This document shows positions 1-36,899 of a stretch of 36,899 bases of DNA, piece after piece. The DNA is from Pseudomonadota bacterium. GTDB lineage: Bacteria; Pseudomonadota; Alphaproteobacteria; Acetobacterales; Acetobacteraceae. The position numbers and the translations under genes are program-made. Each line of letters starts with the position of its first letter. The first letter of the stretch is position 1. Under the pieces are notes generated by a model. It did no database searches. It was not told the DNA's origin and saw nothing but the letters and a program-made list of their open reading frames with translations. The stretch lies in contig JAKAEC010000015.1 of the NCBI GenBank assembly GCA_021818425.1, forward strand, positions 1 through 36,899, given 5' to 3'.

Positions 1-918
1 CTGATTGTGCTGGCCGTGCTGGCGCTTGGGGGTGGTGTTCTGCTGCTTTACTTGCATTATGGACGCAGCCACGCCCCGCCGGCGCCGGTGGTGCATACCG
101 TCCCAGCGCCACTGCCCCCACCCGCCGCCAATGCCACCATCCTGCCGAGCTTCGACATCGTGCGAGTGGATCCGCAGGGCAACGCGGTACTGGCCGGTCG
201 CGCTGTGCCGGGTGCTAAGGTAATGGTGAAGGATGGCACCGTGGTAATCGGCACCACCATGGCGGATGCGCAGGGTGCGTTCGTGCTGATTCCCGCCAGC
301 CCGCTACCACCCGGTTCGCATGAACTCACACTCTCCGAAACGTTGCGCGGTGGTCAGGTGCTGAATGGCACGCAGAGCGCTTCCATCTCCTTGTCTGGTA
401 ATGGCCAGCCCGCCCTTGCCGTGGTTTCCGGGCAGAATGGCAGTAACGTTGTCACCGGTCAGGGTCCGCAGCCGGGGCAGCTTGGCATGGGCGCCGTGGA
501 TTACGACGCGCAGGGCCACGCCCTGTTCAGCGGCACTGCGCCGGCGGGTGCCAACGTCACCGTGATGCTGGATAGGAAGACGCTGGGCACAGCCAAGGCC
601 GATGGCTCGGGCCGTTGGCATTTGCAGGCGCCGGTTCCGGCCGCACCGGGGATGATAACGCTGAACGCTACCGCGCCAGATGGTAGCGCTCTTACTCCCA
701 TCATCGTGCCGTTCGCGCCGGAAGAACTGTCCAAGGCCCTGAAGGACGGCCACGTCATCATCGCTCCGGGCGACAATCTCTGGATGATTGCCCGTCGCGT
801 TTATGGCAAGGGTACCTTGTATACGCTGATCTATTCCGCCAATGCGGGGCAGATCCATAATCCGAACCTGATCTTCCCCGGTCAGGCTTTCACCCTACCG
901 AAGAAACAGGCGAACTGA
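1..918 (+). CDS. LysM-domain envelope protein (5' end outside window)
   Basis: The frame is already open at base 1, so the true start probably lies upstream; a GTG at 7 is the first possible start inside the window. The visible protein begins with a hydrophobic segment (about residues 1-17) that would anchor or export it. A Pro/Ala-rich linker follows, then two Ig-like or bacterial-adhesin-like stretches rich in Gly, Val and Thr (about 45-110 and 155-235). The last 55 residues form a LysM module, recognisable by APGDNLWMIARRVYG and the later NPNLIFPGQAFTLP. LysM binds N-acetylglucosamine in peptidoglycan, so the protein probably sits in the periplasm against the wall. The architecture resembles other proteobacterial TM-linker-LysM proteins of unknown role. 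The next gene, psd, starts 17 bases downstream and may be co-transcribed. Confidence 0.8.
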   Translation: MIVLAVLALGGGVLLLYLHYGRSHAPPAPVVHTVPAPLPPPAANATILPSFDIVRVDPQGNAVLAGRAVPGAKVMVKDGTVVIGTTMADAQGAFVLIPASPLPPGSHELTLSETLRGGQVLNGTQSASISLSGNGQPALAVVSGQNGSNVVTGQGPQPGQLGMGAVDYDAQGHALFSGTAPAGANVTVMLDRKTLGTAKADGSGRWHLQAPVPAAPGMITLNATAPDGSALTPIIVPFAPEELSKALKDGHVIIAPGDNLWMIARRVYGKGTLYTLIYSANAGQIHNPNLIFPGQAFTLPKKQAN

Positions 919-935
919 ACAAGGCGAGACGCTGC

Positions 936-1625
936 ATGAATATAGCTGAAACTGTAAAATCGGTGATGAGCCCACCGCACAAGGCCGGGTACCCTTTCAT
1001 CATCGGTGGCATCGTGGTAGCGGCGCTCGGGCTGTTGATCGGGTACCCGCTGACTTGGCTGGGGCTGATCTTCGCTTTGTTTTGTCTGTATTTTTTCCGC
1101 GACCCGGAGCGCGTCCCGCCGCCGCGTACGGATGTGTTCTTGGCTCCGGCTGATGGACTCGTGGTAAGCATCGAGCAGGCGACTCCGCCACCCGAGCTGG
1201 GGCTGGCGCCAGAGCCGCGCACCCGTGTGGCAATCTTTCTTTCTGTGCTGGATGTGCATGTGAACCGTGTCCCTATTTCCGGTACGGTACAGAAAATCGC
1301 CTACCATCCGGGCTTGTTTCTCTCCGCTGCCGAGGACAAGGCAAGCGATGACAACGAGCGCAACACTATGTTGCTGCGTACCGCCTCCGGGCAGGACGTG
1401 GTAGTGGTGCAGATTGCCGGGCTGATTGCGCGGCGGATATTGTGCGAGGTGACGGAAGGCCAAGAGCTGCTGGCCGGGCAACGCTTCGGTATTATCCGCT
1501 TCGGCTCGCGTACTGATCTTTACCTGCCTGAGGGCTGCACCCCGCTGGTGGCGGTGGGCCAGCGTATGATCGGCGGTGAGACGGTGATTGCGGAACTGTC
1601 GCTGAAAGCTGCGTCGTTTCCATGA
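936..1625 (+). CDS. psd: phosphatidylserine decarboxylase proenzyme
   Basis: This enzyme converts phosphatidylserine to phosphatidylethanolamine at the inner membrane. The 229-residue protein matches the short alphaproteobacterial form. Two hydrophobic segments lie near the N-terminus (about residues 24-53), followed by YFFRDPERVPP, typical of the family. The self-cleavage site is the RFGSR motif at residues 188-192; Ser191 would become the pyruvoyl group at the new alpha-chain N-terminus. The DVHVNRVPISG stretch is another family hallmark. Its stop overlaps the start of pssA (ATGA at 1622-1625), so the enzymes for the two consecutive steps are translationally coupled. A weak purine-rich site (GGCGAG) precedes the ATG. 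Confidence 0.95.
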   Translation: MNIAETVKSVMSPPHKAGYPFIIGGIVVAALGLLIGYPLTWLGLIFALFCLYFFRDPERVPPPRTDVFLAPADGLVVSIEQATPPPELGLAPEPRTRVAIFLSVLDVHVNRVPISGTVQKIAYHPGLFLSAAEDKASDDNERNTMLLRTASGQDVVVVQIAGLIARRILCEVTEGQELLAGQRFGIIRFGSRTDLYLPEGCTPLVAVGQRMIGGETVIAELSLKAASFP

Positions 1626-2455
1626 GGCCGCAGCGCCGCCTGCCCCGGCGGCAGCGTTTTTCGGGGCTCAGCTTCAACCGGATGTTGCCCAATCTGATGA
1701 CGCTGCTGGGGCTGTGCATCGGGTTGTCCTCTATCCGGCTCGGGCTTGACGGGCGTTTTGGAGCGGCAGTGCTGGCAATTTCCGTCTCGGGCGTAATTGA
1801 CGGGCTGGACGGTCGGTTGGCCCGCCTACTGAAGGCGACCTCGCGCTTTGGTGCCGAGTTTGATAGCCTTGCGGATTTCCTGTGCTTTGGTGTTGCGCCG
1901 GCGTTGCTGCTTTACATGTGGTCCCTGCAACCCTGGGGGGCGATCGGGTTTCTGCCGCCGCTGATGTTCGCATCTGCCATGGCACTGCGCCTAGCCCGTT
2001 TCAACGCGACGCTGGATTCAGCACCAAAAGCCGCCTTCGCCTACAATTTCTTCACTGGCGTGCCAGCGCCTGCCGGGGCGGGGTTGGCGCTGTTCCCGTT
2101 GTTTGTGGGCCTGGAAGCTAGCCAGCAGAACATTTTGTGGGTGCAAGACTTGGTAAGCTATCCGCTTTTCACCGGCACCTTCCTGGTGGTCACGGCACTG
2201 CTCTGCGTTTCGACCCTACCGGTCTGGAGCTTCAAGAACTTCAAAATCCCTACAGGCGGAATTTTGCCCTTGCTGTTGGGCGTGGTGGTGTTCGCAGCAC
2301 TTATTTTTGCGGACCCGTATCTTGCCGGTGCGCTGGCGGGGCTGGCCTATATCGTCATGCTGCCTTTCTCGCTGCGCAGCTACCGCAAGCTGGCGCGCGA
2401 AGCAGGCGCGCGGCGTGTGGTTGTGGAGGATGAGGACCGGCAACCTGAAAGTTAA
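1622..2455 (+). CDS. pssA: CDP-diacylglycerol--serine O-phosphatidyltransferase
   Basis: This enzyme makes phosphatidylserine from CDP-diacylglycerol and serine, the step before Psd. The CDP-alcohol phosphotransferase signature D-G-x2-A-R-x8-G-x3-D-x3-D is complete: D63, G64, A67, R68, G77, D81 and D85. An extra Asp-Gly pair precedes it at 60-61. Several hydrophobic membrane segments follow, and the protein ends in a charged cytoplasmic tail. Its 277 residues fit the class II (membrane-embedded) PssA of alphaproteobacteria. The ATG lies inside the psd stop (ATGA), which supports the chosen start and a psd-pssA operon. Confidence 0.94.
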   Translation: MRPQRRLPRRQRFSGLSFNRMLPNLMTLLGLCIGLSSIRLGLDGRFGAAVLAISVSGVIDGLDGRLARLLKATSRFGAEFDSLADFLCFGVAPALLLYMWSLQPWGAIGFLPPLMFASAMALRLARFNATLDSAPKAAFAYNFFTGVPAPAGAGLALFPLFVGLEASQQNILWVQDLVSYPLFTGTFLVVTALLCVSTLPVWSFKNFKIPTGGILPLLLGVVVFAALIFADPYLAGALAGLAYIVMLPFSLRSYRKLAREAGARRVVVEDEDRQPES

Positions 2456-2566
2456 CTATTTGTTGATGTGGACGGCCTCGGATTTTATTTCTTGTCGGCT
2501 TGCCTCAGCGTCCGTGGCGCCCGGGATGGTACCGAAATTCCGTCCGCCGCGCCACGCGGCTTGAGC

Positions 2567-2806
2567 TTAGCCTTCTACGTCGGCCTCGGGGCGGTCGATA
2601 CCCATAGCTTTTTCGGTATGCCATATGCCATCGGCAGTTTGATATTGGATTAGTCCTGTCTCGCCCGGCACGCGCTGCTCATGCGCAGCGCGACGTGCGG
2701 CCCGTAGTGCAGCGTCATGAGTAGGAAAGGTCTCGGAGAAGCTGCCGTTTAGCGTGTAGGCGAACCCGCCGTCATGCGGAACGATCTTGTAATGCGCAGT
2801 GCTCAT
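2567..2806 (-). CDS. DUF2188-type small protein
   Basis: A 79-residue soluble protein. The start at 2806 is preferred over an in-frame ATG at 2821, because AAGGAGG lies five bases before the inner ATG while the outer ATG overlaps that ribosome site. The sequence begins MSTAHYKIVPHDGGFAYTLN, typical of DUF2188 proteins (Y-x-V-x-P-H-D-G-G-W). A helical Ala/Arg-rich segment (HDAALRAARRAAHEQR) follows, then a Trp-containing end (GIWHTEKA). The function of the family is unknown. The gene is convergent with pssA and has no obvious partner. The family assignment is from memory of the consensus and was not searched. Confidence 0.75.
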   Translation of the reverse strand: MSTAHYKIVPHDGGFAYTLNGSFSETFPTHDAALRAARRAAHEQRVPGETGLIQYQTADGIWHTEKAMGIDRPEADVEG

Positions 2807-2910
2807 CTCGCCCTCCTTCATAATTACCTTATTATATGATCATCAGCGCAGCCTTGCCACGGTCAGTCTATCTGCATAGGCGCAGTTACGAAATAAACCC
2901 GCATGCCCGT

Positions 2911-2932
2911 CCCTCGGTCTCGAAACCGAGGG
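2911..2932. repeat. near-perfect 22-bp palindrome
   Basis: Arms CCCTCGGT (2911-2918) and ACCGAGGG (2925-2932) are exact inverse complements, and the central TCGA (2920-2923) is itself palindromic, with one mismatched pair between. It lies in the intergenic stretch upstream of the DUF2188 gene and just beyond a decayed coding relic. It could be an operator, a weak bidirectional terminator stem without a T tract, or a leftover of an element end. Confidence 0.5.
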
Positions 2933-2989
2933 ATTCACGGTGCCGGATGGAGGGCTGATTATCTGGAAACCCTCTAGGGTCGCCCTTGA

Positions 2990-3350
2990 TCAGACCCACC
3001 AATCGTCTGCGACGTCCAGCTTGGCTGTCAGCAGGTTTCCGTCCGGGTCCTGCTTCACTAGGCATTGCTCACCAGCAGCGCGACAACACAGGCAATGTGA
3101 AGTCGTCGTTCTGGCCCGGCTTCAGCACGGTAAAGCCGACCAGTGCATCCCTCACCAATGCGGGCATGACTTGAATGTCCGCTGCCTGGTCAACGAGATA
3201 TTTGTGACTTTCCTTCCTTTGGAAGGACGGGGTGAGTACACTTTAGCGTACATCGGACGGGTTCATCAGAGCAACAATAGCGGACAGGCCATCCAGGTTC
3301 GCGGCGGGCAGCCTACGGGCTGGTGCGGTGGCTACGAAAACTCACGCCGT
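2990..3350 (-). pseudogene. decayed coding relic of unknown family
   Basis: Reading the minus strand gives protein-like sequence in one frame, interrupted by stops. From about 3350 it reads through LPAANLDGLSAIVALMNPSD to a TAA at 3243-3245. It continues in the same frame with LVDQAADIQVMPALVRDALV and FTVLKPGQNDDF to a TGA at 3069-3071. In another frame it then reads LVKQDPDGNLLTAKLDVADD and ends at a TGA at 2990-2992. The balanced composition and the in-frame continuation past a stop suggest the 3' part of a once functional gene. I do not recognise the family. Confidence 0.4.
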
Positions 3351-3773
3351 CTATGCAGCAGTAAGCTATCCGCGCAGCAGCAACACGGTAGGGCGGCGGC
3401 GGGTGGGCACCCACCCGATCATCACCACGGTACAGCCGAGGCCACGGGTGCAACAAGGTCAAGACGGGTATGAAAGGCGCTCGTCTCTCTGAAGAATTTG
3501 TAATCAGGTCTCCTAAAACAACCCCTGCCGGAAGGATCATATGGGACGCTGGAAGGTCAGGTCAGAATTTTCCTGCTCACCCTATCCGTCCCGGCGTGAC
3601 GTCACACTTTGTCGATAATAGCGGCAAGGTCGTTGCGAAGCCGGGTTAGGTAGGTCTTCATAACGGCTTGGCGCGAACGAGGAAAATTCGGTTTGCCAAG
3701 ATCATATTTGCGCATTGCTCTTGTGTTGCGGTCGGATAGACCTTTTTTGAGGGTAGCGCATGAAGGAGGGGCG
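3351..3773. other. intergenic stretch without a convincing gene
   Basis: No open frame here has convincing coding character. A 16-base palindrome (GGGTGGG-CA-CCCACCC) lies at 3401-3416. The palindrome TGACGTCA lies near 3596-3603. The short minus-strand frame at 3602-3793 ends with a plausible helical sequence but overlaps the start region of the dehydrogenase gene, and I cannot assign it. The 3' part must carry the promoter of the gene starting at 3774. Confidence 0.4.
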
Positions 3774-4466
3774 ATGAGCATAAAGCGGGACAAGAAGCAT
3801 ATCCTCGTGGTGGGTGCATCGCGCGGGCTGGGGTTGGGTTTGACCAGGGAGTTTCTGCGTCGCGGCTGCCACGTTACTGCTACCGTGCGCGCGGCTATCG
3901 CTGGCGCAGGGCTTGAGGATTATTACGAGCAGCTAACGCTGGATACGCTAGATATCAACAGCCTTGCTCAGACAGATGCGTTTTTGGCACGGGTAAAGAG
4001 CGAAGTTTTTGATCTCGTGGTGCTGAATGCCGGCATCTACGGCCCACGTGACAAAGCCCTGGGCGAGACCACAGTGGACGAGATTTCCCATGTGATCATG
4101 ACCAACGCCGTTAGTCTTGTGCGGCTGGCCGAGCGGTTGGCGCCGCGCCTGCGGCCGGAAACGGGAGTGCTTGCTTTCATGTCCTCGGCTTTAGGCAGCT
4201 TGGAGTTGAACGCCAACGACGCAAGCGAACTCTACTGCGCCAGTAAGGCGATGCTGAACCGTCTAACCCGTTCCTTTGCCGCCGCGCATGAATATCTAAC
4301 CATCGTGAATTTGCATCCCGGCTGGGTGCGCACGGATCTGGGCGGTCCCGAAGCGCCGTTGGATGTGGAAACCAGCGCACGCGGCATGGCCGACGTGCTG
4401 GAGGCACGCGCTGGCGCAGGCGGGCACGAGTTTCTCGATTACCGAGGCAAGATTGTTCCCTGGTAG
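3774..4466 (+). CDS. short-chain dehydrogenase/reductase (C-factor/CsgA-like)
   Basis: A 230-residue Rossmann-fold oxidoreductase of the classical SDR type. The nucleotide-binding glycine motif GASRGLGLG is at residues 14-22 and NAG at 85-87. The helix asparagine is N111. The catalytic Ser lies in SSALGS (about 137-142), and the YCASK motif gives Tyr154 and Lys158. A Thr/Arg-type first strand followed by TATVRA suggests NADP preference, which is an inference. The ATG at 3774 is chosen over one at 3693 because GAAGGAGG sits just before it and the Rossmann motif is then at the usual distance from the N-terminus. The substrate cannot be told. It resembles the short SDRs annotated as C-factor or YciK-like proteins. 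Confidence 0.85.
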   Translation: MSIKRDKKHILVVGASRGLGLGLTREFLRRGCHVTATVRAAIAGAGLEDYYEQLTLDTLDINSLAQTDAFLARVKSEVFDLVVLNAGIYGPRDKALGETTVDEISHVIMTNAVSLVRLAERLAPRLRPETGVLAFMSSALGSLELNANDASELYCASKAMLNRLTRSFAAAHEYLTIVNLHPGWVRTDLGGPEAPLDVETSARGMADVLEARAGAGGHEFLDYRGKIVPW

Positions 4467-4510
4467 GCTGGCCGGTTGGTTTCCGCGCGAAACCTTGCTA
4501 GAGCGCCGCG

Positions 4511-6079
4511 ATGGACCAGCCCCTTCCCAAAAGTGAAACTGCGATAGGCATCTCGCCTCGTCGCACCTTCGCGATCATTTCCCACCCAGATGCCGGTAAG
4601 ACGACGCTGACAGAAAAGCTGCTGCTGTTCGGCGGCGCAATCCGTGAGGCGGGCATGGTGAAGGCACGGCAAGACAGGCGCAACACGCGCTCGGACTGGA
4701 TGAAGATCGAGCGCCAGCGTGGCATTTCGGTGACCTCGTCGGTGATGACCTTCGAGTTCGGTGGTGCGGTTTTCAACCTGCTGGATACACCCGGCCACGA
4801 GGATTTCTCGGAGGACACCTACCGCACGCTCACTGCTGTTGATAGCGCCGTCATGGTGATCGACGCTGCCAAGGGTATCGAGCTGCAAACTAAGAAGTTG
4901 TTCGAAGTTTGCCGTTTGCGCAATATCCCCATCACAACCTTCATCAACAAGATCGACCGTGAGAGCCAGAATCCCTTCGCGCTCCTGGACGAGATTGCCG
5001 ATACGTTGGCGCTCGATATCTGCCCGATGATTTGGCCCATCGGCTCGGGCGGCCTGTTCCGCGGTTGCTACAATCTGCAAAACGACCAACTGGTTTCTGC
5101 GAAGAAGCCGGGCGAGGAGGCGGCTGAGCAGAGTTTCGCAATCCCTGCCGAACAGCAAGCACAGTTGGATGAAGATGTTGAACTGATCCGCGCCGCCTAT
5201 CCCGCTTTCGATGCGCAATCCTTCGAGGAGGGGCACCTGACGCCAGTTTATTTTGGTTCGGCGCTGAAGGACTACTCCATACGCGAGTTGCTGGAAGGAC
5301 TGGTTGCCAACGCACCCCCTCCACAGCCGCGCGCTACCGATATGCGGAAGGTCTTACCTGACGAAAAGCCGGTCACCGGCTTCGTGTTCAAGGTGCAGGC
5401 TAATATGGACCCGCAGCACCGCGATCGGATTGCGTTCACCCGCATCTGCTCAGGGCGCTTCACCCGCGGCATGAAACTGACGCATTCGCGCACTGCAAAG
5501 TCCATGGCCATTCAGGCGCCGATCTTCTTCTTCGCGCAGGATCGTTCTTTGGCGGAGGAGGCTTATCCGGGCGACATCATCGGCATTCCCAATCATGGCA
5601 CGCTGCGGGTGGGCGATACACTGACCGAGGGTGAAAAGCTGCGTTTCACTGGCATTCCGGATTTTGCACCTGAAATATTGCGCCGCGTCCGCCTTGCGGA
5701 TCCGATGAAGGCCAAGCAGATGCGCAAGGCGCTGGAGGATTTGGCGGAGGAGGGTATTACCCAGGTGTTTCGCCCGATGGCCGGTGCCGATTGGATCGTC
5801 GGTGTGATAGGCATGCTGCAGCTCGATGTTCTCTCCAGCCGGATCGAGCAGGAATATAATGTGCCGATTGGCTTCGATCCGGCCCCGTTCGATACCGCTC
5901 GCTGGGTTTTTTCTGAGGATAGCACGCGCTTAAAATTATTCATCGAGGTAAATAAGAGTGCCATGAGCGAGGACCGCGACGGCGCACCGGTCTATCTCGT
6001 CCGCAACTCCTGGGAGTTGAACCGGATGCAGGAAAACTTCCCCGAACTTACCTTTTCGGCCACGCGTGAACGTCAGTAA
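4511..6079 (+). CDS. prfC: peptide chain release factor 3
   Basis: RF3 is a translational GTPase that removes RF1 or RF2 from the ribosome after peptide release. The 522-residue length is normal. GTPase motifs are in order: SHPDAGKT (24-31, P-loop), RGISVTSSVM (switch I), LDTPGHEDFSEDTYR (switch II) and NKID (G4). The second domain contains the GFVFKVQANMDPQHRDRIAF signature of RF3. The C-terminus (NSWELNRMQENFPELTF) is also characteristic. The gene starts 44 bases after the SDR gene and its last 7 bases overlap the 3' end of the convergent tamB. Confidence 0.96.
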   Translation: MDQPLPKSETAIGISPRRTFAIISHPDAGKTTLTEKLLLFGGAIREAGMVKARQDRRNTRSDWMKIERQRGISVTSSVMTFEFGGAVFNLLDTPGHEDFSEDTYRTLTAVDSAVMVIDAAKGIELQTKKLFEVCRLRNIPITTFINKIDRESQNPFALLDEIADTLALDICPMIWPIGSGGLFRGCYNLQNDQLVSAKKPGEEAAEQSFAIPAEQQAQLDEDVELIRAAYPAFDAQSFEEGHLTPVYFGSALKDYSIRELLEGLVANAPPPQPRATDMRKVLPDEKPVTGFVFKVQANMDPQHRDRIAFTRICSGRFTRGMKLTHSRTAKSMAIQAPIFFFAQDRSLAEEAYPGDIIGIPNHGTLRVGDTLTEGEKLRFTGIPDFAPEILRRVRLADPMKAKQMRKALEDLAEEGITQVFRPMAGADWIVGVIGMLQLDVLSSRIEQEYNVPIGFDPAPFDTARWVFSEDSTRLKLFIEVNKSAMSEDRDGAPVYLVRNSWELNRMQENFPELTFSATRERQ

Positions 6080-9000
6080 TTAAACTGATAGCTTAGCCCC
6101 ACGCTGCTGCTTTGGCCGGTGCTGTCGGTGCCGGTGGAGGTTTGCAGCTTCAGACCCTTGTAGAGGTTGATCTCGACATTGGCTGAGGTACCCTGGCCGC
6201 TGGCAGCTTGGCTAGCGCCTACATACACGCCTGGCGCCAAATAGCGCCCCGCTTGCACCGAGGGCGAGCCGCTGGTCGAGCTGCCGAGCGAAAGCTGGTC
6301 CAGCCCAAGCGCGTTGCGGACGGAATCGAGCGGATTTATGCCGCCGCCAATGCCAGAAATCTGCGCAAGCGCCGCTGCTAGTGAGGCCGCTTGGAACGGC
6401 GATAGGCCGGTGGTGCTCTGCGCGAACAGCAACTGAGAGAGGACTTCGTCCGATGGCAGTGGGGGGGAGCTGCTCAGGTTGATCTGCGGCTTCGCCGCGG
6501 TGCCACCCACAGCCAGCGTGGCGGTGCCGTTATCGCTGGTGGTCGTGGTGGCCTCCAGGTCAAGTGCCGGATTGAGGCCGCCACCATTGAAATCGATGTT
6601 GCCGGAGGTGAATTTCAGCGTTCTGCCTGCCAGCGAGAAACTGCCACGGATCAGGTTGAATGTCCCGGTGGGCTGGGGATTTTTGGTGGTGCCGTTAACG
6701 CCGATATGCCCGCCCAGTTCGGCAAACAGCCCATCGCCGCGGATAAAGATCTGGTTTCGTGCATTTACCTGTAGCGCTAGCCTCAACGGCGGCATGGGCG
6801 GCGCCGCGCTCTGGCGCGGAGTGGTCAGTTTGCCGGCGTCATGAATTCGCAGATCGGCGACTGAAGGCGGCAGGGATCTCGGAATATTGATGTTAGCTTT
6901 CAGAATGTCGATCTGACCGCCCAAGGTCACCTGTTTTTTGAGGTCGCCTTGGATACGAAGCGCCGCATTCAGCGTTTCGGTCACGAGGTCGGAGGCGATG
7001 GGCGTGGCATCTTGGGCGTTCAGCGCAATGTTCACCGGAAACGCGGGGTCGCCGAGATTCGCGGTGCCTTTGCCGGAGATCGTGCCTTTGCCAGCGCTGG
7101 CGCTAAAGCTTTGCAGCGTAATCAGTTTGGCATTGGCCGCAATATTGGCGCTGATCGCCGTCATGTTCAGCCCGGATGCGATGTTCTGTAGGGCGCCGCC
7201 CGACAGTCGCAGCGCGCCGTTGGCAAGCGGGGTGCGGGGCGTACCCGTTACATGCAATTTTGTGGTGATAATACCGCGCACGAGATTACCATCCGCCATC
7301 AGCAGCGGGTCCAGTAGCTTCAAGTCAAATTTCCCGGCCACGTTAAGGTTCATCGGCTCGGTCATATTCACCGGCGTGGTGCCGCTTACGGTGAAATGTA
7401 CATCGTGTCCGGCATTCAGCGCCGCGTTTAGTCCCACGGTCCGACCATTCAACCTAGCTTTGGCTGCGATGGTGGCGGACGGCAGGGCAGCTGCCGGGCC
7501 GGTTGTGCTTCGCAGGCCGGTTCCGTTCAGTACTACTTGCCCAGTAGGGGCTTGCGGCGTGCCGGCGAGTTGCAGGCTGGCCACGAGCATTCCAGTGGCC
7601 GTTGCATGCATTTTTTTGGCGAGAAGCGGATTCAGCACGGCTAGATTCAACTGCGCGTCGGCATTCATGCGCACCGGCCCAGTCATCGCGAACGGCACTG
7701 CGCCGTGCGCTCTAATGCGAGCGTCTGGCCCGGCGCTGGCGGTCAGGTTTACATCGACGCTGGTGCCCTTAAGCACTGCGGTACCTGAAACCGAGGCGGC
7801 CGGAAGCCCGGCGGTGGGTATGTAGCGCAACCCCGTGCCGTCTAGCGTGATCCTCCCGGCGGGAGTTTTCGGCGTACCGGTGATATAGGCGTCAAGGTTG
7901 ACGATTCCCGTCGCGTGCAGCTTGGATGAGATCTTCTTCAGCATCGAAAGGTCAAGATTGCGGACGGACGCTTTGGCGTTAATATCCGGCGAGAGCGTGC
8001 CATCCAGCGTCAGGTTGGCCCGGCCGAGGGCTATGTTGACGTGATGCACCGCGATGCTGGGTTTGGTCGATATATCAGCCGGCGCTTTTAGTCGTAAGGT
8101 TAGTCCATGCCAATCCGCGTTCAGGTCGGTGAGATGCGCGCTTTGTGCTGGCGCATCAAGAACGCCTGTGAGGTTGAGTTTTGCAGGGTAAGCATCAAGG
8201 CGCGCAACGGTGGCGTCGGCATGTACAGTGAGTGCTGCGAGCTGACCTTCGGCGTTTATTTCGCCATTCACCGCTCCAAAGGCCGGCACGGCCAGGGCAT
8301 TCTGCAACGTCACGCCCAGCTTCAATGATTGGTCCTGCTGATAGGCGAAATCCGCTCGGACGGCGCCGCTCATATGGCCGCCGGTGAAGATATTGAAGTT
8401 AGACAGGTTACCGAGTGTGACATGGGCAGTGCCCGTGGGTAGCCGGGTCCCGGCGGCGAGGTTCAGATCGGCCCGCGCGGCGACGGATTTCCAGCTCGCG
8501 TGAGTAACTTTTACGCTGGCGGCGCCATCGGCATCGCGGGCGAAGCGGGCGTGAAGCGTAAGCGGCGAACCCGCTAGCATGCCGGTGCCGGTGAGGGTAC
8601 CGTACGCGGCCTTGGGCAGGTGTGTGGCGTGCAGCGCGATGTTGAAAGTGCCCGAGGATGTGTGCGGCACGTTCGCTTGGCCTGAAATGTCCGCATCCAC
8701 ATTGAAATTCCGCAGGTTTCCGGTGGCTCGGCCGTGTGCCTGTATGTCGCCGCTCAACTGGGGAGACAGGGTGGCTATGCTGTCGAGCTTCGCCTCGGCA
8801 GTTAAGTTCAGCTTAGTCGCGCCAATGGTGCCACGGGTGCGCAAGCTAAATTGAGGGGCGGCCAGCGCCAAATGGCTGATGGTGATGCTGTTGCTCTGCA
8901 GGCTGGCCAGCAGCGAGAGGTTGGTACGACCGGCCAGCAGCTTGTTCAGTCCGGCTGGAGCTTGGTTGAGCAGCATATGACCGTGTAGCGAGAGCGTGGC

Positions 9001-9903
9001 ACCAGCTTTGCCGGTGGATTGCGCCACTACCAAATGCAGCTGCGAATCGCCGTTCACGGATTGCCGCGCCAAGCGACCGAACGGTGCGAGTGCGGGGATG
9101 CTAAGCGTTACGTCCGCGAATGGGTCAGAGGGGTCCAACCCTACGGCGCCTTCAATGTTCAGCCTTGCATCACCCAGCGCCGCATGAGCTTGCAGCTTAG
9201 CACGGTCGCTGGGGCCGTTCAGCGCCATGTCAATGGTCAGTGGTGCACGCACTTGCGGCACTGCGAAATGCCCAATCAACCCGCCCGCCGGCTCGTTCAC
9301 ATGCAGCGTCATGCTCACGTTGCGCGGATTCAGGGTTGCGGCAAGGACGTAATCTGCGTTTCCGCTGCTCGTGGTGGCCCGAAGCGCGATTTTGCCATAC
9401 CGCATGTTGCGTATATGCGTGCTGCCAGTAACGTGAAGCGCGACGTACTCCCCCGCCAGCCCTGGAGCGATACTCAGTGAGCGGATGTTTAGCCTGTCCA
9501 GGTTCATCTGGATATTTGGCAGATGTAGGCCCTTTTTCTTTTTGTCCCGCTTTGCGAAGGGCAGAGGCGCGCGGGCAATGTCGATCCGCGCTGCTGTCAA
9601 TTCCTGGACCGAAAGAGTGCGATGTAGCAGCGCCAAGGGCGACCATTTCAGCGTGGCCCCCTGTCCGTTTAGCCAGACGCCGTTCTTGTCCTTCAATTCC
9701 AAACTGGCCAGCTTGATATCTGCCGGGAAATGCCCGCCCAGCCCCGCGATGTGGACTACCGATTTGCCGTATTTGTTGATTTCACGAACGGCGAAATTCC
9801 GCCCCGCTTGGCTGTTAAGCGCCACCACGATGCCGATAACTCCGAGGATTATCACCAGTAGCAACGCGAGCAGCGCGAGCACTATGCGCTTTAGCAATCG
9901 CAT
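6073..9903 (-). CDS. tamB: translocation and assembly module subunit TamB
   Basis: TamB is a very long periplasm-spanning protein anchored in the inner membrane. It works with TamA in outer-membrane protein and lipid handling. The 1276-residue protein has one N-terminal membrane anchor (about residues 8-30). It then has repetitive beta-rich sequence (many LNGTGLR-, AxLNAG- and VSGTxP-type strands), and ends with the conserved DUF490/TamB C-terminal domain, including LPSDEVLSQLLFAQSTTGLS and a terminal SVGLSYQFNY beta-signal-like end. Near-repeats such as TPxxPxGxxxLxGTGLR occur at roughly 100-residue spacing in the middle. It starts three bases after the tamA stop, as expected for a tamA-tamB operon. 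Confidence 0.93.
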   Translation of the reverse strand: MRLLKRIVLALLALLLVIILGVIGIVVALNSQAGRNFAVREINKYGKSVVHIAGLGGHFPADIKLASLELKDKNGVWLNGQGATLKWSPLALLHRTLSVQELTAARIDIARAPLPFAKRDKKKKGLHLPNIQMNLDRLNIRSLSIAPGLAGEYVALHVTGSTHIRNMRYGKIALRATTSSGNADYVLAATLNPRNVSMTLHVNEPAGGLIGHFAVPQVRAPLTIDMALNGPSDRAKLQAHAALGDARLNIEGAVGLDPSDPFADVTLSIPALAPFGRLARQSVNGDSQLHLVVAQSTGKAGATLSLHGHMLLNQAPAGLNKLLAGRTNLSLLASLQSNSITISHLALAAPQFSLRTRGTIGATKLNLTAEAKLDSIATLSPQLSGDIQAHGRATGNLRNFNVDADISGQANVPHTSSGTFNIALHATHLPKAAYGTLTGTGMLAGSPLTLHARFARDADGAASVKVTHASWKSVAARADLNLAAGTRLPTGTAHVTLGNLSNFNIFTGGHMSGAVRADFAYQQDQSLKLGVTLQNALAVPAFGAVNGEINAEGQLAALTVHADATVARLDAYPAKLNLTGVLDAPAQSAHLTDLNADWHGLTLRLKAPADISTKPSIAVHHVNIALGRANLTLDGTLSPDINAKASVRNLDLSMLKKISSKLHATGIVNLDAYITGTPKTPAGRITLDGTGLRYIPTAGLPAASVSGTAVLKGTSVDVNLTASAGPDARIRAHGAVPFAMTGPVRMNADAQLNLAVLNPLLAKKMHATATGMLVASLQLAGTPQAPTGQVVLNGTGLRSTTGPAAALPSATIAAKARLNGRTVGLNAALNAGHDVHFTVSGTTPVNMTEPMNLNVAGKFDLKLLDPLLMADGNLVRGIITTKLHVTGTPRTPLANGALRLSGGALQNIASGLNMTAISANIAANAKLITLQSFSASAGKGTISGKGTANLGDPAFPVNIALNAQDATPIASDLVTETLNAALRIQGDLKKQVTLGGQIDILKANINIPRSLPPSVADLRIHDAGKLTTPRQSAAPPMPPLRLALQVNARNQIFIRGDGLFAELGGHIGVNGTTKNPQPTGTFNLIRGSFSLAGRTLKFTSGNIDFNGGGLNPALDLEATTTTSDNGTATLAVGGTAAKPQINLSSSPPLPSDEVLSQLLFAQSTTGLSPFQAASLAAALAQISGIGGGINPLDSVRNALGLDQLSLGSSTSGSPSVQAGRYLAPGVYVGASQAASGQGTSANVEINLYKGLKLQTSTGTDSTGQSSSVGLSYQFNY

Positions 9904-9906
9904 GGC

Positions 9907-11727
9907 TCAGAACGCCTCCCCCAGCCCGACATAGAGCGCAAAGCTACCGCTGCCGGGGGTACGGTTCAGCGGTACGGCAAAATCCACCCGGATGGGGCCG
10001 ATGGAGGTATAATAACGTAAGCCAAGTCCGGTTCCGACCCGGATCGTACCCTTGAACGGCGCAGAACCGGCGCTTGCCTGCCCCGCATCGATGAACGGCA
10101 CCACGCCGATGGCTTTTGTGACATGCTGGCGGAATTCGAATTCGATGGCGTCCATGGCAAGGCCACCTTCGGGTTTGCCGTCTGAGAATAACGGGCCAAT
10201 TGTCTGGTAGGTATAGCCGCGCACTGTGCCAGAGCCGCCCGCGTAAAAGCGCTGGTCTGGCGGCACACCAAACTGGCTGGTGCCCTGGATGCTGCCGATC
10301 ACCCCATGCACTGCAACCACGCCCCAGGCTTTTGGCTCGACTGGTATATAGATCGAACCAGTGCCGAGCAGGATCACGAACGGGCTATGCCTTGCGCCAA
10401 CCATTGGGTACGACGGGGTGATGGTTAGCGCTAGGCGATGGCCGCGCGTGGGCTCCAGCGGGCTGTTGGCGGTATCCCATGTGAAGCTCACTGGAAACTG
10501 CAGCAGCAGATAGGAGCGAGTTACGCCTTCCTGGTATACGCGCTCACTGGTGAAGCGGGGACCGTAGGTAAGATTGGTGGCTTGGGTGATGGGGCGGGAG
10601 AGAGACGCGCCAAGGATGATACCGGTGCGGTCATAAGCGGTTAGCGCTTGCCGCAGCCCCTCGACTGATAGGCTGAGCATTTGTTCGCGGGTGTTGTAAT
10701 CGGGCTTGGTGAACACGCCTTTTAGGTCGTAGCCGGGTGCTGTAGTGCTGGTTCCGCCCAGCCCGTTCGCAGCAACCGAAAGCGTAAGCGTCTCCGCTCG
10801 GCGGAACGCGTTGCGGTCCTCCCAGCTTGTGCCGATGGAAAAGCCTGTATCTGTGGCATAGGCACCAGACAGTGAGACCGCGTGGCGCTTTTTTTCGGTC
10901 ACGTGGAACACGATGGGCACTTGGCCGTTGCTGGCGGAGGAGGCAGGCACGGGAGTAACTGACGAGAAGACGCCCAGCCCCAGCAGGGAATTGCGTGCGC
11001 CCTGCAATGCAGTGTCAGAATACGGTTGGCCGGGGCGCAGGTTGATATGCCGGCACAGGAAGGCGGGGTCGGTGCGGTTTAACCCAGCGAAGGAGATTTG
11101 GCCAATCTGCACATGCGGGCCAGGCTTTACGGTATACGACACGTCGAGCTGGCGTCTGGCAAGGTTGGCTGTCGCGTAAGGTGGGGAAACTTGCGCGAAG
11201 GCATAGCCGGCATTGCGCAGGGATGACGTGAGCTTGGCGCTGGCGGCAAGAATGGGCGCGGCATTGGCTATCTGCCCTGCGCGGAGGCCAATCCTTGCCA
11301 CAAATCCTGGCGGCAGGCCGGTGATACTTACCGTGCCTAAACGAAAGCGCGGACCCTTCCTCGTTTTTATCGCTACCTGCGCCTGAGTTGCATCTGACAA
11401 TTGTGTTAGATGTACGAGCAGCGCGGGGTCGTTCAGTGCCATGCCGTCGATGGTGATTGTGGTGCTGCCATCGTCGTAACCGAGGGAATGGAGCACGGTG
11501 AGGAACTGTTTCTCGTCCGCCAGAGCGCGGCCGATAAGCGCGAATGGCGCCGGCGGTAGGCGGGTGCGTAGCGAGACGAGCGATGAGGTCTGTTTCAGCA
11601 GCCTGTCTAATCCGCCATCGCCAGACGGTGTGAAGTTTACCTTGTACGCCACTGGGTCTGCGCCCCATGCCGTGGCGCTGCTAAAGGCAACGCACAGGTA
11701 CAGGAAAAGCTTTATCCTCCGGCGCAT
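9907..11727 (-). CDS. tamA: translocation and assembly module subunit TamA (Omp85 family)
   Basis: An outer-membrane Omp85 barrel with periplasmic POTRA domains. The N-terminal signal peptide is clear (RRRIKLFLYLCVAFSSATAWGA, cleaved near residue 23). POTRA-like segments follow to about residue 275, including GPRFRLGTVSITGLPPG and GPHVQIGQISFAGLNRTDP. The barrel fills the C-terminal 330 residues and carries the Omp85 loop-6 motif VRGY, in FYAGGSGTVRGYTYQ. The length of 606 residues is normal for TamA. The C-terminal LYVGLGEAF ends in phenylalanine, as expected of a barrel beta-signal. It is the first gene of the tamA-tamB operon. Confidence 0.93.
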   Translation of the reverse strand: MRRRIKLFLYLCVAFSSATAWGADPVAYKVNFTPSGDGGLDRLLKQTSSLVSLRTRLPPAPFALIGRALADEKQFLTVLHSLGYDDGSTTITIDGMALNDPALLVHLTQLSDATQAQVAIKTRKGPRFRLGTVSITGLPPGFVARIGLRAGQIANAAPILAASAKLTSSLRNAGYAFAQVSPPYATANLARRQLDVSYTVKPGPHVQIGQISFAGLNRTDPAFLCRHINLRPGQPYSDTALQGARNSLLGLGVFSSVTPVPASSASNGQVPIVFHVTEKKRHAVSLSGAYATDTGFSIGTSWEDRNAFRRAETLTLSVAANGLGGTSTTAPGYDLKGVFTKPDYNTREQMLSLSVEGLRQALTAYDRTGIILGASLSRPITQATNLTYGPRFTSERVYQEGVTRSYLLLQFPVSFTWDTANSPLEPTRGHRLALTITPSYPMVGARHSPFVILLGTGSIYIPVEPKAWGVVAVHGVIGSIQGTSQFGVPPDQRFYAGGSGTVRGYTYQTIGPLFSDGKPEGGLAMDAIEFEFRQHVTKAIGVVPFIDAGQASAGSAPFKGTIRVGTGLGLRYYTSIGPIRVDFAVPLNRTPGSGSFALYVGLGEAF

Positions 11728-11791
11728 GGCCCTAGATGTGGCAGGGTTTCGTCTAAATTTCTACCCTGACCAAACTTAACCAGTTGTAAGG

Positions 11792-11821
11792 TTGCAATGG
11801 CATAATAATAATGTTGATAAT
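11792..11821 (+). promoter_or_regulatory. possible sigma-70 promoter of the EAL-HDOD gene
   Basis: In the AT-rich divergent spacer between tamA and the EAL-HDOD gene, TTGCAA (11792-11797) is followed after 18 bases by GATAAT (11816-11821). This matches the sigma-70 -10 consensus at five of six positions and the -35 at four of six. It would give a long leader before the start codon. It was judged by eye only. Confidence 0.3.
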
Positions 11822-11950
11822 AGTGTTAGCCAGCGTGGCTGAGGGCGATCCGGTGACTGCGACGCAAAATATCTTACGATATAGGAATAGAATGGCCGGA
11901 TACGTTGGCTATGTCCCATGGCTGGTGTACGGCCTGGTTGGTACGACCTA

Positions 11951-13183
11951 ATGAGGGGGCGTAGCTATTTCCTTGCCCGGCAGCCGATTCTGAACCAGAG
12001 TCAGGCACTGATTGCGTATGAACTGCTGTTTCGTAACAGTGAAGAAAACCGTGCGGTGATCACCGACGACATGGCCGCCAGCATTGCGGTGATCCAGCAC
12101 GCCTTCCTTGATCTCGGAGTGGATACGGCGCTCAACGGCAAAACCGCCTTCATTAATATCTCGGCTGATTTACTTTTGCACGACGTGCTGGAAATTCTGC
12201 CGCCGAGCAATGTGGTTCTGGAATTGCTCGAAACTGTGCCCCGGACGGAGGCGGTGGTCGGCCGCTGCCAGGCGCTGCGCCAGAAGGGGTTCCGTTTCGC
12301 GATCGACGATGTGATGGAGGACGACAAGGAACTGCATCAGATTTTGCCAGTAGTGGATATTGTGAAGGTTGACATGCTGGGCGCGAACCCTGAGGCCATC
12401 GGTGCCATCGCGCAGCGTGTGCGAGAGCATGGCAAAACTCTGCTGGCCGAGAAAATCGACAGTAAGGCGCAGTTCCAAGCCGCGCAGGATAACGGCTTTA
12501 CGTTGTTTCAGGGCTATTACTTCGCTCGCCCCAATATGGTGAAGGGCCGCAGCATTACACCTTCCGTGATGCAACTGCTGAAATTGCTCAAGCTCATCGT
12601 TTCCGATGCCGAGCTCGAGCAAATAGAGGATGAGATCAAAAAAGTGCCTGAATTTATGGTGAGGATGATGCGGCTTGCGAATTCCTCCTCCTATTTCAAG
12701 CTGGAGAAGATTAAGACACCTAGGCAGGCGATTCTACTGCTGGGACGACTGCAGCTTAGCCGCCTCGTGCAGATCATGGTCTTTATGCGCGATGGGAACG
12801 GCTCCTCGAACGCCGACCCAATGGTGCAAACCGCTGTCATCCGCGGCCGACTGATCGAGGAGTTGCTAGAAACCGACCAGCAGAGCGCATTGAAACCTTA
12901 TGGCTTCATGTTGGGTATGCTCAGCCTTGCGGGGGTTTTGTTCGAGATCACCCCGGAAGACATTGTGAGAATCCTCGACCTCGATGAGGTGATTGCTGCC
13001 GCTCTGCTGCGCCGTGAAGGAAAGCTGGGTGAGCTGCTGAGCCTGGTGGAGAGTGCTGAACATGCTGACACGCTCGACGACATCCAAACCTTTCAGGAAA
13101 AACTTGAGCAGTTGGCAATTTGCGATACGGCCGCATTCAACCGGATGCAGGTTGATGCGTTGCGCTGGGCCAACCAGATTTAG
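11951..13183 (+). CDS. EAL-HDOD signalling protein (YuxH-like)
   Basis: The N-terminal half (about residues 1-200) is an EAL-like domain and the C-terminal half an HDOD domain. This is the architecture of YuxH-type regulators. Recognisable pieces are FLARQPILNQSQALIAYELLFR, FAIDDVMEDD, VVDIVKVDMLG, TLLAEKIDSK and LFQGYYFARP. The EAL signature is changed to ELL and several metal ligands of active c-di-GMP phosphodiesterases appear absent, so a catalytic role is doubtful and a sensory role is more likely. The HDOD part contains VRMMRLANSSSY and the RQAILLLGRLQLSRLV helix pair. ATG 11951 gives the usual N-terminus. An in-frame ATG at 11918 would add 11 residues; neither has a strong ribosome site. 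It stands alone, divergent from tamA. Confidence 0.85.
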   Translation: MRGRSYFLARQPILNQSQALIAYELLFRNSEENRAVITDDMAASIAVIQHAFLDLGVDTALNGKTAFINISADLLLHDVLEILPPSNVVLELLETVPRTEAVVGRCQALRQKGFRFAIDDVMEDDKELHQILPVVDIVKVDMLGANPEAIGAIAQRVREHGKTLLAEKIDSKAQFQAAQDNGFTLFQGYYFARPNMVKGRSITPSVMQLLKLLKLIVSDAELEQIEDEIKKVPEFMVRMMRLANSSSYFKLEKIKTPRQAILLLGRLQLSRLVQIMVFMRDGNGSSNADPMVQTAVIRGRLIEELLETDQQSALKPYGFMLGMLSLAGVLFEITPEDIVRILDLDEVIAAALLRREGKLGELLSLVESAEHADTLDDIQTFQEKLEQLAICDTAAFNRMQVDALRWANQI

Positions 13184-13190
13184 GCACGGC

Positions 13191-14162
13191 TCATTGCCCC
13201 TGGCGTTTGGGCTTTGCCGCCTCCGGTGTAGGAAAGCCCAGATAATTCAGCCCATCCAGCATATGTTTTGGCAAAGGTGCCTCTACGGTCAAGCTGCCAC
13301 CGTCGGGATGGGGAAAGCTGAGGCGGCGCGCGTGCAGATGCAACTGCTGAGCGAAATGTTCGGAGAAGATGCCGCCATAGACTTCATCGCCCAGAATGGG
13401 CGTGCCCAGCGCTAGGCAATGCGCTCGGAGCTGGTGCATGCGCCCAGTATGCGGATTTAACTCGGCTAGGCAGAATTTGCGTCCGGCCTTATCCAGTACC
13501 CGGTAATCGGTCACCGCGCTTTGCGCCTCATTGTCTTTGCGGCTGGCTGGTTCGGCGCGTGAGGTCTGGCCAAGATCACGTCGCTTCAGCGGCAGGTCGA
13601 TCCGCCCTTCCAGCGACTCGGGCAGTCCGGCGAGCAGTGCCCAATAGGTTTTTTCCACATCGCGCCCCCGGAAAGCAGCGGCAAGCATGCGCGCCGCCCG
13701 ACCGGAGCGGGCGATAACCAGAAGCCCGGAGGTGTCGCGATCCAGTCGGTGGGTCAGCTTCGGGCGTTCCGCCGCGCCGTTTTGCAGCGCATCCAGCATA
13801 CCGTCCACATGCACGGCAATACCAGAGCCACCCTGTACCGGTAGCCCGGCTGGCTTGTTCAGCACAATCACCGAGGTATCGCTATAGAGCACCATGCGCG
13901 CCAGCATTTTGGCGCGGGCCTCGTCCATTTTAACTACGTGGCGCTGCTTTGGCGTTTCGGCGGCGGGCGCAATCTCAGGCACGGTCACCACATCGCCCGC
14001 AGCGAGGCGCGCATTAGCCTCGGCGCGGCTGCCGTTTAGGCGGATCTTGCCGGTGCGCAGTAATTTTTGCAGCACGCCCTGGGTTAGGCCCGGCACTTCG
14101 CGGCGCAGATAACGGTCCAGCCGCATTTCGGTGCCGGCTTCGGGTACTTGGTATTCGGTCAT
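13191..14162 (-). CDS. RluC/RluD-family 23S rRNA pseudouridine synthase
   Basis: The enzyme isomerises uridine to pseudouridine in large-subunit rRNA. An S4-like RNA-binding domain occupies about residues 10-65 (RLDRYLRREVPGLTQGVLQK, then GKIRLNGSRA). The catalytic domain carries LNKPAGLPVQGG and the motif HRLDRDTSG (138-146), in which Asp141 is the catalytic aspartate. The later HTGRMHQLRAH motif is also present. At 323 residues it fits RluC; the exact target position cannot be told from sequence alone. Its ATG overlaps the rarA stop by four bases (ATGA), so the two are probably co-translated. It is convergent with the EAL-HDOD gene, 7 bases apart. Confidence 0.9.
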   Translation of the reverse strand: MTEYQVPEAGTEMRLDRYLRREVPGLTQGVLQKLLRTGKIRLNGSRAEANARLAAGDVVTVPEIAPAAETPKQRHVVKMDEARAKMLARMVLYSDTSVIVLNKPAGLPVQGGSGIAVHVDGMLDALQNGAAERPKLTHRLDRDTSGLLVIARSGRAARMLAAAFRGRDVEKTYWALLAGLPESLEGRIDLPLKRRDLGQTSRAEPASRKDNEAQSAVTDYRVLDKAGRKFCLAELNPHTGRMHQLRAHCLALGTPILGDEVYGGIFSEHFAQQLHLHARRLSFPHPDGGSLTVEAPLPKHMLDGLNYLGFPTPEAAKPKRQGQ

Positions 14163-15472
14163 TGCCTCTCTTCGCGCAATTTTGTCCAGTAGGCGAGGCG
14201 CTTCATAATCTCGCGTTCGAAGCCGCGTTCCACCGGTCGGTAAAAATTTGGCCGTCTCACGCCCTCGGGGAAGTAATTGTCGCCGGAAAACCCCTCCTCG
14301 GTGCCATGGTCGTATTGGTAATCCTTTCCGTAGCCGAGATTTTTCATCAACTTGGTGGGCGCGTTCAAGATATTCATCGGCGGCATTAGGCTGCCGGTCT
14401 CCCTCGCCGCGCGATTGGCCGCCCCAATGGCTTTATATACCGCATTGGATTTCGGCGCTGTGGCGAGATACACCACTGCCTGGGCAATGCAGACCTCTCC
14501 CTCCGGCGAGCCGAGGCGCTCATAAGCCTCCCACGCCGCCAGGGCTTGTGGCAGGGCTTGCGGGTCTGCGAGACCAATGTCTTCCGAGGCAAAGCGCGTA
14601 ATTCGGCGGGCGATGTAGCGCGGGTCCTCTCCGCCCGTGAACATGCGCGCCAGCCAATACAAAGCTGCATCTGGATCCGAGCCTCGCATGGATTTATGCA
14701 GGGCGGAGATCAGGTTGTAATGTTCTTCCCGATCTCGGTCATACAAAGCCGCACGGCGGGAGAGCATTTGTCCAAGCGCCGTTTCGTCCAGCAATGGCTC
14801 CGGTGGCAAGGCGAAAAGTTGTTCGGCCATGTTCAGGAGGGCCCGCCCGTCGCCGTCCGCCATGGCGCGCAGGCTGGCGAGAGCACCTGCTGTTAGCGGC
14901 AGTTTTTCACCGGTTTCGGCTTCAGCCCTGCTGAGCAGCAGCGTCATCGCCGTATCCTCCAGCCGTCGCAGCACGAGCACCTGGGCGCGAGAGAGCAACG
15001 CCGCGTTCAGTGCAAAGCTTGGGTTCTCCGTGGTGGCGCCAATTAACGTAATTATGCCCGCCTCCACCACCGGTAGAAACGCATCTTGCTGGGCGCGGTT
15101 AAAGCGGTGGATCTCGTCTACGAACAACAGCGTGGCCTTGCCCACGCGGTGCAGGCGGGCGGCGTCGTCGAACGCTTTCTTGAGGTCTGACACGCCGGAG
15201 AACACGGCGGAAATCTGCTGGAACTGCAGCCCCGCGGCGTCCGCCAGTAGCCTGGCGATGGTGGTTTTGCCCACCCCCGGTGGCCCCCATAAGATTAGCG
15301 AGGTCATGGAGCCGCGCCTAAGCATACCCGTCAGGCTGCCCCCCGGTCCTAGCAAATGCTCCTGGCCCACCACCTCGTTCAATGCTCTCGGTCGCAGCCT
15401 TTCGGCCAATGGTTGGACGCTGGTGGGTGGTATGGCAGCAATGGGCGGGCCGAACAGATCATCATCCTGCAT
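14159..15472 (-). CDS. rarA: replication-associated recombination protein RarA (MgsA), AAA+ ATPase
   Basis: RarA is a clamp-loader-related AAA+ ATPase that acts at stalled replication forks. The Walker A motif GPPGVGKT is at residues 63-70 and Walker B FVDEIHRF includes D119 and E120. Sensor 1 is ATTENPSF. The C-terminal MgsA oligomerisation part is recognisable from LHKSMRGSDPDAALYWLARM and from the DYQYDHGTEEGFSGDNYFPE region. The length of 437 residues is normal. It is followed without a gap by the pseudouridine synthase gene. Confidence 0.95.
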   Translation of the reverse strand: MQDDDLFGPPIAAIPPTSVQPLAERLRPRALNEVVGQEHLLGPGGSLTGMLRRGSMTSLILWGPPGVGKTTIARLLADAAGLQFQQISAVFSGVSDLKKAFDDAARLHRVGKATLLFVDEIHRFNRAQQDAFLPVVEAGIITLIGATTENPSFALNAALLSRAQVLVLRRLEDTAMTLLLSRAEAETGEKLPLTAGALASLRAMADGDGRALLNMAEQLFALPPEPLLDETALGQMLSRRAALYDRDREEHYNLISALHKSMRGSDPDAALYWLARMFTGGEDPRYIARRITRFASEDIGLADPQALPQALAAWEAYERLGSPEGEVCIAQAVVYLATAPKSNAVYKAIGAANRAARETGSLMPPMNILNAPTKLMKNLGYGKDYQYDHGTEEGFSGDNYFPEGVRRPNFYRPVERGFEREIMKRLAYWTKLREERQ

Positions 15473-15563
15473 GGTGGGTATTTAAGCGAATGTGGGGCTG
15501 CCCGCTATCTTTTGCTTGCCAATTAAGATTGAAGAGGCGGCCCGGCTGTCCTAGATTCCGTTT

Positions 15564-15788
15564 ATGGCAAAACAAAACGGCCCGGTGCTCGAGATGACGC
15601 CCGACGGGCGCTTCCTCAAGCCGCTCAAACCTTCCCTGATGCAGATTTTGCTGCGTCTTGCCACTTTTGGCATCGCGCTTTGCGTGGGCGCAGTGATAAT
15701 TTGGACGGCGTTCATAATTATTCCCGTTCTGCTCGTGCTGGGCTTGGCAGGGTATATGTTCGTTCGCGGTAACTGTCGTTACTTCTAG
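15564..15788 (+). CDS. small two-helix membrane protein of unknown function
   Basis: A 74-residue protein with a polar N-terminus (about residues 1-24). One long or two short hydrophobic segments follow (about 27-68, including IALCVGAVIIWTAFIIIPVL). The composition and the clean start suggest a real gene, and it lies divergently from rarA with a 91-base spacer. No strong ribosome site precedes the ATG. The last residues (GNCRYF) may have been altered, because a decayed region begins 50 bases further on. The family is not recognised. Confidence 0.55.
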   Translation: MAKQNGPVLEMTPDGRFLKPLKPSLMQILLRLATFGIALCVGAVIIWTAFIIIPVLLVLGLAGYMFVRGNCRYF

Positions 15789-15843
15789 AATACGATGACG
15801 TTTGCCAGCCCGGCAAAGTAAATCAGTCGGATGTCTTTGCCGA

Positions 15844-16137
15844 CTAGGTCGGCACGGGTTCCATATCCACGCCCACAGTTAATGTGTGACGTCCGCCGCC
15901 CAAATGACGCCGCGCAGCGGCGATACATCTCCGAAATCTTGCGCCCGGGCGAGGGTAATGTGTTCATCCGACACGAGCAAATTATTGGTAGGATCGAAAC
16001 CTACCCAGCCCATTTCCGGGCCAGCTCAGGCGCTGAGCCATGCGTGGCTCTGGTCTGCGCCTCGGCGTTTGATTTGCCCTGGTGCCGGCAGGGTGCGCAG
16101 ATAGCCCGAGACATATCGCCCTGGTAGGCCGAGCGAT
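15844..16137 (-). pseudogene. transglutaminase-like protein, C-terminal remnant
   Basis: The minus strand encodes the C-terminal third of a transglutaminase-like cysteine protease homologue. It reads SLGLPGRYVSGYLRTLPAPG, then RGADQSHAWLSA. A TGA at 16026-16028 stands where the family has Trp. It continues in the same frame as GPEMGWVGFDPTNNLLVSDE and ITLARAQDFGDVSPLRGVI. Near 15890 the frame shifts, after which RHTLTVGVDMEPVPT runs to a TAG at 15844-15846, the expected family end. The catalytic His (SHAW) and Asp (FDPTN) are still readable, but the Cys-bearing N-terminal part is gone, replaced by an IS256-type transposase start. In many proteobacteria this protein is encoded with the ATP-grasp and alpha-E genes whose remains follow at 16501-18752. 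Confidence 0.85.
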
Positions 16138-16435
16138 CGCCTAGCGCAGCGTTGCACAGCGCCTCGGTCGCCAGCGCCATCAAGCACTCTGCGGCAAAGC
16201 CGATCATCTCGCGCAAAAAATTCGCTTTGCAAGACTTCCCCAAAAACCTGGAAAGCGCAATCTTGTCGTCGGTCATTGGTGTAGTTCCTTGGGTTGGCCT
16301 TGAGGTTCGCAAACCAATGCTACCCAAAAACCGCCCCGATGGCCGCCAATTGGCCCGACTCCGCCAAACACCCAGCAGTCGCTACGGCAGGCCGATTACC
16401 AGCCTCCTACACCACCAGAGGGGGCGCGACCCAAA
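16138..16435 (-). mobile_element. IS256-family element, left-end fragment with transposase N-terminus
   Basis: From an ATG at 16276 the minus strand reads MTDDKIALSRFLGKS, then NFLREMIGFAAECLMALATE and ALCNAALGDRS. This matches the start of IS256-family transposases (LLREMIGFAAQRLMELE..., then GERS). The homology stops at about 16130-16140, where the sequence changes abruptly to the transglutaminase remnant in another frame. The rest of the transposase, including its DDE residues, is absent. Upstream, CTACACCACCAGAGGGGGCG, beginning near 16408, resembles the terminal inverted repeat region of such elements; the exact outer end is uncertain. The element can no longer move by itself. Confidence 0.7.
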
Positions 16436-16500
16436 AAAACCGCATGTCGTCGCCGTTTCGTTAATCTCTCTTCTCACAGGCATGCGCTGGAGGTAATGGC

Positions 16501-17797
16501 TTGAACGGCATCTTTCTGCATCTGTGGCCCGAATACGACCCCGGCCCGTTTTTTTGCGAACTGACCACTAACCGCCACGGCGCAGGCCCAGTGCCACAGT
16601 GGCTGGTCGAGCGGCTCCATGTGATCGGATTAGATGCGCTGCGCGTCCGTGTCGCCGCCGCCGAGACGGATCTCATAGATCTTGGCGTGACCTTCACGGT
16701 TTATTCCGACGCCACGGAGATCGACCGTATATTGCCATTCGATTGTATCCCGCACGTCTTGACCGCACCTGAGTGGGACCTGCTGGAGCGCGCCTGCAGT
16801 CAGCGGTTGAGAGCGCTCAAACTGTTCCTGGATGATATCTACCGGCCGGGCCATGTGGTGAAAGACGGTGTCATCCCGGCCGAGCTGGTTTACGGCAATG
16901 CCAATTATCGTCCGGAGATGAAGGATTTTACGGTGCCCCACGGCGGCTATGTGCATGTCTGCGGCATCGACATCAGCCGCGACGAGAAGGGCAGTTTCCG
17001 CGTGCTAGAAGATAACGTCCGCGCTCCCTCCGGGGTTTCTTACGTCATTGAGAACCGACGCCTGATGCTACGCGCTTTCCCGGACTTGGTGTCTGATATC
17101 AAGCTCATGCCCGTTGATGATCACGGTCGCCGCCTACGCGCCGCCATGGCAAAGGTGGCGCCCGATATGCATGCCGACCCGCAAGTGGTGCTGCTTTCGT
17201 CGGGTATTTATAACGCTGCCTATTTCAAGCACGTATTCCTGGCGCGCGAGATGGGCGTGCCGTTGGTGGTGGGAGCGGATCTCGTGGTGGAAGACGACCG
17301 CGTGGTTATACGCACCACCTCCGGGCTGAAACCGGTGCATACCATCTATCGTTGCTTAAACGACGACTTTTTGGATCAAGAATTATTTCGATCAGATTCG
17401 ATGTTGGGCGTACTTGGGCTCATCCGCGTTTGGAAGGAGGGGAATGCCGCGATCGCCAACGCGGTGGGCGCCGGTGTAGCGGACGACAAGGCGGTTTATG
17501 CCTATATGCCGCGCATCATCGAATATTATCTGGGTGGGGACCCGTTGATCCGGAATGTGGGGACCCATATCTGCCGCGAGGCGGAGGGACTACTATTTAC
17601 ACTGGAAAATCTGGGCAAGTTGGTGACCAAGCCCGTGGGTAAATCCGGCGGCTATGGTATCACAATTGGGCCACGTGCATCTAACAGAACTGGAGCACGT
17701 GCGCGAGACCGTTTTGGCCAATCCGGATAACTGGATCAGCCAGCCGCTGATTGGACTTTCCGTCTGTCCGACGTTGACTAAAGAAGGCATTGGCCCG
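16501..17797 (+). pseudogene. circularly permuted ATP-grasp protein (DUF404/DUF407), frameshifted and truncated
   Basis: From a TTG at 16501 (GGAGG seven bases upstream) the frame encodes about 390 residues of a circularly permuted ATP-grasp protein. Landmarks are LGVTFTVYSD, LNLFL-type RALKLFLDDIY, NYRPEMKDF, FRVLEDNVRAPSGVSYVIEN, VYAYMPRIIEYYLGG and VTKPVGKSGGYGITIGP. Near 17681-17687 the frame is lost. The correct sequence continues one frame over as ELEHVRETVLANPDNWISQP and LSVCPTLTKEGIGP. At about 17796 the remaining C-terminal part (the family continues RHLDLRPFVL...) is missing, and the DNA joins directly to the alpha-E gene. The family acts with alpha-E proteins, probably in peptide ligation, but this copy cannot make a full enzyme. 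Confidence 0.85.
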
Positions 17798-18752
17798 CCA
17801 TCTGGAGCCCGTTGAGAACATGGTGCGACTCGTCGATGTGATACAGAGTACTTGAGAGTATCGGTTTCGAAACGGAGGCATGGTATGGGCTGATTTGCAT
17901 CAATGCTGACGAGGCGAACTTCCAAGAACGCGGCTTCTCCGCCGAAGCCATCCATGCGAAGCGCTTCTATCTACTAGACAACGGCAACAGCACTTCCATT
18001 CTCGCCTGCTTGGAGGGGGCACGCACCAACGCTCGCACGCTGCGCCCGTTGATGAGCACAGAAATGTGGAAGCAGCTTAACGTGTTCCACCGGTTCATCT
18101 CCCGCATCACGTCAAAGGATTTGGAAGGCGATGCGCTCTCGCGTCTTTGCACGCGAATAAAAGAGGGTGCGCAGGCCCACACCGGCATCACCCAGGGCAC
18201 GCTCTACCGTGACCGGGGCTGGCATTTTTACGAGCTGGGTCGCTACCTCGAGCGTGCCGACCAGGCAACTCGCATGCTGGATATTAAATACACCGCCTTG
18301 CCGCCGCGCGGCAAAGAGGAAAAGCGCGTGGCCGAGCTGACGCAGTGGAACGCAATTTTGCGCGGTAGCTGGCTACCACGCCTTGAAGCGCTATGCCCAG
18401 GGCACAATTCTCGGCCGAGGATGTGGTGCATTTCCTGCTGCGTGATGCCTCTGGCACGCGTTCAACGCTGTTATGTGTGCGCCGGATCGAAGCGCATCTG
18501 GATGATCTTCGCTGACATTTTGGCCTTTTCGCCGTGGCGGAGGCCACAGAGCGAGCGGAGACGCTACGCGAGCTACTGGTGGAGACGCCACCTGGCCATA
18601 TTCTCGCCACCGGCTTGCATGAGTATCTTGATCTCGTGCAGATTCACTTGCAAGAGCTTGCCGGTGCCGTCGGCCGAGCCTTCTTTCGGGACTGGCGGCC
18701 AGAGCCAGCGCCCGAGATACAAATGCAGGTTCAAATCCAGGTTAGCGCGTGA
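17796..18752 (+). pseudogene. alpha-E domain protein (DUF403), multiply disrupted
   Basis: The alpha-E reading starts inside the family motif as RHLEPVENMVRLVDVIQST, so the first 15 or so residues are missing. It meets a TGA at about 17856. It then resumes one frame over as SIGFETEAWYGLICINADE and runs through FYLLDNGNSTSILACLEGAR, EMWKQLNVFHRFISRI and GWHFYELGRYLERADQATRM to TQWNAILR (18363). There it shifts again to AVAGYHALKRYAQGTILAED and VVHFLLRDASGTRSTLLCVR, hits a TGA at 18513-18515 and continues to HEYLDLVQIHLQELAGAVGR and FFRDW, ending at 18752. At least four lesions exclude a working protein. The stop overlaps the GTG start of the glycosyltransferase, so the two may once have been co-translated. 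Confidence 0.85.
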
Positions 18753-20308
18753 ACATTTCACCATCTTCGATTGCCAGGCGGCTGGCAACATCTTCGTGCC
18801 TGAAGAGTTGGGCGTCGCCATTGGGCGTTTTCATTCTGGCGCTGGTGCCACGGCTCGTGGATCTCAGTGCCCGCCCGTTCTGGCTCGACGAGATATACAC
18901 CTATCAGCGTGCCTCGCTGGCGCCGGGCGCGCTGATGCTGGATTCTTTCCAGAACCACCATATGCCGAGTTTCTTCCTGTTGCTTTCACCGTTGGTTGCG
19001 CTGGGCAACCCGCAATTCTGGTTACGTTTGCCTTCAGCCGTTTTCGGCGCGGTGGCGGTTGCGCTTGTTTTCGTGATAGCCCGCCGCATCGCCGGGCAGC
19101 TGGCAGGGGTGCTAGCCGCGTTGATTCTAGGTCTGTCGCCCACCGTGCTCGCCTTCGCGCAGGAAGCGCGGTCCTACACGCTGGTGATGACGTTAGTGCT
19201 GATAGCGCTCTATGGCGTTGTCCGGCTGGCGCAAGACCTGCCGGCGGCGGGGCAGGGGTTTGGGGCGGCCAAGACCGGGTGGCTGTGTTTCGTGTTGGGC
19301 ACGGCGGCGGCGCTGGATGTGCTGGGCGATGGCGTGCCCTGGCTGATCGCGGCGAATCTCATTTTTCTCTGCCTGGTGTTTATCGCACCAGCGCGCGGTC
19401 GCTTCCTAAGGCAGGTCGCGCTGGCCGATCTAGTGGTGGCCGTGCTTTCGGTACCCCTCTACGCGCTGCTCCTGCATTATGAGAAGCAAACCGTCGTCGT
19501 GAGCCTAGGCTGGATTCCGAAGCTGGATGCGGAGCGTATCTGGTATAATCTCGGCGCCGTTTATTTGATGCACGTGGCAGACTGGGTTTCTTACCGGCTT
19601 CTTAACCATCACGATGTGCCGGGGCTGATCTGGCTGATCGACGCGTTGCTGCTGCTGGCCCTAGCCGCTGGTGTCTGGCGGCTGCGCCGCAGGGCGTCAA
19701 TACTGGTCATTCTTGGTATTGCCTTTCTGTTTCTGCCTTGCTTGTTCTTGACACTTTCCATTTGGCACCCAATGTTGCTGCCGCGTTATTTGCTGTGGAG
19801 CGCTGCGCCTTTTGCCATACTGACCGGAATTGGCGCAGCCACGCTACTGGAGGGGCGGCAGCAGCTTTTTATCCGCCTTGCTGTGGCCGGGGTGGCGGCC
19901 ATGTTGCTTGCCAATCTGCTGCCCTATTATCTGGTAGAGACCAAGCCGCGCTGGGACATCGCAGCGCGGCTGCTAGCCGGCGAGGTCAACAAGGGTGATG
20001 TTGTTTATCTCTCCGACACGGGGGCGCGGCAGATTTTGCGGCATTATATGCCAATAGGCGCGCAGCCAGCTGTGTTAGACCATTCCCTTGGTGATTTGGC
20101 GCAGGCGGAACTGGCTTTCAGCCAGTGCAAACGTATTTGGGCCGTCTATGGCCATGCCGGTCAGAACACCAGTACGCCAAAGCGATTCTTCGCGCCGCTC
20201 CACGTGCTGGGCGCGCCAAGCCTAGTGCAAGCGGCAGGCTCGCGCATCATTATCATGCTTTACAACCCGCAGGCCAACCTTGCCAGTTGCACCAAGCCTA
20301 GCCAGTAG
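18749..20308 (+). CDS. membrane glycosyltransferase of the GT39/ArnT-like (PMT_2) type
   Basis: A 519-residue polytopic membrane protein with about ten hydrophobic segments. The first loop carries FWLDEIYTY (residues 45-51), the acidic pair D47-E48 being the hallmark of GT-C enzymes that use polyprenyl-phosphate sugars. It is followed by HHMPSFFLLLSP and by FAQEARSYTLVM, the usual second conserved loop (QEARxY). The C-terminal part is periplasmic and soluble. Donor and acceptor are not predictable; a lipid A or cell-surface glycan target would fit the class. The start is a GTG at 18749 that overlaps the alpha-E pseudogene stop, with no strong ribosome site, so an internal start is possible. 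The frame is intact, unlike the genes just upstream. Confidence 0.82.
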   Translation: MNISPSSIARRLATSSCLKSWASPLGVFILALVPRLVDLSARPFWLDEIYTYQRASLAPGALMLDSFQNHHMPSFFLLLSPLVALGNPQFWLRLPSAVFGAVAVALVFVIARRIAGQLAGVLAALILGLSPTVLAFAQEARSYTLVMTLVLIALYGVVRLAQDLPAAGQGFGAAKTGWLCFVLGTAAALDVLGDGVPWLIAANLIFLCLVFIAPARGRFLRQVALADLVVAVLSVPLYALLLHYEKQTVVVSLGWIPKLDAERIWYNLGAVYLMHVADWVSYRLLNHHDVPGLIWLIDALLLLALAAGVWRLRRRASILVILGIAFLFLPCLFLTLSIWHPMLLPRYLLWSAAPFAILTGIGAATLLEGRQQLFIRLAVAGVAAMLLANLLPYYLVETKPRWDIAARLLAGEVNKGDVVYLSDTGARQILRHYMPIGAQPAVLDHSLGDLAQAELAFSQCKRIWAVYGHAGQNTSTPKRFFAPLHVLGAPSLVQAAGSRIIIMLYNPQANLASCTKPSQ

Positions 20309-20321
20309 GCGAGGGATGCAG

Positions 20322-20556
20322 CTAGAGACATTTGTGAATCGATTGGTCTGCTATTGTGCCCTGCGTGTCGGAAGAAATTGGCGCAGTTCTCTGGCGCGAA
20401 ATGATCGACGCGAGTGTGATGTTGTTCCAGATTGTTTCAATGGTTTGTAGCGCGGCTTCTCGCAGCAAGGCTTTGAGCTTGAGGAATACGATTTCGATGG
20501 GTTTGGAGTTAGAGCTATAGGGCGGCAGGATCAAAAAACGCACGCCGGCTCTAAGA
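20322..20556 (-). pseudogene. IS630-family transposase, C-terminal remnant
   Basis: The minus strand reads AGVRFLILPPYSSNSKPIE, then FLKLKALLREAALQTIETIW. This is the C-terminal DDE region of IS630 transposases (LPPYSPDLNPIE...FxKLK), whose last catalytic Glu is the E of PIE. Near 20400 the frame shifts, and the sequence continues one frame over as FAPENCANFFRHAGHNS, the normal IS630 end. The part upstream of AGVRF, with the first catalytic aspartates, is missing. It lies immediately downstream of the glycosyltransferase stop. Confidence 0.85.
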
Positions 20557-20712
20557 ATTCATGCCGGGCAGCAACGGCTGCCCAGATTGTAGAAAAATGA
20601 CAACATTGCTTGTGCAGCTTTAGGTCACGGTGCTGGCGTGTGGGTGACGGGCGACGCCAGCCCGCACCACGCTTCGCCCAACTGGATCGCGCTCGTAGAG
20701 TGCGATTGAGCG

Positions 20713-20745
20713 ATTAGATAAAATTGCGAAGCGCTTTTATCTAAT
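20713..20745 (-). terminator. inverted repeat, possible terminator of fpr
   Basis: Arms ATTAGATAAAA (20713-20723) and TTTTATCTAAT (20735-20745) are exact inverse complements, and the loop contains a further GCG/CGC pairing. On the minus strand the inner hairpin GCG-CTT-CGC is followed by AATTTTAT, which could act as an intrinsic terminator 35 bases beyond the fpr stop. A mobile-element end is the alternative. Confidence 0.4.
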
Positions 20746-20779
20746 TACATCAGATATCAGCAGCGGCTCGCCGTAAAGC

Positions 20780-21553
20780 CTACTTCTCGACGAATGCCTT
20801 TTCGATCACATATTCTCCCGGCTCGGAGTGGTTGCCTTCGGAGAAGCCCCGTGCGTCCAGCATGGTCTGCAGGTCGGCCAGCATTTGTGGGCTGCCGCAG
20901 AGCATCACGCGGTAGTCATCCTTATTCAGGCGCGGCAGGCCGAGATCGACTTCCAGCTTGCCATGCTCCAGAAGGGCCGAAATCCGACCGGTATTGCGGA
21001 AGGGCTCGCGCGTCACTGTGGGATAGTAAAGCAACTTCTCCTGCGCCATCTCTGCGAAGATTTCGTCTTGCATCAGTTCAGCTACGATCTTTTCGCCGTA
21101 GGCAAGCTCGGCCACATGGCGGCAGCCATGCACCAAGATGATCTTCTCGTAGCGTTCATAGGCGTCGGGGTCTTTGATGATGCTAGCGAACGGCGCCAGC
21201 CCCGTGCCAGTCGAGAGCATGAGCAGATATTTGCCAGGCGCAAGATTGTCCTGGATCAGCGTGCCAGTGGGTTTGCCGCCAATGATGATTTCATCGCCCG
21301 GCTGAAGCTTTTGCAAATGTTGGGTAAGTGGCCCGTTCGGCACCTTGATCGAGAAGAACTCAAGTTGGTCTTCATAGTTGGCGCTGCACAGCGAATAGGC
21401 GCGCAGCAGCGGTCGGCCGTTCACCGGCAGGCCGATCATTACAAATTGCCCATTGATGAAGCGCAAACCGGGATTGCGCGTGGTGGTGAAGCTGAACAAT
21501 CGGTCAGTCCAGTGCCGGACGGTTTTCACCGTCTCGGTATACATCGTCGCCAA
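20780..21553 (-). CDS. fpr: ferredoxin/flavodoxin--NADP+ reductase
   Basis: Fpr passes electrons between NADPH and ferredoxin or flavodoxin, in oxidative-stress defence and in the supply of reductant to iron-sulfur and radical enzymes. The 257-residue protein matches the bacterial subclass. The FAD-binding motif RAYS is at residues 51-54, followed by FFSIKVPNGPLTQHL. The NADP domain shows LMLSTGTGLAPFASI and VMLCGSPQML. The C-terminus YVIEKAFVEK is typical of this subclass, which lacks the plant-type terminal Tyr. It is transcribed away from the PLP-fold gene, across a spacer of 182 bases. Confidence 0.94.
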   Translation of the reverse strand: MATMYTETVKTVRHWTDRLFSFTTTRNPGLRFINGQFVMIGLPVNGRPLLRAYSLCSANYEDQLEFFSIKVPNGPLTQHLQKLQPGDEIIIGGKPTGTLIQDNLAPGKYLLMLSTGTGLAPFASIIKDPDAYERYEKIILVHGCRHVAELAYGEKIVAELMQDEIFAEMAQEKLLYYPTVTREPFRNTGRISALLEHGKLEVDLGLPRLNKDDYRVMLCGSPQMLADLQTMLDARGFSEGNHSEPGEYVIEKAFVEK

Positions 21554-21735
21554 GGTTAGATGCTCCGCAAGAAATCCCGACGTCCTTAAACACTGTGACG
21601 AAAAATGTTAACCTCTATTTTGACATTGCAGGAGGGCAAAACGCAAAAATCTCCTCCGCTTTTAGATTTTCTACTGGTTGCTTGGCGGCGCCACGGATAT
21701 CGGCTAAGGGTTGGTTGGGCAAAGCCGGAGACATC

Positions 21736-23727
21736 ATGCACCCCGCGAAGCTACCGGCAGACAATTGGGCGCTGTTTTTGGATACTAGCCTGACTTTCGC
21801 ACCAGAATTCGCCGCGTTCCGGAATTATCTGTCTGCGTCACCGCCGCCCGGTACCCTGTTGCAGCGGCAGGAACTGGAGGCAGCTTGGTTGGTGGCGCAT
21901 GGGGTTGAGCCTAGCCTAGCCCGCGCAGCCGCAGCCCGTACTGCAGCCGTTTTTGCCATGGATGATGGCGATGCAGCTCCAAACCCCGCGTCGCCGCCCT
22001 GGCGGGTTCCAATGGCGGCAGAAATTTCCCCCGGTCCGCTTCGCCTCGCTGAGCTGTTCGGGCTGGATGCCGGGGCGGCGGAGCGTTTGCACGAGGTCTG
22101 GGGACTACTTGGTACCGCCGACGCACTTATGGAAACAGGTGGTGACATCCGCCTTGCCCGCGATCCGAAAACCGCCTTGAATGGTTATGGGTGCAGCCAC
22201 CGCCCGCGCCCCTGGGCTATCACCTTCGCTTCCTCCACCGCTTCTTCTTCATCGGCTCGAGGCTATATCGCGGCCGATAAGGCCCGCCTGGCCGTGACGG
22301 CCGCGCTGCTGCGCGGTAAGCCGAGCGCCCAAGCGGTAGGCACTTGCATCGCCGCTGTACGCCGCGGCATTGCCAGAGGCTTTGGCCTACGGCCGGGCGA
22401 GGAGATCGTGCTCGCGGCCTCCGGCACTGATACGGAATTGCTGGCGCTAGCGCTGACCCATCTCGCCGGTACAGACAAGCCCATTCAGAACATCCTCATT
22501 GCGCCCGAGGAGACTGGTCGTGGCGTGCCGATGGCGGCACGCGGGCTGCATTTCGCGGTGGATACCGCCTTGGGCCATGACGTGACCTGTGAGGCGCCAA
22601 TCGAGGGCTTCCGCCCGGATACGGCGCTCACCAACATTGCCGTGCGTGACGCCTCCGGCGCTGTGCGAGCGGCCGGTGTGATCGAGGCGGAGATTGAAGC
22701 CGCGCTGGCCGGAGCGCTGGCGGCGGGGCGACGCGTGGTGTTGCATGGGTTAGATTTATCCAAGACCGGGCTACTGGCACCATCTCCAGCTTTTTTTACC
22801 CGGCTGCGGGGGCTTTACGGCGAGGCGTTCGATATCGTGCTGGACGCCTGTCAGACCCGACTCTCGCCTGCCTCGGTGCGGGGGTATCTGGATCTTGGTG
22901 CCACGGTGCTGGTCACGGGCTCGAAATTCTTCACCGGCCCGCCTTTCGCTGGGGCGGCATTGCTGCCCGCCTCAGTTGCAGCGCGGCTGCGGACAGGAGC
23001 ATTGCCGGCAGGGCTGGCGGCTTATTTTAACCGCTCCGAGTTTCCGGCAAATGCCTCGGCGGCGCGGGTGTTGCCGACGGGAGGCAATTATGGCCTTGCG
23101 CTGCGTTGGCATGCCGCCCTTGGCGAAATGCGAGCCCTGCTGCGCGTCCCTCCGGCGCGGCGTGCCCAGATTTTGCGTGGCTTCGCCGCAGCGGTCGAAC
23201 GCGGCATTTCCGCCACGCCCGGGCTGACCTTGCTACCTGCTCCGCAGCTTTGGCGCATGCCAACCGACGAAGACTGGGAACGCCTACCCACCATTTTTAC
23301 CTTTTCGGTGTGTGCTCCGCACGCGCCAGACCGGTGCCTGACACCCGCAGAGGCAAGGCAGGTCTATATCTGGTTGAACACCGATCTTTCTCCCTGGCTG
23401 CCGGAGTGGCATCAGATCGCGGAGCGCATTTGCCATATTGGCCAACCGGTGCCGCTCGCACAGCCGCAAGGGCAGGGACAGATGGGGGCATTACGGGTTT
23501 CCGCCGGGGCGCGGTTGATCTCGGGCGAGCCTTCGCATCGCGGGCTGGGGCCGAGGGCGCGTTTGGCCCGTGAATTCGCCGATGTGGGCGTGGTGTTTGC
23601 CAAGATCGGGCTGATTCTGGAGAACTGGACGCTATTGTCGGAGGCAGATCCCAGCCCGCGCTACCGTCCCCGTCGAGTGCCTTCATCATCCAATTTCTAT
23701 AATCTTATAGGCTCAATCAGTGACTAG
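21736..23727 (+). CDS. large PLP-dependent protein of aminotransferase class V-like fold, function unknown
   Basis: A 663-residue protein starting at ATG 21736, with GGAG shortly upstream; an in-frame extension to 21595 reads unlike the rest and is rejected. Residues 1-145 are a helical, Ala-rich region not seen in standard class V enzymes. The core then begins NGYGCSHRPRPWAITFASST. Likely PLP features are ASGTDTELLAL (228-238, phosphate-binding turn), DACQTRLS with Asp370 (pyridine nitrogen partner), and VTGSKFFTGPPFAG with Lys397 (Schiff base). The end, from about 480, contains LPTGGNYGLALRWHAALGEM and a C-terminal small domain. I recall similar proteins only as hypothetical in Acetobacteraceae and relatives. 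Substrate unknown; an aminotransferase, a cysteine-desulfurase-like or a lyase activity are all possible. Confidence 0.7.
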   Translation: MHPAKLPADNWALFLDTSLTFAPEFAAFRNYLSASPPPGTLLQRQELEAAWLVAHGVEPSLARAAAARTAAVFAMDDGDAAPNPASPPWRVPMAAEISPGPLRLAELFGLDAGAAERLHEVWGLLGTADALMETGGDIRLARDPKTALNGYGCSHRPRPWAITFASSTASSSSARGYIAADKARLAVTAALLRGKPSAQAVGTCIAAVRRGIARGFGLRPGEEIVLAASGTDTELLALALTHLAGTDKPIQNILIAPEETGRGVPMAARGLHFAVDTALGHDVTCEAPIEGFRPDTALTNIAVRDASGAVRAAGVIEAEIEAALAGALAAGRRVVLHGLDLSKTGLLAPSPAFFTRLRGLYGEAFDIVLDACQTRLSPASVRGYLDLGATVLVTGSKFFTGPPFAGAALLPASVAARLRTGALPAGLAAYFNRSEFPANASAARVLPTGGNYGLALRWHAALGEMRALLRVPPARRAQILRGFAAAVERGISATPGLTLLPAPQLWRMPTDEDWERLPTIFTFSVCAPHAPDRCLTPAEARQVYIWLNTDLSPWLPEWHQIAERICHIGQPVPLAQPQGQGQMGALRVSAGARLISGEPSHRGLGPRARLAREFADVGVVFAKIGLILENWTLLSEADPSPRYRPRRVPSSSNFYNLIGSISD

Positions 23728-24341
23728 GTGAAACCAAAAAACGGCCCCATCTAACCACGTCGTACAGTCGTGGATGAAGACAAGGTCGTTTTGGTTAACG
23801 TTGGTAAGACACGAGAAAATCGGATGTGTGTCGTCGTTCTGGTAGACATTTAATGATCGGCCCATGACCGTTTTTTGCAGATGGAAAGATTGGATGCCAG
23901 CGCTAGGTTGCCTGAAAATCCTTGATTATGTCTGTGGCACTTCTGCTGTCGTCAAGGCGCGGTCGGGGACAGCGGCGACCGTAGGAAGTCATTCTGATCG
24001 TGAGAAAGGTCGCACCATCAAAGTCGGGGACTGAACATCTAAATTCTGAATTGCCGCTGAGGTTGATCGCGTCATGGCCGCCGATAAGAGAGATGCTAAT
24101 GCCGGAAGTGGCGTTTTACACCATATCCGAGCAGCCATTTATAGCTTGGATTCCGTATATAATATCCAAAATTTGGCCGTCGAATCTAACGGATGAGCTG
24201 CGGCAAGGACAACGATTATACCCAAGGCAGGTCTTCTTCTTGTTCAGAATCGGGCGGACATTGGGAGCGCCATATTTCCGCGACAATCCTCGGTCTATGC
24301 GTGCCTATCGCAGCCTTCCGTCGGGGCCGGAGAAGGCGTTA
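23728..24341. other. AT-richer gap with no convincing gene
   Basis: Composition changes here towards A and T. A plus-strand frame at 24000-24395 (131 codons from a GTG, or from an ATG at 24093) contains MPEVAFYTISEQPFIAWIPY, vaguely like the start of a glycosyltransferase, but it overlaps the 3' end of ccmI and I cannot support it. A 50-codon minus-strand frame beginning MGRSLNVYQNDDTHP covers about 23719-23868. The stretch is best read as remains of transferred or decayed DNA. Confidence 0.4.
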
Positions 24342-24962
24342 TTAACGCTGCCCGGCCTCGTCAAGAAATTGCTTGTCGATGGCAATCCACGATGAGCCGG
24401 GCGGGGCGCTGGCGAGTGACTCCTTGAACAGCAGCAGTGCTTCAGGGGTTATAGCGTCGGCCCTCTCGCTTAGAGCTTGGCCTAGATAAGCCTCACCCTC
24501 GCTGGCATTGGCCGAGTGTGGGTCAACTGTCGCAAGGTGCGCGCGCAACTTGGTAATCAACTCGTTGAGCAGCGCATATTGCCGCCCGTAGCGGGCCATC
24601 CAGGTGGCATGCGGCTCCGAGGGCACATTTGGCGCGCTGCCCGGCAGGTACAGCATAAACGCGGCCACCGGTAGGCAAAGCATGGCGGCAATTAACAAGG
24701 GCTTAGCGTTGCCGGTCTGGGGGGGCTCGTGCAGTTGGTCGGCGGCGAGCAGCCGATGCTCAATTTCAAGCCGCGCGGCTTGGTATTCCAATTCGGGCAG
24801 CAGGCCGATGGCGGCATCACGCGCCAGCTCATCCAACTGCGCACGGTAAAGCGCCAGCGCCGCCGTTCGCAATTCAGTATTTCGTGGCTGGCGGCGCAGT
24901 GCCAGCACCAGCGGCAATGTTAGCGCCACGGCGAGCGCGGCTTGTAACAAAAATAGCGTCAA
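24342..24962 (-). CDS. ccmI: cytochrome c maturation protein CcmI
   Basis: CcmI presents the apocytochrome c C-terminus to the heme ligation complex CcmF/CcmH in the inner membrane and periplasm. The 206-residue protein has the expected two membrane segments (about residues 2-20 and 88-107) with a cytoplasmic helical stretch between them (LYRAQLDELARDAAIGLLPE). The C-terminal periplasmic part is short, holding one TPR-like region (EGEAYLGQALSERADAITPE), so it is a reduced CcmI. Its start overlaps the ccmH stop (ATGA). It is the last gene of the operon. Confidence 0.88.
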   Translation of the reverse strand: MTLFLLQAALAVALTLPLVLALRRQPRNTELRTAALALYRAQLDELARDAAIGLLPELEYQAARLEIEHRLLAADQLHEPPQTGNAKPLLIAAMLCLPVAAFMLYLPGSAPNVPSEPHATWMARYGRQYALLNELITKLRAHLATVDPHSANASEGEAYLGQALSERADAITPEALLLFKESLASAPPGSSWIAIDKQFLDEAGQR

Positions 24963-25399
24963 AGTAAGTCCCTCAGCCTCGCCTGTTCACCATCGGTCAA
25001 AGGCGGCGGCGGCGCGCCGCCGCGTCGGACCGCCCAAACCGCCACTCCTCCAGCCAGAAGCGCTATCGCCGGCATGGCATAAAGAAGCCAAGTGAGCGGG
25101 CTGAACGGCGGCTTGAGCAGAATGAAAATACCATAGCGATGTACCAGATAAGCCTGGATTTGCCGCGGCGGTATCCCGGCTACCACCTGCTGGCGGATGA
25201 TCCCTCGCAGCTGTTTGGCCAGCTTCGCATCCGACGCCTCAAGGCTTTCACCCTGGCAGACCAGGCAACGCAGCTTTCCGCCAATTTGTTCGGCCTCAGT
25301 CTCCTGGGCTTGGGTCAGGGTCACGCCATCGCGTGTAACCATGGCCTGGGCCAGCGCCATGCTTGGCAGCAAGGCTAGCAGCAGCAGCCAGCGCTTCAT
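24959..25399 (-). CDS. ccmH: cytochrome c maturation protein CcmH (thiol oxidoreductase, CcmL type)
   Basis: CcmH reduces the CxxCH cysteines of apocytochromes before heme attachment. The signal peptide covers residues 1-18 (WLLLLALLPSMALA). The redox motif LRCLVC (Cys45, Cys48) sits in the family-specific GGKLRCLVCQGESLEASDA; the more usual QNQSI is replaced by QGESL. A C-terminal membrane helix (about 105-127) follows YGIFILLKPPFSPLTWLLY. It overlaps ccmG and ccmI by four bases at either end. Confidence 0.93.
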   Translation of the reverse strand: MKRWLLLLALLPSMALAQAMVTRDGVTLTQAQETEAEQIGGKLRCLVCQGESLEASDAKLAKQLRGIIRQQVVAGIPPRQIQAYLVHRYGIFILLKPPFSPLTWLLYAMPAIALLAGGVAVWAVRRGGAPPPPLTDGEQARLRDLL

Positions 25400-25956
25400 G
25401 CATAACGCTCCAATAGCGGCTCAATCTGCTTCTGCACCAGATTGTCCGTCAGTGCGCCTGCGAAATGCCAGCGCACTATGCCGGTCTTGTCGATCAGAAA
25501 GGTTTCGGGCACGCCGTAAACGCCCCAGTTCACTGCGGTCAGGCCCGATTTGTCGTTGCCTATCCGGGTATAGGGGGTGCCATAGAGGCTTAGAAATTGC
25601 GCCAGGGCTGCTGGGGTATCTTCGTAATCAATGCCCCAGATCGGCACTCCCTTGGCGGCCAACTCGGCAAGCTGCGGAGCCTCCTGTGGGCAGACTGCGC
25701 ACCACGAGGAAAACCAGTTCACCAGAACGGGGGTTGCCATGTTCACGAGGTCAGTATTGGCGAATCCAGGCAGCCCGCCTGTGCCTGGTAGCGAAAAAAC
25801 GGGGACAGGCTTGCCCAGCAGTGGCGATGGAAAGGCTTCCGGGTTATATTGGCCCCGGCGCATGCGCCCCAGCAGCGTATACATTGCCGCCCCGCCAGCC
25901 GCGGCCACCGCCAGCGGCACGCCAAACAATAAACGGCGGCGCAATGGCGACATCAA
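25396..25956 (-). CDS. ccmG: thiol:disulfide interchange protein CcmG/DsbE
   Basis: A membrane-anchored periplasmic thioredoxin that keeps apocytochrome or CcmH thiols reduced. The N-terminal anchor spans about residues 9-29. The active site is WCAVCPQE (Cys86, Cys89), preceded by LVNWFSSW and followed by the GVYGVPETFLIDKTGIVRWH region typical of CcmG with its cis-proline. The length of 186 residues is normal. ATGA overlaps on both sides show tight coupling with ccmF and ccmH. Confidence 0.94.
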   Translation of the reverse strand: MMSPLRRRLLFGVPLAVAAAGGAAMYTLLGRMRRGQYNPEAFPSPLLGKPVPVFSLPGTGGLPGFANTDLVNMATPVLVNWFSSWCAVCPQEAPQLAELAAKGVPIWGIDYEDTPAALAQFLSLYGTPYTRIGNDKSGLTAVNWGVYGVPETFLIDKTGIVRWHFAGALTDNLVQKQIEPLLERYA

Positions 25957-27881
25957 GAGCGTCTCCGTGCAGGTGCACCCACCCGCAGTCGCCGGTCTGA
26001 GAGCGAGAAGAATCCGCCCAGCGCCATGATCAGCCCTCCGAGCCAGATTTCTGGAGCCAGCGGGTGCACATCCAGGCGCAACTCGGCATGGCCGTTCGGC
26101 TCGCCTGCGAACACCGCATAGAGGTTGACAAAGCCGTTGGTATGGATCGCCGCGTCGGAGGTGATAACCTTCTGCGCCGAGAAAAATCGTCGCGAGGGAT
26201 GCAGAACAAGTCCGTCAACATGCAACGTTGCAATATGCTGGGTATAATCCGGTCCGGGTGCGGCGGTTATGCTCTCAAGTTGCCAATTATACCCGCCAAC
26301 CTTTACAGATTGGCCCGGCGAAAGCACTACCACGCTTTGTGAGGCCAGTGTCATGCCGGCAATGCCCAGAACCGTAACGCCAAAGCCAAGATGCCCAAGT
26401 GCCGCGCCAACCTGTGCCCTGGGCAGCTTGAGCAGCCGGGCAAAAGCCGCGCCCGGGCTCACGCGCGTTATGCCTGCGCGTGTTGCGAGGTCGGTCAGGG
26501 CCGAGACTATCACCCAGGCACCTCCCGCGAGCCCCAGAGCAGTGATCAGGTTGGTGTTCGCGGTCATTGCTATCAGCAGCAGAAGCGCCGCCGCGCCTGC
26601 CAAGGCTAGGCGTCGTAATACGGGCGCTAGTGCTGCGCGCTTCCAGGCCAGCAACGGCCCGGCGCCCATGGTTAGAATAATCGGCACCGAGAGCGGAATG
26701 ACTGTCTCGTTGAAAAATGGCGCGCCGACCGAGATTTGAACACCAGTGAACACGTTCAGCAAAGGAGGGTAGAGCGTGCCGGTGAACACTACGGCGGTGC
26801 AGGCGCCGAGAAACACGTTGTTTAATACCAATGCGCTCTCGCGCGAGAGCGGCGCATAAATGCCGGCCGCCGCCAGCACCGGGGCGCGGATGGCGAACAG
26901 CAGTAGCGACCCGCCAATGGTGATGCCAAGCAGTGCCAAAATGAACAGCCCTTGGTTGGGTGAGGCCGCAAAACTGTGGACCGAGTTGAGAATGCCTGAG
27001 CGCACTAGAAATGTGCCGGTGAGCGAAAGCGAGAACGTAGCGATCGCAAATAGCACTGTCCAGGCTTTCAACGCTTCCCGCTTCTCAACCACGATGGCGC
27101 AGTGCAGCAGCGCTGTACCAGTGAGCCAGGGCAGCAGCGAAGCGTTTTCAACAGGGTCCCAGAACCAATACCCGCCCCAACCCAGCGTATAATAAGACCA
27201 CAAGGAGCCGAGTGCGATGCCGCCGGTGAGAAAACACCAGGAAATCAATGCCCACGGCCGCACCCACCGGCCGAACGCGGCATCCACTCGGCCTTCTAGC
27301 AATGCTGCGATTGCGAAGGCGAATGCTACCGAGAAGCCGACATAGCCGATATAGAGCATAGGAGGATGAAACGCGAGGCCGGGGTCTTGCAGCACCGGGT
27401 TTATGCCCATCCCGTTCTGTGGTGGCGGCCAGATGCGAGTAAATGGGTTGGAGACGGTTAGCGTGAACAGCAAGAAGCCCGCCGAGACCAGTCCTAGCAC
27501 CCCCAGCACGCGTGCGCGCAGGCTGGCGGGCAGGTTGCCGCCGGCCACTGCAACCGCTAGCCCGCACAGTGAGAGAATCAGACACCAAAGCAAGATCGAG
27601 CCGTCGTGATTTCCCCACACCCCCGAGATTCGGTAAAAAAGTGGCACCTTGGAAGAGGAAAAATCGGCGATATTCTTAACCGTGAAATCCGAAACCACCC
27701 CCGCCCAAACCAGCGCACCAAACGCGCAGGCGGCGGCGGCAAACTGGCTCACGGCGAGTAGCGGCGCGGCAGCCAGAGCGCGCGGGTCGCGCAAAAGTGG
27801 GCCGATCAGCCCCACGACCGCTTGTGTCACCGCAAGGGCCACCGCTAGCGCCAGAGCGAAATGCCCAAGTTCAGGAATCAT
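25953..27881 (-). CDS. ccmF: heme lyase subunit CcmF
   Basis: CcmF ligates heme to apocytochromes c at the outer face of the inner membrane. It is a 642-residue protein with about 14 membrane segments. The tryptophan-rich WWD domain reads LGWGGYWFWDPVENASLLPW, and the preceding conserved loop is FYRISGVWGNHDGSILLW. The segment FLVRSGILNSVHSFA, with its conserved His, is also present. A large periplasmic domain near the C-terminus contains LHVDGLVLHPSRRFF, and the last helix (GGLIMALGGFFSL) ends in a basic tail. It overlaps ccmE and ccmG by four bases each. Confidence 0.96.
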   Translation of the reverse strand: MIPELGHFALALAVALAVTQAVVGLIGPLLRDPRALAAAPLLAVSQFAAAACAFGALVWAGVVSDFTVKNIADFSSSKVPLFYRISGVWGNHDGSILLWCLILSLCGLAVAVAGGNLPASLRARVLGVLGLVSAGFLLFTLTVSNPFTRIWPPPQNGMGINPVLQDPGLAFHPPMLYIGYVGFSVAFAFAIAALLEGRVDAAFGRWVRPWALISWCFLTGGIALGSLWSYYTLGWGGYWFWDPVENASLLPWLTGTALLHCAIVVEKREALKAWTVLFAIATFSLSLTGTFLVRSGILNSVHSFAASPNQGLFILALLGITIGGSLLLFAIRAPVLAAAGIYAPLSRESALVLNNVFLGACTAVVFTGTLYPPLLNVFTGVQISVGAPFFNETVIPLSVPIILTMGAGPLLAWKRAALAPVLRRLALAGAAALLLLIAMTANTNLITALGLAGGAWVIVSALTDLATRAGITRVSPGAAFARLLKLPRAQVGAALGHLGFGVTVLGIAGMTLASQSVVVLSPGQSVKVGGYNWQLESITAAPGPDYTQHIATLHVDGLVLHPSRRFFSAQKVITSDAAIHTNGFVNLYAVFAGEPNGHAELRLDVHPLAPEIWLGGLIMALGGFFSLSDRRLRVGAPARRRS

Positions 27882-28366
27882 GAGCTGCTCCCCAGTGCGT
27901 CAGGGCCGGGTGCCGGCCCGAACTTCGGGTTCCACTTACCCGCCTTCTTTAAGGCTTCGGCAACATCGCGGGGCATATAGGTCGAGCCGTGTTTGGCCAG
28001 CACCTCCTTGGCGTGGAACACGCCGCCGGGCGTCATCGCGCCGATTGTCACCACACCCTGCCCAGCCCCGAACAGATCCGGTAATATGCCAGTATACACC
28101 ACGGGCACCGAGGCTTGGCCGTCGGTGACATCAAACCGTGTAGTCAGGCTTTCGCCGCTCTGTGTGGCTTGTATTGTGCCAGTCTCGACGATGCCGCCCA
28201 GCCGGAATGTCTCGCCTACAGGCGGCGCGTGCGCTACCACCTGCCGGGGCGAAAGGAAATACGTCAGCGACGACGAGAAACCGACCAGCATGAACGCGGT
28301 GGCGCCGCCGAAGCCGAGCAGCAGAGCGCTGATCAGGTAAAGGCGCCGGGTTTTTGGTTTGAGCAT
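27878..28366 (-). CDS. ccmE: heme chaperone CcmE
   Basis: CcmE carries heme covalently from CcmC to CcmF in the periplasm. The N-terminal anchor lies at about residues 8-30. The beta-barrel core contains FRLGGIVETGTI and YTGILPDLFGAGQG. The heme-binding His126 lies in the HxxxY motif HGSTY (126-130), within VLAKHGSTYMP; the more usual DEN between them is replaced by GST. The length of 162 residues is normal. The start codon overlaps the ccmD stop (TAATG). Confidence 0.94.
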   Translation of the reverse strand: MLKPKTRRLYLISALLLGFGGATAFMLVGFSSSLTYFLSPRQVVAHAPPVGETFRLGGIVETGTIQATQSGESLTTRFDVTDGQASVPVVYTGILPDLFGAGQGVVTIGAMTPGGVFHAKEVLAKHGSTYMPRDVAEALKKAGKWNPKFGPAPGPDALGSSS

Positions 28367-28506
28367 TACAGACCTTCGGCTTGGGTGAGGTGGGCGGAGG
28401 CACGGCGCAAGCGGCGCCAGGCGAGCAGGCTGGCACCCGCCAGAAACAGTGCCGAAACGGCATAAGCGCCGTTAATGAAGGTCCAAGGGTCGAGATGTTG
28501 GATCAT
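28366..28506 (-). CDS. ccmD: heme exporter protein CcmD
   Basis: A 46-residue single-helix protein that helps release holo-CcmE from the CcmABC complex. It reads MIQHLDPWTFINGAYAVSAL, then a hydrophobic stretch, and finishes with a basic cytoplasmic tail (WRRLRRASAHLTQAEGL). This is the normal CcmD pattern. Its ATG overlaps the ccmC stop (28503-28506) and its stop overlaps the ccmE start, exactly in the usual ccmC-D-E position, which makes the call secure despite the small size. Confidence 0.9.
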   Translation of the reverse strand: MIQHLDPWTFINGAYAVSALFLAGASLLAWRRLRRASAHLTQAEGL

Positions 28507-29297
28507 GCGTCATGCTCCGCATTGGCCAGCAGCAGAGACGACGTCTTGCGCTCCATGATGGCGGCCAGCATTCGCGCCAGCACCAGCGACACAAAGCTGA
28601 GATAGAAACCAAGCGTACTCACCAGTAATGGGTATAGCATCGACGGATAGATCGACGAGCCGGACAACGAGATCGAGTTGCCCTGGTGCAGCGTGTTCCA
28701 CCATTGTACCGAGAACACGATGATAGGCAGGTTGACCACTCCTGCCAGCGCCAGAATCGCCCCCGCGCGATAGCCGCGCTCGCGGCTTTCAAAGCCGCGT
28801 ACCAGCGCGATATGGCCGAGGTAGAGGAAAAACAGAATTAGCACCGAAGTCAGCCGTGCATCCCACACCCAGTAAGTGCCCCAGGTCGGCCGTCCCCAGA
28901 GAGCGCCGGACACCAGGCAAACAAACGTAAACCCCGCCCCCACCGGGCCGATTTCTTCCGCCGCGATATCTGCCAGTGGATGGCGCCAGACCAGCGAAAA
29001 GAACGAGCACAGCGCCAGCGTCGCGTAGCCAGACATTGACACCCATGCGGCGGGAACATGCACATACATAATGCGGGCGGCATTACCCTGCTGAAAATCG
29101 GCCGGTGCGAACACGTAACCCCAGACCATGCCGGTCACTGTTAGCAGCGCAGATACTGCTGCCAACCAGGGTAGAACGGGCCGCGCAAAACGGACAAACC
29201 TACCAGGATTTGCAAAATAATGTAGCCAACCGCTTTGTCGGCGGCGGCCAAGCTCCATCCTTGCCGGAAGCTTGCCGGCATCTTGCTTGGACTGCAT
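28503..29297 (-). CDS. ccmC: heme exporter/handling protein CcmC
   Basis: CcmC attaches heme to CcmE at the periplasmic face. The 264-residue protein has six membrane helices. The WWD motif is WGRPTWGTYWVWDARLTS, flanked by the conserved histidines in MYVHVPAAW and in the helix after ARLTSVLIL (YLGHIAL). The N-terminal 30 residues are polar and somewhat long; a start at a later ATG (residue 14, MELGRRR) is possible. It is the first gene of the minus-strand ccmC-D-E-F-G-H-I run. The 95-base gap before it contains the terminator-like hairpin of the upstream cytochrome genes. Confidence 0.93.
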   Translation of the reverse strand: MQSKQDAGKLPARMELGRRRQSGWLHYFANPGRFVRFARPVLPWLAAVSALLTVTGMVWGYVFAPADFQQGNAARIMYVHVPAAWVSMSGYATLALCSFFSLVWRHPLADIAAEEIGPVGAGFTFVCLVSGALWGRPTWGTYWVWDARLTSVLILFFLYLGHIALVRGFESRERGYRAGAILALAGVVNLPIIVFSVQWWNTLHQGNSISLSGSSIYPSMLYPLLVSTLGFYLSFVSLVLARMLAAIMERKTSSLLLANAEHDA

Positions 29298-29355
29298 GCG
29301 TTCTCTATAGCCTCCAGCCCTTGGGAAATCAAAGTACCCGCAAGCACAGCAAGTT

Positions 29356-29383
29356 CCGCCACCCGCTTTAGTGCGGGTGGCGG
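29356..29383 (-). terminator. hairpin between the cytochrome genes and ccmC
   Basis: Arms CCGCCACCCGC (29356-29366) and GCGGGTGGCGG (29373-29383) pair perfectly over 11 bases around the loop TTTAGT. It begins 10 bases past the cytochrome c stop on the minus strand. No T tract follows, so termination may be weak and some read-through into ccmC is possible. Confidence 0.55.
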
Positions 29384-29392
29384 GGGCACCCC

Positions 29393-29776
29393 TTACTTGC
29401 CGGCGATGGAGGCAAGATAGGCGATTACGTCAGCGCGCTTGCCGGCATCCTCAATCCCGGCGAAGGGCATTTTTGTGCCCGGTACGGTGGCCTGTGGCGA
29501 GGTTAGGAATTTATCTAGCGTGGCTGCGTCCCAGGTCAGGTGGGCGTTTTTCATCGCCGGAGAGTAATCGTAATTGCTTTGCGCGGCTGCCGGCCTGCCA
29601 TAGACGCCCGCTAGGCTCGGCCCAATGCCAACGCCGCCCGGCTGGTTGGAATGGCACAACGCACACTGGCTGGCATAAATACTCTTCCCAGCACTGACGG
29701 AACCGGCCGCCTCAGCGGCGCTCATGCCGGCTGCGCCCGCCAGCAGAATTGCGAGAATAGGTAAACGAAGTTTCAT
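29393..29776 (-). CDS. small class I cytochrome c, periplasmic
   Basis: A monoheme electron carrier. It has a signal peptide (about residues 1-24, ending AAEA/AG) and one heme site, CALCH (Cys38, Cys41, His42). The sixth ligand is Met103, in GTKMPFAGI. The GPSLAGVYGRPAA and FLTSPQATVPGTKM stretches are those of the cytochrome c2/c550 family found in alphaproteobacteria. ATG 29776 is preferred because AAGGA lies seven bases upstream; an ATG at 29782 is too close to it. The gene follows the outer-membrane heme protein gene by 18 bases, so the two are probably one transcript, a secreted carrier beside a possible outer-membrane electron conduit. Confidence 0.92.
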   Translation of the reverse strand: MKLRLPILAILLAGAAGMSAAEAAGSVSAGKSIYASQCALCHSNQPGGVGIGPSLAGVYGRPAAAQSNYDYSPAMKNAHLTWDAATLDKFLTSPQATVPGTKMPFAGIEDAGKRADVIAYLASIAGK

Positions 29777-29794
29777 GGTCATTCCTTACAAAAG

Positions 29795-31150
29795 TTAAAG
29801 GGCAAGCCAAATGCCGGTGAAGATAACGTCGTTGTCGCTCGCATTGCGGCCGGAGCCATCATAGTTGTGCGACAGGCCGTTGAACACGGGATAGAACGTG
29901 TCTTCCACAAAGAGCTTGGCATTCATCCAGGGCATGAACGAGGGACCACCATTGTTCCAAGGGTAATAGTCCAGCTCGGTGGTAAAGCTGGTGGTGTTGG
30001 GTTTGCCATTGGCATTGCCCGAGATCGGCGCTGCCGAGTAGATTGCCGGATCGGCATTACCCCAGATGCCATTATACGTTTCGGTAATGCCAACCTTTTG
30101 CAAGTAGAGGTACGAGGCGGTCAGCGTCACCTGGTTCAGCTTGTCGGTTGGGTTCGAGGTCAGACCTAAAGGATAGCTGGCATCCCAATGCTGACTTTCA
30201 TGCATATAGAGCGCCTGCAATGACAGTGCGTGGGTAATGGTAATCCACTGGAACTGTGCGTCGGCCCCGGTATCGACCATCTGGTCTGTCGGACCGCTCT
30301 TGTAGCCAGACGGGTAGGGGTTGTCGATTAACCCCAGCGCACCGACCTCAAAGGAGCTTGCCCCCCAGCTATGCTGATAAGCAATACGCCAGTAGGGAAT
30401 TACCCCGGAGATTCCAACTTCCGGCCCGACCCCCAGCATTTGGGCCGTGTGGTTGGGCAACTGGGTGTAGAAATCGGCCTCGGTGTAGAGCAGATCCGAA
30501 GGCGTGATGTTGAGCGCGCCATAAGCGCCCAAACCATATACCGCTTGGCCAAGTCCACTAATCTGCGTGCCTGCGGTGCTGCCTAGCCCCAACTCATCGG
30601 GGATAAACGGATACCCCCAGGCCGGTGGCGTGTTCCACAAGTCGGTCACGCCCGGGTTATTGTTGAAGGTTAGGCCGACAAATGTCGGTATGCTGCCAAG
30701 ATCGAGCGGGCGCGCGATACGAATGTCGACATTGTCCCAGTGGAATTGGTGGGCAACCCCATCGAATGTACCTTGTACGAACGCGCCAAGGCCGATTGGG
30801 GCATAGAGTGCGCCACCATAGAACAGGCTGGTTTGCTGCACCGAAAACGCGTCATTAGAGGGGAAATCAGGAGCCAACCCGCCGGGCACGTTCTGATTTA
30901 GGTAGGTAAATCCAGCCTGCGTCATGGCAGCGAAATTCTTGAGCGTCGGCGTGCTGCCGCCCGCTACGTAGCCTTCAAGCTTGAACAATCGTCCATAGGC
31001 GGTAAGCTGCGGAAAGCCGATATGACAAGCCGAACAGGGCTCACCTGTCTGGGCCGCGAAAGCGGGAATGGCCTCGGCCCTAGGTGCGGCAATAATGCTG
31101 GCGAGCAAAGGCAAGGCAGCCGCTATGTAGCGGGATGCACGAGAACTCAC
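29795..31150 (-). CDS. predicted outer-membrane monoheme cytochrome with barrel-like body
   Basis: The GTG start at 31150 has a perfect AAGGAGG six bases upstream. A signal peptide (residues 1-28) is followed at once by a single heme c site, CSACH (Cys39, Cys42, His43), in PAFAAQTGEPCSACHIGFPQ, then LTAYGRLFKLEGY. The remaining 390 residues are rich in Gly, Tyr, Trp, Asn and alternating hydrophobic residues, without membrane helices, as in an outer-membrane barrel: GALYAPIGLGAFVQGTFDG, SLQALYMHESQHWD, FTTELDYYPWNNGGPSFMPW. One heme fused to a porin-like barrel within about 450 residues is the architecture of Cyc2-type iron oxidases. Similar proteins of unknown role also occur widely, so iron oxidation is only a possibility. 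The gene precedes a periplasmic cytochrome c and lies within the ccm locus. Confidence 0.72.
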   Translation of the reverse strand: MSSRASRYIAAALPLLASIIAAPRAEAIPAFAAQTGEPCSACHIGFPQLTAYGRLFKLEGYVAGGSTPTLKNFAAMTQAGFTYLNQNVPGGLAPDFPSNDAFSVQQTSLFYGGALYAPIGLGAFVQGTFDGVAHQFHWDNVDIRIARPLDLGSIPTFVGLTFNNNPGVTDLWNTPPAWGYPFIPDELGLGSTAGTQISGLGQAVYGLGAYGALNITPSDLLYTEADFYTQLPNHTAQMLGVGPEVGISGVIPYWRIAYQHSWGASSFEVGALGLIDNPYPSGYKSGPTDQMVDTGADAQFQWITITHALSLQALYMHESQHWDASYPLGLTSNPTDKLNQVTLTASYLYLQKVGITETYNGIWGNADPAIYSAAPISGNANGKPNTTSFTTELDYYPWNNGGPSFMPWMNAKLFVEDTFYPVFNGLSHNYDGSGRNASDNDVIFTGIWLAL

Positions 31151-31380
31151 GACAAGCCTCCTTGTTAATTATTCGAAATTAACTCGTGGACAATGACGTC
31201 AACGATCATATTTCGAGTTTGCTTGTCTTAAACGAGGATTCGTCGTGAGGCATTGACTTGAATCAAGCCGGGCGGTTTGAAAAGATTAAGAAAATATCAA
31301 CAACAAGGCGATATTTGTTTGCGCTTCTTTCTTGGGCAACGGACATCATTTCGTCGTTGCCAGGGGTAAGGTAGTGCACC

Positions 31381-31412
31381 AAAAAACACCCCCGGCGTAT
31401 GCCAGGAGTGTT
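31381..31412 (-). terminator. strong intrinsic terminator after the triheme cytochrome gene
   Basis: On the minus strand AACACTCCTGGC and GCCGGGGGTGTT pair over 12 positions, two of them G-U, around an ATAC loop. A run of six T's begins at the end of the stem. It starts 24 bases after the stop codon at 31436 and isolates the triheme gene from the outer-membrane cytochrome gene downstream. Confidence 0.85.
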
Positions 31413-31435
31413 CCTTTGGCGGGCCTGAGAGCTGC

Positions 31436-32767
31436 TTATTTGGCCTTTTCTGCCACCCCTGCGCGCTTGCGCAAGGCCGCCACCATACCGGGGGTGGCAT
31501 TCGGCACGCCCTTGTTGCCCCAACTGGTGCGCACATAATTGGCGATATCGGCAATGTTCTGATCTGAGAGCTGTGTTGCGAAGCTTGGCATCGGAACGTC
31601 GGTCCATGCGTCAAGTCCACTCAGCACCGCGCCGATAACATTGTAGGGGTAGGCGGCCGTGACCGAGTCGTTGCCGGCTAGGTTGGGCACCATCTTAGGC
31701 GCCATGCCACCCCCCTGCGTGCCATGGCAGGCCGCGCAATTATTGGAATAGAGTACGGCGCCGCGCGCGGCCGAGGCGGCCGCGTCGCTCACCGCGGCGG
31801 GTGGCGTTACCCGCTGGGGGGCGGTGGCGGTTTGCAGGTAAAGCGCGATATCTTGATCGTCAGAGATAGGAAGTTGACTGGTCGAATGGCGGGTCATCTC
31901 CCCCATCGCGGCATAGGGCGAACCTTTCACCAGGTTGCCCCCATCGTGCAAATAAGCGACCAAGTCGGCTCGGCTCCAGCCTCCCACGCCTTGGGCTTTA
32001 TCGGAGGAGATATTAGGCGCGTAAAATGCGTCGATGGGCGCGCCGGCGAATGCCTTGCTAGGGATCATGGCCGAGAGGAAGTTGCGCGGCGTGTGGCATT
32101 CCTGACAATGGCCGAGCGCTTCTGTCAGATAGGCGCCGTTTTTCATCTGCTCATTCCAGGCGGGGTTCATATGCATCGGTCCGGCGCGGAAAAACAGTAG
32201 CCGCCAGCCCAGCAGCACCGGGCGCTGGTTGAACGGGAACATCATCGAAGACGGTGTCGGCTTTACCCGCACGGGCTTCAGGCTGTCGAGGTACGCTTTG
32301 ATGGCCATCGTGTCGGCATAAGACAGCTTGGTGTAGGATGTATAAGGCATGGCGGGGTAGAGGAAGCGCGGGAACACCAGCCAGTCACGGCCTGGAGCGA
32401 TGCCATAGTGAAGGGCGTCGTAAAATTGTTTGTTGGTCCAGTTGCCAATGCCCGTGGTGGGGTCTGGGGTGATGTTTGGCGAGGCAAGTCCGCCATAGGG
32501 AGTCTTCATCACCAGCCCGCCGGTGAAGGGTGCGTGGTTTGGGCCGGTGTGGCAGGGCTCGCAATCGGCCGCCGTCACCAGATATTTGCCCCGGGCGATC
32601 AGTGCAGCACTGCCGGTTGGGGCTGTCAGTGAGGCGGCTGGGTAGTTGGCGGCATCGTCATTGGCGGCTGCGTCGCGCACAAAAACGGCGCCACCCAGCA
32701 GCAAGGCCAGTGCGCCCAATGCCAGTGTGTAGTTTGTGAATGCCTTGAACCGCAAAAGACTTAACAT
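31436..32767 (-). CDS. triheme membrane-anchored cytochrome c (alcohol/gluconate dehydrogenase cytochrome-subunit type)
   Basis: A 443-residue protein with an N-terminal signal or anchor (about residues 13-31) and three heme c sites: CEPCH (69-73), CQECH (221-225) and CAACH (344-348). The spacing and motifs such as TPYGGLASPNITPD, MPYTSYTKLSYADTMAIKAY and NGAYLTEALGHC are those of the cytochrome subunit of membrane PQQ- or flavin-dependent dehydrogenases, which passes electrons to ubiquinone in the periplasmic face of the membrane. No dehydrogenase subunit is encoded next to it. The ATG at 32767 is favoured by a G-rich ribosome site; an in-frame GTG at 32773 is possible. It is divergent from ccmA and ends in a strong terminator. 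Confidence 0.9.
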   Translation of the reverse strand: MLSLLRFKAFTNYTLALGALALLLGGAVFVRDAAANDDAANYPAASLTAPTGSAALIARGKYLVTAADCEPCHTGPNHAPFTGGLVMKTPYGGLASPNITPDPTTGIGNWTNKQFYDALHYGIAPGRDWLVFPRFLYPAMPYTSYTKLSYADTMAIKAYLDSLKPVRVKPTPSSMMFPFNQRPVLLGWRLLFFRAGPMHMNPAWNEQMKNGAYLTEALGHCQECHTPRNFLSAMIPSKAFAGAPIDAFYAPNISSDKAQGVGGWSRADLVAYLHDGGNLVKGSPYAAMGEMTRHSTSQLPISDDQDIALYLQTATAPQRVTPPAAVSDAAASAARGAVLYSNNCAACHGTQGGGMAPKMVPNLAGNDSVTAAYPYNVIGAVLSGLDAWTDVPMPSFATQLSDQNIADIANYVRTSWGNKGVPNATPGMVAALRKRAGVAEKAK

Positions 32768-32776
32768 ACCCACCCC

Positions 32777-32804
32777 CCCTAGGGGATGCGCGATTACATC
32801 CCCT
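32777..32804. promoter_or_regulatory. nested inverted repeats over the triheme cytochrome leader
   Basis: AGGGGATG (32781-32788) and CATCCCCT (32797-32804) form a perfect 8-base inverted repeat with an 8-base spacer. CCCCTAGGGG (32777-32786) is a second, overlapping perfect palindrome. Both lie just upstream of the triheme start codon and touch its G-rich ribosome site. They could be a regulator site or an RNA fold that competes for the ribosome site. Confidence 0.45.
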
Positions 32805-32945
32805 GAACGGGCGGCTTCTTAACCCCTCATGCCGTACCAAGAAAAGACATGGATCAAGGCCGCAGATAAATTCTTTTTCTTCAGCCGCCTTGTTGCCTGC
32901 GCGCTAGCTTGCCAGTACACCGCGCCAGTACGCCGCCAGTTTCGC

Positions 32946-33542
32946 ATGCGGCGGTGCAAAAGGCGTGTGGTGGCAAACCTCCTGACAGGCGAAGACATCT
33001 CGGTATTCCGTGGCGAGCGGCTAGTGCTGCGGGGCGTGGCGCTGCGCGTCGAGTCGGGCGGTGCGCTGGTGCTGCGGGGCGAGAACGGGGCCGGCAAATC
33101 CACCTTGCTGCGCGCCCTGGCAGGGCTGATTCCCCTGGCTACCGGCCGGATCGCCTGGAACGGCACGTCGGCGCAGGCCGATTTTCCGGCCCATGCCGCG
33201 CGCATCGCTTGGCTGGGCCATCTTGACGGCATCAAGCCCGGCCTTTCAGTGTCCGAACATGTTGCTGACCCCGAGCGCTTGGCGGTACTGGGCCTTGAAC
33301 GGTTCGCCAACCTGCCGGCGCGTTTTCTCTCGGCGGGGCAGAAGCGGCGCCTAGCCCTGGCACGGGTGGTTTCAGCCAATCGGCCGCTCTGGCTGCTAGA
33401 TGAACCAACCACCGGGCTCGATACCGCCTCCGTTGCCCGTTTTGCCGACGTGTGCGCGACGCACCGTGCCGCTGGCGGCATGATCGTCACGAGCACGCAC
33501 ATGGCGCTTGATCTGCCTGGAGCGGAGGTGTTGGCGCTATGA
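32946..33542 (+). CDS. ccmA: heme exporter ATP-binding protein CcmA
   Basis: The ATPase of the CcmABCD complex, which powers release of holo-CcmE. Motifs in the 198-residue protein are Walker A GENGAGKST (45-53), the signature LSAGQKRRLALARV (the Q after SAG is usual for CcmA), and Walker B LWLLDEPTTGLD. The frame is open from 32829, but those first 39 codons are unlike CcmA; ATG 32946, or a GTG at 32967, gives the family length. It overlaps ccmB (ATGA at 33539-33542). Together they form a plus-strand ccmAB unit separated from the minus-strand ccmC-I operon by three cytochrome genes. Confidence 0.93.
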   Translation: MRRCKRRVVANLLTGEDISVFRGERLVLRGVALRVESGGALVLRGENGAGKSTLLRALAGLIPLATGRIAWNGTSAQADFPAHAARIAWLGHLDGIKPGLSVSEHVADPERLAVLGLERFANLPARFLSAGQKRRLALARVVSANRPLWLLDEPTTGLDTASVARFADVCATHRAAGGMIVTSTHMALDLPGAEVLAL

Positions 33543-34183
33543 GGTCCTTAATTGCGCGCGAGTTGCGGTTGGCTTCGCGCCAAGGTTCTGACACCGTTGC
33601 GGCGCTGGTATTCTTCATTATTTGCGGCACCATGTTCGCCTTCGGTGCTGGTCCAGACCCCAAACTTCTCGCGGGGCTGGCACCCGGTGTTGTGTGGGTT
33701 GCGGCACTGCTTGCTGCGCTGCTGCCGCTCGAGAAATTGTTCGGGGCGGATTTCGAAGACGGCACTCTTGATCTGCTGTTGCTCTCAGGTCTGCCGGCCT
33801 ATCTGGTAGCCCTGGCCAAGTCCTGTGCGCACTGGCTCACCACCGGCCTACCGCTGCTTCTCATCGCGGCGCCGCTCGCCATCATGTTGCGTATGCCAAG
33901 CCACGTCGTGCCGCTGCTGCTGATCGGGCTGGTGCCGGGCACGCTCATCTTCTCATTGGTGGGCACGCTGACCGCCGCCCTCACCCTAGGCGCACGGCGC
34001 GGCGGCGTGTTGATGGCGCTGATCACTCTGCCCCTGATGATGCCAGCTCTGATCTTCGGCGCCAATGCCGTGATGGCCCCGCACCCCCTGGCGGCTTTCG
34101 CCTTTCTGGGTGCCATTTTGTGTCTGGCCCTACCCCTGGCCCCTTTGGCGGCAGGGGCGGCGCTGCGCTTAGCGGTGGAATAA
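33539..34183 (+). CDS. ccmB: heme exporter protein CcmB
   Basis: The membrane subunit of the CcmAB ABC complex. The 214-residue protein has six hydrophobic segments and the typical start MRSLIARELRLASRQGSDTV. Also conserved are FGAGPDPKLLAGLAPGVVWV, LEKLFGADFEDGTLDLLLLS and the PLMMPALIFGA stretch. The ATG overlaps the ccmA stop. Confidence 0.95.
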   Translation: MRSLIARELRLASRQGSDTVAALVFFIICGTMFAFGAGPDPKLLAGLAPGVVWVAALLAALLPLEKLFGADFEDGTLDLLLLSGLPAYLVALAKSCAHWLTTGLPLLLIAAPLAIMLRMPSHVVPLLLIGLVPGTLIFSLVGTLTAALTLGARRGGVLMALITLPLMMPALIFGANAVMAPHPLAAFAFLGAILCLALPLAPLAAGAALRLAVE

Positions 34184-34246
34184 CTGCCGGCCAAGACCGC
34201 CTTCAAAGCCCTTGCTGATGTCGGCCGGACATGGTGCATTTCTGAC

Positions 34247-34819
34247 ATGGTTAAACTCGACAAAATTTATACCCGCGGCGGCGATCATGGTGAAACCTCG
34301 TTGGGCGACGGAGTGCGCGTGCCCAAATCTTCCGCGCGGATCAGTGCGCTGGGTGAGGTGGACGAGGCAAACGCCGCCATCGGCTTGGCACGCTTGGGGG
34401 CGGATGGCCCGACTGACGCGATTTTGGCACATATCCAGAACGATTTGTTCGATCTAGGCGCCGATTTATGCATGCCAATTCGTGAAAGTGACCGCCCCGC
34501 GCTGCGGCTCATGCAATCCCAGATCGACTGGCTGGAGCAACGAATCGACGCGTTGACTGCGAGACTGTCGCCGCTCACCTCCTTCGTTCTGCCAACGGGT
34601 AATGCCTTGGCAGCGCGGCTGCATTTTGCTCGCACCGTCGTGCGGCGGGCGGAGCGCGCGGTGGTGCACCTACTGGAAGCGCCAGATGAGGCGGTGAATC
34701 GGCTGGTGTTAATTTATCTAAACCGCCTGTCTGACCTGTTGTTCGTGCTGGCCCGCGCGGCCAATGGAAATGGCAGCGCCGATGTGCTTTGGGTGCCCGC
34801 TGGAAGCCGGAATGGCTGA
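34247..34819 (+). CDS. corrinoid adenosyltransferase, PduO type
   Basis: The enzyme transfers the adenosyl group of ATP to cob(I)alamin to form adenosylcobalamin. The 190-residue protein has the PduO-type N-terminal ATP-binding motif YTRGGDHGETSLGDG (about 8-22) with KSSARISALGEVDEANAAIG, and the later LPTGNALAARLHFARTVVRR and YLNRLSDLLFVLARAAN signatures. The usual TGD of TRTGDxGxT is replaced by GGD. It starts 63 bases after ccmB and its end overlaps the start of the kinase fusion gene by 8 bases. No cobalamin riboswitch is visible in the short leader. Confidence 0.93.
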   Translation: MVKLDKIYTRGGDHGETSLGDGVRVPKSSARISALGEVDEANAAIGLARLGADGPTDAILAHIQNDLFDLGADLCMPIRESDRPALRLMQSQIDWLEQRIDALTARLSPLTSFVLPTGNALAARLHFARTVVRRAERAVVHLLEAPDEAVNRLVLIYLNRLSDLLFVLARAANGNGSADVLWVPAGSRNG

Positions 34820-36482
34820 ACCGACGGGATGGTCCATCCAGGTCACGTTCGCTAACCAGGGTGGGGATGCCGTAGCGCGGAATTTCTACGCGCTTTACGA
34901 GGGGGAAAATTTTGGCGCCCCGGGGCGCGGCGTTCTGGCCGTCATTGCCCACGCTCATGCCGAGGGTGGGCAGATGCTGCAAGGAGCTCAGGCGGCGGTG
35001 CAGAGCGCGGCACACAGCTTTGCGGAGGGCTATTTCGGCGGTCGGCGTACTCTGTCCCCCTGTAAGGCGGCGACTCTGTCTCTGATTTCGGTCAATCGCT
35101 GGCTGGCGGGGCAAAAGCAGGGGGGGGCGCCGGTCTCGCTTTCGGCGCTCTTGTTGCAAGACCAGCGGCTGGGGCTCGTCCAGGTCGGTGCGTGCCAAGT
35201 CTACCGGCTGCGTGGCGGCGGGCTCACGCCACTGACCTTTCCACATATCCGCCTGCCAGATACCGCTGCGTTCGTACCCACCCGCGCTTTGGGGCTCGAG
35301 ACGGACCTCGCGCTGGACCTGGCGGAGAAGGAAGCCGAGGCCAGCGATATTTATCTGCTCGTTGCAGGGCTGACGGTAGTGGAGGGCGTTTACGCCGCCC
35401 TCGTGCCGGTCGCGGCGCAGGCGGGTGAGCAGGGCTTGGCGCAGGCCGTGCTGACTGCGCTCGCTCCTCTACCCGGACCGGACAAATCGGTAATGGCGCT
35501 GACGCTGCAAAATCTGCCCGAGGCTGAGCCTGATGAAACGGTGCGCTCCGCCCTAGCGCACCTGCCCATCCGCCCGCCCCCGCGTGCTGGCGATGTATGG
35601 GATGGTTTTGAGATCGGCGCCACTCTGTTCCGGGGCCGCTACACAATGATGGTGGCGGCGAGAGATTTGCGTGCCGGGCGCGAGGTGGCGCTGAAAATCC
35701 CGCTGCCCTCAATGTTGCAGGATGAAGTGTTCTCCGCCGGCTTCATGCGAGAAGCCTGGATCGGTGCCACTGTGCGTAGTCAGAATGTGGCGCATTATAT
35801 CGAAATTCCGAACGAGCGCCGTACATCACTTTATCTCGTGATGCCGCTTTATCATGGTGAAACGCTGGAAAAACGCCTAAACCGCGCGCCGCTGATGAGC
35901 CTGCCAGAGGGTGTTGGTATCGCTTTTCGGTTATGCGAGGCGGTGCAGGACTTGGCCGCCATTGAGGTGGTACACCGCGACCTGAAGCCGGACAATGTGA
36001 TGCTGCTCGAGACCGGCGACGTAAGACTCCTAGATCTCGGCTTGGCCTATCTGCCAGGACTCGATGCTGCCAATGCGGCGCGGCCGGGCGGCACAATCCG
36101 CTACATGGCGCCGGAATTGCTGAAAGGCACGCCCGCCAATGCACGCACCGAGGTTTATGCGCTAGCGGTGAGCATTTATCGCATGTTCTCGGGTGGGGCC
36201 TTTCCGTATGGACAGCATGAGACGTGGCCTCTGGCCCGCCTGCGGCCGGACCTGCCCGCGTGGTTGGGTGAGACGCTGGGCAAGGCGTTGGCTGCCCGGC
36301 CAGAGGATAGGTTCGCCGATGCTGGGGCGTTTGCGCTGGCTTTGCAGCTTGGCCTTCGCAAAGGTCGGGATGCGTTACCGCCGCGCAAACGCTTTGTCTT
36401 CAGCAGCCTCCGAATCTGGCAAGGAATTGCCCTGCTGTTCGCCCTTTTGTTTGCAATCACTTGGCTGCGGGCGATGAAATGA
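34812..36482 (+). CDS. PP2C-like / serine-threonine protein kinase fusion, membrane anchored
   Basis: A 556-residue protein from ATG 34812; an ATG at 34764 is possible but lies inside the previous gene. Residues 1-235 follow the PP2C-like order of bifunctional kinase/phosphatases, but the metal-binding aspartates are missing (VIAHAHAEG where ADG is expected, VQVGACQVYRL for VGDARxYRL, LLVAGL for ATDG). Residues 265-515 form a protein kinase with Lys295 (VALK), HRDLKPDN (388-395), DLG at 408-410 in place of DFG, and APE at 433-435. The glycine-rich loop is poor. A single membrane helix (about 537-553) ends the protein, placing the kinase in the cytoplasm. The targets are unknown. Its stop overlaps the start of the next, broken gene (ATGA). 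Confidence 0.85.
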   Translation: MAEPTGWSIQVTFANQGGDAVARNFYALYEGENFGAPGRGVLAVIAHAHAEGGQMLQGAQAAVQSAAHSFAEGYFGGRRTLSPCKAATLSLISVNRWLAGQKQGGAPVSLSALLLQDQRLGLVQVGACQVYRLRGGGLTPLTFPHIRLPDTAAFVPTRALGLETDLALDLAEKEAEASDIYLLVAGLTVVEGVYAALVPVAAQAGEQGLAQAVLTALAPLPGPDKSVMALTLQNLPEAEPDETVRSALAHLPIRPPPRAGDVWDGFEIGATLFRGRYTMMVAARDLRAGREVALKIPLPSMLQDEVFSAGFMREAWIGATVRSQNVAHYIEIPNERRTSLYLVMPLYHGETLEKRLNRAPLMSLPEGVGIAFRLCEAVQDLAAIEVVHRDLKPDNVMLLETGDVRLLDLGLAYLPGLDAANAARPGGTIRYMAPELLKGTPANARTEVYALAVSIYRMFSGGAFPYGQHETWPLARLRPDLPAWLGETLGKALAARPEDRFADAGAFALALQLGLRKGRDALPPRKRFVFSSLRIWQGIALLFALLFAITWLRAMK

Positions 36483-36732
36483 CTCGCGTACTCGATATGA
36501 GCGATCTGCATATCGAAATAGGCTGCAAGCGGCGCGGAGCACTCGGGGTGTTGCTGAGTAGGTCACCATTAGACACCCGACCCTTGTTGAAAAGCGTGCC
36601 TCAGCCTGACCTCATCGTGCTAGCTGGCGATATCCATAGCAGCGTGTTCCGCGTGGCCTATGCGGACAGTCTAGCCAAGCGCTTCGGGGCCCCCGTCGCT
36701 TGGTGGCGGGTAATCACGAACGGAACTATTAA
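36479..36732 (+). pseudogene. metallophosphoesterase, broken at the GNHE motif
   Basis: The gene starts at an ATG overlapping the kinase stop. It reads TRVLDMSDLHIEIG (the D-x-H metal site), then PDLIVLAGDIHSSV (the GD site) and AKRFGAPVAWW. The third motif is only found one frame over as AGNHERNY (36706-36729, expected GNHE-F/Y-Y), and a TAA follows at 36730-36732. In the original frame translation runs on to 36745. Thus about 80 of the usual 250 residues remain and the C-terminal metal-binding histidines are gone. A transposase starts about 40 bases further on, so insertion of that element probably cut the gene. Confidence 0.75.
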
Positions 36733-36767
36733 GTTGACTAAATAGATGGCTAGCTGCAGAACAAAAC

Positions 36768-36899
36768 ATGACGATGACACTCCGCGCCTTCAATGAGATG
36801 TTTCCTGACGAGGACGCGGCACGTTCTTGGTTTGAGAAGTCGCGCTGGCCGCATGGACCCGAGTGTTATCATTGTGGCGCGGTCGGCAATGCAGCATAC
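36768..36899 (+). mobile_element. IS1595-family transposase, 5' part (runs off the window)
   Basis: The 44 visible codons read MTMTLRAFNEMFPDEDAARS, then WFEKSRWPHGPECYHCG. This is the N-terminal zinc-ribbon region of IS1595-family transposases (FPDEDACxxxLExxRWPxGxxCPxCGS). The first CxxC pair is visible; the second and the catalytic domain are outside the window. The element's left end must lie between about 36720 and 36767; I could not define its inverted repeat. The start could also be the ATG at 36774. Confidence 0.8.

Follow-up and report, generated by a model that had tools for sequence, protein, structure and literature searches.

Three cytochrome genes that lie together on the minus strand of an Acidocella genome, between ccmAB and ccmCEFGHI, raise the question of whether they form a path for electrons through the outer membrane and, if so, in which direction it would run. 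We analyzed the 36,899-nucleotide stretch of DNA that holds them, here called the window, and compared it with other genomes of the genus and beyond. It is very likely that the three proteins constitute an outer-membrane electron conduit of the Cyc2 type, whichever way the electrons move.

Gene layout and the barrel cytochrome

The group consists of genes for a triheme cytochrome c (31436-32773), a Cyc2-like fused cytochrome-porin of 451 amino acids (29795-31150), and a monoheme cytochrome c with a signal peptide (29393-29782), which a CxxCH near the N-terminus and a match to PF00034 (6.8e-10, 40.6 bits, cut-off 21.3) place in class I. On one side, it is followed on the same strand by ccmC (28503-29297; TIGR01191, 242 bits), ccmE (27878-28366), ccmF (25953-27881), and ccmG/dsbE (25396-25956), the latter three recognized by profile matches, and by ccmH (24959-25399; PF03918) and ccmI (24342-24962; TIGR03142). 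On the other side lie, divergently on the plus strand, an ABC ATPase gene (32829-33542; PF00005), named ccmA from the adjoining ccmB, and ccmB itself (33539-34183; profile match). Coordinates and Pfam/NCBIfam matches thus agree with the original prediction, which had described a single CxxCH after a signal peptide, a neighboring class I cytochrome c and triheme cytochrome, and ccm genes on both sides. The gap of 18 bases that it gave between the cyc2-like gene and the cytochrome c gene holds for the second ATG of the latter, which by eye is placed better behind AAGGA, whereas the first ATG leaves 12 nucleotides. The triheme gene lies 285 nucleotides upstream of the cyc2-like gene, which makes co-transcription of the two plausible. 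A simple scan of positions 28400-33000 found no sigma-70-like promoter at the cytochrome group (its one site, with 2.2 expected by chance, falls inside ccmC), and terminator-like sites, at 8 versus 5.1 expected (standard deviation, 2.8), are at most loosely above chance in a scan of this simple kind.

Neither Pfam nor NCBIfam models matched the 451-amino-acid protein, and a sequence search of the PDB returned chance-level matches only. Read by eye, a hydrophobic N-terminus precedes CSACH (residues 39-43), the sole CxxCH of the protein. Its AF2 model comprises a heme segment and a 16-strand barrel (residues 73-450; pLDDT, 88.7), and a Foldseek search of the PDB with this model retrieved outer-membrane porins, so that the body earlier described as barrel-like is modeled as a barrel indeed. 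Two further features of Cyc2 are present, the PXL four residues past the CXXCH (CSACHIGFPQL) and a length above the Cyc2 minimum of 365 amino acids. Likeness to Cyc2 of A. ferrooxidans and Cyc2PV-1 of Mariprofundus was judged by published features, and the sequence comparison was made with a Cyc2-type protein from another genome (G971), which aligned over its full length (32% identity, 494 columns, 199 bits). The gene for this protein clusters with oxidase and rusticyanin-like genes, the rusticyanin-like score of 137.2 being below the model cut-off of 146.7. The Cyc2 plan that had been proposed finds support in the single heme site that follows the signal peptide, the 16-strand barrel fused to it, the adjoining gene for a cytochrome c, and homology over the full length to a Cyc2-type protein. 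The barrel protein is probably a passage for electrons through the cell wall, to or from iron in solution.

Strict membership in Cyc2 is a different matter. The family signature upstream of the CXXCH is AXPXFAR[Q/K][T/Y] (PMC8406198). Its counterpart here is AIPAFAAQT, with Ala in place of Arg at residue 33, within the segment AIPAFAAQTGEPCSACH (residues 27-43; 31022-31072, minus strand) that also holds the CxxCH heme site. The Arg is missing in all 27 rows of the Acidocella/Acidiphilium clade to which the protein belongs (25 Ala, 1 Gly, 1 Glu) and present in 85 of the 103 remaining rows of the tree, which was built with the Arg column masked, as a quick tree with SH-aLRT support only, in which the chosen outgroup does not form one side of any branch. 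Patterns with the Arg position left free matched 35 rows, none with Arg. Because the signature is broken both here and in the Acidocella/Acidiphilium clade, the protein is better regarded as a putative Cyc2 variant than as Cyc2 in the strict sense. A screen with the published motif PXFAR[Q/K][T/Y] would drop this whole clade of acidophile cytochrome-porins, and surveys based on it may therefore undercount such conduits. We also considered and rejected a tie between Arg loss and partner type: among the counted rows, which leave out 19 of the 130 in the tree, 43 lack the Arg (23 with a one-heme neighbor, 20 without any), and none of these has a neighbor of at least two hemes versus 21 of 68 Arg-bearing rows, but with 4 to 5 independent pairs the sign test was not significant. 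The 23 Arg-less rows with a one-heme neighbor do favor a partner cytochrome for the barrel protein.

Conservation of the arrangement and the triheme cytochrome

Two close species, G140 and G256, keep the order ccmB-ccmA/triheme-cyc2-cytc-ccmCEFGHI. Across the three species, protein identity is 76 to 89%, and dN/dS is about 0.12 for the triheme gene, about 0.07 for the cyc2-like gene, and 0.14 to 0.20 for the cytochrome c gene. The ccm/triheme arrangement in the window and these two species is under purifying selection; conserved order together with low dN/dS argues that it is not due to chance. Among the loci examined, it is confined to these three. Among the 38 genomes of the genus, 27 carry Cyc2-like genes, and a cyc2/cytc pair lies within 1.5 kb upstream of ccmC in 3 of the 30 genus ccmC loci examined (35 were found; the window is counted), a frequency that led us to reject ccm linkage as a trait of the genus. 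With other Acidocella holding cyc2 elsewhere, this rarity gives some weight to the view that the placement within ccm arose by passive rearrangement and has no functional significance, which would be compatible with any reading of the conduit. The conserved order at the identities given above speaks against it, as does the finding that cyc2-like genes adjoin ccm runs also in an alphaproteobacterial and a gammaproteobacterial metagenome-assembled genome (L118 and L146); we regard a passive position as a real possibility that falls somewhat short of an even one.

The triheme cytochrome had been taken for a membrane-bound, quinone-side partner, a role that is putative. Like the cytochrome subunits of the alcohol, glucose, fructose, and aldehyde dehydrogenases (ADH/GDH/FDH/ALDH), it has three CxxCH domains (residues 71, 223, and 346), and homology to the three best matches (8gy2_B, 7w2j_C, and 8hdd_B) extends over some 380 to 390 residues (E values, 1.7e-57 to 4.2e-61). 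The C-terminal tail of such subunits is taken to hold the membrane anchor. In the window protein, the C-terminus is 34 to 47 residues shorter than in these three and within 2 residues of the end of 8gy3_A, and hydropathy past residue 60 reaches a maximum of 1.03. The hydrophobic stretch at the N-terminus (1.82) may represent either a signal peptide or an anchor. No dehydrogenase of the ADH/GDH/FDH/ALDH type is present among the 26 window proteins run against Pfam, a set that covers most of the longer open reading frames.

Direction of electron flow

The reading that we favor, tentatively and at close to an even chance, is a reversible iron conduit run mainly outward rather than mainly inward. 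Dissolved iron would reach the heme by way of the barrel, and the small cytochrome c would ferry electrons, received from the triheme cytochrome, through the periplasm. Net flow in acid would be mainly outward, and the barrel protein would be where Fe(III) is reduced. With high-potential carriers and an oxidase added, these components could also work in reverse, from Fe(II) via cytochrome c to that oxidase. Cytochromes c of this class usually have potentials far lower than that of the Fe(III)/Fe(II) couple in acid, a difference in favor of outward flow. Further support comes from the retention of the triheme gene next to the module in the three species.

Outward flow is also suggested by the metabolism of the presumed heterotroph. 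No RuBisCO match was found in this genome or in G140 and G256, with matches present in 3 of the 38 genus genomes. The Rieske protein lacks the ligand motifs, and the C-terminal domain of cytochrome b, in a frame open for 435 codons, scores weakly or not at all. The bc1 complex thus appears degenerate, and cytochrome c would have to draw its electrons from elsewhere. Both Acidocella and Acidiphilium count as Fe(III) reducers in published work (PMC7142476, PMC4571130, PMC7677001), and their Fe(III) reductase was described in 2015 and 2020 as not conclusively identified (PMC4571130, PMC7142476); the locus therefore offers a direct test, as a concrete Fe(III) reductase candidate with a likely electron carrier. 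A competing candidate is already in print, since ApcA, an outer-membrane cytochrome of A. cryptum, has been suggested for this role (PMC7142476; also PMC7677001), which counts against outward flow here. So do the position of the triheme gene elsewhere in the genus, where 17 of the 19 other cyc2 loci examined (26 were found) have none within 1.5 kb, and the putative nature of its link to quinone. It is tempting, if rather unlikely to prove right, to go further and see in the Arg-less clade the outer-membrane protein with which acidophilic Acetobacterales reduce Fe(III), a Cyc2 that would have turned from oxidase to reductase after loss of the Arg, coupled in this lineage to a triheme cytochrome replacing a broken bc1.

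Inward flow would mean that Fe(II) is oxidized outside and that its electrons reach a terminal oxidase by way of cytochrome c, a supplementary energy source that bypasses the degenerate bc1. This is a serious alternative, although clearly short of an even chance. It corresponds to the argument made by Degli Esposti et al. for Acetobacteraceae (PMC10715153). In Acidiphilium iwatense, coxB(heme)-coxA-cyc2-cytc form a single run, and the matching oxidase of this genome is found on contig C39 (78% identity for coxA and 63% for coxB). The genome further encodes a mitochondrial-type oxidase operon and two rusticyanin-like proteins (96.8 and 86.9 bits, below the cut-off of 146.7). These observations all weigh against outward flow. 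However, the oxidase linkage is seen in one species only, RuBisCO is missing as stated above, the signature Arg is lost, and no rusticyanin-like genes were found in G140 and G256, which carry the same module. With matches in only 9 of 38 genus genomes as well, rusticyanin was rejected as an obligate partner. Searches for it in 398 and 274 genomes gave, besides this genome, only G971, G917, and G863; among these three, the Cyc2-like protein had a match in G971 alone and none in G917, which holds the sole rusticyanin over the cut-off. The oxidase run and the rusticyanin-like genes point inward and the RuBisCO and Rieske findings outward, so that electron uptake, part of the plan originally proposed, is one of two possible directions.

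A heme-bearing porin for a substrate other than iron, such as a different metal or an organic electron acceptor, or one that serves in peroxide defense, is improbable: homologs occur in taxa not generally known as iron oxidizers (Paraburkholderia, Ralstonia, Telluria, Methylocapsa, and others), and Keffer et al. allow additional functions for Cyc2 (PMC8406198), but the protein is close to Cyc2 in sequence and structure, and its Arg-less clade was seen in Acidocella and Acidiphilium as well as in genomes close to them. Acid waters rich in iron are the habitat commonly associated with these organisms.

Comparison with known systems

Cyc2 homologs, often beside a mono- or diheme cytochrome and in the presence of a degenerate bc1, have been reported in Acetobacteraceae such as Acidocella MX-AZ03 and Acidibrevibacterium (PMC10715153). 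The kind is therefore already known, and what appears new here is a variant without the family's signature Arg. The window shares with that report the organism group, the adjoining cytochrome, and the degenerate bc1, and differs in ccm linkage, the triheme gene, and the lost Arg, which its passages on these homologs do not mention. With A. ferrooxidans Cyc2 and Mariprofundus Cyc2PV-1 the protein has in common the signal peptide, the single N-terminal CxxCH, the PxL, the 16-strand porin, a length of more than 365 amino acids, and a cytochrome c neighbor. Unlike these, it carries Ala for the signature Arg, and its partner is a class I cytochrome c with a single heme. The ccm locus around it also includes a triheme gene, and the window is free of cox and rus genes.

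Cyc2 has been proposed to act as the terminal ferric reductase in A. ferrooxidans (PMC8790237), a barrel cytochrome of the same kind working in the direction favored here. There, electrons would come from the quinone pool via bc1, CycA1, and rusticyanin, whereas here the source would be the triheme cytochrome and the class I cytochrome c. The triheme cytochrome resembles the ADH/GDH/FDH/ALDH subunits (PDB 8gy2, 8hdd, 7w2j, and 8gy3) in its three-domain build; in contrast to them, it stands without a dehydrogenase found nearby, and the shorter C-terminus sets it apart from the first three but not from 8gy3_A. The porin-multiheme conduits PioAB and MtoAB pair a decaheme cytochrome, as a chain of its own, with a larger barrel, whereas the window protein has one heme site fused to a barrel of 16 strands. 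They lead electrons through an outer-membrane barrel (PMC10654088), as would the window protein.

Gene group and predicted barrel

Open reading frame calls on the window bore out the positions of the three genes proposed as a group, all on the reverse strand: a triheme cytochrome gene (31436..32773), the cyc2-like gene encoding a 451-aa predicted heme-plus-barrel protein (29795..31150), and cytc (29393..29782). Cytochrome-assembly (ccm) genes indeed flank the group on both sides, with ccmC-E-F-G-H-I downstream on the same strand and ccmA-B divergent on the other side. The 451-aa protein is composed of a signal-peptide-like start, AIPAFAAQTGEPCSACHIGFPQLT, and a long body. As predicted, the gene behind it encodes a class I cytochrome c (PF00034), whose relatives with solved structures are predominantly mitochondrial-type cytochromes c and cytochromes c2 (best 60 of 103), and the cytochrome ahead of it has three heme sites, counted as CxxCH. 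The triheme protein resembles cytochrome subunits of glucose, fructose, and alcohol dehydrogenases (E values of 4.2e-61 to 1.7e-57 among solved structures), and its C terminus is 34 to 47 residues short of the three best solved relatives, though not of the aldehyde dehydrogenase subunit 8gy3_A. Elsewhere in the window, positions 20780-21553 (-) encode an FAD/NAD-binding oxidoreductase (PF00970 and PF00175), which also matches the NAD-binding domain of a ferric reductase weakly, below the cut-off.

The original prediction envisaged a barrel of at least 16 strands. An AlphaFold2 model, computed from a 71-sequence alignment of the window protein and 70 of 80 kept homologous loci (pLDDT 88.7, pTM 0.85), places a short helical heme segment at residues 31-58 and a predicted 16-stranded barrel within residues 73-450. 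The 50 Foldseek matches listed against the PDB were, by our reading, solely outer-membrane barrels (OmpT, OmpU, chitoporin, Omp32, OmpF, OprP, AlgE, and others), with TM-scores, normalized to target length, of up to 0.60.

Kinship with Cyc2 and the signature arginine

Of the proposed Cyc2 plan, the overall build stood and strict membership did not. The family definition of Keffer et al. contains the motif AXPXFAR[Q/K][T/Y], and their tree was screened with PXFAR[Q/K][T/Y] (passages of PMC8406198); the window protein reads AIPAFAAQT, with Ala at residue 33 in place of Arg. In a tree of 130 of 142 rows, built by quick search with the Arg column masked, SH-aLRT support only, and an outgroup that was not one clade, the Acidocella/Acidiphilium sequences formed a single 27-row clade (support 100) amid mostly Arg-bearing rows. 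None of these 27 rows has the Arg (25 Ala, 1 Gly, 1 Glu), nor does any of the 35 rows of the undereplicated set, chosen by a pattern with the Arg position free. Since the signature Arg is lost across the clade, we do not class the protein as strict Cyc2; it appears, nevertheless, to be descended from this family. Outside the clade, Arg is kept in 85 of 103 tree rows and missing in 18, and thus has been lost elsewhere too; the tree requires a minimum of five changes.

The window protein aligned end to end with a protein from a compared genome, G971 (32% over 494 columns, 199 bits). There, downstream of the cyc2-like gene, come an ORF that resembles a cupredoxin by eye but matched no Pfam model, and coxB-like, coxA-like, and rusticyanin-like genes, the last scoring 137.2 bits, below the cut-off of 146.7. 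This layout is much like the rus clusters described in the passages of PMC10654088, except that no cyc1 was picked out in G971.

Counting one row per sequence, a monoheme neighbor was present in 23 of 43 Arg-less and 19 of 68 Arg-bearing rows, and a neighbor with at least two hemes in none and 21, respectively; 20 and 28 rows had neither. This contrast is confounded by shared descent and not significant in a test allowing for it.

Distribution and position within the ccm locus

The window's genome (116 contigs, 2.13 Mb, 86% complete) is, judged by sequence, an Acidocella, in part because four loci of the genus match named Acidocella loci over 7-11 kb at ~75%. Relatives of the cyc2-like gene were found in 81 of 299 family genomes drawn (E 1e-5), in 27 of 38 genus genomes (two as fragments only), and in 88 of 398 phylum genomes (E 1e-8), many of the latter matching solely across the N-terminal stretch. 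Matches in named records (best 80 of 568) include MAGs labelled Verrucomicrobia, Bacteroidetes, Gemmatimonadetes, and Rokuibacteriota. Arg-bearing Cyc2-like proteins occur in MAGs labelled Verrucomicrobia, Aminicenantes, Bacteroidetes, and Gemmatimonadetes (L122, L148, L154, L167, L171, L174, L176, L178). Two cyc2-like matches, G232:C2:35456-36785 and one in G183:C148, are broken by stop codons; G232 carries a second, unbroken copy at another place.

The order ccmBA / triheme-cyc2-cytc-ccmCEFGHI is common to the window and two close species, G140 and G256. This placement looks recent from gene order, because most other ccmC and cyc2 loci of the genus lack it: the cyc2/cytc pair was absent within 1.5 kb upstream of ccmC in 27 of 30 ccmC loci examined, and the triheme gene from the 1.5-kb flanks of 17 of 19 other cyc2 loci and from eight wider cyc2 loci of other members. 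Low dN/dS values (~0.07 for the cyc2-like gene, ~0.12 for the triheme gene, and 0.14-0.20 for cytc) suggest that all three genes are maintained. A scan of 143 loci, 139 with a cyc2 match and some genomes represented twice, revealed cyc2 adjoining a ccm run in two more lineages, an alphaproteobacterial (L118) and a gammaproteobacterial MAG (L146); in L045 and L047/L120, a single ccmI-like gene lies behind the cyc2/cytc pair.

Direction of electron flow

We tentatively favor, with somewhat less than even confidence, a mainly outward flow, to external Fe(III). Presumed heterotrophy counts for this reading; RuBisCO was not found in the window's genome (86% complete), G140 (listed 100%), or G256 (99%), and is present in 3 of 38 genus genomes (G328, G329, G320; L290-L292). 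These three also have a cyc2-like gene. Fe(III) reduction is described for Acidocella and Acidiphilium, where the one reductase put forward, ApcA, is suggested but not conclusive (passages of PMC7142476 and PMC4571130), and Cyc2 was proposed to work outward in A. ferrooxidans (passage of PMC8790237). Outward flow is further favored by the need for a bc1 substitute and by the adjoining triheme gene. In the bc1 operon (C15, L288), the Rieske protein is degenerate and without ligand motifs (N-terminal model match only, E 0.001; motif region ...PCQLEGN...CPCDGS, window's genome alone examined), and the c1-like sequence retains CxxCH. Cytochrome b has an uninterrupted frame of 435 codons but matches its model weakly; for its C-terminal domain, the scores were 39.5 bits in the window's genome and 28.2 in G140, with no match at E 1e-5 in G256.

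Mainly inward flow, from Fe(II) via cytochrome c to an oxidase, is a possibility of lesser weight, argued for in the passages of Degli Esposti et al. It is favored by the coxB-coxA-cyc2-cytc run of Acidiphilium iwatense (L034/L111), in which an oxidase whose subunit II carries heme c lies directly ahead of the pair and has its match in the window's genome on C39 (L285). The C39 enzyme, likewise with a heme-bearing subunit II, is the genome's second oxidase, beside a mitochondrial-type operon on C53 (subunits I, II, and III, the latter two read by eye) whose subunit II bears a copper-site-like motif (by eye). C39 is a small contig that also carries a resolvase-like gene (by eye). Two rusticyanin-like blue copper proteins, L213 (C4, 8187-8861) and L214 (C62, 42-611), likewise speak for inward flow; they match PDB rusticyanin at 6.5e-15 and 2.9e-21, respectively. 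A rusticyanin-like match at E 1e-20 occurs in the window's genome alone among the 398 phylum-draw genomes, and one at E 1e-10 in 9 of 38 genus genomes. In the neighborhood of the C4 gene, two ORFs look like CDF-type cation-efflux genes and another like a MerR regulator (by eye). Other uses of the conduit, taking the remaining probability, are unlikely.

None of the titles and abstract openings listed in literature searches on this point mentions Arg loss or a ccm linkage. Cyc2 homologs adjoining mono- or diheme cytochromes were reported from Acetobacteraceae in 2023 (PMC10715153), and Acidiphilium and Acidocella figure in the similarity network that PMC10654088 presents around the Cyc2 of Acidithiobacillus. 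What is new relative to these papers, as far as their passages go, is that the signature Arg is lost throughout the clade and that a triheme-cyc2-cytc module sits inside ccm.
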